Shown here piece by piece: positions 1 to 64,000 of a DNA stretch of 64,000 nucleotides. The notes under the pieces are model-generated. The model made no database searches. It was given only the letters and a program-made list of their open reading frames with translations, and was not told where the DNA came from. The first letter of the stretch is position 1. Each line of letters starts with the position of its first letter. The DNA is taken from NCBI GenBank assembly GCA_947425785.1, contig CANEAY010000003.1:62001-126000 (forward strand). Reading direction: 5' to 3'. The stretch is from an uncultured Pseudoflavonifractor sp. (lineage in GTDB: Bacteria; Bacillota; Clostridia; Oscillospirales; Oscillospiraceae). A program made the position numbers and the translations under genes.

Positions 1-1
1 C

Positions 2-1867
2 GCCGTATTTGAAATTTTGTCCAACGCCATCGACGAGGCCAAGGAGGGCCACGGCAGCCTCATCATTGTCAAGCGCTACCTGGACAAGTCCATTGAGGTG
101 GAGGACTTTGGCCGGGGCTGCCCGGTGGACTGGAACGAGGTGGAGCAGAAGTTCAACTGGGAGCTGGTGTTCTGCGAGCTGTACGCCGGCGGCAAGTACG
201 GCGGGGATGGGGATAACTACGAGTATTCCCTGGGCCTGAACGGCCTGGGCTCCTGCGCCACCCAGTACGCCAGTGAGTTCTTTGACGCCCTCATCCACCG
301 GGACGGCTTTGAGTACACCCTCCACTTCGAGAAGGGCGAGAACGTGGGGGGGCTGAAAAAGGAGCCCTGGAGCGGGAAGAAGACCGGCTCCAAGTTCCGC
401 TGGAAGCCCGACCTGGAGGTCTTTACCGACATCGACATCCCCCTGGAGTACTACGCCGACGTGATGAAGCGGCAGGCGGTGGTCAACGCCGGGGTCACCT
501 TCCGGCTCCAGAACGAGACCACCCCCGGCAAGTTCGAGACCTTCGACTTCCTCTACGAAAACGGCATTGAGGACTACGTGAAGGAGCTGGCGGGGGAGAA
601 CTCCCTCACCACCCCGGTGTTCTGGCAGGCCGAGCGTAAGGGCCGTGACCGGGAGGATAAGCCGGAGTATAAGGTGAAGCTGTCGGTTTCCTTCTGCTTC
701 TCCAACACGGTGAATATCATCGAATACTACCACAACTCCTCCTGGCTGGAGCACGGGGGAAGCCCGGAGAAGGCGGCCCGCTCCGCCTTCGTCTCCGCCA
801 TCGACGGCTACCTGCGCGCCCAGGGGAAGTACCAGAAAAACGAGAGCAAGATCACCTGGAACGACGTGGCCGACTGCCTGGTGATGGTGTCCAACAACTT
901 CTCCACCCAGACCTCCTACGAAAACCAGACCAAGAAGGCCATCAACAACAAGTTCGTCCAGGAGGCCATGACGGAGTTTTTGAAGGCCCAGATGGAGGTC
1001 TACTTCATCGAAAGCCCCTTTGACGCCCAAAAAATTGCCGAGCAGGTGCTCATCAACAAGAGAAGCCGGGAATCTGCCGAGAAGGCCCGGCTGAACATCA
1101 AGAAAAAGCTCACCGGCAGCATGGATCTGTCCAACCGGGTGCAGAAGTTCGTGGATTGCCGCACCAAGGATCCGGAGCGGCGGGAGCTCTACATCGTGGA
1201 GGGCGACTCGGCCCTGGGCAGCGTCAAGCTCTCCCGGGACGCGGAGTTCCAGGGCATCATGCCCGTCCGGGGCAAAATTTTGAACTGCCTGAAGGCGGAC
1301 TACGGCCGCATCTTCAAATCGGAAATTATCACCGACCTTTTGAAGGTGCTGGGCTGCGGCGTGGAGGTCAATGACAAAAAGGCCAAGGATCTGGCGGCCT
1401 TCGACCTGATGAACCTTCGCTGGAACAAGGTGGTCATCTGCACCGACGCCGACGTGGACGGCTACCAGATTCGCACCCTCATTTTGACCATGCTCTGGCG
1501 GCTCACCCCCACCCTTATCCGCCGGGGATATGTGTATATCGCGGAGTCGCCGCTCTATGAGATTACCTATAAGGAAAAGACCTGGTTCGCCTACTCCAAC
1601 AAGGAGAAGGACGACATCGTAAAGGAGATCGGGGCAGGGAAAAAGCCCACCATCCAGCGCTCCAAAGGCTTGGGCGAGAACGAGCCGGAGATGATGTGGC
1701 TGACCACCATGAACCCGGAGACCAGAAGGCTTATCAAGGTCATGCCCGAGGACATGGAGGCCACCGCCCAGATGTTCGACCTGCTGCTGGGAGACAACCT
1801 GCAGGGGCGAAAAGACCACATCGCCGAGAACGGCCACAAGTTCCTGGAGCTGGCAGACATCTCCTGA
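2..1867 (+). CDS. parE: Type IIA DNA topoisomerase B subunit (topo IV ParE-like / GyrB paralogue), 5' partial
   Basis: ATPase subunit of a type IIA topoisomerase that works with the A subunit encoded at 5258-7510. The reading frame is open from base 2, so the start and roughly the first 35-40 residues lie outside the window. The first visible residues (FEILSNAIDEA) are the Asn/Asp ATP-binding helix of the GHKL ATPase domain. The TOPRIM domain is clear from EGDSALG (near 1200) and DADVDG (near 1446), and the C-terminus has the RSKGLGE motif that precedes the tail. About 620 residues are visible, so the full protein is near the usual 640-650 and lacks the long insert of enteric GyrB. The choice of ParE over GyrB is tentative: the pair is not beside dnaA/recF here and the partner lacks an obvious GyrA box. 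Confidence 0.88.
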   Translation, partial: AVFEILSNAIDEAKEGHGSLIIVKRYLDKSIEVEDFGRGCPVDWNEVEQKFNWELVFCELYAGGKYGGDGDNYEYSLGLNGLGSCATQYASEFFDALIHRDGFEYTLHFEKGENVGGLKKEPWSGKKTGSKFRWKPDLEVFTDIDIPLEYYADVMKRQAVVNAGVTFRLQNETTPGKFETFDFLYENGIEDYVKELAGENSLTTPVFWQAERKGRDREDKPEYKVKLSVSFCFSNTVNIIEYYHNSSWLEHGGSPEKAARSAFVSAIDGYLRAQGKYQKNESKITWNDVADCLVMVSNNFSTQTSYENQTKKAINNKFVQEAMTEFLKAQMEVYFIESPFDAQKIAEQVLINKRSRESAEKARLNIKKKLTGSMDLSNRVQKFVDCRTKDPERRELYIVEGDSALGSVKLSRDAEFQGIMPVRGKILNCLKADYGRIFKSEIITDLLKVLGCGVEVNDKKAKDLAAFDLMNLRWNKVVICTDADVDGYQIRTLILTMLWRLTPTLIRRGYVYIAESPLYEITYKEKTWFAYSNKEKDDIVKEIGAGKKPTIQRSKGLGENEPEMMWLTTMNPETRRLIKVMPEDMEATAQMFDLLLGDNLQGRKDHIAENGHKFLELADIS

Positions 1868-1957
1868 ACATACAACAAAGGGTGCAGAAAGCGTACAACA
1901 ACTGGTGCAAAAGTGGGTAAAAATCGCGTTTTTTAAATCAAAAAGGAGGAATTTTGT

Positions 1958-4237
1958 ATGAAAAATCGCAGCCGTCTTTTATCCCTGCTCACCGCCGGGG
2001 CTCTGGCCCTGACCCTGACCGCCCCCGCCCTGGCGACGGAGGTGGACGACACCGCCCTGAAGGAGGCCATCGCCGAGGCCGAGGCTATCCTCCCCGTGGC
2101 GGAGGATGACGTCATCATCACCACCCTGCCGGAGCCCCTCCCCGCCGGTCTCAATGTGGAGGTGACGCAGGAGGACGAGTACGAGGTCTTCCTGGAGCAG
2201 TTCACCGCCCAGTACGCCCAGGAGCACCCGGAGGAGCAGGCTGCCTTCGACCCCCACGCCTATTGGCAGGAGAACTACAGTGAATACTGGGACAGCGAGG
2301 AAGAGTTCATTGAAGAGATGATCGAATGGGAAGGCTGGGAAAGCGCCGACCAGTTCGATCAGACCATGTGGGAGTCCTACGTGTCCGACAAGGCCAACCA
2401 GGCCTGGCAGGTCCAGGAGGTGGAGACCTACCGGGCCGCCCACCCCGGTGAGCTGGAGGCCCTGACCCAGGAGCAGCTGCTGGCCTGGCTGGGCTATACC
2501 GAGACCCTCACCCCCGCCCAGCAGTACATGGCGGAGTTCTCCTGGGCCGTGAAGACCGAGGAGGAGGTGCTGCCCTACCTGCTGTGGGACTACGTCAATG
2601 ACCGCAACTGGGTGGCGGAGACCCACGAGACCTTCCTCACTTACCAGGCCCAGTACCCTGACCAGTGGGCCGAATTTGACATTGAGACCTTTTTCAAAGA
2701 GGAGTTCGCCTGGAACGGTCAGACCAAGGAGGAGACCATGGCCTACCTCCACCTCCTCACTGAGGAGGAGTTCGTGGAGCGGATGTTCACAGACTATGTG
2801 GACTATTACCACTGGGAGTGGGATCGCGAGGAAGACGACTGGGGCGGCTGGGACGACGACCCGGACTATAACTACGGCAGCGACAAGCCCCTGCAGCTGG
2901 TGGTCAACGGCCAGGTGATGGAGGACGCCGTCCTCTCCGCCCAGGACGGCTGGTCTTACGCCGACCGCTCCACCCTCAACGCCGCCCTGGGCACCCACTA
3001 TGTGGACGAGGGGGAGATGATATCCATCCGCGCCGCCGCCGAGGCCGAGGGCTGGGACGTGGGCTGGAACGAGCACGAAAATGCCGTGTTCCTCATTGAT
3101 AAGGCCGCCGCCAAAGAGCGCATCCGGGAGAGCTTCACCGCCCTGGAGGAGATCCTGGACTGGTCCATGGAACACAACCGGCTGGAGCCGGGGAAGAGCT
3201 ACAAGACCACCGAGACCTGCGACATCACCTTCACCACCCTCAACAGCCTGGACGGGGACACCGACTACAAGCTGCGTGTGACTCTGGAGATGCTCCAGAA
3301 GGACAACACCCTGGAGCTGACGGTGAAAGTGAACGCCGCCGATGTACTGAAGCTCATCGGCGACGATATCCTGAAGCTGGCCGCCGATGAGATCCCCCAG
3401 CTCTCCCTCAGCGACCTGCCCACCCTGATGAAGGGCCTGGAGCTGAACGCCATCGCCGACCTGGGCAGCGGCAAGTTCTACTGGAACGTGCCTGTGCTCT
3501 CTGTCTTTGACGACACGGTGAAGCCCGACACCTGGTACGGCGCCGACTTCGGCATGGGGCTGGAGGAGCTTCTCCAGGAGGGCCTGGGCCTCGGCAGCGA
3601 GGAGCTGGTCAGCGGCCTTACCTCCTACCTGGCGGACTACATCTATGAGGAGCAGCTCCTCTCCAGCAGCGCCCGGTGGTGGAACTCCCCGGTGCTGGCC
3701 TGGGAGGAGTTCGACGACATGGTCTCCGTCCTTGACGCCGTCATGGGCCCCGACCGGGTGAGCAAGTCCGGCGGCACCCTGACCTGGAAGGTGGACACCG
3801 CCACCATGAACGGCCTCTTTGCCCAGATGAGCGGGACGGATGTCTCCCTCTTTAAGGATTACGAGCTGTCCTACGTTATGAGAAACGACGGCACCTTCTC
3901 CGCCGACATGAAGATGCGGCCCGACTTCGAGGGCATGATGAAGGGCTTATACGACAGCTACGACTATTACGGCAGCTCCATTTACAGCGTGGTGAGCATC
4001 CTCACCGGCCGGTTCATGGGCCTTCTTGACTTCCAGGTCACCGCCCACAGCGCCGGCAGCATGGACAAGGCCACCGGCACCATGGAGTACCACCAGAAAA
4101 ACGCCTTCAAGCTGAAGCTGGACACCGAGACCGACCGGGTGGAGACCAAGACCGCCCCCGCCCTGACGCCCCCGGAGGGAGCCGACGTTATCATGGTGGT
4201 GGAGCTGGGCACCGAGCTTCTCGCCGATTTTCTGTAA
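1958..4237 (+). CDS. Secreted acidic Trp/Glu-rich repeat protein with a copper-amine-oxidase-like stalk domain
   Basis: Exported 759-residue protein of unknown function. The start has an AAAGGAGG site at 1942-1949. A signal peptide (residues 1-27, ending APALA-T) is followed by a very acidic region rich in Trp, Glu and Tyr (about 79-288) that looks like three diverged tandem repeats of about 70 residues, each with a helix such as YQAQYPDQWAEFD and a later segment such as TEEEF.E.M...YV. Residues about 311-381 match the copper amine oxidase N-terminal-like (stalk) domain, with a VNG turn, IRAAAEAEGW and a final strand; in bacteria that fold is usually a surface adhesin or binding module, not an oxidase. 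The remaining 380 residues are unrecognised and predicted soluble. It sits between the two topoisomerase subunit genes, which is unusual. Confidence 0.8.
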   Translation: MKNRSRLLSLLTAGALALTLTAPALATEVDDTALKEAIAEAEAILPVAEDDVIITTLPEPLPAGLNVEVTQEDEYEVFLEQFTAQYAQEHPEEQAAFDPHAYWQENYSEYWDSEEEFIEEMIEWEGWESADQFDQTMWESYVSDKANQAWQVQEVETYRAAHPGELEALTQEQLLAWLGYTETLTPAQQYMAEFSWAVKTEEEVLPYLLWDYVNDRNWVAETHETFLTYQAQYPDQWAEFDIETFFKEEFAWNGQTKEETMAYLHLLTEEEFVERMFTDYVDYYHWEWDREEDDWGGWDDDPDYNYGSDKPLQLVVNGQVMEDAVLSAQDGWSYADRSTLNAALGTHYVDEGEMISIRAAAEAEGWDVGWNEHENAVFLIDKAAAKERIRESFTALEEILDWSMEHNRLEPGKSYKTTETCDITFTTLNSLDGDTDYKLRVTLEMLQKDNTLELTVKVNAADVLKLIGDDILKLAADEIPQLSLSDLPTLMKGLELNAIADLGSGKFYWNVPVLSVFDDTVKPDTWYGADFGMGLEELLQEGLGLGSEELVSGLTSYLADYIYEEQLLSSSARWWNSPVLAWEEFDDMVSVLDAVMGPDRVSKSGGTLTWKVDTATMNGLFAQMSGTDVSLFKDYELSYVMRNDGTFSADMKMRPDFEGMMKGLYDSYDYYGSSIYSVVSILTGRFMGLLDFQVTAHSAGSMDKATGTMEYHQKNAFKLKLDTETDRVETKTAPALTPPEGADVIMVVELGTELLADFL

Positions 4238-4368
4238 TTCGAAAGGCCCAAGACTTAACTTCATTTATAATAAAGTTTTGAAAGCGGGTGTATCTCTCCT
4301 TTCATTTTGACCTTGTAATATTAGTCTGCTTAAGACGCTATACTACCATGCTAAATTGACGAGCCCGG
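4238..4368 (+). other. AT-rich spacer before the HNH gene
   Basis: Short intergenic stretch whose base composition is visibly more AT-rich than the flanking genes. It marks the left edge of the AT-rich block that runs to about 5240. I see no convincing promoter, terminator or terminal repeat in it. Confidence 0.4.
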
Positions 4369-5223
4369 GTGATTGATAAACATATGCTAAATGATACTCT
4401 AAACGTTTTGATCTCCATTGGAATCTTTGGAATTATTCTTATTCTTCTTGTGACGCACATCAGAAATGCTAAAAGAATAAAAAAAGTTAGGAATACAAGC
4501 GTTCTATTGGAAGAATTGAATAAAACCAACGAAAAAACTCATTTTCATTGTTGCGAAACGAAGTATACACAAAGTAGGATGATGCTGTCAAAGCCAGCGT
4601 ATGACCGGTATAGCTGCGGCCATCTTCTTGATGATATTCTATTGGATGCCCAGCATTCATTCCACAAACTTCTTGCAAAGGTAAAAGAGAATCGAGAAAA
4701 ATATAATGATTACAAATCAGAAATAGATAAGTTAAAATCTACTATCACCGAAGAAGAAGCAAAGCGTTTAGGAGTTCCTTACCAAGGGTATCTTGAAATT
4801 GAGAAAGCATTGTTTGCAAAACAGCAGCTATCACCCACCGTGGATGTTACTTTGACCTGTATTGTAGAATATACCAGCCCGGCAGGGAGAAATCATTACA
4901 GTAAAAGTAATACATACTCTTATACCAATGTGATACAGCGGCTTTGCGCTTTGGAAGAAATATCGAAGCACAAAGAATCGGAAACATACAAGCGAAAAAT
5001 GGAGCGCGCCAAAATGACCCCAAAATTGCGATTTGCTGTGATAGAACGAGATGGCCGCCGTTGCCAAATTTGTGGAGCGCGGCAAGAAGATGGTGCAATA
5101 CTTCATGTAGACCATATTATTCCCGTGGCACGTGGAGGAAAAACAGAGATGAGCAACCTGTGGACATTGTGTGATATGTGTAATTTAGGAAAGGGCACTC
5201 AAATTTTGGAGAACGATGTATAA
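4369..5223 (+). CDS. Membrane-anchored HNH endonuclease family protein
   Basis: Predicted 284-residue protein with an N-terminal hydrophobic helix (about residues 8-29) and a C-terminal HNH nuclease domain. The HNH signature is complete: CQICG, then HVDHIIPVARGG, then N-LW-LC-MC--GKG, giving the two Cys pairs, the catalytic His-Asp-His and the Asn. The middle is charged and probably helical. GTG at 4369 gives the longest product and keeps the membrane helix; ATG at 4384 is an alternative, and neither has a strong ribosome site. Codon use and AT content differ sharply from both neighbours, which suggests recent acquisition. Role unknown: possibilities are a mobile-element nuclease, a defence protein or a toxin; no partner gene is visible. 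Confidence 0.75.
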   Translation: MIDKHMLNDTLNVLISIGIFGIILILLVTHIRNAKRIKKVRNTSVLLEELNKTNEKTHFHCCETKYTQSRMMLSKPAYDRYSCGHLLDDILLDAQHSFHKLLAKVKENREKYNDYKSEIDKLKSTITEEEAKRLGVPYQGYLEIEKALFAKQQLSPTVDVTLTCIVEYTSPAGRNHYSKSNTYSYTNVIQRLCALEEISKHKESETYKRKMERAKMTPKLRFAVIERDGRRCQICGARQEDGAILHVDHIIPVARGGKTEMSNLWTLCDMCNLGKGTQILENDV

Positions 5224-5257
5224 TATCATAACACCCAAAGGATAAGGACTGATACCC

Positions 5258-7510
5258 ATGCCTAAAAAGAAGGCCCCTGACGGGGTCAAACACCGCCCTG
5301 CCGACCCCAACGTCATGGGCCTGCGGGCCGAGGTGCTGGAACAGCCCATCACCCAGACCCTGGAGATCAACTACATGCCCTACGCCATGAGCGTCATCAT
5401 CTCCCGGGCCATCCCGGAGATCGACGGCTTCAAGCCCAGCCACCGGAAGCTTTTGTACACCATGTACAACATGAAGCTCCTCTCCGGCGGCCGCACCAAG
5501 TCGGCCAACATCGTGGGCCAGACCATGCGCCTGAACCCCCACGGCGACGCCGCCATCTACGACACCATGGTGCGTTTGAGCCGGGGCTACGGTGCCCTTC
5601 TGCACCCCTTCGTGGACTCCAAGGGCAACTTCGGCAAGGTCTACTCCAGAGACATGGCCTGGGCGGCCAGCCGGTACACCGAGGCCAAGCTGGACGGCAT
5701 CTGCCAGGAGCTGTTCCGGGACATCGACCAGGACACGGTGGATTTTGTGGACAACTACGACGGCTCCATGAAGGAGCCCTCCCTGCTGCCCACCACCTTC
5801 CCCAACGTGCTGGTCAGCGCCAACCAGGGCATCGCCGTGGGCATGGCCTCCAACCTGTGCGGCTTTAACCTCCACGAGGTGTGCCAGGCCGCCATCGCCT
5901 ATATGAAAGACCCCCAGTGCGACCTTCTGTCCATTTTGAAGGCCCCGGACTTCCCCACGGGGGGAGAGCTCCTCTACGACGGGAAGGTGATGGGGGATAT
6001 CTACGAGACCGGCCGGGGCTCCTTCCAGGTGCGGGCCAAGTGGCGGCACGTGAAGGAGGAGGGGGTCATCGAAATTTACGAGATCCCCTACACCACCACC
6101 GCCGAGGCCATCATGGACAAGGTCACCGAGCTTGTGAAGACGGGCAAGCTGAAAGAGATCGCCGACATGCGGGACGAGACCGACCTCAGCGGCCTGAAGC
6201 TCACCATTGACCTGAAGCGGGGCACCGACCCGGAGAAGCTGATGCAGAAGCTCTTCAAGTCCACCCCCCTCCAGGACTCCTTCTCCTGCAACTTCAACAT
6301 CCTCATCGCCGGGATGCCCCGGGTCATGGGGGTGCGGGAAATTTTGGAGGAGTGGACGGCCTGGCGTATCGAAGGGGTACGGCGGCGGACATACTTTATC
6401 CAGAAGAAAAAGAAGGATAAGCTCCACCTTTTGAAGGGCCTGAAAAAGATCCTGCTGGACATCGACAAGGCCATCAAGATCATCCGGGACACCGAGCTGG
6501 ACGCCGAGGTCATCCCCAACCTGATGATCGGCTTCGGCATCGACCAGATCCAGGCGGAGTATGTGGCGGACATCCGCCTGCGCAACATCAACAAGGAATA
6601 TATCCTCAAGCGGGTGGCGGAGACCGACGAGCTGGAAAAGGAGATCGCCGACCTCCAGGCCATTCTGGACGACCCCAAAAAGGTCAAGGGCATCATCGCC
6701 GGCGAGCTGAAGGAGGTCATGGGCAAATACCCCGCCCCCCGGCGCACCGACATCATCTACGAGTACCAGACCGCCGGAGTGGAGGAGCTGGAGGAGGACA
6801 TCCCCGACTACCCTGTCCACGTGTTCCTCTCCAAAGAGGGGTATCTCAAGAAGATCACCCCCGCCTCCCTGCGGATGTCCAGCGAGCAGAAGTACAAGGA
6901 GGGCGACCGGGAGTACCTGCGCTGGGACGCCAGCAACAGGGATGAGCTGCTGGTGTTCACCGACAAGCAGCAGTGCTACAAGACCCGGCTGGCCGACTTC
7001 GACGACGCCAAGGCCAGCGTACTGGGGGACTACCTGCCCACCAAGCTGGGGATGGATCCCGGGGAGAACGTGGCCTGGGCCTGCGTCACGGCGGACTATT
7101 CCGGGCACCTGCTGTTCTTCTTTGAAAACGGCAAGGCCGCCCGGGTGGAGCTGGCTGCCTACCAGACCCAGACCCGGCGCAAGCGGCTCACCGGGGCCTA
7201 CTCGGACAAGTCGCCCCTGGCGGCGGCGTGGCACCTGAAGGAAGATCTGGAGATGGCCCTCGTCTCCACCGAGGGCCGGTGCGTCATCTTCCACACCGCC
7301 GTTCTGGCCCCCAAGACCACCCGGAACACCCAGGGGGTCAACGTGATGACCCTCAAACCCAAGTACCGTTTGGAGAGCGCCACACCCCTGGCCTCCACCG
7401 CCATTCAGAACCAGGCCCGGTACCGGGCCCGCTCCCTGCCTGTGGCCGGCGCCCTTTTGAAGCCGGAGGATCGGGGCGAGGAGCAGATGTCTCTTTTGGA
7501 GGGACTGTAA
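5258..7510 (+). CDS. parC: Type IIA DNA topoisomerase A subunit (topo IV ParC-like / GyrA paralogue)
   Basis: DNA-breaking subunit, 750 residues, partner of the gene at the left edge. The winged-helix/tower part has SRAIPEIDGFKPSHRK near residues 49-64 and the catalytic tyrosine Tyr140 in AASRYTEAKL. The quinolone-resistance region reads NPHGDAAIYDTM at 93-104: Asp102 matches E. coli GyrA Asp87, but the position of Ser83 is Ala98. The C-terminal domain from about residue 510 shows beta-pinwheel-like segments, yet no clear QRRGGKG GyrA box, which favours a topo IV-like enzyme. An AAGGA element near 5238-5246 precedes ATG 5258. The B-subunit gene is about 3.4 kb upstream instead of adjacent. 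Confidence 0.9.
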   Translation: MPKKKAPDGVKHRPADPNVMGLRAEVLEQPITQTLEINYMPYAMSVIISRAIPEIDGFKPSHRKLLYTMYNMKLLSGGRTKSANIVGQTMRLNPHGDAAIYDTMVRLSRGYGALLHPFVDSKGNFGKVYSRDMAWAASRYTEAKLDGICQELFRDIDQDTVDFVDNYDGSMKEPSLLPTTFPNVLVSANQGIAVGMASNLCGFNLHEVCQAAIAYMKDPQCDLLSILKAPDFPTGGELLYDGKVMGDIYETGRGSFQVRAKWRHVKEEGVIEIYEIPYTTTAEAIMDKVTELVKTGKLKEIADMRDETDLSGLKLTIDLKRGTDPEKLMQKLFKSTPLQDSFSCNFNILIAGMPRVMGVREILEEWTAWRIEGVRRRTYFIQKKKKDKLHLLKGLKKILLDIDKAIKIIRDTELDAEVIPNLMIGFGIDQIQAEYVADIRLRNINKEYILKRVAETDELEKEIADLQAILDDPKKVKGIIAGELKEVMGKYPAPRRTDIIYEYQTAGVEELEEDIPDYPVHVFLSKEGYLKKITPASLRMSSEQKYKEGDREYLRWDASNRDELLVFTDKQQCYKTRLADFDDAKASVLGDYLPTKLGMDPGENVAWACVTADYSGHLLFFFENGKAARVELAAYQTQTRRKRLTGAYSDKSPLAAAWHLKEDLEMALVSTEGRCVIFHTAVLAPKTTRNTQGVNVMTLKPKYRLESATPLASTAIQNQARYRARSLPVAGALLKPEDRGEEQMSLLEGL

Positions 7511-8380
7511 ATGAAACGCACGCCCAAAGTTCTGGTCAAAAATTATCTTCTCATCCTGCTGGGGTCTTTTCTCTACGCCCTGGCCTTCGACTGGGGCTTT
7601 GAACCCAACGGCATTGCCTTTGGCGGCGTGACCGGTCTGGCCCAGATCGTCAACTTCTTTATTCCTGCCGCACCCATCGGCACTGTTGTCCTCTGCCTCA
7701 ATGTGCCCATCTTCCTGGTGGGCGGGCGGGTGCTGGGAGGGCATCTGCTGGTGTCCTCCCTGGTGGCCACCGCCCTCTCCTCTGTGTTTATCGACGCCAT
7801 CAACGCCGTTTTCATCTTCCCGCCCATGGCGGAGCCGCTGCTGGCCTGCGTTTTCGGCGGAGCCCTGCTGGGGCTGGGGCTGGGGCTCATCTTTCAGCAG
7901 GGGGCCACCACCGGCGGCACTGATATTCTGGCCCGGCTGGCTCAGTCCAAAATGGCCTGGCTGCCTATGGGAAAGGTGCTCATGGTCATCGACCTGATGG
8001 TCATTTTGATGGTGGCCGCCGTCTTTCGCAGTCTGGAAAGCGCCCTCTACGGCATTGTGGCACTTTATGTGTCCACCATGGTGATGGACTGGGTGCTCTA
8101 CGGCATGGACACCTCCAAGGTGGCCTATATCATCTCCGACAAGCCGGAGGAGATCGCCCGGGTCATTATGGACGAGATGGAGCGGACGGTGACCTATCTC
8201 CAGGGGGAGGGCGGCTATCTGGGCCAGCCCAAGCGGGTGATCCTATGCGCCTTCAAGCAGCGGGAGATCGTCACCGTCAAGGAGACGGTGCGCCAGGCCG
8301 ACCCCACCGCCTTTATGATCGTCACCTCCGCCCACGAGGTGCTGGGCGAGGGGTTCCACAGCTATCACCAGGATGTTTAG
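7511..8380 (+). CDS. YitT family membrane protein (DUF161 + DUF2179)
   Basis: Integral membrane protein of 289 residues that starts directly after the stop of the topoisomerase A gene, so the two are probably co-translated. Five to six hydrophobic segments fill residues 10-195, including the family hallmark FEPNGIAFGGVTGLAQI near 30-46 and QQGATTGGTDILA near 132-144. The last 85 residues form the soluble DUF2179 domain (ISDKPEEIAR..., HEVLGEGF). The family is widespread in Firmicutes and of uncertain transport function. A second family member is at 60115-60987. Confidence 0.88.
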   Translation: MKRTPKVLVKNYLLILLGSFLYALAFDWGFEPNGIAFGGVTGLAQIVNFFIPAAPIGTVVLCLNVPIFLVGGRVLGGHLLVSSLVATALSSVFIDAINAVFIFPPMAEPLLACVFGGALLGLGLGLIFQQGATTGGTDILARLAQSKMAWLPMGKVLMVIDLMVILMVAAVFRSLESALYGIVALYVSTMVMDWVLYGMDTSKVAYIISDKPEEIARVIMDEMERTVTYLQGEGGYLGQPKRVILCAFKQREIVTVKETVRQADPTAFMIVTSAHEVLGEGFHSYHQDV

Positions 8381-8395
8381 AAGGGGGGCTTTTCC

Positions 8396-8992
8396 ATGCC
8401 TGATTGGGAGAAACTGACCGAAAATCTGACGAAGCACGGCTTCACCGTTCACCGCTTTGCCGCCGCGAAGGAGGCGGCGGCCTTCATAGACGGGCACATC
8501 GACGGCAAGACCGTGGCCCTCGGCGGCTCCGTGACCCTGCGGGAGCTGGGTCTGGACAAGCTGCTGGGGGTACATAACACCCTCTACGACCCCTGGACCC
8601 AGGGCAACGGCGTGGGCGATATCTCCGCCGCCACCCAGGTCTACCTGACCTCCGTCAACGGCCTGGCGGAGACGGGGGAGCTCATCAACATCGACGGCCA
8701 CGGCAACCGGGTAGCCTCCACCATTTACGGCCATGAGGAGGTCTGGTTCGTGGTGGGGGTCAACAAGATCGCCCCCGACCTTGAGAAGGCCCTGTGGCGG
8801 GCGCGGAACATCGCCTCCCCCAAGAACGCCCAGCGGCTGGGGAAAAAGACCCCCTGCGCCGCGAAAGGCGACAAGTGCTATGACTGCGACAGCCCGGAGC
8901 GCATCTGCCGGGTGGTCTCCACCCATCTGCGCAAGCCCACCGCCATCCCCACCGCCTATGTGATCCTGGTGGAAGAGGAGCTTGGTTATTAA
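8396..8992 (+). CDS. LUD-domain protein (LutC/YkgG family, lactate utilisation-like)
   Basis: Cytosolic protein of 198 residues of the LUD fold, the family of LutC/YkgG. The core includes GKTVALGGSVTLRELGL near 37-53, ending in GHGNRVAST and a VVGVNKI strand. It carries a Cys-rich stretch (CAAKGDKCYDCDSPERIC) near residues 158-175, typical of the stand-alone clostridial LUD proteins and possibly a metal or Fe-S site. No lutA or lutB iron-sulfur partner is adjacent, so a lactate role is not shown here. A GAAGGGGGG stretch at about 8380-8388 serves as the ribosome site. It lies 15 bases after the YitT gene. Confidence 0.82.
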   Translation: MPDWEKLTENLTKHGFTVHRFAAAKEAAAFIDGHIDGKTVALGGSVTLRELGLDKLLGVHNTLYDPWTQGNGVGDISAATQVYLTSVNGLAETGELINIDGHGNRVASTIYGHEEVWFVVGVNKIAPDLEKALWRARNIASPKNAQRLGKKTPCAAKGDKCYDCDSPERICRVVSTHLRKPTAIPTAYVILVEEELGY

Positions 8993-9026
8993 CGGCAATA
9001 CACCCTTGGAAGGGAGGCTTGGACAC

Positions 9027-10148
9027 ATGAAAAAAGGTCTTTTGGCCCTTATACTGTCCGCCTCCCTTCTTCTTTCCGGGTGCTCGGCCATGCTGGAGCG
9101 CTCCTACGAGGCCGCCCAGCGCCATGAGGAGAAGCCCGCCACCGCCGCCGACGCCTCCGCCCTCCGGGTGGAGAACTACCGGGAGCTGGTCTCCGCCGTT
9201 TTGTATCTGGTGTCCCAGGGCCAGGAGGAGGGCTCCATCCAGCTCTACGACTACGACGGCGAGGTGGAGAACGACCTGACCCGGGCCTGCCTGGAGGTGG
9301 CCACGGAGGATCCTTTGGGGGCCTATGCGGTGGACTACATCAAGCACGAGTCCAGCCGGGTGGTGTCCTACTACCAGGCCAAGGTATCCATCAGCTACCG
9401 CCGCACCCAGGAGGAGATACGCTCCATGGTGAACGTCACCGGCTCCGGGGCCATCCGCTCGGAGCTCCAGGAGGCCCTGAGCCAGTTCAGCGGCCAGGTG
9501 GTGCTGCGGGTGGCCTACTTTGCCGAGGACGAGGACTCCATCCGCGCCCTGGTGCGGCAGGCCTACTATGACACCCCCACCGCCGCTTTGGGGATGCCCC
9601 AGATCGACGTGAGCCTCTACCCCGACAGCGGTCGGGAGCGGGTGGTGGAGATCCTCCTCACCTACAGCCACAGCGCCGAGGAGCTGCGCCGCCGCAGCCA
9701 GGAGCTGCTGGCCGCGGCCGCCCAGTTCGTCTACCCCTGGGACATGGACCGGGAGGCCGCCGCCCGCCAGGCGGCGGCGGAGGTCTGCTATCACAGCAGC
9801 TATGATCCCCAGGGCGGCTCCACCGCTTACGCCGCCCTGGTGGAGGGCTCCGCCGACGACGAGGGGCTGGCCCTGGCCTATGCCCTGGTGTGCCAGGAGC
9901 TGCGGAATGTGACCTGTGAGATCGTGGAGGGTACCCTTCAGGGGGAGGCCCACTATTGGAATGAGGTGCGCCTGCCCCGGTCGGAAAAGCTCTATCTGGA
10001 CTTGAGCCGGTCCACCGAGCTGTCCTCCACCCTCTACACCGCCGAAGAGATGGCCCAGATGGGCTACCGGTGGGAGGGCGACCCGGTGGAGGAGCCCCTC
10101 CCGGAGGAGACTGTTCCGGCGGAGGAAGAAAATAGCGGTGAAATGTGA
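9027..10148 (+). CDS. Lipoprotein with a degenerate transglutaminase-like domain
   Basis: Exported lipoprotein of 373 residues. The start ATG 9027 is chosen because GGGAGG at 9012-9017 precedes it and the product begins with a signal peptide and lipobox LLLSGC (lipidated Cys19). Residues about 45-235 are an unrecognised alpha/beta region. Residues about 265-330 follow the transglutaminase-like pattern: YAALVEG, a helix, then GEAHYWNEV (His309) and LYLDLS (Asp325). The residue expected to be the catalytic Cys is Asp278, so the fold is probably non-enzymatic, a binding or structural version. The C-terminal 25 residues are a Glu/Pro-rich tail. Exact role unknown. Confidence 0.7.
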   Translation: MKKGLLALILSASLLLSGCSAMLERSYEAAQRHEEKPATAADASALRVENYRELVSAVLYLVSQGQEEGSIQLYDYDGEVENDLTRACLEVATEDPLGAYAVDYIKHESSRVVSYYQAKVSISYRRTQEEIRSMVNVTGSGAIRSELQEALSQFSGQVVLRVAYFAEDEDSIRALVRQAYYDTPTAALGMPQIDVSLYPDSGRERVVEILLTYSHSAEELRRRSQELLAAAAQFVYPWDMDREAAARQAAAEVCYHSSYDPQGGSTAYAALVEGSADDEGLALAYALVCQELRNVTCEIVEGTLQGEAHYWNEVRLPRSEKLYLDLSRSTELSSTLYTAEEMAQMGYRWEGDPVEEPLPEETVPAEEENSGEM

Positions 10149-10156
10149 TATTTCCC

Positions 10157-10185
10157 TTTACAAGGGGTAAAATTTGTGATATATT
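10157..10185 (+). promoter_or_regulatory. Promoter of rpsO
   Basis: Sigma-A-type promoter: -35 TTTACA at 10157-10162, a 17-base spacer and -10 TATATT at 10180-10185. It lies about 115 bases before the rpsO start, leaving a long leader. Confidence 0.6.
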
Positions 10186-10225
10186 TTTCAGGCACGACCA
10201 TCCGGCGGCTTAGAAACGGGAGACG

Positions 10226-10242
10226 GCCCCTGTATCAGGGGC
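10226..10242 (+). promoter_or_regulatory. Hairpin in the rpsO leader
   Basis: The leader contains GCCCCT-gtatc-AGGGGC, a six-pair hairpin, inside a GC-rich segment that can fold further. Bacterial rpsO leaders often bind S15 for feedback control; whether this one does is inference. Confidence 0.35.
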
Positions 10243-10299
10243 ATTCACCGGCCCATTTCCCAGCTGTTTGGAAAAAATTTTGAAAGGTGGAAACACAAC

Positions 10300-10566
10300 A
10301 TGATCCGTAAGGACGAAAAGACGGCCGTCATCGAGGCCAACCGCACCCACGCCACTGACACCGGCTCCCCCGAGGTGCAGATCGCAATTCTCACCACCCG
10401 CATCAACGAGCTCACCGAGCATCTGCGGGTACACATCCACGACAACCACAGCCGCCGGGGCCTGTACAAGATGATCGGTAAGCGCCGCAAGCTGCTGGAC
10501 TACCTGATGCGCAAGGACATCGAGCGCTACCGCGCCATCATTGCCAAGCTGGGTATCCGTAAGTAA
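10300..10566 (+). CDS. rpsO: 30S ribosomal protein S15
   Basis: Binds the central domain of 16S rRNA early in small-subunit assembly. The 88-residue product has the full family length and hallmark segments: [17 protein letters not shown] near 17-33, [11 protein letters not shown] near 45-56 and the C-terminal [26 protein letters not shown] site lies at 10280-10288. It has its own promoter and a strong terminator, and is followed by pnp, the common rpsO-pnp order. Confidence 0.97.
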
Positions 10567-10575
10567 GTAAAATAG

Positions 10576-10616
10576 ACCAGGGCAGCGCGGGAGACCCCCG
10601 CTGCCCTGGTTTCTGT
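10576..10616 (+). terminator. Rho-independent terminator of rpsO
   Basis: ACCAGGGCAGCG at 10576-10587 pairs with CGCTGCCCTGGT at 10599-10610, a 12-pair stem, followed by TTCTGTTTTA. Confidence 0.85.
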
Positions 10617-10654
10617 TTTATAATGAGGAAAATCTGTCCCCCGCCACCCCCTGG

Positions 10655-10778
10655 TTTAGCAGTTGAATTTGTGCCCTGTGCCGGGCGGGTTTAGAACCCG
10701 CCCCTACGGAGAGGGTGTAGGGGCGGGTCCCAGACCCGCCCAATGCCTCCAAAACGGGGCCCAAATTCAAGTGCTAAA
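10655..10778. repeat. Nested palindromic MITE-like intergenic element
   Basis: A 124-base element made of inverted repeats within inverted repeats. The outer arms are 22 bases each (10655-10676 and 10757-10778) and match at 20 of 22 positions when one is reversed. Inside them are two 25-base arms (10683-10707 and about 10717-10741), each itself a short palindrome of the form GGGCGGGT...ACCCGCCC; where the arms differ from each other the changes keep self-pairing within an arm. No coding sequence is inside. The structure suggests a non-autonomous mobile element or a REP-like repeat. It lies between the rpsO terminator and the pnp ribosome site. Confidence 0.7.
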
Positions 10779-10817
10779 ACGGGAGAGTACGGGGGAGAAA
10801 CAAAGGAGGACAAAATC

Positions 10818-12959
10818 ATGTCAACCGTTATCACCCGCAAGCAATTCCCCAACGAGAAGACCTATGAGATGGATCTGTGCGGCCGCCCCCTGAAGATCAA
10901 CGTGGGCAAGGTGGCCGAGCTGGCCACCGCCTCCGCCATGGTGAGCTATGGCGAGACCACCGTGCTGGTGGCCGTCACCTGCTCCCCCCGGCCCCGGGAC
11001 GGCATCGACTTCTTCCCCCTGAGCGTGGACTTTGAGGAGAAGCTCTACGCCGTGGGCCGCATCCCCGGCTCCTTCATGCGCCGGGAGGGCCAGCCTTCCC
11101 TGCCCGCCGTGCTGGCAAGCCGTGTCATCGACCGCTCCATCCGGCCCCTGTTTCCCTACGACTTCCGCAACGACGTGGTGTGCACCTGCACCGTCATGAG
11201 CGTGGACCGGGACTGCTCTCCCGAGGTCACCGCCATGATCGGCGTCTCCGCCTGCCTTGCCATCTCCAACATCCCCTGGGCCGGCCCCATCGGCTGCCTG
11301 GAGATGGGCTATGTGGACGGCAAGATCGTCTATAACCCCACCCAGGCCGAGAAGCACGAGTCCCAGCTGGATCTGACCGTGGCCGCCACCGCCCAGAAGG
11401 TCATCATGATCGAGGCCGGGGCCAAGGAGCTGCCCGACGACATCATGTACGACGCCATCCTCAAGGCCCACGAGGAGATCCAGAAGCAGGTAGCTCTCAT
11501 CAACACCATGGTCAGCGAGATCGGCAAGGAGAAGATGACCTACGACCACGCCGCCTTCGACCAGGTGCTCTTCGACAAGATCGTCCACGATTTCATGGAC
11601 GAGGCCAAGGCCGCCATGGACACCGACGACAAGAACATCCGGGAAGAGCGCTGGAACGCCATGATCGAGAAGTGGCACGAGAAGTATCTGGAAGAGCACC
11701 CCGACATGGATCAGTTCCTGGAGGAGATCACCTACAAGTTCCAGAAGAAGATCGTGAAGCAGTGGCTGCTGGAGGGCCACCGGGTAGACGGCCGCCAGAA
11801 GAATGAAATTCGTCCTCTGGGCGCCGAAGTGGGCGTGCTGCCCCGTGTCCACGGCTCCGGCCTCTTTACCCGGGGCCAGACCCAGGTGCTCTCCATCTGC
11901 ACCCTGAATACCCTCACCGCCTGCCAAAAGCTGGACACCATCTGGGAGGAAGAGGAAAAGCGGTACATGCACCACTATAACTTCCCCTCCTACTCTGTGG
12001 GCGAGGCCCGTGCCGCCCGCTCCACCAACCGGCGGGAGAAGGGCCACGGCGCCCTGGCCGAGCGTGCTCTGGAGCCTGTCATCCCCAGCGTGGAGGAGTT
12101 CCCCTACGCCATCCGGGTGGTGAGCGAGGTCCTGTCCTCCAACGGCTCCACCTCCCAGGGTTCCATCTGCGGCTCCACCCTGGCCCTCATGGACGCGGGC
12201 GTGCCCATCAAGGCCCCCGTGGCCGGCATCTCCTGCGGCCTTATCCAGGACGACGACGGCGGCTTCACCACCTTTATCGACATCCAGGGCGTGGAGGACT
12301 TCCACGGCGAGATGGACTTCAAGGTCGCCGGCACCAAGGCGGGCATCACCGCCATCCAGATGGACATTAAGAACGACGGCCTTTCCCACGCCATTATTAA
12401 GGAGGCCCTGGACATCACCAAGGATGCCCGCTACGCCATCCTGGACGAGATCATGCTCCCCTGCATTGCCAAGCCCCGTGCCGAGCTGTCCAAGTGGGCT
12501 CCCAAGATGATCTCCATGAAGATCGACGTGGACAAGATCCGGGAGGTCATCGGCAAGGGCGGCAGCGTCATCCAGAAGATCGTGGCCGAGTCCGGCGCCC
12601 AGGTGGACATCGAGGAGGACGGCACCATCCACATCGCCTCCCCCGACGCCGAGTGCTGCGAGAAGGCCAAGAAGATGATCGAGACCATCGTCTTTGTCCC
12701 CGAGGTGGGGAGCCTCTACTACGGCAAGGTGGTGCGCATCATGCCCTTCGGCGCCTTTGTGGAGCTGGCTCCTGGCAAGGACGGCATGGTACACATCTCC
12801 AAGCTCTCCGAGCGCCGGGTGGAGAAGTGTGAGGACGTGGTGAACATCGGCGACATGATCTGGGTGAAGGTCACCGAGATCGACGAGAAGGGCCGGGTGA
12901 ACCTCTCCTACCGGGACGCCCTGCGGGAGATGAAGGACAACCCCGGACTGAAGAAATAA
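10818..12959 (+). CDS. pnp: Polyribonucleotide nucleotidyltransferase (PNPase)
   Basis: Phosphorolytic 3'-to-5' exoribonuclease of RNA turnover, 713 residues. AAAGGAGG at 10803-10810 fixes the ATG at 10818; an in-frame upstream extension runs into the repeat element and is not used. Domains in order: first RNase PH core (about 10-150, with GRIPGSFMRREGQP), an all-helical linker, second RNase PH core (about 330-555, with FTRGQTQVL and DIQGVEDFHGEMDFKVAGT), KH domain (about 570-630, IREVIGKGG) and S1 RNA-binding domain (about 640-710, GKVVRIMPFGAFVEL). All catalytic landmarks are present. Confidence 0.97.
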   Translation: MSTVITRKQFPNEKTYEMDLCGRPLKINVGKVAELATASAMVSYGETTVLVAVTCSPRPRDGIDFFPLSVDFEEKLYAVGRIPGSFMRREGQPSLPAVLASRVIDRSIRPLFPYDFRNDVVCTCTVMSVDRDCSPEVTAMIGVSACLAISNIPWAGPIGCLEMGYVDGKIVYNPTQAEKHESQLDLTVAATAQKVIMIEAGAKELPDDIMYDAILKAHEEIQKQVALINTMVSEIGKEKMTYDHAAFDQVLFDKIVHDFMDEAKAAMDTDDKNIREERWNAMIEKWHEKYLEEHPDMDQFLEEITYKFQKKIVKQWLLEGHRVDGRQKNEIRPLGAEVGVLPRVHGSGLFTRGQTQVLSICTLNTLTACQKLDTIWEEEEKRYMHHYNFPSYSVGEARAARSTNRREKGHGALAERALEPVIPSVEEFPYAIRVVSEVLSSNGSTSQGSICGSTLALMDAGVPIKAPVAGISCGLIQDDDGGFTTFIDIQGVEDFHGEMDFKVAGTKAGITAIQMDIKNDGLSHAIIKEALDITKDARYAILDEIMLPCIAKPRAELSKWAPKMISMKIDVDKIREVIGKGGSVIQKIVAESGAQVDIEEDGTIHIASPDAECCEKAKKMIETIVFVPEVGSLYYGKVVRIMPFGAFVELAPGKDGMVHISKLSERRVEKCEDVVNIGDMIWVKVTEIDEKGRVNLSYRDALREMKDNPGLKK

Positions 12960-13004
12960 GTCGAAGATCCTTTGCCAAGAAAAATTTTCAAAAAAATTTT
13001 TTCG

Positions 13005-13031
13005 AGAGGCCGCCTTTTGGGCGGCCTCTTT
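13005..13031 (+). terminator. Terminator of pnp
   Basis: AGAGGCCGCC, a TTTT loop and GGCGGCCTCT form a ten-pair hairpin with a short T-rich tail. Confidence 0.8.
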
Positions 13032-13042
13032 CAAAAGAAAAT

Positions 13043-13112
13043 ATGTTAAAAAAATAACGAAACATACTTTTTTGACCGTTTTGCTGTTAAAAAAATAATT
13101 AACTCGTTAATT
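13043..13112 (+). promoter_or_regulatory. Tandem operator-like repeats upstream of hbd (Rex-like)
   Basis: The 14-mer TGTTAAAAAAATAA occurs twice, at 13044-13057 and 13085-13098, 41 bases apart (about four helical turns). The 18-mer at 13043-13060 matches the Rex consensus TTGTTAANNNNTTAACAA at 11 of 14 fixed positions. A perfect 7+2+7 palindrome AATTAACTCGTTAATT follows at about 13097-13112. Rex control of butyrate genes is known in clostridia; assignment here is inference. Confidence 0.45.
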
Positions 13113-13134
13113 TTTTAATAAACGTCCCGTAATC

Positions 13135-13163
13135 TTGTAATTATTTCCCTCATCCTCTATAAT
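13135..13163 (+). promoter_or_regulatory. Promoter of the hbd-but-crt operon
   Basis: -35 TTGTAA at 13135-13140, 17-base spacer, perfect -10 TATAAT at 13158-13163. The leader to hbd is about 80 bases. Confidence 0.75.
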
Positions 13164-13246
13164 AGAGAACAGGTATTCCTTACCGCTTTTTGAGCAAGCG
13201 GCGCACGGTGAGGGCCGTGCAAAAAATATTTAGGAGGTACATAGTT

Positions 13247-14101
13247 ATGAGCATCCAAAAGGTAGTAGTGATCGGCGGCGGCACCATGGGTCTGGACATC
13301 GCCCAGGTCTTTGCCAGAAACGGCCGGGACGTTGTTGTCCGCGACATTAAGGATGAGATCATCGCCGCCTCCGAGGCCCGGCTGAACAAGGGCCTGGATA
13401 AGCTGGTGGCCAAGGGCAAGCTGGACGAGGCCGGCAAGAAGGCCATCACCGACAAGATCACCTTTACCACCGACATGAACAAGGCCGCCGACGCCGACCT
13501 GGTGGTGGAGGCCGCCATCGAGAACCTGGACATCAAGAAGAGCGTCTTTGCCGAGCTGGACGCCATCTGCAAGCCGGAGTGCATCCTGGCCTCCAACACC
13601 TCCTCCATCTCCATCACCGCCATCGCCGCCGCCACCAAGCGGCCCGACAAGTTCATCGGTATGCACTTCTTCAACCCCGCCACCGTGATGAAGCTGGTGG
13701 AGGTCATCCGTGGCGCCAACACCTCCGATGAGACCTGCAAGGTCATCACCGACCTGTCTGTGGAGATCGGCAAGGAGCCTGTGGCCGTGGAGGAGGCCCC
13801 CGGCTTCGTGGTCAACAAGATCCTCATCCCCATGATCAACGAAGCCTGCGACCTTCTGTATACCGGCGTTGCCACCGCCGAGGGCATCGACACCGCCATG
13901 AAGCTGGGCGCCAACCACCCCATGGGCCCCCTGGCCCTGGGCGACCTGGTGGGTCTGGACGTGTGCCTGGCCATCATGGACACCCTCTACAACGAGACCC
14001 ACGATCCCAAGTACCGGGCCAGCCTGCTCATGCGCAAGATGGTGCGGGCGGGCAAGCTGGGCCGCAAGACCGGCGTGGGCTTCTTCGACTACACGAAGTA
14101 A
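13247..14101 (+). CDS. hbd: 3-hydroxybutyryl-CoA dehydrogenase
   Basis: Reduces acetoacetyl-CoA to 3-hydroxybutyryl-CoA with NAD(P)H, a step of butyrate formation. The start ATG 13247 follows TAGGAGG at 13231-13237; 284 residues is the family length. The Rossmann loop is IGGGTMG (residues 9-15), the SNTSS motif covers 116-120, and the catalytic His140 is in GMHFFNP. The C-terminal domain has [16 protein letters not shown]. First gene of a three-gene operon; the CoA transferase starts three bases after its stop. Thiolase, butyryl-CoA dehydrogenase and Etf genes are not in the window. Confidence 0.95.
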
Positions 14102-14104
14102 GCC

Positions 14105-15451
14105 ATGACGGACTACAAAGCGCTCTATCAGCAAAAGCGCACCACCGCTGAGGAGGCGGTGAAGCTGGTCAAGTCCGGGGACTGGGTGGACTATAGCTGG
14201 TGCGTCAACCACCCGGTGGCTCTGGACAAGGCCCTGGCCGGGCGGAAGGATGAGCTCTTCGACGTGAAGATCCGGGGCGGCGTGAGCATGTGGATGCCCG
14301 AGGTAGCCAAGGTGGAAGGGGCCGGAGAGCACTTCACCTGGAACGCCTGGCACTGCTCCGGCATCGACCGAAAGATCATGTCCGCCGGGATGGGCTACTT
14401 CGCCCCCATCCGCTACTCCGAGCTGCCCCGGTACTACCGGGACGACAACGTGAGGGTGGATGTGGCCATGCTCCAGGTGACCCCCATGGACGACCACGGC
14501 AACTTCAGCTTTGCCCTGTCCGCCTCCCACCTGGCGGATATGCTGGACAAGGCCAGGCACATCATTGTGGAGGTCAACCGCAATATGCCCTGGGGCTTTG
14601 GCCTGAACGGCAGCGAGATCAACATCAAGGATGTGGACTTCGTGGTGGAGGGGGACGACCCCGCCATTGCAGAGTTGGGTGGCGGTGGAGAGCCCTCCGC
14701 CGTGGACAGGGCGGTGGCCGAACTTATCGTGAAGGAAATCCCCAACGGGGCCTGCCTTCAGCTGGGCATCGGCGGTATGCCCAACGCCGTGGGCAGCCTC
14801 ATCGCCCAGTCCGACCTGAAAGACCTGGGCGTCCATACCGAGATGTATGTAGACGCCTTCGTGGACATCGCCATGGCGGGGAAGATCAACGGCCGCTGCA
14901 AGAACCTGGACAAGGGCCGTCAGGTCTACGCCTTCGCCGCGGGCACCAAGAAGCTCTACGACTACATCGACCGCAACCCCGATGTGATGGCCGCCCCGGT
15001 GGATTACACCAACGACGTGGGGGTCATCGCCCAGCTGGACAACTTTATCTCCATCAACAACGCCATCGACATGGATCTCTTCGGTCAGGTCAACGCCGAG
15101 AGCGCCGGCACCAAGCACATCTCCGGCACCGGCGGACAGCTGGACTTCGTCATGGGGGCCTACCTGTCCAAGGGGGGCAAGAGCTTTATCTGTATGTCCT
15201 CCACCGTCACCGGCAAGGACGGCACCGTGAAAAGCCGCATCCTCCCCACCCTGACCCCCGGCTCCATCGTCACCGACCCCCGCTCCTGCACCCAGCACAT
15301 CGTCACTGAGTACGGCATGGTGGACTTGAAGGGCCTTTCCACCTGGGAGCGGGCGGAACAGCTCATCTCCATCGCCCACCCCGATTTCCGGGAGGAGCTC
15401 ATCGCCGGGGCGGAAAAGCTGGGCATCTGGCGGAAAAGCAGCCGCCGCTAA
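14105..15451 (+). CDS. but: Butyryl-CoA:acetate CoA-transferase (acetyl-CoA hydrolase/transferase family)
   Basis: Probably transfers CoA from butyryl-CoA to acetate in the last step of butyrate formation. The 448-residue product belongs to the acetyl-CoA hydrolase/transferase family, with the glutamate that forms the CoA thioester expected at Glu246 in HTEMYVDAF, the [10 protein letters not shown] loop near 220-229, and [13 protein letters not shown] near the C-terminus, a stretch typical of gut butyryl-CoA transferases. The 4-hydroxybutyrate CoA-transferase group is the main alternative, and sequence alone does not separate them fully; the position between hbd and crt favours butyrate. It has no strong ribosome site, so translation is likely coupled to hbd. 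Confidence 0.85.
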
Positions 15452-15491
15452 GGCGGCGTGACGCCACACCATTTTTTTGGAGGGAATCACC

Positions 15492-16271
15492 ATGAACAAT
15501 CTTCTTTTGGAAGTGAAGGACGGCGTCGCCGTCATCAGCATCAACCGGCCCCAGGCCCTCAACGCCCTGAACAGCGAGACCCTCACCGAGCTCAGCGCCT
15601 GCCTGGATCAGGTGGAGGGGGACAGCGCCGTCAATGTAGTCGTCCTCACCGGCGCCGGGGAGAAGTCTTTTGTTGCCGGGGCGGACATCGGCGAGATGAA
15701 GCCCCTCACCGCCGTGGAGGCCAAGGCCTTCGGCCGCCTGGGCAACGACGTGTTTTTGAAGGTAGAGCGGCTTTCCAAGCCGGTCATCGCCGCGGTGAAC
15801 GGCTTCGCCCTGGGCGGCGGCTGTGAGCTGGCCATGGCCTGCGACATCCGCCTGGCCTCCGAAAAGGCCAAGTTCGGCCAGCCCGAGGTGGGCCTGGGCA
15901 TCACCCCCGGCTTCGGCGGCACCCAGCGGCTTGCCCGCATCGTGGGCACCGGCAAGGCCATGGAGCTCATCCTCACCGCCAAGACCATCAACGCCGCCGA
16001 GGCGGAGAAGATCGGCCTCGTGAACGCCGTCTATCCCCCCGAGGAGCTGATGGGCAAGGCCCTGGAGATGGCCGCCCAGATCGCCGCCAACGCCCAGATC
16101 GCCGTCCGGGAGTCCAAGGCCTGCATCCGCCGGGGCATCCAGACCGACATCGACACGGGCCTTGCCTACGAGACCGAGGCCTTCGGCCTGTGCTTCTCCA
16201 CCGCCGACCAGACCGAGGGCATGTCCGCCTTCCTGGAGAAGCGGAAGGAGAAGAACTTCATCGGAAAGTAA
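15492..16271 (+). CDS. crt: Enoyl-CoA hydratase / crotonase
   Basis: Dehydrates 3-hydroxybutyryl-CoA to crotonyl-CoA. GGAGGG at 15479-15484 supports ATG 15492, giving 259 residues. The oxyanion-hole segments are VAGADIGEM near 61-69 and NGFALGGGCELAMACD near 103-118; the two catalytic glutamates fall at Glu112 and Glu132 (GQPEVGLG). Last gene of the hbd operon and followed by a strong terminator. Members of this family also act on longer or aromatic enoyl-CoAs; the neighbours support the short-chain assignment. Confidence 0.93.
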   Translation: MNNLLLEVKDGVAVISINRPQALNALNSETLTELSACLDQVEGDSAVNVVVLTGAGEKSFVAGADIGEMKPLTAVEAKAFGRLGNDVFLKVERLSKPVIAAVNGFALGGGCELAMACDIRLASEKAKFGQPEVGLGITPGFGGTQRLARIVGTGKAMELILTAKTINAAEAEKIGLVNAVYPPEELMGKALEMAAQIAANAQIAVRESKACIRRGIQTDIDTGLAYETEAFGLCFSTADQTEGMSAFLEKRKEKNFIGK

Positions 16272-16291
16272 TATTTCCATCTCATTATACA

Positions 16292-16328
16292 AAGAGGAGA
16301 CGCTTCTTTTGAAGCGTCTCCTTTTTTA
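16292..16328 (+). terminator. Terminator of the hbd operon (first copy of a duplicated terminator)
   Basis: AGGAGACGCTTC, TTTT loop, GAAGCGTCTCCT, then a T6 run. The T run overlaps the stop codon of the convergent XRE gene. A near-identical hairpin sits at 17423-17460. Confidence 0.9.
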
Positions 16329-16655
16329 CCTCTGATTCTGCTTACGCATCAACTCAATATTTTGAACGATGAGCTCCTTCTGTTCCCGGCTCAACGAGCG
16401 AAACCGCTCCAGCATTTCCCGCTCTCCGGCAGATACCGGGTAGGCGGGCGCCGGGTCGTCGGTGAGACCCAACAGATAATCCGTAGTAACGGAGAGGTAT
16501 CCAGCGATTTTCACCAGAATTTCTATTGGCATCTCTGTCCGCTGTGTCAGATAATTGCTCAATGTGCTCTCTGGAATATTGAATTCCCTTGCCAACACTT
16601 TTTGCTTTATATCTCTGTCTGCAATCAAGTCTTTGATCCTGGTAATGTGCGACAT
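16326..16655 (-). CDS. XRE-family transcriptional regulator
   Basis: DNA-binding protein of 109 residues. The helix-turn-helix covers about residues 5-62 (KQKVLAREFNIPESTLSNYL, then EILVKIAGYLSVTTDYLLG), followed by a linker and a C-terminal helix (LSREQKELIVQNIELM). A GAGGTGAG site precedes the ATG on the minus strand. It is divergent from the ORF at 16856, and the spacer carries direct repeats that could be its operator. Its last codon lies in the tail of the crt terminator. The target is unknown. Confidence 0.88.
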   Translation of the reverse strand: MSHITRIKDLIADRDIKQKVLAREFNIPESTLSNYLTQRTEMPIEILVKIAGYLSVTTDYLLGLTDDPAPAYPVSAGEREMLERFRSLSREQKELIVQNIELMRKQNQR

Positions 16656-16735
16656 AGCGATCTCACCTCAAGGGCATTATCGCTATTTTAACGATTGATA
16701 TTATGTTTCTTGCTAAAATCCGAATTTTTATTTTT

Positions 16736-16766
16736 ATTCGACAGAATTCGACAGCAAATAATTCGA
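16736..16766 (+). promoter_or_regulatory. Direct repeats between the XRE gene and the divergent ORF
   Basis: ATTCGACAG occurs at 16736-16744 and 16746-16754, exactly one helical turn apart, with a third partial copy ATTCGA at 16761-16766. A -10-like TATAAA follows at 16775-16780. The arrangement would suit an XRE operator over the promoter of the rightward ORF. Confidence 0.4.
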
Positions 16767-16855
16767 TACAATGCTATAAAATGGAGTGAGAAAAATAAGA
16801 GAGAAGGTCTGATATGGTATCGTGCACTCCAATTTTCAATGGCCGGGAGGAATAT

Positions 16856-17338
16856 ATGCTTTCCCACTGTCTCGGTTATCGGATAGATTGCCTAATATTG
16901 GAGGAATTGGGCAGATGCCTAAAGGACTGCCCTGGATTTCTGCGGTATGACGAGCTGCACAGAGATAAATGGGCCCGCTCCTGTGGGGCCAGCTATACCC
17001 ACGGCAAACAACTTGTGCTGGAAGGGGAAACGCTGCTGCAGAGCAAAGAAGTGACCCAGGATGATTTTCTGAAAATCTGTTGTGACACGCAAGAGCTTCG
17101 CACGCTTTATAAGACTATGCGTGACGAACTGTCCCCGCAATGGAACAGCTTTTTTAAACTGTATGATATGGTGATGTCCGATGCCGGGGACTTTGAGGCA
17201 ATGTACGCCGCTTTCTTCGGTGTGCAGGATGCTGGCCCATCCCCTGAATTTTTGGCCTTAGCAGCGCAGACCATACAGCCATCTGATGAAATAGACGGAA
17301 GCTGGTTCCCTGTGACGCAACAGCAGACAAAAAATTGA
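16856..17338 (+). CDS. Uncharacterised protein divergent from an XRE regulator
   Basis: Product of 160 residues with no family I recognise, Cys-rich at its N-terminus and otherwise helical and acidic, without signal peptide or membrane segment. ATG 16856 is preferred because GGGAGG ends six bases upstream and because the homologous fragment at 61520-61709 begins at exactly this codon; ATG 16814, preceded by AGAAGG, would add 14 residues. The gene is more AT-rich than its surroundings. It is paired head-to-head with an XRE gene, and the same head-to-head layout recurs at 61192-61709. A role as effector, partner or antitoxin-like target of the regulator is possible but unproven. Confidence 0.65.
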   Translation: MLSHCLGYRIDCLILEELGRCLKDCPGFLRYDELHRDKWARSCGASYTHGKQLVLEGETLLQSKEVTQDDFLKICCDTQELRTLYKTMRDELSPQWNSFFKLYDMVMSDAGDFEAMYAAFFGVQDAGPSPEFLALAAQTIQPSDEIDGSWFPVTQQQTKN

Positions 17339-17422
17339 TTTATCTCTCCCACTGGGGGCGGAAAGATAAATCCCATTTCGCTGCTGAATACAGTTTTAGA
17401 CAAGTTAGACAAGCTCAAGCTG

Positions 17423-17460
17423 AAGAGGAGACGCTTCTTTTGAAGCGTCTCCTCTTTTTG
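17423..17460. terminator. Bidirectional terminator (second copy)
   Basis: AAGAGGAGACGCTTC, TTTT, GAAGCGTCTCCTCTT: a 15-pair stem with T runs on both strands, serving the ORF at 16856 and the convergent SLH gene. It shares about 30 identical bases with the terminator at 16292, and similarity continues into the following 25 bases. Confidence 0.88.
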
Positions 17461-17470
17461 CTCTATCTGC

Positions 17471-19282
17471 TTATGCGTCTGTCTTGGGCTGGGCGGGGAC
17501 TTCGGGGAGGACGTCCTTGTTATAGCGCGCCTTGAAAAAGCTCTGTGGGGTGCCATCTCGATTGGTGGCGCTCTCATATTTCCAGCCGCCTGTTCCGTCC
17601 GGCTTTACCACCAAGTGTGTGGCCTGCAGGGCGTTGCAGAGCAGCTGGGCCGTCTCCTCCCGGCTGATGGGGGCGGTGGCCGCCAGGCCGGAAAAGCCGC
17701 TGTACAGTCCAGCCCGCCGGGCCAGCTCGTCGGTGCGGTCGGCCCAATCGCTGCCGGTGAGCCGGTAGGCGGCGGCGTCATAGCCCAGCATGGTCAGGGC
17801 CATCTTGCACAGCTCCAGGGCGGTGACGTTCCCATCGGGGTCAAAGTTCCCGTCCCCCCGGCCGGAGAGAATGCCCAGATCGGCGCAGTATTCGATGTAG
17901 GCCTCCGCCCAGCAGCCCTTCGTGTCGGGGAAGGTAGGCTCCGCTTTCGGCGCCGGTATATCAGAGGTGCCGCTGCCGCACATGGCGGTGGCCACCAGCT
18001 TGGCCGCCTCTCCCCGGGTCACCGGGGCGGCGGGGTCAAAGGCGCCGTCGGGCCTGCCGGAGACGATCCCCAGCTGGGTCAGGGTAGCCACAGCGTCCCA
18101 GTAGGTGATCTGGGCGGCGTCGGTGAATTCAGTGGGGTCGGCAGGGGTCATTGTTACCGTCTCCCCCTTGCCGGCGTCGGAGGGCTGCTGGGGCCAGGCG
18201 GGCGCATCGGGAAGCGTGTTTTCCCCGGTGACCGCCCGGAGGAAGGAGCGGCACCGCTCATAGGCGTTTTCCGTCTCCATAAAGTTAGTGCTTGTGTTGG
18301 GCTGCGTGGTCACCATACTGGCCGAGAAACGCTCCCACAGCGCATCCACCTGGGTGGGGAGGTAGGTGACGCGCACCGGCTGGCGCTGTTGGCCGGGGAA
18401 CTGATCCAGCACCGCCTCTTTCAGGTAGGCGCCGCTGCAGGCCTCCTCCGGCAGGTAGGGATCCACCTTCTGCATGAGGGTGAGGGTCGCCCAGAATTTC
18501 AGGTCAGGCAGGCCCATCGGGCTCTGGAGAGGACGGAACGCGGGCTGGGGCGGGGCCTGATCCATGACGGCCGCAAGATGGCTCTGGATGTCCAAGACCT
18601 TGGCGGTGAACTCCTCCTGGGTCTTGGGGGCCTCCCCCTCCGCAATGCCGCGAACGGCGTCCAGATGGGCCTTGGCCTCGTCCAGACAGGCGTTGGCCTG
18701 GTCGAGCTCCTCCTGGGTGGGGGCGTCATAGAGGAAGAGATCCCCCGACCATTTCAGCAGCTCCTTTCCCATCTTCCGGGCCACAGTCTCCACCGGCAGG
18801 AACAGGCAATCCCGGAGGGCCAGCAGGGGGATGGCCTGGCCCTGGGCGTCGGTGACAGGCCAGGCTTTACCGTCCAACGTGACGGTAACATCCTTCACCA
18901 GCTCCGCCTGGAAGGGCTTGTCCCGCTCCTCCTCGGTGAAGAGGTAGTCCATCCCCTCCGCCTTCAGACTGTCGTAATAGTCATAGAAGAACGGCTCCTC
19001 CCCATTGGAGGTGAGGGTGACCTTCCCGTCCTTCCTGTCCCAGGAGGTATCTGCCCCCAGCCACTGCCCTACAGTCACCAGAGGGATGTATACCCTGTCC
19101 TCATAGGCGATGGGGTAGGCCAGGGTGTCCTTGCCGTCAAAGAGCCTGAACATAGGCTGCTCCTCTACGACCACAAAGTAGTTTCTCACTTGGGCGTCGG
19201 CGGTCTCCGCCGCCAGGGCGGGAGTGACCAGGGTCAGGCTCATGGCCGCCGCCAGAGCCAGGGACAAAAAGCGCTTTTTCAT
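17471..19282 (-). CDS. SLH-domain cell surface protein with stalk-type domains
   Basis: Exported 603-residue surface protein. Signal peptide 1-24 (ending TPALA). Residues about 55-95 and 130-185 resemble copper-amine-oxidase-like stalk repeats (YIPLVTVGQWLGADTSW; LFLPVETVARKMG). A helical stretch follows (190-240) and SLH domains span about 390-530 (ITYWDAVATLTQLGIVSG..., AEAYIEYCADLGILSG), which anchor to secondary cell wall polymer. The last 160 residues closely resemble the C-terminus of the HAAS-SLH protein encoded divergently at 19828-20922, down to the final NRDGTPQSFFKARYN-like segment. Substrate or ligand unknown. Confidence 0.85.
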   Translation of the reverse strand: MKKRFLSLALAAAMSLTLVTPALAAETADAQVRNYFVVVEEQPMFRLFDGKDTLAYPIAYEDRVYIPLVTVGQWLGADTSWDRKDGKVTLTSNGEEPFFYDYYDSLKAEGMDYLFTEEERDKPFQAELVKDVTVTLDGKAWPVTDAQGQAIPLLALRDCLFLPVETVARKMGKELLKWSGDLFLYDAPTQEELDQANACLDEAKAHLDAVRGIAEGEAPKTQEEFTAKVLDIQSHLAAVMDQAPPQPAFRPLQSPMGLPDLKFWATLTLMQKVDPYLPEEACSGAYLKEAVLDQFPGQQRQPVRVTYLPTQVDALWERFSASMVTTQPNTSTNFMETENAYERCRSFLRAVTGENTLPDAPAWPQQPSDAGKGETVTMTPADPTEFTDAAQITYWDAVATLTQLGIVSGRPDGAFDPAAPVTRGEAAKLVATAMCGSGTSDIPAPKAEPTFPDTKGCWAEAYIEYCADLGILSGRGDGNFDPDGNVTALELCKMALTMLGYDAAAYRLTGSDWADRTDELARRAGLYSGFSGLAATAPISREETAQLLCNALQATHLVVKPDGTGGWKYESATNRDGTPQSFFKARYNKDVLPEVPAQPKTDA

Positions 19283-19340
19283 TTTCAGCTTCCTCCCTTT
19301 TTCAGTTTTTCAAACAGGACTGTTGGAACCTTCTGTGACC

Positions 19341-19369
19341 ACTGTACCACGCCCTTTAATTTTTGTCAA
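19341..19369 (-). promoter_or_regulatory. Promoter of the SLH gene at 17471-19282
   Basis: On the minus strand: -35 TTGACA (complement of 19364-19369), 17-base spacer, -10 TACAGT (complement of 19341-19346). It is back to back with the PadR promoter 31 bases away. Confidence 0.6.
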
Positions 19370-19400
19370 TAAAAAACATTTTCAAGGAATCAAAATTTTC

Positions 19401-19429
19401 TTGCAAAACAAACCTTTCCCCGCTATACT
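19401..19429 (+). promoter_or_regulatory. Promoter of the PadR-HAAS-SLH operon
   Basis: -35 TTGCAA at 19401-19406, 17-base spacer, -10 TATACT at 19424-19429. Confidence 0.65.
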
Positions 19430-19462
19430 AAAATTTGAACCCATGTGACAAGGAGGGCGATC

Positions 19463-19855
19463 ATGGAGCTGAACAAGGGAAACTCCTCCCCGGGCATGGA
19501 GGATAATCTGAAAAAGGCGGTCACCGAAATGGTGGTGCTCTCCCTGCTGGACGGAGAGGACATGTACGCCAACCAGATCACCCAGTCTTTGGAAAAGTAT
19601 TCCGACGGGGCGGTGAGCATCGTGTTCCCCTACTCCGCCCTCTACCGGCTCATCAGTGCCGGTTATATCTGGGAGGCCTATAAAAAGACCGCCCCCGACG
19701 GACGGCGGCGGCAGTATTACCAAATCACAGAGCAAGGCCGGGAATACCTGGGGGAACTGCAGGACGTATACACCCGCTTTACCGGCGGGGTCGACCGGGT
19801 GCTGCTGCGAGGGGAGGATAAGATCCGATGGATAAAACCGCACAGCGCTATCTGA
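19463..19855 (+). CDS. PadR-family transcriptional regulator
   Basis: Winged-helix repressor of 130 residues. AAGGAGG at 19450-19456 sets ATG 19463. The winged helix is clear: EMVVLSLLDGEDMYANQITQSL, then FPYSALYRLISAGYIWEAY and the wing APDGRRRQYYQITEQGREYL. It overlaps the next gene by 28 bases, so the two are co-translated. PadR genes coupled to a HAAS-domain membrane protein form a common pair in Firmicutes in which the membrane partner is thought to modulate the repressor. The divergent SLH gene is the obvious candidate target along with its own operon. Confidence 0.9.
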   Translation: MELNKGNSSPGMEDNLKKAVTEMVVLSLLDGEDMYANQITQSLEKYSDGAVSIVFPYSALYRLISAGYIWEAYKKTAPDGRRRQYYQITEQGREYLGELQDVYTRFTGGVDRVLLRGEDKIRWIKPHSAI

Positions 19856-20922
19856 ACGAAGTCCGGCGTGCCCTGCCCTGTCCCAAAGAGGACAGAGACC
19901 GCCTGCTCACCGACGCGGAGGCCATGCTGGACAGCTTTGCCCAGGAAAACCCCAACGCCTTTTACAGCGACTACGTAAACTCCTTCGGCCCGCCCAAGGA
20001 CTTCGCCCAGGAGATCATGTCCCAGGTAGACCCGGAGGTAGTACACCTCTACCGCCAGCGGCGCAAGCGGATCGCCCTGGCTATCCTCCTGGTTTTGGCC
20101 GCCCTGGCGGTATTTTTGCTGGGCCGCTGGTCGCAGGCCGGGCGGAGCGAGCCCACCGCCCCGCCGGTGGAGACTGTCACTCCCACAACAGAGCTGACCC
20201 CGGAGCCTGCCCAGACCGACACCCCCGCCCCGGCGGAGACTGACGGCGGCCCGGACTACGCCGCCTATCTGGAGCAGTTCTACACAGACGCCGCCGACAT
20301 TCAATACAAGCCGGCGGTGGCCACCCTCGCCGCTCTGCACGTCTGGGATACCGGCGCCTCGGAATTCCAGCCCGGCAAGACCGTCTCCCGGGCCATGGCA
20401 GCCAGGCTCCTCACCGCCACCATGTGCGGCGGTGAGCTCCCCACCGATCTGGGCGTAAAGGACACCCCCACCTTTTCCGACATCCGGGGCCACTGGGCGG
20501 AGGCCTACATCGAATACTGCGCCGACCTGGGGATCATCACCGGCGACAGCGGTGGAAATTTTGATCCTGAGGGGGAGGTCAACGCCTTTGCCTTTATAAA
20601 AATGCTCCTTGGCGCTCTGGGCTATGACGCCAACGCCTACCGGCTCACCGGCGATACCTGGGCCGTCCGGGCAGATGAGCTGGCCCGGGTGACCGGGCTC
20701 TACGGGGGCTTTGAGAGCTTGAACTCCAATGCCCCTCTCACCTACGACGCCGCCTCCCAGTTCCTCTACAACGCCCTTCAGGCCACCCCCAAGGTGGTGG
20801 TTCCCCTCCAGACCGGCGGCGAGGTGTCCTGGCAATACCAGGACGCCACCCACCCCGACGGCACCCCCAGGACGCTCCTTCGCGACCGCTTCAACATCGA
20901 ACTGGACGAGATCGAGTTTTAA
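19828..20922 (+). CDS. HAAS-domain, single-pass membrane protein with SLH ectodomain
   Basis: Predicted 364-residue sensor-like fusion. Residues 1-75 form a cytosolic HAAS-type helical domain (AQRYLNEVRRAL, DRDRLLTDAEAMLDSF, SFGPPKDFAQEIM), the usual partner of PadR. One transmembrane helix follows (about 82-99), then a Thr/Pro/Glu-rich spacer (105-145) and an ectodomain with SLH repeats (about 150-300). The final 65 residues match the C-terminus of the surface protein encoded divergently. The layout places a PadR-contacting domain inside and a wall-polymer-binding domain outside. A sensing role for wall or S-layer state is inference. Confidence 0.8.
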   Translation: MDKTAQRYLNEVRRALPCPKEDRDRLLTDAEAMLDSFAQENPNAFYSDYVNSFGPPKDFAQEIMSQVDPEVVHLYRQRRKRIALAILLVLAALAVFLLGRWSQAGRSEPTAPPVETVTPTTELTPEPAQTDTPAPAETDGGPDYAAYLEQFYTDAADIQYKPAVATLAALHVWDTGASEFQPGKTVSRAMAARLLTATMCGGELPTDLGVKDTPTFSDIRGHWAEAYIEYCADLGIITGDSGGNFDPEGEVNAFAFIKMLLGALGYDANAYRLTGDTWAVRADELARVTGLYGGFESLNSNAPLTYDAASQFLYNALQATPKVVVPLQTGGEVSWQYQDATHPDGTPRTLLRDRFNIELDEIEF

Positions 20923-20926
20923 GGAT

Positions 20927-20966
20927 AAAAAGGCAGGGACAGCCATGGCTGTCCCTGCCTTTTGCT
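20927..20966 (+). terminator. Terminator of the PadR operon
   Basis: A perfect palindrome centred on CCATGG: AAAAGGCAGGGACAGCC and its complement, ending in a T run. The A run on the left lets it also work for the minus-strand small gene. Confidence 0.88.
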
Positions 20967-20978
20967 GTGGGAACGCCC

Positions 20979-21107
20979 TTAGGCCGCCAGGGCCCGCAGC
21001 TCCTCCCGGGCCTCCCCCATGTTGTCGGCGGAGAAGCAAAACTCCCCCGCGCCGTCGTAGACCTCCACGTGGCCGCCCACATACCGGAATTCGAAACGCT
21101 CTGCCAT
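20979..21107 (-). CDS. Small uncharacterised protein (42 residues)
   Basis: A short gene on the minus strand with an AAAGGAG site before its ATG (complement of 21105-21107) and a terminator immediately after its stop. The product begins MAERFEFRYVGGHVEVYDGA and ends in a helix with GEAREELRALAA; it is soluble with an alternating strand pattern then a helix. Ribosome site, codon use and a fitting terminator support a real gene. I do not recognise a function. Confidence 0.6.
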   Translation of the reverse strand: MAERFEFRYVGGHVEVYDGAGEFCFSADNMGEAREELRALAA

Positions 21108-21184
21108 TTTGGCCTCACTCCTTTCTGATGATGCCATTCTATCAGGCATATAGTCCCATAAATTGGACTGTACCCATTCTCCCC

Positions 21185-21213
21185 TTGCGGGTTTGTCCCG
21201 GCTTTGCTATGAT
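21185..21213 (+). promoter_or_regulatory. Promoter of the luxE-luxC pair
   Basis: -35 TTGCGG at 21185-21190, 17-base spacer, -10 TATGAT at 21208-21213, about 30 bases before the start. Confidence 0.5.
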
Positions 21214-21242
21214 TAGGATATCTTAGGAGGGAGGGTGAGACC

Positions 21243-22367
21243 ATGCTTGCAAGACAACGGCTTTTCTGGCGGCCCGGGGCCTACGACCTGCCCGGCTCCG
21301 ACAGGGCCTTTCTTCGCTCCTGCCGGGACAACGCCGCCTACCACATCAAGCATTGCCCCGGCTACGCCGCCATCTGCCGCCATCTGGGCTTTTCCCCCGA
21401 TCAGCTGAAAACCATAGATGACATTGCGAAGATCCCCGTCATCCCCACCCTATTTTTTAAGCGCAAGGCCCTCTTCTCCATGCCCCAATGGCGGATGGCC
21501 ATGAAGGTCACCTCCTCGGGCACCAGCGGCAAGTTCAGCCAGATTGGCTTCGACTGGGGCTGTATTTTGGCCGAGGCCCCCATGGTGGTGAATCTGGGCT
21601 TCCGGCACCATCTGGTCTCCCCCAAGCCCACCCACTGCGTTATCCTGGGCTACAAGCCCCACAAGTCAAACCATACCGGGGTCACCCGCACCATGTTCGG
21701 CCTGACCCACTTCTCCCCGCCCATCAGCCGCACCTACGCCCTCAACATGGTGGACGGCTCCTACGTCCCCGACCTGGACGGAGTGGCAGCGGCCCTGAAA
21801 CGGCTGGAAAATTCCCCCTTCCCCACCCGGGTCATCGGCTTCCCCTCCTACCTCTGGTTCGGCCTCCGGCGAATGGAGGAGCTGGGACTGCGCGTCAAGC
21901 TGCCCAAGAGCTCCCGCATCATCCTGGCCGGGGGCTGGAAGCAGCACGCCGCCCAGGAGGTGGACAAGGGCACCCTCTATGCCTTGGTTGACAAAGTGCT
22001 GGGCATCCCCGAGGAGAACATCAACGAGCTCTTTGGGGCGGTGGAGCACCCCATCTTTTATAACACCTGTGAAAGGCACCACTTCCACATCCCCATCTAC
22101 GGCCGCGTCATCATCCGTGACCCGGACACCCTGGAGCCCCTGCCCATGGGAAAGGTGGGGCTCATCAACCTCATCTCCCCCCTGATGACCGCCACCCCCA
22201 CCTTGAGCGTCATGACCGACGACCTGGGCTATCTCACCCCCGGGGAGGACTGCGGCTGCGGCAAAAAGTCCCCCTACCTGACCATCCTCGGCCGGGTGGG
22301 CATGGCCGACATCCAGACCTGCGCCGCCGGGGCCTCGGAACTTCTTGGAAAGGGGGAAGCCTTTTGA
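21243..22367 (+). CDS. LuxE-family acyl-protein synthetase
   Basis: ANL-superfamily enzyme of 374 residues that would activate a fatty acid with ATP and pass it, via its own C-terminal Cys, to the reductase encoded next. The adenylate loop TSSGTSG is at residues 90-96, followed by YKPHKSNHTG-type and LAGGWKQH motifs. Cys360, 14 residues from the C-terminus, fits the acyl-accepting Cys of Vibrio LuxE. GGAGGG precedes ATG 21243. The stop overlaps the LuxC start by four bases (TTGA). No luciferase or LuxD gene is present, so light production is not expected; fatty aldehyde supply for another purpose is the likely role. Confidence 0.85.
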   Translation: MLARQRLFWRPGAYDLPGSDRAFLRSCRDNAAYHIKHCPGYAAICRHLGFSPDQLKTIDDIAKIPVIPTLFFKRKALFSMPQWRMAMKVTSSGTSGKFSQIGFDWGCILAEAPMVVNLGFRHHLVSPKPTHCVILGYKPHKSNHTGVTRTMFGLTHFSPPISRTYALNMVDGSYVPDLDGVAAALKRLENSPFPTRVIGFPSYLWFGLRRMEELGLRVKLPKSSRIILAGGWKQHAAQEVDKGTLYALVDKVLGIPEENINELFGAVEHPIFYNTCERHHFHIPIYGRVIIRDPDTLEPLPMGKVGLINLISPLMTATPTLSVMTDDLGYLTPGEDCGCGKKSPYLTILGRVGMADIQTCAAGASELLGKGEAF

Positions 22368-23626
22368 TCTTCGCCAACGGAAAACTATTGCCTGATTCGG
22401 AGCGAAGGGCAGTCATTGACAGCCTGGAAGAGCAGATCAACACCGTCCGCATGGGGGAGCCCCTCGGGGCGGAGACCGTCATCGCCGCCGTGGACGCTCT
22501 GGGGAAGCGGCTGGCCGCCGGGGAATTTGACGGCCTTCTGGGCCAATTCCTCCCCGCCGGGGTGACTTTGGACGACCTTCTCCCTCTTTTGAGCAGAGAA
22601 ACCATCGAGGCCAAGCTCCACGCCGAGCTGGGGGAGGCCCCCTTTGAAGGGCGGAAGTTTGAAAAGACCACCGCCCGCATCCTTCCTCTGGGTACCCTCC
22701 TCCACATCGCTCCCGGCAATATGCCGGGCCTGCCGGTGTACACCGCCCTGGAGGGCCTGCTCACCGGCAATGTGAACCTCATAAAGCTCCCCCACGCCGA
22801 CAAGGGGCTGTCTCTGGCGGCCTTCCGCCTGCTGGCAGAGCAGGAGCCCAGGCTGGCCCCTTACCTCTACGCCTTTGACCTGCCCTCTAAGGACAGGGAG
22901 GACTTGCAGGCCCTGGCCGACCTGGCCGACGGCATCGTCACCTGGGGCGGGGACGGAGCCATCCGGGCTGCCCGGGCCCTGGCCGGGGCCGGGTGCAAGC
23001 TGATGGAATGGGGCCACCGCTTGAGCTTTGCCTACCTCTCCGGCTGCGAGGACAAGGATGCCGAGCTCTCCGCCCTGGCTGACCACATTATTGAGACGGG
23101 CCAGCGGCTGTGCTCCTCCTGCCAGGTCATTTTCCTGGATACAGACAGCAGGGAGGAGGGAGAGACCTTCTGCCGGGAATTTTTGCCCTATCTGGAAGCT
23201 GCCGCCGCCAAGCGTCCCGGCCTGTCCGGCGGCGCCCAGGCCACCTTGAGCGGCCACACCGCCCTTTTGGAGCGCATCGTGGAGGGAAAGACCGGCGGCG
23301 AGACCCTTTACCGGGGCAGGGGCTGCAGCGTCCTCTTCCGCCCCGACGGAGAGCTGGAACTTTCCCCCATGGAGGGCAACGTGCTGGTAAAATGCCTGCC
23401 CCAGGGGGATCTGCTCCCTACCCTCCGCCGCCAGAAGGGGAGATTACAGACAGCGGGGCTCATCTGTGCCCCGGGGAAGCGGGAGCAGCTCACCGCCCTG
23501 CTGGCAGGGGCGGGACTCACCCGCATCACCCGGCCGGGGGCCATGTCCGCCTCTTTCCCCGGGGAAGGACACGACGGAGAGTATTCTCTACGGCGTTATA
23601 TACGCATTGTTGACATCGAATCGTAA
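22364..23626 (+). CDS. LuxC-family acyl-CoA/acyl-protein reductase
   Basis: NADPH-dependent reductase of 420 residues that would turn the activated acyl group into an aldehyde. It starts at TTG 22364 inside the LuxE stop codon with GGAAAGGGGG upstream. The aldehyde-dehydrogenase-like fold shows IAPGNMPGLPVYTALEGLL near 115-133, a nucleotide-binding TWGGDGAIRA near 193-202, and the catalytic Cys250 in TGQRLCSSCQV, equivalent to Cys286 of Vibrio LuxC. Together with LuxE it forms a complete fatty acid reductase without the thioesterase. Confidence 0.86.
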   Translation: MIFANGKLLPDSERRAVIDSLEEQINTVRMGEPLGAETVIAAVDALGKRLAAGEFDGLLGQFLPAGVTLDDLLPLLSRETIEAKLHAELGEAPFEGRKFEKTTARILPLGTLLHIAPGNMPGLPVYTALEGLLTGNVNLIKLPHADKGLSLAAFRLLAEQEPRLAPYLYAFDLPSKDREDLQALADLADGIVTWGGDGAIRAARALAGAGCKLMEWGHRLSFAYLSGCEDKDAELSALADHIIETGQRLCSSCQVIFLDTDSREEGETFCREFLPYLEAAAAKRPGLSGGAQATLSGHTALLERIVEGKTGGETLYRGRGCSVLFRPDGELELSPMEGNVLVKCLPQGDLLPTLRRQKGRLQTAGLICAPGKREQLTALLAGAGLTRITRPGAMSASFPGEGHDGEYSLRRYIRIVDIES

Positions 23627-23637
23627 TAAAGTTTTTA

Positions 23638-23666
23638 TTTACCTTATGAGGGCTTTCGTGTAAAAT
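23638..23666 (+). promoter_or_regulatory. Promoter of the DnaD-DnaC pair
   Basis: -35 TTTACC at 23638-23643, 17-base spacer, -10 TAAAAT at 23661-23666. Confidence 0.45.
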
Positions 23667-23702
23667 AGAGGCAACACCATTTTTCGGAAGGGGGCGTTTT
23701 TC

Positions 23703-24683
23703 GTGGCCAACGAGAGTTATCTGCCGGGACACATCCTGTCCCTCACCGCCGGGGCGGCAGACCGGCTCCTTGCCGCAGGCAGCGGAGACGCCGCCCTGCT
23801 CTACCTCTATCTTCTCAAAACAGCGGGGGAGTACCAGACCGCCCAGGCGGCCAAGGCCCTCCAGTGGGAGCCGGGCCGGTGCGACGCCGCCGCCGGCCTT
23901 CTGGCGGGGCTGGGCCTTGCCAAGCTGCCGGATACCCCCGCGGCCCCTCCCGCCCAGCCGGAGCCGCCGGAGTACTCCGCCGAGGACATCAACAAGGAGC
24001 TGGAGGACGCCGATTCTCCCTTCCCCGCCCTGGTGGCGGAGGTACAGCGCAGACTGGGCAAGCCCCTGTCCACCACCGACCTGAAAAGTCTCTACACCAT
24101 CTACGACTTTTCCGGCCTGCCCCCGGAGGTCATCCTGCTGGTGGTGAGCTGGTGCCTGGAGGAATACCAGCGCAAATACGGCCCCGGCCGCAGGCCCCGG
24201 ATGCCCCAGATCCAGCGGGAGGCCATGCTCTGGAAGGAGCGGGGGGTGGAGACCGCCGAGGCCGCCGAGGCCCACCTGAAGCGGCTCACCCTCCTGCGGG
24301 AGCGCTCCACCGAGATTTTGGCCCTCATGGACATCCGTGACCGCCCCGCGGTGACCCGGGAGAAGGAGTTCATCGACGGCTGGCTGAACATGGGCTTTGC
24401 CGACGAGGTCATCCGCCTGGCCTATGAAAAGACGGTACTGCAGACCGGGAAGCGGAGCCTTCCCTATATGAACAAGATCCTGCTGGACTGGCACCAGAAG
24501 GGGCTCCATACCCTGGAGGCCATCCAGGCAAGCGACGCCAAGGGCCAGCGGCCCGCCTCCCGCCCCGGGGCGGGAGCCACCGCCCCCCAGCCCACCAAGG
24601 GCGGTGAGGCCGACCGCCGGGCCAGGGAGAACATGGAGCGGCTGCGGGCCTATCTCAAGCAGCAGAAAGAGGAGGGGAAGTAA
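23703..24683 (+). CDS. DnaD-domain replication protein
   Basis: Primosome-type protein of 326 residues, starting at GTG 23703 after AAGGGGG. The N-terminal 70 residues look like the winged-helix DDBH1 domain (ALLYLYLLKTAGEYQTAQAA). A Pro-rich linker is followed by two copies of the DDBH2/DnaB_2 domain (about 115-185 and 215-265); the second has the motif YMNKILLDWHQKGLHT, close to the family YxxxIL..W signature. The C-terminal tail is basic and helical. The stop touches the start of the DnaC-like gene, which supports a shared role in helicase loading. Confidence 0.88.
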   Translation: MANESYLPGHILSLTAGAADRLLAAGSGDAALLYLYLLKTAGEYQTAQAAKALQWEPGRCDAAAGLLAGLGLAKLPDTPAAPPAQPEPPEYSAEDINKELEDADSPFPALVAEVQRRLGKPLSTTDLKSLYTIYDFSGLPPEVILLVVSWCLEEYQRKYGPGRRPRMPQIQREAMLWKERGVETAEAAEAHLKRLTLLRERSTEILALMDIRDRPAVTREKEFIDGWLNMGFADEVIRLAYEKTVLQTGKRSLPYMNKILLDWHQKGLHTLEAIQASDAKGQRPASRPGAGATAPQPTKGGEADRRARENMERLRAYLKQQKEEGK

Positions 24684-25688
24684 ATGGGATACGAGCCGGA
24701 AGTCCTTCACCGGGCCAACGCCCGCCTGACCCAGCGGCGCAAGGAGCGGGAGAAGGCCGACGAGGCCCTGCGCCGAAACCTCTTCACCCTGTGCCCCGAG
24801 CTGGGGGACATCGACCGCCAGCTCCGGGGAGCCATCCTGGACGTGATCACCTCCTGCCTCAAGTCGGGCACCGACCCCGGCCCCGCCCTGGGGGTCATCC
24901 GGGACAGGAACATGGAGCTTCAGACCCGGCAGACCCAGCTCCTCCAGGACTTGGGCTATCCCCCCGACGCTCTGGACAGCAAGAGCGTGTGCCCCCACTG
25001 CAATGACACCGGCTGGCGGGGCACCCAGATGTGCGACTGCCTCAAGGCCCTGTGTGCCGAGGAGCAGGTGAAGGAATTGTCCAACCTGCTGGACTTGGGA
25101 GAGCAGTCCTTCGACCACTTCTCCCTGGACTGGTACTCCCCCCTGCCCTGGCCGGGAGAGAACCTCTCCCCCAAGGAGAACATGGAGTTCATCTACGAGG
25201 TCTGCCTCAACTACGCCCAGAAATTTGGGAAGTTCTACTTCAAAAACCTCTTCCTCACCGGCGACCCCGGCCTGGGCAAGACCTTCCTGTCCGCCTGCAT
25301 GGCCCGGACGGTGGCGGAAAACGGATTTTCCGTGGTCTACGACACCGCCACCAGCCTTTTTTCCAAATTTGAGGAACAAAAATTTTCCAGGAACGTCTAT
25401 GAGGGGGAGGAGGCCCGGGGGGAGACCAAGCGGTACCTGGGCTGCGACCTGCTCATTCTGGACGACCTGGGCAGCGAGTTCACCTCCCCCTTCGTCCAGA
25501 GCGTTCTCTACACCCTGGTGAACACCCGGCTGGTGCGGGGGAAGGCCACCGTCATCTCCTCCAACCTGTCCATGGACGGCGTCCGGGCCCGGTATAACGG
25601 CCAGACCGCCTCCCGGCTGGAGGGAGAATACCGGGTCCTGCGGTTCTACGGGGAGGATATCCGCCTGAAACGAAACGCCGCTTTGTGA
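24684..25688 (+). CDS. DnaC/DnaI-like AAA+ helicase loader
   Basis: ATPase of 334 residues expected to load the replicative helicase together with the DnaD-like protein. It starts directly after the preceding stop. The N-terminal region is helical and ends in a four-Cys zinc site (CPHCNDTGWRGTQMCDC, about 100-116). The AAA+ core has Walker A GDPGLGKT at 193-200, Walker B LLILDDLG near 256-263 and a sensor segment VISSNLS. IstB transposition proteins share the core, but the zinc domain and DnaD neighbour favour DnaI/DnaC. Confidence 0.9.
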   Translation: MGYEPEVLHRANARLTQRRKEREKADEALRRNLFTLCPELGDIDRQLRGAILDVITSCLKSGTDPGPALGVIRDRNMELQTRQTQLLQDLGYPPDALDSKSVCPHCNDTGWRGTQMCDCLKALCAEEQVKELSNLLDLGEQSFDHFSLDWYSPLPWPGENLSPKENMEFIYEVCLNYAQKFGKFYFKNLFLTGDPGLGKTFLSACMARTVAENGFSVVYDTATSLFSKFEEQKFSRNVYEGEEARGETKRYLGCDLLILDDLGSEFTSPFVQSVLYTLVNTRLVRGKATVISSNLSMDGVRARYNGQTASRLEGEYRVLRFYGEDIRLKRNAAL

Positions 25689-25726
25689 GCCCTTTTCTGG
25701 GAAATAAATCCGTGGGTGGGAAATCA

Positions 25727-25755
25727 TTGATTTTCCGCCAAATATAGCGTATAAT
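25727..25755 (+). promoter_or_regulatory. Promoter of the large SLH gene
   Basis: -35 TTGATT at 25727-25732, 17-base spacer, perfect -10 TATAAT at 25750-25755. A short CAAGAT/ATCTTG hairpin sits in the leader. Confidence 0.7.
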
Positions 25756-25807
25756 GTGGTTTACAAGATGTCCATCTTCCATATCTTGAATGTCTGGAGG
25801 AATTTAT

Positions 25808-28174
25808 ATGAAACTGAAACGCCTTGGAGCCCTGGCACTGACACTGGCTCTGACCCTCTCCCTGGCTGTAGTCCCCGCCCACGCCGCCACCTTCAGCGAC
25901 GTGGAGAACCACTGGGCCAAGGACTACATCTCCAAGATGGCCAATCGCGGCTACGCCAAGGGCTATGACGACGGCACCTTCAAGCCCGACGGCAAGATGA
26001 CCGCCGCCGAGACCCTGCTGTTCTGCGCCCGGGCCACCGGCCTTGACAGCACCACCCAGGACAAGATCGCCGCCGCCCGGGCCGAGGAGATGGAGTCCAT
26101 CCTGCCCAATGGTATGTACTCCTGGGCGGGCAAGGAGATGGCCATCGCCATCGAGACCGGAGTGCTGTCCATCTCCGAGCTGGAAGCCCTGGCCCAGACC
26201 GACCCCAAGACGGTCACCGAGGCCAACCCCAAGGGCCGGACTTATCTGGAGCAGACCATCACCCGGGAAAACCTTTGTATGTACCTGGTGCGGGCCATGC
26301 AGCTGGAGCCCCTGGCCAAGAGCCTGTCCACCTACACCCTCAACTTTGAGGACAAGGCCAGCATCTCCTCCGCCCTCCAGCCCTATATCTACGTGCTGAA
26401 CAACTTCGGCGTCGTCCAGGGCAACGAGCTGGGTGAGTTCAACCCCCACGGCGCTGTGACCCGCGCGGAGATGACCACCATGCTGTGCCGCACCCTGGAC
26501 TTCATGTCCTCCGCCGGCATTGAGGTGGAGCTGAGCGAGTACACCGACTACGACTGGACTGCGGGCACCATCGCCGCCGTCACCAACGGGGCCGACGGCG
26601 CTGTGATCCTCACCCTGGCCAGCGACATCTCCGGCACCCGCTCCTTCTCCCTGCCCTCCAGCGCCAAGATCTTTGACGACAATATGCTCACCTCCACCAG
26701 CGCCCTCAAGACCGGCCAGTATGTGCGCCTGAACCTGAACGCCAACGGCTCCATCCGGGAAGCCCGCTTGAGCGGCGGCCTCACCACCTGGGCCGGCTCC
26801 GTGTCCAGCCTGGCCGACGGCCAGCTCTCCATCCTGGCCGGGGGCCAGAGCAAGAACCTGAAGATCGACCGCTTTACCGAGGTCATGGTGGGCAAGAACA
26901 CCGGCGACCGCTCCATCATCGACGAGGACGCGGGCTACACCTCCGCCGTATGCTACGTGGACGAGATGGGCCACCTGGCCGGCGTGGTCTTTACCGGCGG
27001 CACCCAGATGACCGAGGGCCTTGTTGAGAGCGTCACCACCGTGGGCGGCAGCACCGTTTTGGGCGTCACCGCCTTCAACGGCGTGGTCTACCGCTACACA
27101 GTGCCCACCGGCATCGCCGTCACCGTCAACGGTGTGCTGGGCAGCCTCAACGCCAACCAGGTGGGCAAGTACATCCAGGTGCGTGTGAACAACGACAAGG
27201 GTGACGCCGCCTCCATCGCCGTGGACACCGTGAGCAACTACATCCAGGGCCCCATCAAGAAGCTGGGCACCACCGGCACCGTGCGCAACGTGACCATCGC
27301 CGACCACTTCACCGGCCGGGACTACACCTACCTGGTGAGCCAGAGCATCGCCATCACCTACGACGGCGAGCCCAAGACCGTCTCCCAGCTGGAGAACGGC
27401 TGGTACGCCACCGCCCTCATCTCCAACAACATGATCGCCCAGCTGGACGGCTATCCCGGTTCCACCAATGTGGAGGGCGTCCTCACCTCTATCTCCTACG
27501 GCGCCACCACCGTGCTGGAGGTGACCTTGAGCGACGACAGCATCACCCGCTACGACCTGGACATCACCAAGCTGCCCGACATCTACCGGGAGAACAAGGC
27601 CAGCTCCATCGACAAGCTGCGCACCGGCGACAGCGTGTCCATCACCATCCGCTACAACGAGATCGAGCGCATTGACGCCACTCCCCAGACCGCCAACCTC
27701 ACCGGCACCATCAACAAGGTGACCCTGGAGAACCGGGGCGTGACCATTGATGTACAGCTTACCGACGGCACCGTGGCCACCTACACCGTGGGCGAGGGTG
27801 TGTCCGTCACCCAGGGCAGCGCCGCCTCCAACGTCTATAACCTCAAGCCCAACCAGACCGTGGCCCTGGTGACCAACGGGGACGAGGTGGTCTCTGTGAA
27901 CATCACTGCCGACTCCTCCTCCGCCACCAAGCTCACCGGCACGGTGTACACCGTCAGCCCCAACAACCGCACCATGACCCTGCTGGTGCCCAATCCCAAC
28001 GGCACCGCCACCACCAAGCAGGTGAATATCCTCAAGGGCGCCACTCTGCTGGGCGCCGACGGCTCCGAGCTGAGCCTGAACAAGGACTTCTCTGTGGGCG
28101 ACACTGTGGAGCTGCGGGGCAGCTACGACGGAGCCACCTTCAACGCCTCCATCATCATCAAGGAATCCACTTAA
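25808..28174 (+). CDS. Large SLH-domain surface protein, probable S-layer-type protein
   Basis: Exported protein of 788 residues. CTGGAGG at 25794-25800 sets ATG 25808. Signal peptide 1-27 (ending PAHAA), then SLH domains over about 28-75, a diverged one around 100-150 and another around 180-240 (AVTRAEMTTMLCRTLDFM). Residues 245-788 are a long beta-rich region of repeated strands with few charged loops, including recurring elements such as LTGTVYTVSPNNRTMTLLV and VGDTVELRGSYDG. Strong promoter and terminator point to a highly expressed monocistronic gene. S-layer subunit or autolysin-like coat protein are both possible; no catalytic motif is seen. Confidence 0.85.
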   Translation: MKLKRLGALALTLALTLSLAVVPAHAATFSDVENHWAKDYISKMANRGYAKGYDDGTFKPDGKMTAAETLLFCARATGLDSTTQDKIAAARAEEMESILPNGMYSWAGKEMAIAIETGVLSISELEALAQTDPKTVTEANPKGRTYLEQTITRENLCMYLVRAMQLEPLAKSLSTYTLNFEDKASISSALQPYIYVLNNFGVVQGNELGEFNPHGAVTRAEMTTMLCRTLDFMSSAGIEVELSEYTDYDWTAGTIAAVTNGADGAVILTLASDISGTRSFSLPSSAKIFDDNMLTSTSALKTGQYVRLNLNANGSIREARLSGGLTTWAGSVSSLADGQLSILAGGQSKNLKIDRFTEVMVGKNTGDRSIIDEDAGYTSAVCYVDEMGHLAGVVFTGGTQMTEGLVESVTTVGGSTVLGVTAFNGVVYRYTVPTGIAVTVNGVLGSLNANQVGKYIQVRVNNDKGDAASIAVDTVSNYIQGPIKKLGTTGTVRNVTIADHFTGRDYTYLVSQSIAITYDGEPKTVSQLENGWYATALISNNMIAQLDGYPGSTNVEGVLTSISYGATTVLEVTLSDDSITRYDLDITKLPDIYRENKASSIDKLRTGDSVSITIRYNEIERIDATPQTANLTGTINKVTLENRGVTIDVQLTDGTVATYTVGEGVSVTQGSAASNVYNLKPNQTVALVTNGDEVVSVNITADSSSATKLTGTVYTVSPNNRTMTLLVPNPNGTATTKQVNILKGATLLGADGSELSLNKDFSVGDTVELRGSYDGATFNASIIIKEST

Positions 28175-28186
28175 GACACAAAGCTC

Positions 28187-28223
28187 AAAAGGCCCGCCGT
28201 CATAGACGGCGGGCCTTTTTTTG
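28187..28223 (+). terminator. Terminator of the large SLH gene
   Basis: AAAGGCCCGCCGTC, ATA loop, GACGGCGGGCCTTT and a T8 run. Confidence 0.92.
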
Positions 28224-28305
28224 CCCCGGGGGCTTTCATTTTTGCCCCTTGAAGCGCCGGCGGAGGAAAAAAGCCTAAAAAAACGGATTTTCATGTATTT
28301 TTTAT

Positions 28306-28334
28306 TTTTCAACCGGGCCGTCATGTGCTATAAT
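28306..28334 (+). promoter_or_regulatory. Promoter of the zapA operon
   Basis: -35 TTTTCA at 28306-28311, 17-base spacer, -10 TATAAT at 28329-28334. Confidence 0.55.
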
Positions 28335-28372
28335 GACTGTAACCATGCAAACATACAAAGGAGGGGCTGAAC

Positions 28373-28687
28373 ATGCAAAACAAGCTCACTGTGACCATCG
28401 CCGGGCAGGAATATACCCTGGTGGCCGCCGAGGACGCCGCCTACATGGAGAAGGTGGCCGCCCATGTGGACGCCAAGGTGCAGGAGGTACTGGACGGAGC
28501 CAGGGTCTCCTCCTCCGACGCCGCCATCCTGGCCGCGCTGAACATGGCCGACGAGTATTTTAAGGGCCAGGAGGCCGCAGAGGCCCTCCGGGGCCAGATC
28601 AAGGGCTATCTGGAGGAGGCCGCCGCTTTGAAGCTGGAGCTTTCCAAGGCCAAGCAGGAGATCTTCAAGCTCCAGAGCAAGAAGTAA
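28373..28687 (+). CDS. zapA: Cell division protein ZapA
   Basis: Small FtsZ-ring stabiliser of 104 residues. It opens with the family core (LTVTIAGQEYTLVAAEDAAYMEKVA) and continues as a long coiled coil with DAAILAALNMADEYF and a basic end. AAAGGAGG precedes ATG 28373. The U32 peptidase gene starts one base after its stop, a pairing common in Clostridia. Confidence 0.88.
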   Translation: MQNKLTVTIAGQEYTLVAAEDAAYMEKVAAHVDAKVQEVLDGARVSSSDAAILAALNMADEYFKGQEAAEALRGQIKGYLEEAAALKLELSKAKQEIFKLQSKK

Positions 28688-28688
28688 G

Positions 28689-30770
28689 ATGCTGGAACTG
28701 CTCTCCCCCGCCGGCTCCAGAGAAGCACTGGAGGCCGCCGTACAAAATGGGGCGGACGCGGTATATCTGGGCTTTGGAGACTTCAACGCCCGCCGCAACG
28801 CCAGGAATTTCACCGAGGCGGACTTCGCCTCGGCGGTCTCTTATTGCCATTTGCGGGGGGTCAAGGTCTATCTGACCCTGAACACCCTTCTCACCGACCG
28901 GGAGCTGCCTGACGCGGCACAGCTTGCCTCCAGGGCCTCCCAGCTGGGAGCGGACGCCGCCCTCATTCAGGACTTGGGCGTCCTCCGGGCAGTGCGGCAG
29001 GCCGCCCCCGACCTGCCGCTCCACGCCTCTACCCAGATGACCGTCCACTCCCTGGACGGGGTGAAGCTGTGCGCCGACCTGGGGCTGAAGCGGGCAGTGC
29101 TGTCCCGGGAGCTGCCGGAGAAGGAAATTGAGTACATCTGCACCCACTCTCCCATCGAGATCGAAGTTTTCGGCCACGGGGCCCTGTGTATGTGCTACTC
29201 CGGCCAGTGCTATTTCTCCGCCGTGGTGGGCCAGCGCAGCGGCAACCGGGGCCTGTGCGCCCAGCCCTGCCGCATGAAGTACGGCTGGGGCGGCAAGCCC
29301 GACGGCTACCCCCTGTCCCTGAAGGACGCCTGCCTCATCGACCGGCTGCGCTCCCTGCGGAAGATGGGGGTGAGCTGTCTGAAGCTGGAGGGACGGATGA
29401 AGCGGGCGGAGTATGTGGCGGTCATCACCCGCATCTACGCCGCTGTCCTCAAGGAGGACCGCCTGCCCACCGCCCAGGAGCTCCAAGACCTGGAGGCCGC
29501 CTTCTCCCGGGAGGGCTTCACCCAGGGATATTTTGACGACAAGACCGGCCGGGATATGTTCGGCGTCCGGCCGGAGAAGGCCCCCGAGCCCAAAGAGCTC
29601 TTCGCCCAGGCCCGGCAGACCTACGTGAACCAGGAGAACCCCCTGGTGGACGTGAAATTCTATGCCATGGCCCGGAGGGGGGAACCCCTCCAGGTGGGGG
29701 TGGAGGACGAGGACGGCCGGGTGGTCACCGCCGCCGGGAGCGTCCCCGAAGCCGCCATCAACCACCCCATCACCGCCCAGCAGGTGGAAAAACAGCTCTC
29801 CCGCACTGGGGGCACCCCCTACCGCTGTCTGGGGACGAAGGCTCTGGTGGAGGAGGGGCTGAGCGTGCCCCTGTCCGCCCTCAACGCCCTGCGCAGGCAG
29901 GTGCTGGAGGAGCTGTCCGCCCAGCGGCAGGCCCTGCCCCGGCGGCAGGTGGGCCAGTTCCACCCCGGCGCCCGCTATGAAAATCCCGAAGAGCCTCCCG
30001 CCCTCACCGTCTCGGTGCGCAGGGCGAGCCAGGTGAGCCCGGAGCTTCTTCGCCTGGATCCCGCCATCGTCTATATCCCCGCCGAAGAGCTTGCCCGGCA
30101 TCGGTCGTGCCTGACGGGCCTGGGCAAAAATACGGCGGTGGGGGTCATCCTCCCCCGCATCCTCTGGGACAGGGAACTGCCAGAGGTCATGGAGCAGCTG
30201 AAAACCTGCCGGGAGCTGGGTGCTACCGAAGCCCTGGTGGGCACTTACGGCCTTCTGGCCCCGGCCAAAAAGCTGGGGTACACCCTCCGGGGCGATTACG
30301 GCCTGCCCGTCTTCAACGCCCAGGCCCTCAAGGAGCTCAAGCGGCTGGGTCTCGTTTCCGCCACCGCCAGCTTTGAGCTGAAGCTGGCCCAGATCCGGGA
30401 TATGTCCAAGGCCATCCCGGTGGAGGCCCTGGTCTACGGCCGCCTGCCCCTGATGATCACCCAGAACTGCATTATCAAAAACCGCTCCGGCCGGTGCGCC
30501 TGCGAGGGGGAGAACATCCTCACCGACCGGAAGGGGGAGCGGTTCCCGGTGGTGAAGGCCCCCGGCTGCCGGAGTGAAATACTGAACAGCAAAAAGCTCT
30601 TCCTGGCGGACAAGCCGGACTGGCGCCGGTGCGGCCTCACCTACGCCCGGCTCCACTTCACCACGGAGAATCCCTGGGAGTGCGTCCAGGCCCTGGAGCG
30701 GTACCTGGGCAAGAGCCAGTGGGCCCCGGCGGAGTTCACCAGAGGGCTCTATTATAGAGGAGTTGAATGA
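28689..30770 (+). CDS. U32-family peptidase-like protein (RlhA/YhbU-type, with DUF3656)
   Basis: Protein of 693 residues in the U32 family. The TIM-barrel part has LLSPAGSREALEAAVQNGADAVYLG at its start, HASTQMTVHS near 113-122, and the signature EVFGHGALCMCYSGQCYFS near 158-176 with GNRGLCAQPCR just after. Family members with this Cys set act in tRNA or 23S rRNA hydroxylation and need iron-sulfur assembly; others are called collagenases. The C-terminal part (from about 370) is a DUF3656-like domain plus a second barrel-like segment with a CACEGENILTDRKG motif. A substrate cannot be assigned. Confidence 0.87.
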   Translation: MLELLSPAGSREALEAAVQNGADAVYLGFGDFNARRNARNFTEADFASAVSYCHLRGVKVYLTLNTLLTDRELPDAAQLASRASQLGADAALIQDLGVLRAVRQAAPDLPLHASTQMTVHSLDGVKLCADLGLKRAVLSRELPEKEIEYICTHSPIEIEVFGHGALCMCYSGQCYFSAVVGQRSGNRGLCAQPCRMKYGWGGKPDGYPLSLKDACLIDRLRSLRKMGVSCLKLEGRMKRAEYVAVITRIYAAVLKEDRLPTAQELQDLEAAFSREGFTQGYFDDKTGRDMFGVRPEKAPEPKELFAQARQTYVNQENPLVDVKFYAMARRGEPLQVGVEDEDGRVVTAAGSVPEAAINHPITAQQVEKQLSRTGGTPYRCLGTKALVEEGLSVPLSALNALRRQVLEELSAQRQALPRRQVGQFHPGARYENPEEPPALTVSVRRASQVSPELLRLDPAIVYIPAEELARHRSCLTGLGKNTAVGVILPRILWDRELPEVMEQLKTCRELGATEALVGTYGLLAPAKKLGYTLRGDYGLPVFNAQALKELKRLGLVSATASFELKLAQIRDMSKAIPVEALVYGRLPLMITQNCIIKNRSGRCACEGENILTDRKGERFPVVKAPGCRSEILNSKKLFLADKPDWRRCGLTYARLHFTTENPWECVQALERYLGKSQWAPAEFTRGLYYRGVE

Positions 30771-30771
30771 C

Positions 30772-31224
30772 ATGGAATTGAAGATAAAGCCCCTTTCCCC
30801 CCTGCTGGGGAAGGAGATCGAATATCCCGCCTACGCCACCGACGGCTCCGCCGGCATGGATCTGCGGGCTTGTATGAATGAGGCCGTCACCATCCCCGCC
30901 GGGGAGCGGGCCATGATCCCTACCGGCCTGGCCATCGCCCTGCCCGGGGCGGAGTGGGTGGCCCTGGTCTACGCCCGCTCGGGCCTGGCCATCAAGCACG
31001 GCCTGGCCCCCGCCAACTGCGTGGGGGTCATCGACAGCGACTACCGGGGGGAGGTCATGGTGGGCCTGCTCAACTCCTCCAAGGAGGACTACACCATCCA
31101 GCCCGGGGAGCGCATTGCCCAGCTGGTCATCACCCCCGTGACCCAGGCCCGGATCACCGTGGCGGACACACTGGATGACACCGGCCGGGGCGAGGGTGGC
31201 TTCGGAAGCACAGGGAAGGTATGA
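30772..31224 (+). CDS. dut: dUTP diphosphatase (dUTPase)
   Basis: Hydrolyses dUTP to dUMP, keeping uracil out of DNA; trimeric. ATG 30772 is chosen over TTG 30763, which lies too close to the AGAGG site at 30756-30760. The five dUTPase motifs are present in 150 residues: ATDGSAGMDL, YARSGLA, GVIDSDYRGE, GERIAQLVI and the C-terminal RGEGGFGSTG. It follows the U32 gene by one base and overlaps the alternative start of maf. Confidence 0.95.
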   Translation: MELKIKPLSPLLGKEIEYPAYATDGSAGMDLRACMNEAVTIPAGERAMIPTGLAIALPGAEWVALVYARSGLAIKHGLAPANCVGVIDSDYRGEVMVGLLNSSKEDYTIQPGERIAQLVITPVTQARITVADTLDDTGRGEGGFGSTGKV

Positions 31225-31226
31225 AT

Positions 31227-31796
31227 ATGGATATCGTATTAGCTTCCCAGTCCCCCCGGCGCAAGGAGCTTCTGACCCAGATGGGCCTCACCTTTACCGT
31301 TCACCCCGCCGACATCCAGGAGGTCATCCCGCCCGGCCTCACTCCCCAGGAGGCCGTCATGGCCCTGTCCCGCCAGAAGGCGGCGGCGGTGGCCGCCGAC
31401 CATCCCGACGATCTGGTCATCGCCGCCGACACCATCGTGGTCTTTGACGGCCGCCTCCTGGGCAAGCCCCACTCCCGGGAGGAAGCCCGGGAGATGCTCA
31501 CCGCCCTCTCCGGCAAGGCCCACCATGTGTGTACCGGCTTTACCCTGCAAAGGGCGGGACAGACCGAGTCCGGCTGCGAGGAGAGCGAGGTGTGGTTCCG
31601 GGAGCTGACAAGCCGGGAGATCGACGCCTACATCGCCACCGGGGAGCCCATGGACAAGGCAGGCGCTTACGGCATCCAGGGTTACGGCGCCCTGCTGGTG
31701 CGGGGCATCCACGGAGACTATTTCAATGTCATGGGCCTTCCCGTGTGCCGTTTGGGCATGGCCCTGAAAAATTTTGGAGTTGACTGTCTGGCGTGA
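31227..31796 (+). CDS. maf: Maf-family nucleotide pyrophosphatase
   Basis: House-cleaning nucleotide pyrophosphatase (dTTP/UTP type by family), 189 residues. The start at 31227 is preferred over the ATG six bases earlier because GGGAAGG then has proper spacing. Motifs: ASQSPRRKELL at the N-terminus, ADTIVVFDGRLLGKP near 70-84 and GKAHHVCTG, with YGIQGYGALLV and DYFNVMGLP at the C-terminus. It overlaps mreC by four bases (GTGA); maf next to mreCD is a common order. Confidence 0.94.
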   Translation: MDIVLASQSPRRKELLTQMGLTFTVHPADIQEVIPPGLTPQEAVMALSRQKAAAVAADHPDDLVIAADTIVVFDGRLLGKPHSREEAREMLTALSGKAHHVCTGFTLQRAGQTESGCEESEVWFRELTSREIDAYIATGEPMDKAGAYGIQGYGALLVRGIHGDYFNVMGLPVCRLGMALKNFGVDCLA

Positions 31797-32647
31797 AAGA
31801 TTTTCTGAAACAAAACGGAATATTGATCCTGGTCATCGCCCTGCTGCTCTCTCTCATCACGGCGGTGGTCTCTTTCACCTTCGGCGGCATCGCCAACCCC
31901 TTCGCCAACCTGGCGGGGGTGATCGCCACCCCCTTCCGCAACGGCATCCACGCCTTTGTCACCTGGACGGAGGGGGTCTACTCCGACGCCTTTGAGCGGG
32001 CGGCCATGGCCGAGGAGCTGGAGGAGCTGAAGCGGGAGAACGCCAAGCTCCAGGAGCAGGCCCGGGAGGGGGATGCCGCCAGCCGGGAGAACGAGCGGCT
32101 GCGCAGCCTGCTGGGGCTCAAGGAGAAGCGGCGCAGCTTTGACTTCGAGGCCGCCACCGTCACCGCCCGGGGAAGCTCCAACTGGTCCTCCACCCTGACG
32201 GTGAACAAGGGCTCCGCCCAGGATGTGGCGGCGGGAGACTGCGTGGTGGACGAGTACGGCAACCTGGTGGGGGTCGTCAGCCAGGTAGGCCTCAACTGGG
32301 CCACCCTCATCACCGTGGTGGACGTGGACTTGGAGATGGGCGGGCTCATCTCCCGCACCGACGGCGCCGCCATCCTGGAGGGGGACTTTTCCCTTATGGG
32401 AGAGGGAAAGCTGAAGCTGACCTACCTGCCCGAGGGGGTACAGCTCCTGGCGGGGGACGCCGTCCTCACCTCGGGACTCATCTCCGGGGACAAGGCCATC
32501 TATCCCTCCCGGCTGCTGGTGGGCTATGTGGAGGAAGTGCGCACCGATGAGAGCGGCATGAGCGACTACGCGGTGCTCACCCCCGCCACCCGGCTGGAAA
32601 GCCTGGAGCAGGTATTTATCATCAAGGATTTTGACGTGGTGGATTGA
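31793..32647 (+). CDS. mreC: Rod shape-determining protein MreC
   Basis: Bitopic scaffold of the elongation machinery, 284 residues, starting at GTG inside the maf stop. One N-terminal membrane helix (about 9-30), a coiled coil (about 60-108) and a beta-barrel periplasm-side domain with DVAAGDCVVDEYGNLVGVVSQV and ALLTSGLISGDKA-like segments. It forms a block with mreD and PBP2; mreB is not in the window. Confidence 0.93.
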   Translation: MKDFLKQNGILILVIALLLSLITAVVSFTFGGIANPFANLAGVIATPFRNGIHAFVTWTEGVYSDAFERAAMAEELEELKRENAKLQEQAREGDAASRENERLRSLLGLKEKRRSFDFEAATVTARGSSNWSSTLTVNKGSAQDVAAGDCVVDEYGNLVGVVSQVGLNWATLITVVDVDLEMGGLISRTDGAAILEGDFSLMGEGKLKLTYLPEGVQLLAGDAVLTSGLISGDKAIYPSRLLVGYVEEVRTDESGMSDYAVLTPATRLESLEQVFIIKDFDVVD

Positions 32648-32677
32648 CCACATCACCTAAGGAAAGGGGGCCGGAGC

Positions 32678-33193
32678 ATGACCACCAAAGACTTTACCAT
32701 CAAATGGCTGGCTTACGCCCTGGCCCTGCTGCCGGTGTGGTTTTTGAACGCCTTTCTGCTGCCCAAATTCCCCCTGATGGGGGTCATCCCCATGCTGCTG
32801 CCCCTGTGCGCCGTGGCGGTGGCCACCCTGGAGGGGGCCACCGCCGGGGCCGGCTTCGGCCTGGCGGTGGGCATTTTGTATGACGCCATCACCCTGGAGG
32901 GTATCCCCGGCGCCATGACCTTCCTCATGGCCCTGCTGGGCCTGGGGGCGGGACTGCTGGCCCAGTACGCCCTGCGGCAAGACCTCATCGGCTGTCTCAT
33001 CTGCTCCGCCCTGGCCCTTGGGGCCATCGACGCCATGCGCATGGGCATCCGCCTTTTGAACAGCGCCGCCCCCCTGGAGGCCATGGCTCTGGTGGCGGGG
33101 AAGGAAATTTTGTGGAGCCTGTGCTTCGTCCCCTTCATCTACCTGCTGTTCCGCTGGGTGTTCCGCCGGGTGCCCAAGGCCACCGTGCTGTGA
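32678..33193 (+). CDS. mreD: Rod shape-determining protein MreD
   Basis: Polytopic membrane partner of MreC, 171 residues with five to six helices. AAAGGGGG precedes ATG 32678. The family is weakly conserved; the assignment rests on hydrophobic pattern, length, the segment EGATAGAGFGLAVGILYD and position between mreC and the PBP2 gene. Confidence 0.88.
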   Translation: MTTKDFTIKWLAYALALLPVWFLNAFLLPKFPLMGVIPMLLPLCAVAVATLEGATAGAGFGLAVGILYDAITLEGIPGAMTFLMALLGLGAGLLAQYALRQDLIGCLICSALALGAIDAMRMGIRLLNSAAPLEAMALVAGKEILWSLCFVPFIYLLFRWVFRRVPKATVL

Positions 33194-33204
33194 GGGAGGA
33201 CGCT

Positions 33205-35301
33205 ATGGACGGAAAACAATTCCTGCGCCGCTCCCGGGTGGTGCTGATGCTCCTGGGGGTCATCCTGGCAGTCTTTGTTTTGGCCCTCTACGATCTGCAG
33301 GTGGTCCAGGGGGCCTACTACCGGGAACAGTCCACCCGAAAGATCGCCAACACCGAGACCGTTCAGGCCGCCCGGGGGGAAATTTTAGACCGCTACGGCC
33401 GGCCCCTGGTGACCAACCGGGCCAGCTACCAGGTGACCCTGGACGCCAGCCTTATGGGGGACACCCAGAAGCGCAACAGCACCCTCCTTTCCCTTCTGGA
33501 GGTCTGCGGCGAGCAGGGCCAGGAGTGGAACGACAGCCTGCCCATCACCGCCGCTCCCCCCTTCCGCTTCACCACCGACGAGCCCTTTCAGACCCAGTGG
33601 GAGACCGGGGAGGGAGAGGTCAAGACCGCCGACACCCGGCTTTTCCAGCTTGCCAAGACCCTGCGGCTGAAAACCGTCACCGCCGACGCTACGGCCCAGG
33701 ACACCGTGTGGGCCCTGCGGACATATTTTGAGGTTGACGAGACCCTGGACGAGGCCCGGGGCCGGGCCCTGGTGGGGGTGCTCTACGAGCTGACCCTCCG
33801 CTCCAAGGACGTGGTGCGCACCGGCTATACCTTTGCCGAGGATGTGGACATCGCCTTCATCACCGCCGTGAAGGAGCGGGGCCTGGCGGGGGTGAAGATC
33901 GATACCGTCACCGTCCGGGAATACGCCACCGCCTCGGCGGCCCATCTGTTGGGCCAGGTGGGCCCCATCACTTCGGAAAACTGGGACTACTACCGGGAAA
34001 AGGGCTACTCCATGAACGACACCGTAGGCGTGGACGGAGCGGAGCGGGCCTTTGAGGACATCCTTCGGGGCACCCCCGGCACCAAGGACGTGGAGCTCAA
34101 CCAGAACGGCAAGGTGGTGGGGGAGAGCTGGCATGTGAGCAGCGAGACCGGTGAAGTCCAGGCCCCCCAGCCGGGAGACAACCTGATGCTGACGGTGGAT
34201 ATCCGCCTTCAGGAGGTGGTGGAGGAGGCACTGGAGCGCCACGTGCCCACCATGACCGACGAGACCGAGGGGGCCGCCTGCGTCATCACCGACATGACCG
34301 GCGGGGTGCTGGCCTGCGCCTCCTACCCCTCCTTTGACCCGGCCACCTACCGCAAGAATTACAACGACCTGGCCCAGGACCCCCTGAAGCCCATGCTCAA
34401 CCGGGCCCTGCAGGGCCTCTACGCCCCCGGCTCCACCTTCAAGATGGCGGTGGCGGCGGGCGCCCTGGAGGAGGGGGCCATCACCCGGACGGAGAAAATT
34501 CAGGACACCGGCCGCTACAAGCACTACGACCGCATCGAGGATCAGCCCATGTGCTGGTACTTCCGTCAGTACGGCGGCACCCACGGCTGGGTCAATGTGT
34601 CCGAGGCCATCCGGGACTCCTGCAACGTATTTTTCTATGAGACCGGCCTGCGGCTGGGCATCGACGGCATCGGCCAATACGCCTCCCTCTTCGGCCTGGG
34701 GGAGTATACCGGCCTGGAGCTTTACGAGGAGAAGGGGGAGGTGGCCGGCCCCGAGACCAGCAAGCGCCACGAGCAGCCCTGGTACGAGGGGGACACCATG
34801 TACGCCGCCATCGGACAGGGCAACACCAAGGTGACCCCCATCCAGCTGGCCAACTATGTGGCCACCCTGGTCAACGGCGGCCACCACTACCCCACCCACC
34901 TGAAAAAGACGGTGAAGTCCAACGACTTCTCCCAGGTCATCGAGGAATACCAGCCTGTGGCCCGGGACGAGATTGGCCTGGACGAGGAGAACATCGCCGC
35001 CATCAAGAAGGGCATGGGCATGGTGGCCAGCGAGGGCTCCGCCGCCTGGTACTTCAAAGACCTGCCGGTGAAGGTGGGGGCCAAGACGGGTACCGCCCAG
35101 GTCTCCCGCAACAGCGAGGCCCACGCCATCCTGGTGGCCTTCGCCCCCTACGACGACCCGGAGATCGCCATCTCCATCGTGGTGGAGCACGGCGGCTCCG
35201 GCACCTCGGTGGCCGCCATCGCCGCGGAGATCTTAGACAACTATTTCTCCTCCCGGGACGTGATGGACGCCCCGGCGGTGGAGAACACCATGGCCCGCTG
35301 A
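33205..35301 (+). CDS. mrdA: Penicillin-binding protein 2 (class B transpeptidase of elongation)
   Basis: Membrane-anchored peptidoglycan transpeptidase, 698 residues. GAGGGAGG precedes ATG 33205. One membrane helix (about 12-33) leads to a pedestal domain and the transpeptidase domain. Active-site motifs: SxxK at Ser410 (PGSTFK), SxN in RDSCNVFF, and KTG in GAKTGTAQ. It has the extended head region of elongation-type PBP2, not a FtsI-type PASTA tail. Partner of MreC/MreD in the same transcript. Confidence 0.93.
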   Translation: MDGKQFLRRSRVVLMLLGVILAVFVLALYDLQVVQGAYYREQSTRKIANTETVQAARGEILDRYGRPLVTNRASYQVTLDASLMGDTQKRNSTLLSLLEVCGEQGQEWNDSLPITAAPPFRFTTDEPFQTQWETGEGEVKTADTRLFQLAKTLRLKTVTADATAQDTVWALRTYFEVDETLDEARGRALVGVLYELTLRSKDVVRTGYTFAEDVDIAFITAVKERGLAGVKIDTVTVREYATASAAHLLGQVGPITSENWDYYREKGYSMNDTVGVDGAERAFEDILRGTPGTKDVELNQNGKVVGESWHVSSETGEVQAPQPGDNLMLTVDIRLQEVVEEALERHVPTMTDETEGAACVITDMTGGVLACASYPSFDPATYRKNYNDLAQDPLKPMLNRALQGLYAPGSTFKMAVAAGALEEGAITRTEKIQDTGRYKHYDRIEDQPMCWYFRQYGGTHGWVNVSEAIRDSCNVFFYETGLRLGIDGIGQYASLFGLGEYTGLELYEEKGEVAGPETSKRHEQPWYEGDTMYAAIGQGNTKVTPIQLANYVATLVNGGHHYPTHLKKTVKSNDFSQVIEEYQPVARDEIGLDEENIAAIKKGMGMVASEGSAAWYFKDLPVKVGAKTGTAQVSRNSEAHAILVAFAPYDDPEIAISIVVEHGGSGTSVAAIAAEILDNYFSSRDVMDAPAVENTMAR

Positions 35302-35327
35302 AAATCACCCAGAAAGAGTGATATACC

Positions 35328-37175
35328 TTGCAGACAGAAACTCTAAAGACCCCATATTGGTTTGACCCCGGCGACCCCCGCTGCAAAAGCCCCTACGGGG
35401 CGGCCCCCTCGGGCACGGCGGTGGTCTTTACCCTGCGGCCCAAGCGGGCCGAGGCCTTTGTCCGGGCAAGGCTCACCGCCCGGTGGGAGTTCGACGGCGG
35501 CAAGGTCACCGCCCTGGACTTGCCCTGGACGGGGCTGGAGGGTGACCGGGACCTCTTTTCCGCAGCGCTGGAGCTGGGGGACTATGTGGGCCTTATCTGG
35601 TACTCCCTGCGCCTGGAGCGGTGGGACGGCTCCGCCGTGGAGACCGGGACTTACCAGCTCACGGTCTACGACGGGAAAGAGTCCGTCCCCGCCTGGTTCG
35701 GGGAGGGGGTCACCTATCAAATTTTCCCCGACCGCTTCTGCCGCCTCACCATCCCCGACCCCGCCGGCATGGCGGGGGGTCGGACCGTACACCAGAGCTG
35801 GGAGGAGGAGCCGGAGTACCGCCCCGACAGCAAGGGGGAAATTCGCAACCGGGACTTTTTCGGCGGCAGCCTCCCCGGCGTGACGGAGAAGCTCCCCTAT
35901 TTAAAGAGCCTGGGGGTGGAGACCCTCTACTTCTGTCCCATCTTCGAAGGGCCGGAAAACCACCGCTACGGCGCGTCGGACTACGAAAAAATTGACCCCA
36001 TGCTGGGCACAAAGGAGGACTTCACCCGCCTGTGCGCCGCCGCCCACAAGCTGGGGATGCGGGTGATGCTGGACGGGGTGTTCAACCACACCGCCTTTGT
36101 GTCCAAGTACTTTAACGGCGACGGCTCCTACCCAAGCCTTACCCCCGGCGCCCACCAGAGCGAAAGCTCCCCCTACCGGGACTGGTTCTACTTCCAGCAC
36201 TGGCCCGACCAGTACGCCTCCTGGTGGGGCATCTACTCCCTGCCCACCACCAACAAGCAGAGCGCAAGCTGGCTTTCCTACATCACCGGGGAGAATGGCG
36301 TCATCCGCTCCTGGCTCCGGGCGGGGGCGGACGGCTGGCGGCTGGATGTGGCCGACGAGCTGCCCGACAGCGTGGTCCACGCCATCCACGCCGCCGCCCG
36401 GGCGGAAAAGCCCGACGCCGTCATCATCGGCGAGGTGTGGGAGGACGCATCCAACAAGATCGCCTACGATGTGCGCCGCCATCACGTGCTGGGCGGCCAC
36501 TGCGACGGGGTGATGAACTACCCCCTGCGAAGCGCCCTCACCGGCTTTCTGCTGGGGGGGGACGGGGCCTGGTTCCAGGCGGATATGGAGCGCCAGCGGC
36601 AGAATTACCCCCGCTGGGCCTTCTACTCCTCCATGAACTCCCTGGGCACCCACGACACCCTGCGTATCCTCACCCTCCTGGGGGAGGGCAGCGACAGGAA
36701 GGGGGACACCTCCCGGGACTGGCGGTGTGCCCACCGGCTGTCCCCGGAACAGCGGGCCGCAGCCGCGGCGCGGCTGAAGCTGGGCTCCCTGCTCCTCTAT
36801 GCCTTCCCCGGCTCTCCCACCCTCTACTATGGGGACGAGGCGGGGATGGAGGGCTTTGAGGATCCCTTCAACCGGCGCGCCTTCCCCTGGGGGAAGGAGG
36901 ACAAGGAGCTGACGGCCTGGTTCACCGCCCTGGGCAAGGCCCGGAGCACCCTGGAGCCTCTGCGCCGGGGGGAGCTTTCCTGGCTCCAATGCCGGGGCCG
37001 GACGGTATCCTTCCTCCGAACGCTGGAGGGAGAACAGCTCATCGCCGCCGTCAATGCCGGAGAAAAAGCCGCCTCCATCGACCTGCCCGACGGAAATGCC
37101 CTGCGCCTGCCCGCCATGTCGGGAAAGCTCCTGCGGTGGGAGGAGGGACAGCTCACCGAGCTGCTCCACACCTGA
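35328..37175 (+). CDS. GH13 alpha-glucan hydrolase (neopullulanase/cyclomaltodextrinase-like)
   Basis: Intracellular alpha-amylase-family enzyme of 615 residues; no signal peptide. The start is TTG 35328 after AGAAAGAG. An N-terminal beta domain (about 1-120) precedes the barrel. Conserved regions: VMLDGVFNHT, GWRLDVADE with nucleophile Asp340, IIGEVWED with acid/base Glu369 and SLGTHDT with Asp443, then a C-terminal beta domain. The layout suits degradation of maltodextrins or cyclodextrins. It follows PBP2 by 26 bases and may share its transcript. Confidence 0.92.
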   Translation: MQTETLKTPYWFDPGDPRCKSPYGAAPSGTAVVFTLRPKRAEAFVRARLTARWEFDGGKVTALDLPWTGLEGDRDLFSAALELGDYVGLIWYSLRLERWDGSAVETGTYQLTVYDGKESVPAWFGEGVTYQIFPDRFCRLTIPDPAGMAGGRTVHQSWEEEPEYRPDSKGEIRNRDFFGGSLPGVTEKLPYLKSLGVETLYFCPIFEGPENHRYGASDYEKIDPMLGTKEDFTRLCAAAHKLGMRVMLDGVFNHTAFVSKYFNGDGSYPSLTPGAHQSESSPYRDWFYFQHWPDQYASWWGIYSLPTTNKQSASWLSYITGENGVIRSWLRAGADGWRLDVADELPDSVVHAIHAAARAEKPDAVIIGEVWEDASNKIAYDVRRHHVLGGHCDGVMNYPLRSALTGFLLGGDGAWFQADMERQRQNYPRWAFYSSMNSLGTHDTLRILTLLGEGSDRKGDTSRDWRCAHRLSPEQRAAAAARLKLGSLLLYAFPGSPTLYYGDEAGMEGFEDPFNRRAFPWGKEDKELTAWFTALGKARSTLEPLRRGELSWLQCRGRTVSFLRTLEGEQLIAAVNAGEKAASIDLPDGNALRLPAMSGKLLRWEEGQLTELLHT

Positions 37176-37273
37176 GAATTTCTTCCTTTTGTCGAAATTT
37201 TGTCCCTGGGGACTTTCCAATTTCCCCATTTCGTGATACCCTATGGATATCCTCCTATTAGAAGGTGACTGCT

Positions 37274-37891
37274 ATGAAGCTGAAACGGATATGGGCCGGC
37301 CTTTTGTGTGCCGCCTGTCTTTTGACCACCCCCGCCCTGGCGGTGGAGAACCGCTATGTGGACATCGTGGGTGACGAGTGGTTCGCCCAGGCCGCTCTGG
37401 AGATGACCGAACTGGGGGCCATGACCGGCGTCTCCGACAACGAGTTCGGCCCCTACGAGCCGGTGACCCGGGCCACGGTGGTGACGGTGCTGTGGCGGCT
37501 CTTCGGCGCGCCGGAGGCCGATATCGACGAGCCCTTCACCGACGCCAAAGACTCCTGGTATGAGACTGCCGCCGCCTGGGCCAAGGCCACGGGCCTTGCG
37601 GGAGGCTATGAGGACGGCTCCTTCGGCGGCGAGGACTACATCACCCGGGAGCAGCTGGCGGTGTTCCTCTACCGCTACGCCGCCCTCTCCGGCCAGCCCA
37701 TCGCCTCCGCCCCCCTGGGGCTCTTCACCGACGCCGACCAGATCTCCGACTGGGCCGCTGACGCGGTGCGCCACACGGCGGGGGCCGGCATCCTGCAGGG
37801 GGACGAGGGCTGGTTCCACCCCCAGCTTATCGCCAACCGGGCGGCCCTGGCCGTCACCCTCCAGCGGATGCTCACTCCCGCGGCGGGATGA
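37274..37891 (+). CDS. Exported protein consisting of SLH repeats only
   Basis: Protein of 205 residues: a signal peptide (1-24, ending TPALA-V) and three SLH repeats (about 28-70, 88-130 and 145-195), with nothing else. AGAAGGTG precedes ATG 37274. SLH-only proteins could cap or compete for wall-polymer sites; no function is established here. It lacks a clear terminator and is followed by the MarR promoter. Confidence 0.82.
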   Translation: MKLKRIWAGLLCAACLLTTPALAVENRYVDIVGDEWFAQAALEMTELGAMTGVSDNEFGPYEPVTRATVVTVLWRLFGAPEADIDEPFTDAKDSWYETAAAWAKATGLAGGYEDGSFGGEDYITREQLAVFLYRYAALSGQPIASAPLGLFTDADQISDWAADAVRHTAGAGILQGDEGWFHPQLIANRAALAVTLQRMLTPAAG

Positions 37892-37969
37892 CCGCGGCGG
37901 ACGAACAGGGTTTTCTGTCGGAATTTGTGTCCAGTTTGGAAACATTTTGTGAAACCTTTCATAACTTGC

Positions 37970-37999
37970 TTGACGAATGGATCCATTTTGCGATATGCT
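37970..37999 (+). promoter_or_regulatory. MarR promoter with palindromic operator
   Basis: -35 TTGACG at 37970-37975 and -10 TATGCT at 37994-37999. The spacer begins with a perfect 12-base palindrome AATGGATCCATT (37976-37987), placed where a bound dimer would block RNA polymerase. Confidence 0.5.
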
Positions 38000-38039
38000 T
38001 CCTTCAAAGTCAGAATACCACGGAAAAGAAGGTTTTAGC

Positions 38040-38492
38040 ATGGATCACATTTTGATGTATTACCTCCGGGTGAGCCAGCACCTCTCCCAGCAGTTCCGGA
38101 CCCACCTGGGAAAGCTGGAGCTTACCTTTCCCCAGGCCCTGGCCCTCAGCACCCTCAACGACCAGGGCTCCATGCCCATCAGCAAGCTGGCAGAGCTCAC
38201 CGGCAGCGCCAACTCCACCATCTCCGGGGTCATCGACCGGCTGGAGAAGCTGGGCCTGGCCAAGCGGGAGCGCTCCGAGCAGGACCGCCGGGTGATCTAC
38301 GTGGCGGTCACCGACAAGTACCGCAAGCTCCAGGGCAAGGCGGAGGCCGGGGTCAACCAGTATTTTGACCGGCTTTTGAGCAGCCAGCTCACCGCCGCAG
38401 AGCGGGAGACCGTGGCCCAGGGCCTTCAGCTTTTGGACAAGGCTCTAACCTCCTCTGAGGAGAAAGCGGACGAAAAAGCGGGGAAAAAGTGA
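38040..38492 (+). CDS. MarR-family transcriptional regulator
   Basis: Dimeric winged-helix regulator of 150 residues. The start at ATG 38040 follows AAGAAGG and begins MDHILMYYLRVSQHL. The DNA-binding core is SISKLAELTG-like (PISKLAELTGSANSTISGVIDRLEKLGL) with the wing EQDRRVIYVAVTDKY. The basic tail is unusually Lys/Glu-rich. The palindrome in its own promoter suggests autorepression. No obvious transporter or enzyme partner lies directly downstream in the same transcript. Confidence 0.9.
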   Translation: MDHILMYYLRVSQHLSQQFRTHLGKLELTFPQALALSTLNDQGSMPISKLAELTGSANSTISGVIDRLEKLGLAKRERSEQDRRVIYVAVTDKYRKLQGKAEAGVNQYFDRLLSSQLTAAERETVAQGLQLLDKALTSSEEKADEKAGKK

Positions 38493-38581
38493 AAGAACTA
38501 TAAAAATATCAAATTTTCTCTTCCAAATTTTGCTTTTTGTGATATAATGGCCGCGAACGGCTTATTATAATGAAGCGCTTT

Positions 38582-38615
38582 ACGATATCACAGCCGTTCC
38601 CGGCTGTGATATCGT
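38582..38615 (+). promoter_or_regulatory. Perfect 15-base inverted repeat upstream of the DUF4015-like gene
   Basis: ACGATATCACAGCCG, TTCC loop, CGGCTGTGATATCGT. There is no T tail, so it is an operator or an RNA hairpin more than a terminator. A TATAAT at 38566-38571 lies just upstream. Confidence 0.5.
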
Positions 38616-38652
38616 GCTATACGGACATTTTTACGCAAAGGGGGCAAAAGGC

Positions 38653-39750
38653 TTGCGCTCTAATTACGGCTATGATTCTTACCGGGGACGTTCCAAGACC
38701 CGCTCGATCCTCATGGCGCTCATCGTCATCCTGCTCATCGTCCTCATCCTGGCGGTAGCCGCCTTCTTCCTGCTTCAGGACCACATCTATTACGGGGACG
38801 ACGGCAAGGCCCACATCGACCTTCCCTCCTTCCTCCAGCGGGAGGAGAGCGAACCCACCCCCAGCCCCGTCCAGACCCAGAACATCATCATCGTCACCCC
38901 GGAGCCTACGCCGGAACCCACCCAGGAGCCTCTGTTCTGCCCCGTGGCCCTGCCCCGCTCCGCCCTCACCGACGGCACCGCCGCCGGCCTGGTAAAGCAG
39001 GCGGAGGGCACCGCCGCCCTCTTTGACATGAAGGACGACGAGGGCACCCTGGGCTATATCTCGGCGCTGCCCCAGGCCATCTCCGCCGGGGCCTCCGCCG
39101 CCGCTCCCGGCCTCAACGAGGCCATCGGGGCGCTCAACAGCACCGAGGGGCTCTACACCGTGGCCCGGGTGGCCTGCTTCCGGGACAACCTGGTGCCCAA
39201 GATGAACAACACCCTGGCCCTGCGCTCCCCCATCGGCAACTGGCGGGACAGGGAGGTGATCCGCTGGCTCAGCGCCGAGGTGGACGAGGCCGGGGACTAC
39301 CTGGCAGGGATCTGTCAGGAGCTGGCAGCCCTGGGCTTTGACGAGATCCTGCTGGACTACGCCGGCTTCCCCACCGCCCTGGACGGCGACCTCGCCAACC
39401 TGGTGGTGGGCGACCGGTATGAGCCCACCGAGCTCACCGCCGCCGTGGAGGGCTTCTACAATAAGATGGAGAAGGCCCTAAAAGATCACCCCGATGTGAA
39501 GCTGTCCATCACCACCTCCGCCGCCGTATTTACCGAAGGGGAGGATGAGAGCGGTCAGACCCTGGAGCTGCTGGGCCGCTATGCCGGCCGGATCTATGTC
39601 CCCGCCCCCGAGGACGCCGCCCAGGCCCAGAGCTATGCCCAGGCCCAGGAAAAGCTGGGGGCGGAGATGCCCCTGCCCGTATTCACCACGGAGGGCTACG
39701 ACCCCTCCGCCGGCTCCATGGGGGGACAGCTCCTCTCTCCAAAGAACTGA
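38653..39750 (+). CDS. Membrane-anchored putative glycoside hydrolase (DUF4015-like)
   Basis: Protein of about 365 residues. TTG 38653 is preferred because AAAGGGGG lies eight bases upstream; GTG 38614 has no ribosome site and falls within the inverted repeat. A cytosolic basic tail is followed by one membrane helix, a Pro/Thr/Glu-rich wall spacer and a domain of about 260 residues with the DUF4015 pattern: LFDMKDDEGTLGYIS, GLYTVARVACFRDN, and ALGFDEILLDYAGFP, the last matching the acidic end of a barrel strand. The reaction is unknown; position near wall genes suggests a polysaccharide substrate. Confidence 0.72.
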   Translation: MRSNYGYDSYRGRSKTRSILMALIVILLIVLILAVAAFFLLQDHIYYGDDGKAHIDLPSFLQREESEPTPSPVQTQNIIIVTPEPTPEPTQEPLFCPVALPRSALTDGTAAGLVKQAEGTAALFDMKDDEGTLGYISALPQAISAGASAAAPGLNEAIGALNSTEGLYTVARVACFRDNLVPKMNNTLALRSPIGNWRDREVIRWLSAEVDEAGDYLAGICQELAALGFDEILLDYAGFPTALDGDLANLVVGDRYEPTELTAAVEGFYNKMEKALKDHPDVKLSITTSAAVFTEGEDESGQTLELLGRYAGRIYVPAPEDAAQAQSYAQAQEKLGAEMPLPVFTTEGYDPSAGSMGGQLLSPKN

Positions 39751-39764
39751 ACCTTGCCACAGTC

Positions 39765-39815
39765 AAAAGCGTCGACTCCCGATCCTTCGGGTGTCGGCGC
39801 TTTTGTGCTTTTTCT
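39765..39815 (+). terminator. Terminator before the V-ATPase operon
   Basis: AAAAGCG(T)CGAC...GTCG(G)CGCTTTT with an inner CCCGA/TCGGG hairpin, followed by a T-rich stretch. Confidence 0.75.
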
Positions 39816-39858
39816 ACAAAAACGCCTATGAAGAAATATGTAAAAGTGTAAATTTATC

Positions 39859-39887
39859 TTGAATTAAACTCATCATTCGGGTATGAT
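39859..39887 (+). promoter_or_regulatory. Promoter of the ntp (V-ATPase) operon
   Basis: -35 TTGAAT at 39859-39864, 17-base spacer, -10 TATGAT at 39882-39887. Confidence 0.65.
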
Positions 39888-39947
39888 AGAGAATAGCAAA
39901 CATTCCCAATGAAACCGACTATTTTTAGCGCAAAAGGCGGTGAGACG

Positions 39948-40262
39948 ATGTCTATGGACATGATCAAACAGGTCACTGACAGCGAACAGCAGGCCAAGGA
40001 ACGGCTGGCCCAGGCCCAGTTGGAGGCCAAGGCTCTGGTGGAGCAGGCCCGCAAGGACGGCGAGGCCGCCCTGGAGGAGGCCAAAAAGGCCGCCGCGGCC
40101 CAGGCCAAGGCCCTCCTGGCCCAGGCGGAGGCCGCCGGCCAGGAAAAGACCCGCCAGACCCTGGCCGAATACGCGGCCGACTGCCAGGCCCTGAAGGAAC
40201 GTTCACAGGCCAAGCTGAACCAGGCCGCCAAAGTGATCGTGGGAAAGGTCGTGAGAGGCTGA
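39948..40262 (+). CDS. ntpF: V-type ATPase peripheral stalk subunit (G/H type)
   Basis: Stator subunit of the Na+/H+ V-ATPase, 104 residues, nearly all an Ala/Glu/Lys/Gln-rich coiled coil (SEQQAKERLAQAQLEAKALV). ATG 39948 follows GCGGTGAG; an upstream in-frame ATG at 39909 lacks a ribosome site. It pairs with subunit E to hold the head. First gene of the nine-gene operon and one base before ntpI. Confidence 0.85.
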   Translation: MSMDMIKQVTDSEQQAKERLAQAQLEAKALVEQARKDGEAALEEAKKAAAAQAKALLAQAEAAGQEKTRQTLAEYAADCQALKERSQAKLNQAAKVIVGKVVRG

Positions 40263-40263
40263 A

Positions 40264-42710
<2,447 letters not shown>

Positions 42711-42732
42711 TCCCACAGGAAGGGGATTTCAT

Positions 42733-43425
42733 ATGAACGGATTAGACCAGATCAAAGCGCGCATCGCCGCTGACGCCCAGGCCCAGGCCGACGGCATCCT
42801 GGCCGAGGCCAGGGCGCAAGCAGGCGCCATCCGCTCCGACTACGACCGGCAGGTACAGGCCCTCACCCAGGCCGCCCTGGAAAAGGGCCGCCTGGACGCC
42901 GCCGAGCAGGAGCAGCGGCTGGAGAACCTGGCCGCCCTGGAGGGCCGCAAGCAGATTTTGGCCGCCAAGCAGGAGATGCTGTCCGCCGCCTTCGACAAGG
43001 CTCTGGAGCAGCTGCTGAGCCTTCCCGAGGAGGAGTATGTGGAGCTTTTGAGCGACCTGTGCGTCAAAGCCGCCGTCACCGGCCGGGAGGAAGTCCTTTT
43101 CTCCCAGCGCGACCGGGACAAGGTGGGCAAAAAGGTGGTGGCCCGGGCCAACGAGAAGCTGGCCAAGCAGGTGGCCCCCAAGCTCCCCGAAGAGCTGTCC
43201 TCCTCCACCGCCGGGGCCATCCTGGACAAGGTGGTCACCGTCGGCTCCGCCCTGCTCTCTGGCACCGGGATGCTCACCGTGGCCGAGGAGACCCGGCCCA
43301 TCCAGGGCGGCTTCATCCTGATGAGTGAGGGCGTGGAGGTCAACTGCGCCTTTGAGACCCTGGTGCGCCTGTCCCGCTCCCAGCTGGAGCGGGAGGTGGC
43401 CGCCATCCTCTTCGAAACGCCCTGA
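42733..43425 (+). CDS. ntpE: V-type ATPase subunit E
   Basis: Peripheral stalk partner of the G/H subunit, 230 residues. A long N-terminal coiled coil (to about 110) leads to a mixed domain with GGFILMSEGVEVNCAFETLV, the usual E-subunit end that contacts the head. AGGAAGGGG lies upstream of ATG 42733. Confidence 0.92.
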   Translation: MNGLDQIKARIAADAQAQADGILAEARAQAGAIRSDYDRQVQALTQAALEKGRLDAAEQEQRLENLAALEGRKQILAAKQEMLSAAFDKALEQLLSLPEEEYVELLSDLCVKAAVTGREEVLFSQRDRDKVGKKVVARANEKLAKQVAPKLPEELSSSTAGAILDKVVTVGSALLSGTGMLTVAEETRPIQGGFILMSEGVEVNCAFETLVRLSRSQLEREVAAILFETP

Positions 43426-43445
43426 CCGGCGGGAAGGAGGACATT

Positions 43446-44435
43446 TTGAAAGACACCGATTATCTCTCCATTTCCGCCCGTGTCCGGGCCATGGAGAACA
43501 GCCTTCTCACCAGAGAGCGCCGGGAGCGGATGCTGGAGGCCCGCAGTGATGAAGAGTGTGCCAAGGTCATCACCGAGTGCGGCTACGCCGAGCCGGAGAA
43601 CCTCTCCGCCGCCGCCGTCAACGCCGTGCTTTCCAAGGCCCGGGTGGAGCTCTTCCGCGAGCTGAAGGACGCCGTTCCCCAGCCCTCCCTGGTGGAGGTA
43701 TTCCAGATCAAGTACGACTACCATAACGCCAAGGCCCTCCTCAAGGCCGAGGCCCTGGGAGACGACGCCGGGCGGCTGCTCATGGACGGCGGGCGCTACG
43801 ACCCCCAGACCCTGGCGGAGGATTTCCACCGGGGCGACCTGGGCGCTGTGAGCCCCGCCTTCCGCAAGGCGGTGGAGAAGGCCCACCCCCTCCTGGCCGA
43901 GGGACATGACCCCCAGCGTGCCGACCTTGTCCTGGACGCCGCCTGCTACGCCGAGATGGCCCAGGCCGCCAAGGACAGCGGAAGCCCCTTTTTGCAGGGC
44001 TACGTGCGCCTTTGCGTGGACGCGGTGAATCTCCGCTGCGCCGTGCGCTGTGCCCGGCTGGGGGCCGGGGCCGACCTGCTGGGCGAGAGCCTGCTGCCCG
44101 GCGGCAATGTCTCCCCCTCCGCCGTGGCCGCCGCCAAGGGCGGGGAGCTTGCCAGGCCCTTCGCCGCCTCCCCCCTGGAAACCGCCGCTCAGCTGGGCGC
44201 AAGCCTTGCCGCCCCCGGCGCCGGGAGCCTCACCCCCTTTGAGCGCGCCTGCGACGACGCCCTCACCGCCTACCTCTCCCAGGCCCGGCGGGTCTCCTTC
44301 GGAGAGCAGCCAGTGGTGGGCTACCTGTGCGCCAGAGAGGCGGAGGCCACCGCCATCCGCACCATCCTCTCCGGCCGTCAGGCGCTCTTGAAGGCCGAGG
44401 CCATCCGAGAAAGGCTGCGTGAGAGCTATGTCTGA
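43446..44435 (+). CDS. ntpC: V-type ATPase subunit C (d-type, AC39 family)
   Basis: Central connector between the rotor shaft and K-ring, 329 residues, all-helical funnel. It starts at TTG 43446 with GGAAGGAGG just before. Recognisable by YLSISARVRAMENSLLT near the start, the three-fold repeat pattern and the C-terminal YLCAREAEATAIRTILSGR, typical of the family. Confidence 0.9.
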   Translation: MKDTDYLSISARVRAMENSLLTRERRERMLEARSDEECAKVITECGYAEPENLSAAAVNAVLSKARVELFRELKDAVPQPSLVEVFQIKYDYHNAKALLKAEALGDDAGRLLMDGGRYDPQTLAEDFHRGDLGAVSPAFRKAVEKAHPLLAEGHDPQRADLVLDAACYAEMAQAAKDSGSPFLQGYVRLCVDAVNLRCAVRCARLGAGADLLGESLLPGGNVSPSAVAAAKGGELARPFAASPLETAAQLGASLAAPGAGSLTPFERACDDALTAYLSQARRVSFGEQPVVGYLCAREAEATAIRTILSGRQALLKAEAIRERLRESYV

Positions 44436-44742
44436 ATATAAGATCGCCGCCCTGGGCGACCGGGACAGCGTCCTGGGCTTCCGGGCCCTGGGATTGGACG
44501 TATTCCCCGTGGAGGACGTGGAGGAGGCCAAGGCCGCCCTCCGGCGGCTTGCCAGGGAGAACTACGCCATCGTCTACCTCACCGAGGGCTGCGCCAAGGA
44601 CATGGCGCCGGAGATCGCCCGGTACAAGGACGCCCTCACCCCCGCCGTCATCCTCATCCCCGGCAGGGAGGGGAGCCTGGGCATCGGCATGGACGCCGTC
44701 AAGACCGCCGTGGAGCGGGCTGTAGGCGCAGATATCCTGTAA
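44428..44742 (+). CDS. ntpG: V-type ATPase subunit F
   Basis: Rotor shaft subunit of 104 residues (NtpG in E. hirae naming). The N-terminus YKIAALGDRDSVLGFRALGL and the later YAIVYLTEG and ILIPGREGSLGIG match the family. ATG 44428 overlaps the end of ntpC by eight bases; GTG 44419 would add three residues and has better spacing to AAAGG, so the start is not certain. Confidence 0.9.
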   Translation: MSEYKIAALGDRDSVLGFRALGLDVFPVEDVEEAKAALRRLARENYAIVYLTEGCAKDMAPEIARYKDALTPAVILIPGREGSLGIGMDAVKTAVERAVGADIL

Positions 44743-44772
44743 GAGAATACCTTTTAGAAAGGTTGTGGCATT

Positions 44773-46548
44773 TTGAGCGGAAAAGTTGTGAAGGTCTCCG
44801 GCCCGCTGGTGGTGGCCACCGGCCTTGCTGACGCCAACATGGCCGACGTGGTGCGTGTGGGCCCCCAGCGGCTCATCGGAGAGATCCTTACCATGAACGG
44901 CGACTCGGCCTCCATCCAGGTCTACGAGGAGACCTCCGGCCTTGGCCCCGGCGCCGACGTCATCACCACCGGCGCCCCCCTCTCGGTGGAGCTGGGCCCC
45001 GGCATGATCGAGAACATCTACGACGGCATCCAGCGGCCTTTGGAGGAGATCGTGAAGGCCGCCGGGGCCAACATCACCCGGGGCATCGAACTGCCCGGCC
45101 TCAGCCGGGAGAAGAAGTGGGAGTTCACCCCCACGGTGAAGGCGGGAGACAAGGTGGTAGGCGGCGACGTCATCGGCACCGTGCCCGAGACCGTCTCCGT
45201 CCTCCACAAGATCATGGTGCCCCCCCGTTTGAGCGGCGAGATTTTGTCCATCCAGGCTGGTGAGTACACTGTCACCGAGCCGGTGGGCATCCTGCTGGAC
45301 GACAAGGGGGAGCGCCACGAGCTGAAGCTCATGCAGACCTGGCCGGTGCGTGTGGGCCGCCCCTATAAGCACAAGTACCCCCCCAAGACCCCCCTCCTCT
45401 CCGGCCAGCGCATCGTGGACGCCATGTTCCCTGTGGCCAAGGGCGGCACCGCCGCCATCCCCGGCCCCTTCGGCTCCGGCAAGACGGTGATGCAGCACGC
45501 CCTGGCCAAGTGGTCTGATGTGGATATCGTCATCTACATCGGTTGCGGCGAGCGGGGCAACGAGATGACCGACGTGCTCCGGGAGTTCCCCGAGCTGGTG
45601 GATCCCCGCAACGGCGAGCCCCTGATGAAGCGGACAGTCCTCATCGCCAACACCTCCGATATGCCCGTGGCCGCCCGTGAAGCCAGTATCTACACCGGCA
45701 TCACCATCGCCGAGTATTTCCGTGACATGGGCTACGACGTGGCCGTCATCGCCGACTCCACCTCCCGCTGGGCCGAGGCCCTCCGGGAGATGTCCGGCCG
45801 TCTGGAGGAGATGCCCGGCGAGGAGGGCTACCCCGCCTACCTGTCCTCCCGCCTTAGCCAGTTCTACGAGCGGGCCGGCGTGGTGGAGTGCATGGGCTCC
45901 GACGAAGAGCGCCGGGGCTCCCTCACCGCCGTGGGCGCCGTCTCCCCGCCCGGCGGCGACCTCTCTGAACCGGTGAGCCAGGCCACCATGCGTATCGTCA
46001 AGGTCTTCTGGGCCCTGGACGCCTCCCTGGCCTACCGGCGGCACTTCCCCGCCATCAACTGGCTCAACTCCTACTCCCTCTACCTGGACTCCCTGAAGCC
46101 CTGGTATGACGAGAACCTGGGGGAGCAGTTCATGCGCAACAGGGACCGGGCCATGGCCATCCTCCAGGAGGAGGCCAGCCTCAACGAGATCGTCCAGCTG
46201 GTGGGCAAGGACTCCCTCTCTCCGGGCGACCAGCTCACCCTGGAGACCGCCAAGATGCTCCGGGAGGACTTCCTCCAGCAAAACGGCTTCCTGGAGGTGG
46301 ACTGGTACTCCAGCTACGAGCGCCAGGACAAGATGCTCCAGATGATCCTGGACTACGACAAGCTCTGCCGCGCCGCCATCGCCAAGGGTGCCCGGACTGC
46401 CGACCTCTTTGAGATCCCCTTCCGGGAGAAGATGGGCCGGGCCAAGACGGTGCCCGACGAGAGCTTCCCCACGGTCTACGCCGAAATGGCCCGTGAGATG
46501 GAGACACAGATCGACGCCGCCGTCGTGAAGGGAGGCGAGGACGCATGA
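44773..46548 (+). CDS. ntpA: V-type ATPase catalytic subunit A
   Basis: ATP-hydrolysing head subunit, 591 residues, starting at TTG 44773 after AGAAAGG. The P-loop GPFGSGKT is at residues 231-238, followed by [11 protein letters not shown] and the [24 protein letters not shown] segment. The extra 'bulge' domain typical of A subunits lies at about 110-190. It overlaps ntpB by four bases (ATGA). Confidence 0.97.
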
Positions 46549-47960
46549 TCCGTGAATATAAGACGATCCAGGAGGTCAACGGCCCCCTGATGATGGTGCG
46601 CAAAGTCCAGGGCGTCACCTATGACGAGCTGGGCGAGATCGAGCTGCCCAATGGCGACATCCGCCACTGCAAGGTGCTGGAGGTCAACGGGGAAAACGCG
46701 GTGGTGCAGCTCTTTGAGCCCTCTGCCGGCATCAACCTGGCCGATTCCAAAGTCCGCTTCCTGGGCCACCCCCTCCAGCTGGGCGTGTCCTCGGAGATGC
46801 TGGGCCGGGTCTTCAACGGCATGGGAGCGCCCATCGACGGCGGAGCCGACATCCTCCCCGACGAGTACCGGGACATCAACGGCCTGCCCATGAACCCGGC
46901 GGCCCGGGACTACCCCAACGAGTTCATCCAGACCGGCATCTCCGCCATTGACGGCCTCAACACCCTGGTCCGTGGCCAGAAGCTGCCCATCTTCTCTGGC
47001 TCCGGCCTGCCCCACGCCGCCCTGGCGGCCCAGATCGCCCGGCAGGCCAAGGTGCTGGGGGACGAGGGGGCCAACTTCGCCGTGGTCTTCGCCGCCATCG
47101 GCATCACCTTTGAGGAGTCCAACTACTTCGTGGAGGAGTTCCGCCGCACCGGCGCCATCGACCGCACGGTGCTCTTCACCAACCTGGCCAACGACCCCGC
47201 CGTGGAGCGTATCGCCACCCCCCGGATGGCCCTCACCGCCGCGGAGTACCTGGCCTTTGAGAAGAATATGCACGTGCTGGTCATCCTCACTGACATCACC
47301 AACTATGCCGAGGCCCTGCGGGAAATTTCCGCCGCCAAGAAGGAAGTCCCCGGCCGCCGTGGCTACCCCGGCTACCTCTACACCGACCTGGCCACCATGT
47401 ATGAGCGGGCGGGCCGCCAGCTGGGCAAGGCGGGCTCCATCACCATGATCCCCATCCTCACCATGCCCGAGGACGACAAGACCCACCCCATCCCCGACCT
47501 GACGGGCTATATCACCGAGGGCCAGATCATCCTCTCCCGGGAGCTGTTCCGCCGTGGCGTGAACCCGCCCATCGACGTTCTCCCCTCTCTCAGCCGCCTG
47601 AAGGACAAGGGCATCGGCGAGGGGAAGACCCGGGCCGACCACTCCGGCGTTTTGAACCAGCTCTTCGCCGCCTACTCCACCGGCAAGGAGAACAAGGAGC
47701 TCATGTCCATTCTGGGCGAGGCCGCCCTCAGCCCCACCGACCTTCTCTACGCCAAGTTCGCCGACGAGTTTGAGCAGCGCTACGTCTCCCAGGGCCCCGA
47801 CGAGAACCGCTCCATTGAGGAGACCCTGACCATCGGCTGGGAGCTTCTCTCCATCCTGCCCAAGGCGGAGCTGAAGCGGATCAAGACCGAGTTCATCGAG
47901 CAGTACCTTCCCCCCTCCGGGGACGTGTCATCCCTAAGCGGCGGAGCCGCTAAGGGCTGA
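46545..47960 (+). CDS. ntpB: V-type ATPase regulatory subunit B
   Basis: Non-catalytic head subunit of 471 residues. It lacks a true P-loop lysine, having [17 protein letters not shown] at that place, as expected for B. Conserved segments: [40 protein letters not shown] and [18 protein letters not shown]. Translation is coupled to ntpA. Confidence 0.97.
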
Positions 47961-47984
47961 CCAGCCAAAAAGGAGGGATAACCC

Positions 47985-48692
47985 ATGCCCGTTTTGAACG
48001 TGAACCCCACCCGCCAGGAGCTCAACCGGCTCAAGACCCGCCTGCGCACCTCCGTCCGGGGCCACAAGCTCCTTAAGGACAAGCGGGACGAGCTGATGAA
48101 GCAGTTCATGGACGTGGTGCGGGAAAACCGGGCCCTGCGCCGGAAGGTGGAGGAGGGCCTCACCCGGGCCAACACCGCCTTTGCCGCCGCGGCGGCGGTC
48201 ATGTCCCCGGAAATGCTGGAACAGGCCATCCTCTACCCCCGGGAGTCGGTCTCCCTGGAGATGGGCTTCCAGAACGTGATGAGCGTCAACGTGCCCATCT
48301 ATTCCTTCCACACCACCGGCTCCGCCGAGGGCTCCGCCGCCCCCTACGGCTTCGCCGCCACCAGCGGTGAACTGGACGACGCCGTGGAGGCCCTCTCCCA
48401 GGTCTTTCAGGATATGCTCCGCCTGGCGGAGATTGAAAAGACCTCCCAGCTCCTGGCCCAGGAGATCGAAAAGACCCGCCGCCGGGTCAATGCCCTGGAA
48501 TACGTGAAGATCCCCCAGATGGAGGAGACCATCAAGTATATCACCATGAAGCTGGACGAAAATGAGCGTGCCAGCACCATCCGTCTGATGAAGGTGAAGG
48601 ATATGCTCCTCAAGGAGGCCATCCAGGAGCGGCGGGAGGAGGACGCCAAAGCCGTCCGCACCTCGGCCGACGCCGGCCCCACCCAGGTATGA
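47985..48692 (+). CDS. ntpD: V-type ATPase subunit D
   Basis: Central shaft subunit, 235 residues, formed of long N- and C-terminal coiled coils around a short beta hairpin. NPTRQELNRLKTRL starts it and TRRRVNALEYVKIPQMEETI is the family signature near 162-181. AAAGGAGG precedes ATG 47985. Last gene of the operon. Confidence 0.95.
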   Translation: MPVLNVNPTRQELNRLKTRLRTSVRGHKLLKDKRDELMKQFMDVVRENRALRRKVEEGLTRANTAFAAAAAVMSPEMLEQAILYPRESVSLEMGFQNVMSVNVPIYSFHTTGSAEGSAAPYGFAATSGELDDAVEALSQVFQDMLRLAEIEKTSQLLAQEIEKTRRRVNALEYVKIPQMEETIKYITMKLDENERASTIRLMKVKDMLLKEAIQERREEDAKAVRTSADAGPTQV

Positions 48693-48696
48693 TACA

Positions 48697-48736
48697 GAAA
48701 AGAGCCTTGGGGGATGTTTCCCCAAGGCTCTTTTCT
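48697..48736 (+). terminator. Terminator of the ntp operon
   Basis: GAAAAGAGCCTTGGGGA and its complement around a short loop, ending in CTTTTCTC. Confidence 0.88.
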
Positions 48737-48773
48737 CTACCCCCGTCCAAAAAGGCATTTTATCGTTAAAGTA

Positions 48774-48802
48774 TTGACAGACTGCCGCATAAGGAATATA
48801 GT
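48774..48802 (+). promoter_or_regulatory. Promoter of the Tat flavoprotein gene
   Basis: Consensus -35 TTGACA at 48774-48779, 17-base spacer, -10 TATAGT at 48797-48802. Confidence 0.75.
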
Positions 48803-48858
48803 ATTTACGATAACAATATGGATCAGTATTGTTAGGATATAAAAAGGAGGATATTACA

Positions 48859-49836
48859 ATGAACAACGAAGTTTCCCGCCGCGACTTTCTGCGTAAGGCC
48901 GGCGTGGGCGTCCTGGGCGTGACCGCCATGACCCTCACCGGCTGCGCCGGAGCCGCCGCCCAGCCCACCAAGGCCGCCGACGCCGCCCCCGAGGCCACCG
49001 AGGCTCCCGCCTGGCCCTGGAAGTGGGAGGAGCTGGATCCCCAGGTCGCCCTGGAGAACGGCTACAAGGCTTTCTACAGCCACGGCGGATGCTGCGCCGG
49101 CGCTGTGGCCGCCATCGTGGAGACCCTGGCCGGCCAGCACGGCTATCCCTACAACCAGATCAACGCCAAGATGTTCGCCGACGGTGCCGGCGGTTACGGC
49201 GTGCAGAGCCTGTGCGGCTCCCTGGGCGGCGCCTGCGCCATGTTCGGCCTGTTCCTGGAGGGCGCCGACGCCAACGCCCTGCGCAACGAGCTGTACGAGT
49301 GGTACAAGGTCCGCCCCTTCCCCCAGTACCAGCCCGAGCTGACCTCCCCCGCTATGACCGTGGCCGATTCCGTGGAGTGCCGCGACTCCGTGGGCAAGTA
49401 TATGGCCGCTACCGGCTTCACCATGGCCGACGACGGCCGGAAGGCCCGCTGCGCCGCCGTCACCGGCGAGGTCGCCGCCAAGGCCGCCGACCTGCTGAAC
49501 ATCCACTTTGGCTTCTACACCGAGCCCAAGATGCCCGTCATCACCGCTGATGCTCCCGCCGAGGAGGCCCTTGGCCCCAACGAGTACATCGGTGAGGGCA
49601 AGGGCTACGGCGGCACCATCAAGGTGAAGGTCACCATGGACGGCGACAAGATCGCCAACATCGAGGTGCTCAGCCACAGCGAGTCCGACGGCATCTCCGA
49701 TCCCGCCTTCGCCCAGATCCCCCAGGCCATCCTGGACGCCCAGTCCGCCGACGTGGAGGCCGTCTCCGGCGCCACCCTGGCCAGCAACGGCATCATGGAG
49801 GCCGTGAAGGACGCTTTGAGCAAGGTGGGCAAGTAA
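48859..49836 (+). CDS. Tat-exported lipoprotein: C_GCAxxG_C_C domain fused to covalent FMN-binding domain
   Basis: Extracytoplasmic redox protein of 325 residues. AAAGGAGG sets ATG 48859. The N-terminus has a twin-arginine motif SRRDFLRK and a lipobox LTGC (Cys29), so it is likely folded before export and lipid-anchored. Residues about 60-220 are a C_GCAxxG_C_C domain (GGCCAGAVAAIVETL with Cys78/Cys79; CGSLGGACAMFG with Cys119/Cys126; Cys174, Cys198). Residues about 240-325 form an FMN-binding domain with the flavinylation motif SGAT, where Thr306 would carry FMN via an ApbE-type transferase. No ApbE gene is in the window. The electron donor and acceptor are unknown. Confidence 0.88.
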   Translation: MNNEVSRRDFLRKAGVGVLGVTAMTLTGCAGAAAQPTKAADAAPEATEAPAWPWKWEELDPQVALENGYKAFYSHGGCCAGAVAAIVETLAGQHGYPYNQINAKMFADGAGGYGVQSLCGSLGGACAMFGLFLEGADANALRNELYEWYKVRPFPQYQPELTSPAMTVADSVECRDSVGKYMAATGFTMADDGRKARCAAVTGEVAAKAADLLNIHFGFYTEPKMPVITADAPAEEALGPNEYIGEGKGYGGTIKVKVTMDGDKIANIEVLSHSESDGISDPAFAQIPQAILDAQSADVEAVSGATLASNGIMEAVKDALSKVGK

Positions 49837-49869
49837 TTCACCCCCTTACCTATCCGCAAAGTCTTACAT

Positions 49870-49911
49870 AAAAAAGGGACGAAGCTCATTCAGAGCTTCG
49901 TCCCTTTTTTA
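49870..49911. terminator. Bidirectional terminator
   Basis: AAAAAAGGGACGAAGCTC, ATTCA loop and the complementary arm ending in T6; it serves the flavoprotein gene and the convergent gene at 49909. Confidence 0.92.
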
Positions 49912-50499
49912 CCGCTTCTCCATCCAGGCCCGCAGGGCCTGGGCGCTGTCCTGACAGCCCCTGGCCAGCTCCCGGTAGAGCTCGATGAGGCAGGGGTCGG
50001 AAGCGGCGTTGGCGGCGGCAAAAAACTGCAGGGCCATCCGCTGCTCCGCCTGGAACCGGCCCCGGAGCCGCAGAGCCAGGCCCTCATTGCTCATCCGGGG
50101 GGCGGCGGGGGAGGCATACCGCTCTCCCGCAATGAGGAACCGGGCGGCGGAGAGCCGTTTCGCCTGCTGCCGCTTCTCCCTGGCCAGGGCGGGCAGCAGC
50201 TCCTCCCGCCGCCACCGGCGGGCCAGTGCCTGGTAGGTCTGGGCCCCCTCCTCCACCCCGTCCAAAAGCCGCTCCAGGGCGGGGAGCTCCGCCGCGCTGG
50301 CCTCCCCCAGGCACACCGGCAGCGGGGCCTGCCCCATAGGCGCCATGGCCGGTACGGCGGGTGCGGGCGGCGGTACGGGGGCGGGCATGGGCGGCGGGTC
50401 AACGGTAAAGGGACAGTCGGGGCGGGGCTCCGGCATCACCCTCTGCCACACCCGCTGAAAGGCGGCCTGATCCAGCGTCCTGGTCTGAAGCTCTTCCAT
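49909..50499 (-). CDS. Ferritin-like-fold protein, uncharacterised
   Basis: Protein of 196 residues. The start at complement 50499 is chosen for the GGGAGG site upstream. A Pro/Ala/Met-rich linker (about 25-60) is followed by four predicted helices: LPALERLLDGVEEGAQTYQAL, EKRQQAKRLSAARFLIAGERY, RLRGRFQAEQRMALQFFAAAN and LIELYRELARGCQDSAQALR. The pattern is that of ferritin-like-domain proteins of Clostridia, but few of the expected iron ligands are obvious, so metal binding is doubtful. Confidence 0.6.
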   Translation of the reverse strand: MEELQTRTLDQAAFQRVWQRVMPEPRPDCPFTVDPPPMPAPVPPPAPAVPAMAPMGQAPLPVCLGEASAAELPALERLLDGVEEGAQTYQALARRWRREELLPALAREKRQQAKRLSAARFLIAGERYASPAAPRMSNEGLALRLRGRFQAEQRMALQFFAAANAASDPCLIELYRELARGCQDSAQALRAWMEKR

Positions 50500-50581
50500 G
50501 GCGAATTCCTCCCTGAAGTTCATTTTCTCTCCATTCTATGCTCTGCAGGAAAAAATGGAACGGAAAGGGAGCAAAAAAGGG

Positions 50582-50610
50582 TTGACAAGCAGGCGAAGTT
50601 TGGATATAAT
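50582..50610 (+). promoter_or_regulatory. Promoter of the tRNA pair
   Basis: Perfect consensus: TTGACA at 50582-50587, 17-base spacer, TATAAT at 50605-50610, with transcription expected to start just before the tRNA. Confidence 0.9.
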
Positions 50611-50623
50611 AGCTTCTGCGTCT

Positions 50624-50700
50624 GGACGATTAGCTCAGCTGGTATGAGCATCCGCTTGACGTGCGGGAGGTCACAGGTTCAAGTCCTGTATCGTCCACCA
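50624..50700 (+). tRNA. tRNA-Val (GAC)
   Basis: Full cloverleaf of 77 bases including an encoded CCA: acceptor GGACGAT/ATCGTCC with discriminator A, D stem GCTC/GAGC, anticodon loop TTGACGT with GAC at 50658-50660, T stem ACAGG/CCTGT with loop TTCAAGT. Confidence 0.95.
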
Positions 50701-50864
50701 AAAAAGAAGCGCTGAGCACCGCCCTGTGAGGGAGCTTGGACTGCAGCGAAGCCGAGGGACAAGGCCGAATGGCCTTGGACACCAGGCTGAGGCGAAAGGA
50801 AAGCGACCGAACGACAGGGCAAGCGAAGCGTGACAAGTCAGCGCCGGGTCAAACCGGCCGACGT
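50701..50864 (+). other. Structured spacer between the two tRNA genes
   Basis: A 164-base purine-rich spacer with no convincing gene. It holds a hairpin CAAGGCC-gaat-GGCCTTG (50761-50778) and short CCGG pairs near 50845-50856. It is unusually long for a tRNA operon spacer; no terminator separates the two tRNAs. Confidence 0.4.
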
Positions 50865-50940
50865 GCGGGCGTAGCTCATCTGGTAGAGCGCCACCTTGCC
50901 AAGGTGGAGGTAGCGAGTTCGAGCCTCGTCGCCCGCTCCA
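50865..50940 (+). tRNA. tRNA-Gly (GCC)
   Basis: 76 bases with encoded CCA: acceptor GCGGGCG/CGCCCGC with discriminator T, D stem GCTC/GAGC, anticodon loop TTGCCAA with GCC at 50898-50900, T stem GCGAG/CTCGT with loop TTCGAGC. Confidence 0.95.
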
Positions 50941-50980
50941 AACTCTGGAACCCAAATGGTTCCAGAGTTTTTCTTTTTAT
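50941..50980 (+). terminator. Terminator of the tRNA operon
   Basis: AACTCTGGAACC, loop CAAAT, GGTTCCAGAGTT and a run of T. Confidence 0.9.
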
Positions 50981-51004
50981 CTTGTCTGACCCTCTCCTCC
51001 ATGT

Positions 51005-51043
51005 AAAAAAGCAGGTCACCCACATAGGATGACCTGCTTTTTT
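51005..51043 (-). terminator. Terminator of the M60/SLH operon
   Basis: AAAAAAGCAGGTCA pairs with TGACCTGCTTTTTT; the A run on the plus strand gives the T tail for the minus-strand operon that ends at 51056. Confidence 0.85.
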
Positions 51044-51055
51044 ATTTCTCTCTTC

Positions 51056-52366
51056 TCAATCCGCCAGATTCTGGCAGTAGCGCATCAGAATAGTGGCCAC
51101 CTGGGCCCGGCTGGCTCTGCCGCCGGGGGCGATGGTGCCGTCTCCCATGCCGGAGATAAGGCCCACGCCCACCGCCCAGCGCAGGGGCTCCACCGCGTAG
51201 TCGGAGACGCTCCCCGCGTCCACAAAGCCGCCCAGGTCGCCCCGCACCGTGGTGTCCAGCCCCTTCTTGCCCGCGTAGCGGTAGAGGATGGCGGCCAGCT
51301 GCTCCCGGGTGATGGAGTCGTTGGGGCCGAAGCGGCCCTCCGCCCCCTCGCCGTAGCCGCTGACGATGCCGTTCTGGGACGCCCAGCCCACCGCGCCGGT
51401 GTAGTACTCGCCCACAGGCACGTCGGTAAAGCTGGACAGCTCCGCCTGGGGGGTGCCCTCCAGCCGGTGGAGGATGGTGACGATCATCCCCCGGGAGGTG
51501 TCCATATCCGGGGAGAACTGGTTCTCGTCGGTACCCTTCATCATGCCGCTTTCAAAGACATAGTGGACGGACTCATGGTACCAGTCGCTCTCCACCACGT
51601 CCCGGAAATTCATGTCGATGTGCTCCAGACCCGTCCAGTGGAAGGAGGCGGTGACCTCCACATCGGCGGCGGGCATGGTGAAGGTGAAGCGGTTCCCGCC
51701 CACGTCGGTGAGGGACATCTCCTTCCCCCTGGAGCTGGTGACCTTGAGCTTTTCCAGGGCGTAGCGGTTCTCCGGCTCCACGGTGAGGGTCACCATGGCC
51801 CGGGCCGCCGCCTGGGTCACATCCGCCTTCACCACCCCGTGCCGGGCGGAGGAGACCCGCACCCGGTAGCGGTCCGGCTCGTCGTCATCGTCGTCACTGC
51901 CGGCGCTCTGCTGCAGGCTGGTGGAGACCGCCGCGGCGTTGGCCCCGGAGATGGCCTCCAGCTCCCGGTTGAGGAGGGTCACCGTGACCGAGGAGGGCAT
52001 GGTGAAGGACTTGCTCACCGTCAGGGTGCCCAGGGGCAGCACCCCCTTTTCGTTCAGGGGCTTCTGGGCCGTCAGGTACACAATGACCCGGGTGCTCTTG
52101 TCGGAGCTCTCCACCCGGCAGTTGGGGCTGTATGTCTCCCCATCATCGGGAGAGAAGCTGGCCGTGACGCCACCCGGCAGGGTCAGCTCCAGCTGCACGC
52201 CGTAGACGCTCTCCTCCCCCAGCCCCTGAAGGGTGAGGGTGGCGGCATTGCCGCCGCTGTTCATCTGATAGGTCAGCCGCAGCTGGGCGGCAAAGGCGGG
52301 AACGGCCAGGCTCAAGACCAGAGCCAAAGTCAGTACAAGGGCGCTGAGGCGATTCCATTTTTTCAT
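51056..52366 (-). CDS. Surface protein with cohesin-like domain, beta-repeat domain and SLH anchor
   Basis: Exported 436-residue protein. The ATG (complement of 52364-52366) overlaps the stop of the M60 gene by four bases, so translation is coupled. Signal peptide 1-26 (ending PAFAA). Residues about 27-140 look like a cohesin fold: GEESVYGVQLELTLPGG, KSTRVIVYLTAQKPLNEKG and GTLTVSKSF... with alternating strands. An Asp-rich linker (about 152-158) precedes a bacterial repeat domain (about 160-235, ENRYALEKLKVTSSRGKE, FTMPAADVEVTASF). Three SLH repeats fill 245-430. The cohesin reading is inference from pattern; a generic carbohydrate-binding-like domain is the alternative. It could dock the dockerin-bearing enzyme encoded upstream. 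Confidence 0.75.
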   Translation of the reverse strand: MKKWNRLSALVLTLALVLSLAVPAFAAQLRLTYQMNSGGNAATLTLQGLGEESVYGVQLELTLPGGVTASFSPDDGETYSPNCRVESSDKSTRVIVYLTAQKPLNEKGVLPLGTLTVSKSFTMPSSVTVTLLNRELEAISGANAAAVSTSLQQSAGSDDDDDEPDRYRVRVSSARHGVVKADVTQAAARAMVTLTVEPENRYALEKLKVTSSRGKEMSLTDVGGNRFTFTMPAADVEVTASFHWTGLEHIDMNFRDVVESDWYHESVHYVFESGMMKGTDENQFSPDMDTSRGMIVTILHRLEGTPQAELSSFTDVPVGEYYTGAVGWASQNGIVSGYGEGAEGRFGPNDSITREQLAAILYRYAGKKGLDTTVRGDLGGFVDAGSVSDYAVEPLRWAVGVGLISGMGDGTIAPGGRASRAQVATILMRYCQNLAD

Positions 52367-55300
52367 TTGCCGCTCCCCCCTTCCAGCACCACCACAGGCA
52401 TATCCTCCTTGGTGCCGCCGGGGCTGCAGATCCAAAGGGTCTGGGCGGTGGTTCGCCGGCTGGAGGCGTCGTTGGGATCGTCGGTGCGGTAGAGGTTCAC
52501 CCGGATCTGGCTGGGCAGGAGGTTGGTGGCGTCACAGTGGGAGCTCTCCCCCTGGAGCTGGGCCTCCTGCTGCACGTCGGGCACAAAGAGGAAGATGCCG
52601 TCGCTGATGTCGCACACCGGGCCCTGCTCCGGCACCTCGGCGAAGAGGTAGGCGCTGCCCGACATGGGCCGCTCCACCACCTCGTTCTCAACGGCATCGC
52701 CGTTGGCGTCGATGGCGGTGGAAGTGTAGCGGCCCTCCACCGTCAGGGTGTTGTACACCGGATCGCCCCGGTAGGTGCCCAGGATCACCAGGGTGTCCTT
52801 GGGAATGACCTCGGTGACCGTGTTGCCGTTTTCGTCCAGGGCGGCGTAGCTGTAGTCCGCCGACAGCAGGCCCATGGTGGCCCCCTCCAGGAAGGCCACG
52901 TCATCGCCGGGATAGGTGATGAGCTTCACATTCTCCGGCCGGATGCCCGCCGGGATGCCGGTGATGGTCACGGTCTTGGCGTCGTAAGTCCAGATGCGGG
53001 TGTCGCTCTGGGCCGCCCCCGGCATCTTGAAATAGCTGACAAAGCTCTCCTTGTCGTCCACCGCCTGGTTCTGGTCGGCGGCGAAGGTGCCGGTGAGGGC
53101 GGTGGTCTCCTTGCCCTCCTTGTCGGTGACCACCACGGTATAGCTGCCGTTGTTGGCCGCCAGGTTCTGGATCTTCAGGCCGGAGACGGCGGTCTCCTTC
53201 TTCAGGGTGATGACCACCGAGCCGTTCTTCACAGCAATGTCATACTCCGAGGGATCCACGGTCTTGTCATAGGCCACCCGGACCTCCCCGGCGCCGGCGG
53301 TGCCGACCCGGCTGCCCAGGGTGTCGTAGGCCACCACCTCATAGTAATAGGTGCGGTGGTTGCCGGAGCCGATGATGTCGGTGTAGGTAACGCTCTTGCC
53401 GGAACCGGCGCTGACAAAGGCCACAGAAGCCCCGTTGCGGCGGATCTCATAGCCCTGAAGATCCCCCTTCACCCCGGAGGCGTCGATGGAAATGACGATC
53501 TCGTTGTCCTTCCCCGCCGCCATGGCCGCCGAAGCCTTCACCGTTCCGGCGGCCCCGCCGGTGCCCGCCAGGCGGTTCCGGCGGCTCTGGTCGTTCAGGT
53601 ACCAGACGGCCCGGCTCTCCGCCTGATAGCCCGCCAGGGTGGCCTTGGTCTTGTCGCTGAGGGTCATGCCCCAGCGGGTGAAGAACTCGGTCAAGTCCCG
53701 CTTGGCCACACCGGCGGCGGTGAGGGCCACCTTGTCGTCGTAGCTCTGGGCCCCGGCGGTATAGGTGCCCGCCTTCCAGGCTTTGAAGAACTTGTTGTAG
53801 AAGTCCAGGGGGGCGCCGCCGTCGTCATAGGCCAGGTGGAGCTGCCAGTAAAGGCCCAGCTGGGTGAACACGTCGTTGGAAGCGCCGGGGTAGCCCTGGG
53901 CCACCTTGGTAAATATCTGCTGGTACTTGCCGCTCTTCTCCAGCCGGGAGGCCAGGGTGTTCTCCTTGCCGTCCCAGGTCTGCACCATGATGGAGTAGAT
54001 GTTGTTGGTGATCTCGGCCTTGCCCAGCTTGTCCATGTTGTGGCCGATCTCGTGGGCAATGCCCCAGCCGAAGAGCTGGTTGGCCCCGGCCCCGTCGGCC
54101 ATCTTGGCGATGGGCCTGCCGGTGGCCATGCCGCCGCAGGAACCGTAGCCGATGCCGATGTGGCTCCCGGCGGCGTACATAAAGGCCCCGGCAAACATGG
54201 TCATGCAGCGGATATTCTGGCGGGAGACCATGTCGTTGTTCCCGTAGACATTGTCGATGCCCTGGGTCTGCTTGCAGATGGCCATGATATCCTCCCAGGC
54301 CAGGATATCGTCATAGAGGGCCTGCACCTTGTCCTCCCGGCTCCCCGCCCCCAGGGCGTTCTTCACCGGCAGGGCGGCCAGGGACAGGAGCACCACAGGG
54401 GTGGAGATCTCCGTCACATTGCGGTAGTCGCTGGTGGGACTTCCGATGGTCATGCCGCCCAGATAAGCGGTAAGCTCATCCACATAGGCCCCGATGACCT
54501 CCCGGCGGGCGGCCTCATCCAGGCTGTACCAATGGGCCAGCTCCAGAACAGGGATATCCACCCCCCGGCGGACGTGGAGCCTGATGTTGGCCCCGTTCTG
54601 GCCGCTGTAGGTGACATAGAGGCTGCCGCCGTTGTTGCCCGCCCGGCTGCCGATCTTGGGAATGGTGATGATGTTGCGGCCGTTCTCCAGAGTGCCCAAA
54701 GAGGTCTGCCAGGCGGAGACCTCGGCGTTGAACTGGGTGGCCCGGAGCTCCACCTTCTCTCCGGCGGGGATGCCCTGGGCGTAAATGGTGATCTCCCGGC
54801 CCGCCCCGGCGGTGACGCCCAGGGGCTGGAGGTCGCTGCCGGCCTGACCGTATCTGGCGCTGTCCGCGCCGTTGCTGCGGCTGTCCAGGCCGTTCAGGAT
54901 AACGCCCTGGCTGGCCCCCTGCTCCAGCAGCTCCTGGGCCAGGGTCAGCTCATCGGCCAGGGTGTCCAGATTCAGATAATAGTTGCGCTCGTCCCCAGAA
55001 AGGCGGGTGCGCAGGGCCTCGATCTGCTCCAGGGTGACCCCCTGGGCCAGCTGGGTGTGGAGCTCGTCGGCAAAGAGGGCGCCGATCTCCCCCGGCAGGC
55101 TGTGGGCCGGATCATATTCCATGAACATCAGCTCGGAAAGGCTGACGGTGAGGTAATCCCTCTGCTCCGCCGCAAGGCTGACCTTGACCACTTTTTCCGC
55201 CGGGCCGAAGGGCAGGATGGCGAAGTTGGTCACAGCGCAGTTGCCCCGGAGGCTGGGCCAGGTGTCCACATCCCGGCCGGTGCCGCCGTTGTCCACGCCC

Positions 55301-57309
55301 CCGTTCTTGGGGTCGGGGACGATGAGGTGCCCGGCGCCCTTCAAGTCCTCTCCCTCATACCAGACCCGGACGCTGTAAGCCCGCAGGTTGGTGGGGTAGG
55401 TGCCGTCCAGCCGGGGCACCCAGATGGCGGCGGACAGGTCCACCGGCTCCTTGAAGGTGACCTCCACGTGCTCGTTGCTCCACCAGTTCTTGGCCGTCCA
55501 GGCGGTGCGGTAGTTGTTGTCGATCATATCCTGGAAGGTAAAGGTGCCGGTGTGGTTGGTGGCGTCAGCCAGGCGGATATCGCTGATCTTGCCGCTATCC
55601 AGGATGCCCAGGGTGGGGATCCCCTCCGGCCGCTCGTACTTCACTTCCTTGGGGGTACCCTCATAGATGGCGGAACGGGGGCCCTTGCCCACGTCGTTGC
55701 CCGCCACCACATAGATGGAGTAGGTCACGCCGTTCTCCAGGCCCTGGATGGTGGTGCTGGCCTGCTTGAGCTGGCCTCCCGCCTGGAGCCAGGAGTCCGC
55801 CCCCTTGACCTGATAGTAGACCTCATAATACTTGGCGGACTTGCCCTCCTTCCAGGACACGCCCAGGGCGTTCTCCAGGTTGGTGACATTCACCATGTCC
55901 ACCTTGTCGGGAACGCTGGCGGGCCGGGGGGTCGCGGAACAGGGGTCGGAGGGCTTGCCCTCCCAGGTGCCGTCGGTGGCGGTGACGGTAAAGACATAGG
56001 TCTCGTTGTTCTCCAGGCCGGAGACCTTGGCCCGGGTCACGTCGGTGTGGAGCTCCTTGACCTGGGCGGCCTTCTGCTCCGGCCAGTAGAGCACCTTATA
56101 GCCGGACACGTTGGGCAGGGCGTTCCAGGTCAGGGTCACCATCTCGCTGCCCTCTTCCGCGCCCAGGCCCTTGACCTGGATGTTGGGGGCCACAGGCACT
56201 TCGGGGACGATGTCCTGGAGGAACTGAACGGCCTGGACGGCGGCATAGCCGCCCTCGGTCTTGGTCACGGTGACGGTGATCTTCTTCACCGGGATGCGCC
56301 GGCCCAGGTCGATGGTGATGACGTTGCTGCCGGGAACATTGGAAATGGCGTGGGCGCCGGCGGGGGGCGTGATGTCAAAAGCGCGCTCCTCCAGCTCGCC
56401 GTTGGCTCCCTCCACCTTCACAGTGCCGGCCAGCACGGCTCCCTCCCCCGCGGAGGAGAGGATGTCGATGGCCTGGGTATCCACCGTCTCGGAAAGGGGC
56501 AGGGGCACAACGATGTCCCCTTCAGCGCGGAAGGTGACGGTCTGCCCGTTGTCGGCGAAGATGTCCGCCAGCTCGCCCGTGGCCACGGTGCCCTCTGCCG
56601 CCAGCTCGGCGGCAATGGCGTCCAGATTGGCGGCCACCGTGATGCGGGCCGTCTCCCGCAGAACGGACTTGCCCTCGGCGTGGATGAGCCGGTCCACGTA
56701 GGCCAGATCAACGATGTCGATGGCCCCGTCCCCGTTCAGGTCGTACTGATAGAGCTCCTCCGGCCGGTGGGAGCCCAGCACGGCAGCCATGGCGGTGCGG
56801 TCGGCCTCATTCACCGCCCCGTCCCCGTTCACGTCGCCCAGGGTAAAGGTGGCGTCGCCGGTGCCTACCACCACGTGGCGGGAGTAGTCCCGCAGTTCAA
56901 TATCCTTCTCTGTATAGGAGGTATAGCCCCGGCCGGAGAAGACCAGGGAGTAGCTTCCCTGGGGCAGGCCCTCAAAGGCCACCTCCAAAAAGCCGGGCCA
57001 CTGGCCGCCGCCCAGCTCGCCCCCGTCCACCCCCTTGGGGGTGACGGTAGCCTGGCAGCCGCCCACGTTCTGGACGCCCGCCCGGGTCAGGGCCACGGTG
57101 CCCAGAGTGGCGCCGCCCTTCTGCAGCTCCACCTGCAATCCCCGGTCGGCCAGCTCATCCAGCCGCTGGGCGTAGTCGATGCGCACCGCGGTGGTAAGAC
57201 TGCCCGTCACACCCTCATCCGCGGCCAGGGCCGTGGTGGGGATGTAGAGGGAACACATCATGGCTGCGGCCAGCAGGGCCGACAGCATCCTCTTTTTTCC
57301 GTTTCTCAT
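52363..57309 (-). CDS. Secreted M60-family (mucin-type) metallopeptidase with dockerin and Fn3 domains
   Basis: Exported protease of 1648 residues. Signal peptide 1-29. Residues about 158-212 are a dockerin type I: loops DVNGDGAVNEAD (159-170) and DLNGDGAIDIVD (190-201), each with all calcium ligands. Two fibronectin type III domains follow (about 380-475 and 480-570), then a discoidin-like region (about 590-750, DNNYRTAWTAKNWW). The M60 domain has the zinc motif HEIGH at 1086-1090 and the third ligand Glu1099 in AEITNNIY. C-terminal beta domains and a tail complete it. M60 enzymes cleave O-glycoproteins such as mucins. It is first in an operon with the SLH protein. Confidence 0.9.
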   Translation of the reverse strand: MRNGKKRMLSALLAAAMMCSLYIPTTALAADEGVTGSLTTAVRIDYAQRLDELADRGLQVELQKGGATLGTVALTRAGVQNVGGCQATVTPKGVDGGELGGGQWPGFLEVAFEGLPQGSYSLVFSGRGYTSYTEKDIELRDYSRHVVVGTGDATFTLGDVNGDGAVNEADRTAMAAVLGSHRPEELYQYDLNGDGAIDIVDLAYVDRLIHAEGKSVLRETARITVAANLDAIAAELAAEGTVATGELADIFADNGQTVTFRAEGDIVVPLPLSETVDTQAIDILSSAGEGAVLAGTVKVEGANGELEERAFDITPPAGAHAISNVPGSNVITIDLGRRIPVKKITVTVTKTEGGYAAVQAVQFLQDIVPEVPVAPNIQVKGLGAEEGSEMVTLTWNALPNVSGYKVLYWPEQKAAQVKELHTDVTRAKVSGLENNETYVFTVTATDGTWEGKPSDPCSATPRPASVPDKVDMVNVTNLENALGVSWKEGKSAKYYEVYYQVKGADSWLQAGGQLKQASTTIQGLENGVTYSIYVVAGNDVGKGPRSAIYEGTPKEVKYERPEGIPTLGILDSGKISDIRLADATNHTGTFTFQDMIDNNYRTAWTAKNWWSNEHVEVTFKEPVDLSAAIWVPRLDGTYPTNLRAYSVRVWYEGEDLKGAGHLIVPDPKNGGVDNGGTGRDVDTWPSLRGNCAVTNFAILPFGPAEKVVKVSLAAEQRDYLTVSLSELMFMEYDPAHSLPGEIGALFADELHTQLAQGVTLEQIEALRTRLSGDERNYYLNLDTLADELTLAQELLEQGASQGVILNGLDSRSNGADSARYGQAGSDLQPLGVTAGAGREITIYAQGIPAGEKVELRATQFNAEVSAWQTSLGTLENGRNIITIPKIGSRAGNNGGSLYVTYSGQNGANIRLHVRRGVDIPVLELAHWYSLDEAARREVIGAYVDELTAYLGGMTIGSPTSDYRNVTEISTPVVLLSLAALPVKNALGAGSREDKVQALYDDILAWEDIMAICKQTQGIDNVYGNNDMVSRQNIRCMTMFAGAFMYAAGSHIGIGYGSCGGMATGRPIAKMADGAGANQLFGWGIAHEIGHNMDKLGKAEITNNIYSIMVQTWDGKENTLASRLEKSGKYQQIFTKVAQGYPGASNDVFTQLGLYWQLHLAYDDGGAPLDFYNKFFKAWKAGTYTAGAQSYDDKVALTAAGVAKRDLTEFFTRWGMTLSDKTKATLAGYQAESRAVWYLNDQSRRNRLAGTGGAAGTVKASAAMAAGKDNEIVISIDASGVKGDLQGYEIRRNGASVAFVSAGSGKSVTYTDIIGSGNHRTYYYEVVAYDTLGSRVGTAGAGEVRVAYDKTVDPSEYDIAVKNGSVVITLKKETAVSGLKIQNLAANNGSYTVVVTDKEGKETTALTGTFAADQNQAVDDKESFVSYFKMPGAAQSDTRIWTYDAKTVTITGIPAGIRPENVKLITYPGDDVAFLEGATMGLLSADYSYAALDENGNTVTEVIPKDTLVILGTYRGDPVYNTLTVEGRYTSTAIDANGDAVENEVVERPMSGSAYLFAEVPEQGPVCDISDGIFLFVPDVQQEAQLQGESSHCDATNLLPSQIRVNLYRTDDPNDASSRRTTAQTLWICSPGGTKEDMPVVVLEGGSGK

Positions 57310-57379
57310 GGTATAACTTCCTTTCCTGTTCTTGCCGCCGGAAATGTCCGGGCGTACTGTCCCAGATTAGGGTTACATA

Positions 57380-57408
57380 ATTATAGCAATTCCCCCGACG
57401 TTTGACAA
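57380..57408 (-). promoter_or_regulatory. Promoter of the M60/SLH operon
   Basis: On the minus strand: -35 TTGTCA (complement of 57403-57408), 17-base spacer, perfect -10 TATAAT (complement of 57380-57385), about 70 bases before the start. Confidence 0.75.
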
Positions 57409-57488
57409 CAGGTTTCGCTGAAATTTTTCCAAAAAAACACTTTCTATGGGGGTGGCGGCCCCTCCTGCCCACTATCCCTTGGTTTTCC

Positions 57489-58025
57489 TCACATCAACTG
57501 CCACAGCCCCAAAGCCACCAGCATCCACCCGGAGGCGGGCAGGGCCCACCGCCCCCATCCCGCCAGGGCCCGGCCCAGCCGGCGGCCCAGCCACAGGCAG
57601 AAAAGGGTCACGAAAAAGTTGCACCCGGAGGCCAGCAGGGGGGACAGCCCCGTCACCCCCGCGGCCACCCCCACCCCGGCGTTGTTCACCGCCAGGGCGG
57701 CGGAGAGGGCCACCCAGCTCCGGCCCTGCCCCTCCCCGTCGGAGCTCTCCCCGCCCCGAAGGGCGTCCAATATGTACCACAGCCCCAGGCCCGTGAGGGC
57801 CAGGCCCCCCAGCCGCCCGGCAAGGCCGGCGGGCAGCAGGGCCGCCCCCACCGCCCCCAGGGCCAGAGAGAGGAAGGTCACCGCCGTGGTCACCGCCGCC
57901 ACCGTCAGGGCGGAGCGGCCGTCCAGGCCCCGGCCCGCCCCCTGGCCCACCGCCGCCAGAACAGTGTCCAGATTGCAGGCCAGCGCAAACAAAATACCCG
58001 CCCCCAGGGCGGAAAAACACTCCAT
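57489..58025 (-). CDS. YtaF/MntP-like membrane protein
   Basis: Small polytopic protein of 178 residues with five to six helices arranged as two related halves. Start at complement 58025 after GAGGTGATC. The first half has FALACNLDTVLAAVGQG, the acidic residue in helix one typical of the YtaF/MntP (DUF204) family; the second half has LAVNNAGVGVAAG, where Asn-Asn replaces the usual Asp. YtaF members are sporulation-linked, MntP members export Mn2+; which applies cannot be told here. It is divergent from the HD-domain gene. Confidence 0.75.
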   Translation of the reverse strand: MECFSALGAGILFALACNLDTVLAAVGQGAGRGLDGRSALTVAAVTTAVTFLSLALGAVGAALLPAGLAGRLGGLALTGLGLWYILDALRGGESSDGEGQGRSWVALSAALAVNNAGVGVAAGVTGLSPLLASGCNFFVTLFCLWLGRRLGRALAGWGRWALPASGWMLVALGLWQLM

Positions 58026-58076
58026 AAGATCACCTCTTGCCCATCCTATGGAGGAGGGAACGCCCTGGTGCAGTCC

Positions 58077-58105
58077 TTGTTTTGGGACAAAAACTGTGCT
58101 ATACT
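58077..58105 (+). promoter_or_regulatory. Promoter of the HD-MATE-YitT operon
   Basis: -35 TTGTTT at 58077-58082, 17-base spacer, -10 TATACT at 58100-58105. Confidence 0.6.
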
Positions 58106-58133
58106 CTACTCTAAAAGAAAAAGGAGGCTTTCC

Positions 58134-58724
58134 ATGCGCTGCAAAGAGGAATTTATCGAGATCTTTCGGGAAAACATCCGCCGGGAGGGGGCCGACGCCC
58201 TGCTGGACTACCTGGAGAACAAGTCCGACTTCTTCACCTGTCCCGCCTCCGCCCGCTACCACGGCGCCTACCCCGGGGGCCTGTGCGAGCACAGCCTCAA
58301 CGTCTACCACTGCCTGGTGGACTACCTGGCCCGGGAGCGCGTCCAGGAGCTTTACGGTATGGAAGTGGAGCCGGAGAGCGTGGCCATCGCCGCCCTCCTC
58401 CACGACCTGTGCAAGATCGGTTGCTACAAGGCGGGCACCCGCAACGTGAAAAACGAGGCCACCGGCCAATGGGAAAAAGTCCCCACCTTCTTCTTTGAAG
58501 ACCCCCTGCCCTACGGCCATGGGGAAAAGAGCGTCTATATCATCTCCGGCTTTATGAAGCTCAAGCGGGAGGAGGCCATGGCCATCCGCTGGCACATGGG
58601 CTTCTCCGGGGACGAGGACAAGCGCCTGGTGGGCCAGGCCCTGGAGAAATACCCCCTGGCCTTCGCCCTCAGCGTGGCGGATATGGAGGCCACTTACTTC
58701 CTGGAGGGGGAGGCACACACCTGA
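58134..58724 (+). CDS. HD-domain phosphohydrolase family protein
   Basis: Metal-dependent phosphohydrolase-fold protein of 196 residues. AAAGGAGG precedes ATG 58134. HD motifs: GLCEHSLNVYH (first His), LLHDLCKIG (His-Asp pair) and AIRWHMG, with a final Asp in LSVADMEATY. Substrate unknown; nucleotides or nucleic acid are usual for small HD proteins. Its stop overlaps the MATE start by one base. Confidence 0.88.
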   Translation: MRCKEEFIEIFRENIRREGADALLDYLENKSDFFTCPASARYHGAYPGGLCEHSLNVYHCLVDYLARERVQELYGMEVEPESVAIAALLHDLCKIGCYKAGTRNVKNEATGQWEKVPTFFFEDPLPYGHGEKSVYIISGFMKLKREEAMAIRWHMGFSGDEDKRLVGQALEKYPLAFALSVADMEATYFLEGEAHT

Positions 58725-60118
58725 TGGAGGACAAAAACAATCTTGGCTCCGCCCCGGTGGGGCGGCTGATGGTGAAGCTGGCCGTCCCCGCCGTGTGCGC
58801 CCAGCTCATCAACGCCCTTTACAATATCGTGGACCGTATGTACATCGGCCACATGGCCGATGTGGGCGACCTGGCCCTCACCGGCCTGGGGGTGGCCTTC
58901 CCCATCATCATGTTCATCTCCGCCCTCTCCGCCCTGGCGGGCATGGGGGGCGGCTCCCGGGCCGCCATCCGCATGGGGGAGGGGGACATTGACGGTGCCG
59001 AGGCCATCCTGGGGGGCTGTACCGCCCTTCTGCTGGTGATGTCCCTTCTCTCCACCGTTCTCTTCCAGGTCTTCCGTGACCCCCTCCTGCTCCTCTTCGG
59101 CGCCAGCGGGAACACCCTGCCCTACGCCAGCGGCTATCTGTCCATCTACCTCTGGGGCACGGTGTCGGTGCTCTTTTCCCTGGGCCTCAATAACTTCATC
59201 ACCACCCAGGGCTTCGCCGCCTTCTCCATGCTCACCGTGGTCATCGGCGCAGTGTGCAACATCATTTTAGACCCCATCTTTATTTTCGGCTTCCAAATGG
59301 GGGTGAAGGGGGCCGCCCTGGCCACCATCCTCTCCCAGACCGTCTCCGCCCTGTGGGTGCTCTCCTTCCTGCTGGGCAAGCGCACCCAGCTCCGCCTTCG
59401 TGTCCGCCACCTGCGGCTGAAGCCCTCGGTGCTCCTCCCTGTGGTGGCCATCGGGGTCTCCCCCTTCATCATGCAGTCCACCGAGAGCCTGGTGTCCATC
59501 TCCTTCAACTCCTCCCTGAAGCTCTACGGCGGCGACCCCTATGTGGGAGCCATGACCATCGCCTCCTCGGTGATGCAGGTGGCCGTCATGCCCCTCCACG
59601 GCCTGGCCCAGGGGGCCCAGCCCATCATCGGCTTCAACTACGGTGCCGGGAACCTGGAGCGGGTGCGCCGGGCCTTCCGCCTGCTGCTCATCAGCTGTCT
59701 CACCCTCACCGTCACCATGTGGGCCCTGGTGGAGCTCTTCCCCGCCCCCTTCATCGCCATCTTCAATGACAAGCCCCAGCTCACCGAGATCGCCCAGCGG
59801 ACCCTGCGGGTCTATTTTGGCGGCATCTTCATGTTCGGCGTCCAGTCCGCCTGCCAGCAGACCTTTGTGGCCCTGGGGGAGGCCAAGGTCTCCCTCTTCC
59901 TGGCCCTGCTGCGCAAGATCATCCTCCTCATCCCCCTCATCTTCATCCTGCCCCATATTTTGGCTGACAAGGTCTTTGCCGTCTGGCTGGCGGAGCCCAT
60001 CGCCGACATCTGCGCCGCCATCACCACCGGCAGTATCTTCTTCTACCGCTTCCCCCGCATCCTCAAACGCCGGGATGAGGTGCTCCACCCCGGGGCCCCG
60101 AAAGAGGCGGCCCCATGA
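58724..60118 (+). CDS. MATE-family efflux transporter
   Basis: Cation-coupled multidrug/toxin exporter of 464 residues with twelve predicted helices in two halves. The N-terminus PVGRLMVKLAVPAVCAQLINALYNIVDRMYIG is typical of the family, and the second half carries MPLHGLAQGAQPIIGFNYGA. The substrate cannot be inferred. The stop overlaps the next gene by four bases. Confidence 0.93.
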   Translation: MEDKNNLGSAPVGRLMVKLAVPAVCAQLINALYNIVDRMYIGHMADVGDLALTGLGVAFPIIMFISALSALAGMGGGSRAAIRMGEGDIDGAEAILGGCTALLLVMSLLSTVLFQVFRDPLLLLFGASGNTLPYASGYLSIYLWGTVSVLFSLGLNNFITTQGFAAFSMLTVVIGAVCNIILDPIFIFGFQMGVKGAALATILSQTVSALWVLSFLLGKRTQLRLRVRHLRLKPSVLLPVVAIGVSPFIMQSTESLVSISFNSSLKLYGGDPYVGAMTIASSVMQVAVMPLHGLAQGAQPIIGFNYGAGNLERVRRAFRLLLISCLTLTVTMWALVELFPAPFIAIFNDKPQLTEIAQRTLRVYFGGIFMFGVQSACQQTFVALGEAKVSLFLALLRKIILLIPLIFILPHILADKVFAVWLAEPIADICAAITTGSIFFYRFPRILKRRDEVLHPGAPKEAAP

Positions 60119-60987
60119 AAAAATACATACAGGCCCTGGTGGCGCTCTTTGATATGCTCCTGGGCACCGCCCTCATGGCCGCCGCCTTTGGCCTTATCAT
60201 CATCCCCCACGGCTTCGCCTCCGGCGGCGTCACCGGCTTTTCCAGGATCATCACGGGCTTTGTCCCCATCCCCCTGTCCGCCATGGTGCTGGCGGTGAAC
60301 CTGCTTCTGCTGCTCGTCGGACTCATCTTCGTGGGCCGCCAGTTCGTGGCCAAGACCGTGGCGGTGAGCCTTCTCTTCCCCGCCGCGCTGGAATTCTTTC
60401 TGCGCTATCCCCTGACCTCCATCCAGCAAGACGCCATGCTGAGCAGTGTGGCGGCTGGGGCCCTCCTGGGGGTGGGGGCCGGCCTCATCCTGCGCAGCGG
60501 CGCCTCCTCCGGCGGCTTCGATATCTTCGCCGTCATCCTGAATAAAAAATTCGATATCCCCGTGGCCACGGTGCTCAACCTCTGCGACGCCTTCGTCATC
60601 ATCCTGCAGGCCCTGGGCCAGAGCCTGGCCCAGACCCTCTACGGCCTTCTGGTCATCTGCATCAGCGCCGCCATCGTCAACCGGGTGGTGACCCTGGGCG
60701 CCAACCAGAGCCAGATCACCATCTACTCCGACCACCACGACGAGATCCGGGAGGCCCTGCTGAACCAGGTGGACGTGGGCATGACCTCCTTCCTGGCGGA
60801 GACTGGTTTTCAGCGCAAGCGCACAAGGGTCATCGTCTCCATCGTCCCCTACCAGAAGATCACCACCATCAAGCACATCGTCATGGACATCGACCCCACC
60901 GCCTTCGTGGTGGTGGACGACATCCACAGCGTCCTGGGCAAGGGCTACACCCTGGACAAGCACTTCGACCCCCCAGCGCCGGTATGA
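60115..60987 (+). CDS. YitT family membrane protein (second copy)
   Basis: Paralogue of the protein at 7511-8380, 290 residues. Five to six helices, with PHGFASGGVTGFSRII near 31-46 and LRSGASSGGFDIFAV near 126-140, and a C-terminal DUF2179 domain (IYSDHHDEIREAL, VVDDIHSVLGKGY). It is translationally coupled to the MATE gene and ends the operon. Confidence 0.9.
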   Translation: MKKYIQALVALFDMLLGTALMAAAFGLIIIPHGFASGGVTGFSRIITGFVPIPLSAMVLAVNLLLLLVGLIFVGRQFVAKTVAVSLLFPAALEFFLRYPLTSIQQDAMLSSVAAGALLGVGAGLILRSGASSGGFDIFAVILNKKFDIPVATVLNLCDAFVIILQALGQSLAQTLYGLLVICISAAIVNRVVTLGANQSQITIYSDHHDEIREALLNQVDVGMTSFLAETGFQRKRTRVIVSIVPYQKITTIKHIVMDIDPTAFVVVDDIHSVLGKGYTLDKHFDPPAPV

Positions 60988-61070
60988 AAAAACGAAAAAC
61001 GGTGACCAACTGCTAAATTTGTATTCATTTCTCCACCCTTCACTGGCGGGCACCGCCCCCCAGAAAAGCA

Positions 61071-61100
61071 CAGGGGAGAGAGTCGAAACTCTCTCCCCTG
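61071..61100 (+). terminator. First hairpin downstream of the MATE-YitT operon
   Basis: CAGGGGAGAGAGT, CGAA tetraloop, ACTCTCTCCCCTG: 13 pairs, without a T run. Confidence 0.6.
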
Positions 61101-61116
61101 CGGCCCTTTCTTGGAG

Positions 61117-61164
61117 AGAACGAGAGGCCATTCTTTTGGGAAAGAATGGCCTCTCGTTCTTTTG
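61117..61164 (+). terminator. Second hairpin, terminator-like
   Basis: A 19-pair perfect stem (61117-61135 with 61142-61160) around TTGGGA, then a short T run. It can end the YitT operon; it also lies downstream of the convergent XRE gene. Confidence 0.75.
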
Positions 61165-61191
61165 CAGCTTAGAAGTAGCGTGCCATAAAAT

Positions 61192-61428
61192 TTAGTGATC
61201 ATCCATAATCGCGGCTTCAATTTTAGCAACCAATTCACTGGGCCGCATTTCAAGCGCCAAAGCGATCTTCCATATAGTTTCAAAATTTGCCTGTTTGCTT
61301 CCGCTTTCTATCATTGTCAGGTGAGTGCGTGCAATTCCCGCAAGACCGCGCAAAACTTCTTGAGATAGTTTTTTATTTGTGCGCAGCACACGGATGGTCT
61401 CGCCCACGATTTTGTTATCGAATTGCAC
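61192..61428 (-). CDS. XRE-family transcriptional regulator (second locus)
   Basis: Helix-turn-helix protein of 78 residues. GTG at complement 61428 is chosen for the AGGGGTGG site upstream; longer in-frame forms reach 61521 but lack one. The HTH spans most of the product (TIRVLRTNKKLSQEVLRGLAG, RTHLTMIESGSKQ, IWKIALALEMRPSELV). It is a different subfamily from the XRE at 16326, yet it is also head-to-head with a copy of the same orphan ORF. Confidence 0.85.
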   Translation of the reverse strand: MQFDNKIVGETIRVLRTNKKLSQEVLRGLAGIARTHLTMIESGSKQANFETIWKIALALEMRPSELVAKIEAAIMDDH

Positions 61429-61519
61429 ATGACCACCCCTTTTCCATCTTGCCTTTAGTGTATGGGAAAAGGGAAAGATTTTAGTCTGCGATGATAGATA
61501 TATCCTCTTTCTTGAGTAC

Positions 61520-61709
61520 ATGCTTTCCCACTGTCTCGGTTATCGGATAGATTGCCTGATATTGGAGGAATTGGTCAGATACCTAAAGGACTGCCCTGGA
61601 TTTCTTCGGTGTGCAGGATGCTGGCCCATCCCCTGAATTTTTGGCCTTAGCAACGCAGACCATACAGCCATCTGATGAAGTAGACGGAAGCTGGTTCCCT
61701 GTGACGCAA
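61520..61709 (+). pseudogene. Deletion remnant of the orphan ORF found at 16856-17338
   Basis: These 190 bases match 16856-16941 joined to 17217-17320 with only about five differences. The missing 275 bases run between two TTTCT pentamers in the intact copy (16937-16941 and 17212-17216), one of which remains at the junction. The deletion shifts the frame, so translation from ATG 61520 stops after about 38 residues. The bases before the ATG are unrelated to the intact copy and lack a ribosome site. Confidence 0.85.
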
Positions 61710-61721
61710 TAACAGGCTGCA

Positions 61722-61757
61722 AAAAACAGCCCTTTCCTTTCGGAAAGGGCTGTTTTT
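61722..61757 (-). terminator. Terminator of the amino acid ABC operon
   Basis: AAAAACAGCCCTTTCC, loop TTTC, GGAAAGGGCTGTTTTT. The plus-strand A run gives the T tail on the minus strand. Confidence 0.92.
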
Positions 61758-61776
61758 CTGCTTTTCAGGCTGTCCC

Positions 61777-62526
61777 TTACAGCACCTTGGACAAAAAGTC
61801 CACCGTGCGCTGCTCCTGGGGATGGGCGAAGAATTCCTGGGGGGTGTTCTGCTCCAGAATGCGGCCCCCGTCCATAAAGACCACACGGGTGCCCACCTCC
61901 CGGGCAAAACCCATCTCGTGGGTGACCACCACCATGGTCATGCCCTCGTGGGCCAGCTCCTTCATGACCTCCAGCACCTCCCCCACCATCTCCGGGTCGA
62001 GGGCGGAGGTGGGTTCGTCAAAGAGCATGACCTCCGGCTCCATGGCCAGGGCCCGGACGATGGCGATGCGCTGCTTCTGTCCGCCGGAGAGCCGGATGGG
62101 GTACTCCTGGGCCTTGTCGGCCAGACCCACCCGCTCCAGCAGGGCCATGGCCTTCTTCTGTGCCTCCTCCTCGGAGCACAGCCCCAGCTGGGTGGGGGCC
62201 AGGGCGATGTTCTTCAGCACCGTCATGTGGGGAAAGAGGTTGAAGTGCTGGAACACCATGCCCATCTTCCGCCGGTGCAGGTCAATGTCGGTCTTGGGGT
62301 CGGTAATGTCCACCCCGTGGAAATGCACCGTGCCGCTGGTGGGGGTCTCCAGCAGGTTGAGGCACCGCAAAAGGGTGGACTTTCCCGAGCCGGAGGGGCC
62401 GATGATGGCCACCACCTCCCCCTTGGCGATGTCTATGGAGCAGTCGTCCAGGGCCTTCACGGCCCCCTTGCTGAATTCCTTGGTCACATGGCGCACCTGG
62501 ATCAATGTCTCACCGCTGATCGCCAC
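61777..62526 (-). CDS. glnQ: Polar amino acid ABC transporter ATP-binding protein
   Basis: ATPase of an amino acid importer, 249 residues. GTG at complement 62526 follows AGGAGG and overlaps the permease gene by 17 bases. Walker [11 protein letters not shown]-loop [16 protein letters not shown], signature LSGGQKQR, Walker [14 protein letters not shown] and the H-loop VTHEMGFA are all intact. Glutamine or another polar amino acid is the usual substrate; it cannot be fixed from sequence. Confidence 0.94.
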
Positions 62527-63247
62527 GGCGCATCCTCCTCTCGACGGCCTCAATGGCCTTACTGGCAGGGAAGTTGATACAGAAATAGATGATGGCCGCC
62601 AAAACATAGGGCGCCAGAGTGATGTACGTGGTAGAGGCCACGGTCTTGGCCCCCCACATCAGATCCTGCATCCCCAGGGCCATGACGATGGAGGACTCCT
62701 TCACCATGGTGACCAGCTCATTGGCCAGGGCGGGCAGGATGTTCTTCACCGCCTGGGGGAGCACCACCAGCTTCATCCCCTGCCACTTGGAAAGACCCAG
62801 GGAGCGGGCGGCCTCCATCTGGCCCCCGTCCACCGCCAGAATGCCCGCCCGGAAGATCTCCGCCACGTAGGCGGAGCTGTTGAGGGCCAGGGCGATGACG
62901 CCGGGAATGAACCGGGAGATATCCACAAAGCCGAACAGCTGGACCACCGGCAGCCGGATCACCGAAAAGGGCCCGAAATAGATGATGGACAGCTGCACCA
63001 GCAGTGGGGTGGAGCGGAATACGGCAATATAGGCCCCGGAGATGCCCTTGATAAAGCGGTTCTTGCTCAAACGCATCAGGGCCAGCAGCAGGGCGGGGAT
63101 AATGGCCAGCAGCACCGACACCACGCTCAAAAGCAGTGTGTACTCAATGCCGTGGACAAAATAGACGGCGTATTTTGGAAGGAATTTAAAGTTGAAAAAG
63201 CTGGCGGGGCCAAGCCCGGCATACCAGGCAGCAATGGCGTCAAACAT
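62510..63247 (-). CDS. Polar amino acid ABC transporter permease (HisM/GlnP type)
   Basis: Membrane subunit of 245 residues with about five helices. AAAGGAG precedes the ATG at complement 63247. The EAA loop that contacts the ATPase is [22 protein letters not shown], and [10 protein letters not shown] is the typical early motif. It likely forms a homodimer since no second permease gene is visible. Confidence 0.94.
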
Positions 63248-63281
63248 GGCGGCACTCCTTTATCATGTGATCTCACGGCTG

Positions 63282-63313
63282 TGCCGCACGGGGCAAAAAT
63301 ACCCCGTGCGGCA
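63282..63313 (-). promoter_or_regulatory. Intercistronic hairpin between binding protein and permease genes
   Basis: TGCCGCACGGGG and CCCCGTGCGGCA, 12 pairs around an A-rich loop, without a T run on the minus strand. It may protect the upstream binding-protein message and lower downstream expression. Confidence 0.5.
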
Positions 63314-63344
63314 GCAATGTCGTATTTCCAATGCGGTCTCGCCC

Positions 63345-64000
63345 TTAATCCAGGCCGATGGCCTCCGAGCTGAGGGCGTCAGCCTCTTCCATAAAGGTGT
63401 CGATAGCGCCCTCGGCCAGCAGCCGGTCGATGGTGGCGTTGATGCTGGGGAGCAGGCCCTTGGGATCCCCCTCGGCCACCCACACGCAGGGAAGGCCCAC
63501 GCTGCCCAGCTCCACGCCTTCCACCACGGCCAGGTCGGAGTTGGTCTGGGCGTACTTCACAGCCACAGCGCCGTCCAGCACCACGGCGTCCACCTTGTCA
63601 TAGACCAGCTGGTTCACCAGGTCGCCCACGGTGGTCAGCAGCACCGGGTTGGCGCCGGTCATGTGGATGGGGGCAGTCTCCTCGTCCTCGCCGGTGACGA
63701 TAAGGGCCTTGTTGGTGCCGGTCTGGGCGCCCACGCTCTTGCCGGTAAAGTCGTCGATGCTCTTGTACTGATCCAGATTCGCCTTCTTCACCAGCACCAT
63801 GGGCGCCAGATCCTCGTAGTAGGGCTTGGAGGCGTCGGCGGCGGCCTCCCGGTCGGGGGTGGACTCGGTGTCGGCAATGACGAAGTCCAGATTGCCCTGG
63901 GTGACCATGGTCAGCAGGTTGTCAAAGTTCATGTCCACGATCTCCAGCTCGGCCCCCATGTCTTTGGCGATCTCATAGGCGATGGACACGTCCAGGCCCA
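63345..64000 (-). CDS. Amino acid ABC transporter substrate-binding protein, 5' partial
   Basis: C-terminal 218 or so residues of a periplasmic-type (SBP_bac_3) binding protein; the start and any signal peptide or lipobox lie beyond the right edge. The visible part begins GLDVSIAYEIAKDMGAELEI and continues with NLLTMVTQGNLDFVIAD, FTGKSVGAQTGTN and VDAVVLDGAVAVKYAQ, in the family order of the two lobes. It is the first gene of the ABC operon seen here. Confidence 0.92.
   Translation of the reverse strand, partial: GLDVSIAYEIAKDMGAELEIVDMNFDNLLTMVTQGNLDFVIADTESTPDREAAADASKPYYEDLAPMVLVKKANLDQYKSIDDFTGKSVGAQTGTNKALIVTGEDEETAPIHMTGANPVLLTTVGDLVNQLVYDKVDAVVLDGAVAVKYAQTNSDLAVVEGVELGSVGLPCVWVAEGDPKGLLPSINATIDRLLAEGAIDTFMEEADALSSEAIGLD

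Follow-up and report, generated by a model that had tools for sequence, protein, structure and literature searches.

Type II anchoring, as in Clostridium thermocellum, joins the X-module–dockerin of CipA to cohesins borne on SLH proteins such as SdbA, and in this system the dyad belongs to a scaffoldin which carries many enzymes. A case with a peptidase-like protein comes from Ruminococcus flavefaciens, where the cohesin of sortase-anchored ScaE fixes the X-dockerin protein RflaF_05439 to the wall, a binding which is reported as unpublished results (PMC3573020). The Limousia mucinolysome is a gut Firmicutes cohesin–dockerin system for mucin in which peptidases bear dockerins and a scaffoldin has a sortase motif; the genome screen of that study demanded a Pfam cohesin and a dockerin together (PMC12997984). 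The same source describes non-cellulosomal cohesin proteins of Clostridium perfringens, which have one cohesin module each and all five of which also bear a glycoside hydrolase domain (PMC12997984). Among the 415 proteins of the M60-like/PF13402 survey, a dockerin occurred in two and SLH in one, and a figure legend states that the depicted Clostridium and Bacillus proteins are without an evident surface anchor (PMC3267712).

In this work we have analysed a window of 64,000 nucleotides from an uncultured Pseudoflavonifractor sp., likely a gut inhabitant. Two overlapping genes in it probably form a surface display pair of one enzyme and one socket, which our literature search, conducted outside most subscription journals and all preprints, did not find described. 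Their features are as follows.

57380..57408, minus strand, promoter-like site before the protease gene, TTGTCA-17-TATAAT with TG (consensus match only)
52363..57309, minus strand, X-dockerin M60 protease gene (product P0002, 1648 aa)
57220..57309, minus strand, putative protease signal peptide region, residues 1-30, read by eye
56860..57219, minus strand, X-module, residues 31-150, a predicted beta-sandwich before the dockerin
56686..56841, minus strand, dockerin (Dockerin_1), residues 157-208, both calcium loops intact
55630..56172, minus strand, region with a pair of fibronectin type III domains, about residues 380-560 (domain scan)
55345..55560, minus strand, F5/8 type C (CBM32-like) domain, residues 584-655, match below the Pfam cut-off
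53668..54300, minus strand, Peptidase_M60 catalytic domain, residues 1004-1214 (Pfam match)
54013..54054, minus strand, zinc site HEIGH (1086-1090) and E1099, with H1086, E1087, G1089, H1090 and E1099 invariant in relatives
52363..52366, minus strand, ATGA start/stop overlap of the two genes, 4 bases
51056..52366, minus strand, socket/anchor gene with its ATG at 52366 (product P0001, the SLH protein, 436 aa)
52286..52366, minus strand, putative anchor-protein signal peptide region, residues 1-27, read by eye
51920..52285, minus strand, cohesin-fold domain NT, residues 28-149 (predicted fold)
51638..51868, minus strand, Flg_new_2 (InlB B-repeat-like) domain, residues 167-243 (domain scan)
51065..51613, minus strand, cell-wall anchor of three SLH domains, about residues 252-434 (domain scan)

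The coordinates and layout of the two genes were confirmed, as was the four-base overlap claimed in the earlier note, and neither product matches an NCBIfam model above its cut-off. That note had also read an intact two-loop dockerin near the N-terminus of the protease and an M60 domain with an intact HEIGH...E zinc site, and both readings hold. Dockerin_1 (PF00404) matches residues 157-208 well above its cut-off (E 1.4e-8, 35.3 bits against 22.9) and the calcium loops are DVNGDGAVNEAD and DLNGDGAIDIVD. The M60 (PF13402) match has E 8.8e-20, the HExxH...E residues H1086, E1087, G1089, H1090 and E1099 do not vary across 17 aligned relatives, and the closest solved structure is 7jfs (E 2e-27). 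To judge from homology, the protease would act on O-glycosylated host proteins such as mucin. An X-module with a type II-like predicted fold precedes the dockerin, and the two form an X-module–dockerin dyad resembling those by which cellulosomes attach to cells. The dockerin is the sole match of its kind in the genome (93% complete) at E<=1, in keeping with the single enzyme which had been proposed.

The second protein bears SLH domains, as had been claimed: three of them were found in P0001 (E 1.9e-25), and they would bind a pyruvylated wall polymer. The host genome has CsaB at 245.8 bits (cut-off 213.1), and with the putative export signal the protein has the features of an SLH-anchored wall protein. 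Its Flg_new_2 domain is absent from some relatives. The guess that the first domain of this protein is cohesin-like stands for its predicted fold and not for its sequence. NT models as a nine-stranded cohesin fold, with which the CBM2 fold ties as a structural match. Cohesin was absent from the Pfam scan of P0001 and from that of 18 NT sequences at E<=10, PF00963 had no match in the genome at E<=1, hhalign of NT against 27 cohesins gave no significant profile–profile match, and a PDB profile search gave only chance matches. A search of viral structures gave no match at E<=1e-3. We treat the socket as a cohesin by predicted fold only.

Could NT instead be a CBM2-type module, the SLH protein being a mucin adhesin beside a secreted protease, with a dockerin which binds something else or nothing? 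We consider this quite unlikely. CBM2 domains bind through exposed tryptophans; any tryptophan at all is present in only 25 of 73 NT sequences (the window and 72 of the 76 NT stretches found in 80 loci, one stretch with an unknown residue and three redundant ones being omitted). VIA aligns NT with cohesins over a longer stretch (112 residues) and with the top score. The face by which cohesins bind dockerins is formed by strands 3, 5, 6 and 8, and on these strands of NT the best conserved outward residues are a glutamine and a tyrosine, Q58 and Y97. Moreover, an M60 gene lies directly upstream of every NT profile match (23/23 and 9/9, 32/32 together), and a dockerin is present in all cases in which the corresponding part of the gene can be seen, with the broken G118 locus as the exception.

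The reading of NT as a cohesin-fold socket for the protease draws further on recurrence. The gene pair was found, by hand checking, in all 76 named loci with the next gene in view among the best 80 of 300 relatives, so it is not due to chance, and its recurrence across many genomes also rules out a chance motif. Among the bacteria with such plugs and sockets are Oscillibacter sp. 1-3, Flavonifractor sp. An92 and the cultured commensal Flintibacter muris DSM 110149; a further locus has the motif LPKTG, and in another one chain combines a dockerin with a weakly NT-like stretch. Since these 80 loci were picked by similarity to dockerin-bearing proteases, they do not test the association of M60 with dockerin; it was judged from other searches, including a reverse search. 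We reject an artefact of locus choice. At least 12 contigs of another fetched set equal contigs of this one in length, so that the sets overlap and their counts are not additive. NT occurs once per genome, including the window's own, and among the profile matches only beside the M60 protease. It stays constant while the anchor varies between SLH, CWB2 and sortase-type, and its divergence tracks that of the protease, not that of its own SLH half. The pairing of protease and anchor, which the earlier note had surmised, is backed by the upstream M60 gene at all NT profile matches, by the reverse search and by the swapped anchors. Adjacency by itself is no proof of contact, and the genome has 107 SLH matches at E<=0.01, so the genes might merely be co-transcribed and co-inherited, with products that never touch and an SLH protein that is one wall protein among many; the constancy of NT across three anchor types, its single copy beside the protease and its divergence with the protease make this very improbable.

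Somewhat different is the idea that the dockerin is secondary and that NT, binding the protease through the X-module or elsewhere, is a receptor, inhibitor or chaperone dedicated to it. NT distances do correlate best with those of the X-module, at rho 0.84. The partial correlation is 0.44 for the X-module and 0.11 for the dockerin; this partial test does not single out the dockerin. However, the dockerin is short and its distances are therefore noisy, and in solved type II complexes the X-module and dockerin work together as a dyad. In addition, among 75 aligned dockerins (from the window and 74 of 78 stretches, four being omitted), a strict pattern finds both calcium loops in 45, a single loop in 27 and neither in three, which indicates that decay of the dockerin is not the rule. 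We find this idea, too, quite unlikely.

Computation shows how the genes are ordered, which domains they encode, how these are predicted to fold, and how they are conserved and occur together; that the plug binds the socket is our inference. The M60 peptidase would be exported with its X-module–dockerin as an N-terminal plug; the protein of the next gene would take its position in the wall through its SLH domains and present NT as a single socket; and calcium-dependent docking of the two would keep an O-glycopeptidase of the mucin type at the cell surface. If true, this would explain how a recurring group of such peptidases is retained, and the cohesin–dockerin principle would be reduced to one enzyme and one socket. 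Screens that require a Pfam cohesin could then presumably miss such pairs; the screen of the Limousia study would probably have passed over a genome like this one (PMC12997984). The further proposal, that NT is the first member of a distinct class of cohesins, cryptic in sequence and invisible to standard profiles, portable across SLH, CWB2 and sortase anchors in Clostridia and dedicated to one M60 peptidase, seems to us evenly balanced. If such a class exists, other orphan dockerins in genomes lacking Pfam cohesins may have hidden sockets. The unchanging socket, mounted on three types of wall anchor, also offers a natural series for tests of plug–socket specificity and for surface display in anaerobes.

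How does the pair compare with the known systems? A full cellulosome or mucinolysome is rejected, since the genome has one dockerin, one NT and no Pfam cohesin; a multi-cohesin scaffoldin for several dockerin enzymes was not found in it. The predicted fold of the dyad matches that in type II cohesin–X-dockerin complexes (PDB 2b59, 5k39, 5g5d) and, as in type II anchoring, the cohesin-fold domain is on an SLH protein. Unlike there, the dyad is on the enzyme itself and not on a scaffoldin, and the socket has no detectable sequence similarity to cohesins. The proteins of the M60-like survey belong to the same catalytic family, and no dockerin partner is seen in the accessible text (PMC3267712). 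RflaF_05439 is likewise a peptidase-like X-dockerin protein on the wall via a cohesin, but it is of the NlpC/P60 type and belongs to a complete cellulosome in which ScaE is shared, not to a dedicated two-gene pair (PMC3573020). The Limousia mucinolysome is similar in its gut Firmicutes setting, its mucin target (for our pair a presumed one), its peptidases with dockerins and its sortase-motif scaffoldin, and differs in being a multi-enzyme complex with tandem cohesins (PMC12997984). The best VIA fold match of NT is to the non-cellulosomal cohesins (X82 modules) of Clostridium perfringens; whereas the proteins described there bear glycoside hydrolases (PMC12997984), the socket of the window sits on a non-catalytic wall anchor.

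The protease and its anchor protein are encoded by adjoining genes, with a promoter-like site ahead of them:

57408-57380, 5' of the protease gene: promoter-like site (consensus match only)
57309-52363, minus strand: protease gene, 1648 residues
52366-51056, minus strand: anchor protein gene, 436 residues

The genes share four bases, ATGA, which hold the start and the stop of the two, as the earlier note had read them. Its calls of a dockerin and of an intact M60 site in the protease also held: Dockerin_1 matches residues 157-208, and the zinc site of the Peptidase_M60 domain is intact. The profile scan found two fn3 domains and a weak F5/8C match as well, and the closest solved relatives of the protease by sequence include 7jfs (E 2e-27), whose deposited name is F5/8 type C domain protein, and the ZmpC glycopeptidase 6xsz (E 1.7e-21). 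The anchor protein consists, in order, of a leader (read by eye), the N-terminal domain NT, Flg_new_2 and three SLH domains (profile scan). The claim that NT is cohesin-like stood as regards its predicted fold and failed as regards its sequence, which falls outside Pfam Cohesin; the domain is fairly described as "cohesin-like by predicted fold". At 50582-50940 on the plus strand, tRNA-Val and tRNA-Gly, with a promoter match of 12/12 immediately ahead of them at 50582-50610, converge on the end of the gene pair.

The whole genome of the host, G000 (1.96 Mb, completeness 93%), holds a single dockerin in a genome-wide search, an outcome of the check for further dockerin proteins that favours the earlier note's reading, and a genome-wide profile search gave no Pfam cohesin at E<=1. 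It contains a CsaB gene and 107 SLH matches; some of the latter fall within open frames roughly 6000 residues long. Single copies of the two genes, adjoining and overlapping, fit a dedicated pair. Most likely, the protease would be exported and its plug, the X-module with the dockerin, would dock into NT, which the SLH domains would hold on the wall; with the plug so docked and NT so held, the peptidase would work at the cell surface, probably on O-glycosylated proteins.

We examined the recurrence of this arrangement in the best 80 of 300 relatives, a set picked from the protease alignment by protease similarity and hence biased for recurrence. A dockerin was present in all 78 loci with the 5' part of the gene in view (this part is cut in L158 and L162). 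NT followed the protease in 76 of the 76 hand-checked loci with the next gene in view, the sequence of L114, L163, L164 and L187 stopping before that gene; by hand, NT was found in an extended frame in L125 and the protease was seen to be split in L123 and L161. SLH domains were also present in 75 of these 76 loci, the exception, L184, being cut by a contig end. The nearest named relatives in the same best 80 of 300 are entered as uncultured Pseudoflavonifractor or as other Oscillospiraceae; from names of this kind we infer a gut-dwelling host.

A less biased survey covered 200 genomes of the family, probed separately with the NT profile, M60 and the X-dockerin profile. NT was found in 23 genomes from 15 genera, in a single copy each, and an M60 gene stood directly before it in all 23. 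A dockerin was visible at the M60 loci of 21 of them, the exceptions being G050, in which a contig end cuts the protease gene, and G118. At the G118 locus (L194), where no dockerin was found, the protease and anchor genes are both broken. At E<=1e-4, exactly one Pfam dockerin was present in 18 of the 23 genomes, six in G070, five in G147 and none in G050, G071 and G118. M60 occurred in 27 of the 200 genomes, namely the 23 with NT together with G180, whose partner is split across a contig break, G156, with an M60 chain lacking a dockerin and no NT found, and G077 and G152, in which the NT profile search detected no NT. In the latter two (L197, L198) SLH domains are on the M60 protease chain itself, and a dockerin-like module is kept. 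The X-dockerin profile matched in 46 of the 200 genomes at E<=1e-4, and the 22 with E<1e-30 were all NT genomes or G180, the remaining matches being far weaker. Dockerins as such were present in 87 of the 200 genomes, as against 23 with NT.

Across 391 genomes of the class, the NT profile gave ten matches, the window's own and nine from six other families, and each of the nine immediately follows an M60 gene. Of the nine proteases concerned, eight were matched by the X-dockerin profile, the match in L245 covering just a part of the X-module; in L241 a contig end removes the X-dockerin part. In 341 class genomes the X-dockerin profile found ten non-family proteins at E<1e-18, and each of the nine examined was an M60 protease followed directly by an NT gene; as to the tenth, its genome, G381, has an M60 tail and NT on a different contig from the match. 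NT has diverged in G348 (E 5.6e-9) and in G498 (E 4.5e-6), both values coming from a small local set, and the earlier NT search had picked up neither copy; among the genomes of these ten proteins G348 and G392 also contain Pfam cohesins. G460 has a dockerin-bearing M60 with no separate NT gene adjoining. Its 2093-residue chain (L252:873-7154) comprises dockerin, M60 and, near the end, an NT-like stretch matched weakly by an enlarged profile (E 1e-4), and may unite plug, enzyme and socket in one natural fusion. Proteins with an X-like dockerin but no M60 also occur, for example at five places in G336, where a cluster of large genes (L253) combines an X-like module with a dockerin and one of them also has SLH.

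The cohesin face that binds dockerin is formed by strands 8-3-6-5. With strands taken from the NT model and sides assigned from hydrophobic alternation, without coordinates, the 16 outward residues of strands 3, 5, 6 and 8 had a conservation of 0.476 against 0.325 for the 17 others (Mann-Whitney p 0.0075). Q58 and Y97 were the most conserved of the former; in the other group G113 and L115 of strand 7, whose alternation is unclear, were also high. Co-variation was followed in 83 gene pairs (73 of the best 80 of 300 loci, the window and 9 others). NT distances correlated by rank with those of the X-module at 0.84 (bootstrap range 0.81-0.86), M60 at 0.75, the dockerin at 0.62 and the SLH domains of its own protein at 0.28 (0.16-0.40), the last weak and still above chance (Mantel p 0.005). 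In partial correlations the X-module came first (0.44), followed by F5/8C (0.29), and the dockerin was low (0.11); this test thus ties NT to the protease, though not specifically to the dockerin.

The wall anchor that carries NT is exchangeable. The 11 non-family loci (L240-L250) come from seven families. In their NT proteins, NT is combined with SLH in L240-L244, with three stretches of CWB2 in L247 (E 1.8e-49) and, in L250, with a sorting signal, LPKTG, that PF00746 matches at 22.4 bits (cut-off 20). Tails with NPSTG in L245 and NPGTG in L248, each followed by a hydrophobic stretch and a basic end, were read by eye; PF00746 stayed under its cut-off in L245 and gave no match in L248. The NT proteins at L246:10651-11763 and L249:2665-3774, of about 370 residues, contain no recognised Pfam wall anchor and may represent a further anchor type. 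Within the family, L105-L108 lack Flg_new_2 and retain NT and SLH.

In its way of working, the window pair would resemble the type II anchoring of cellulosomes. The folds nearest to NT in our structure comparison (VIA), in which cohesins tied with the CBM2 fold, are non-cellulosomal cohesins of C. perfringens. A cellulosome or mucinolysome is ruled out for the window pair, which has one dockerin and one socket. In the mucinolysome study, genomes were screened on Pfam cohesin plus dockerin (PMC12997984), so a genome like the window's would presumably escape such a screen. In R. flavefaciens, an X-dockerin peptidase-like protein is reported to bind ScaE (PMC3573020), and PMC12484212 mentions it too; the window pair would work like this protein and ScaE.
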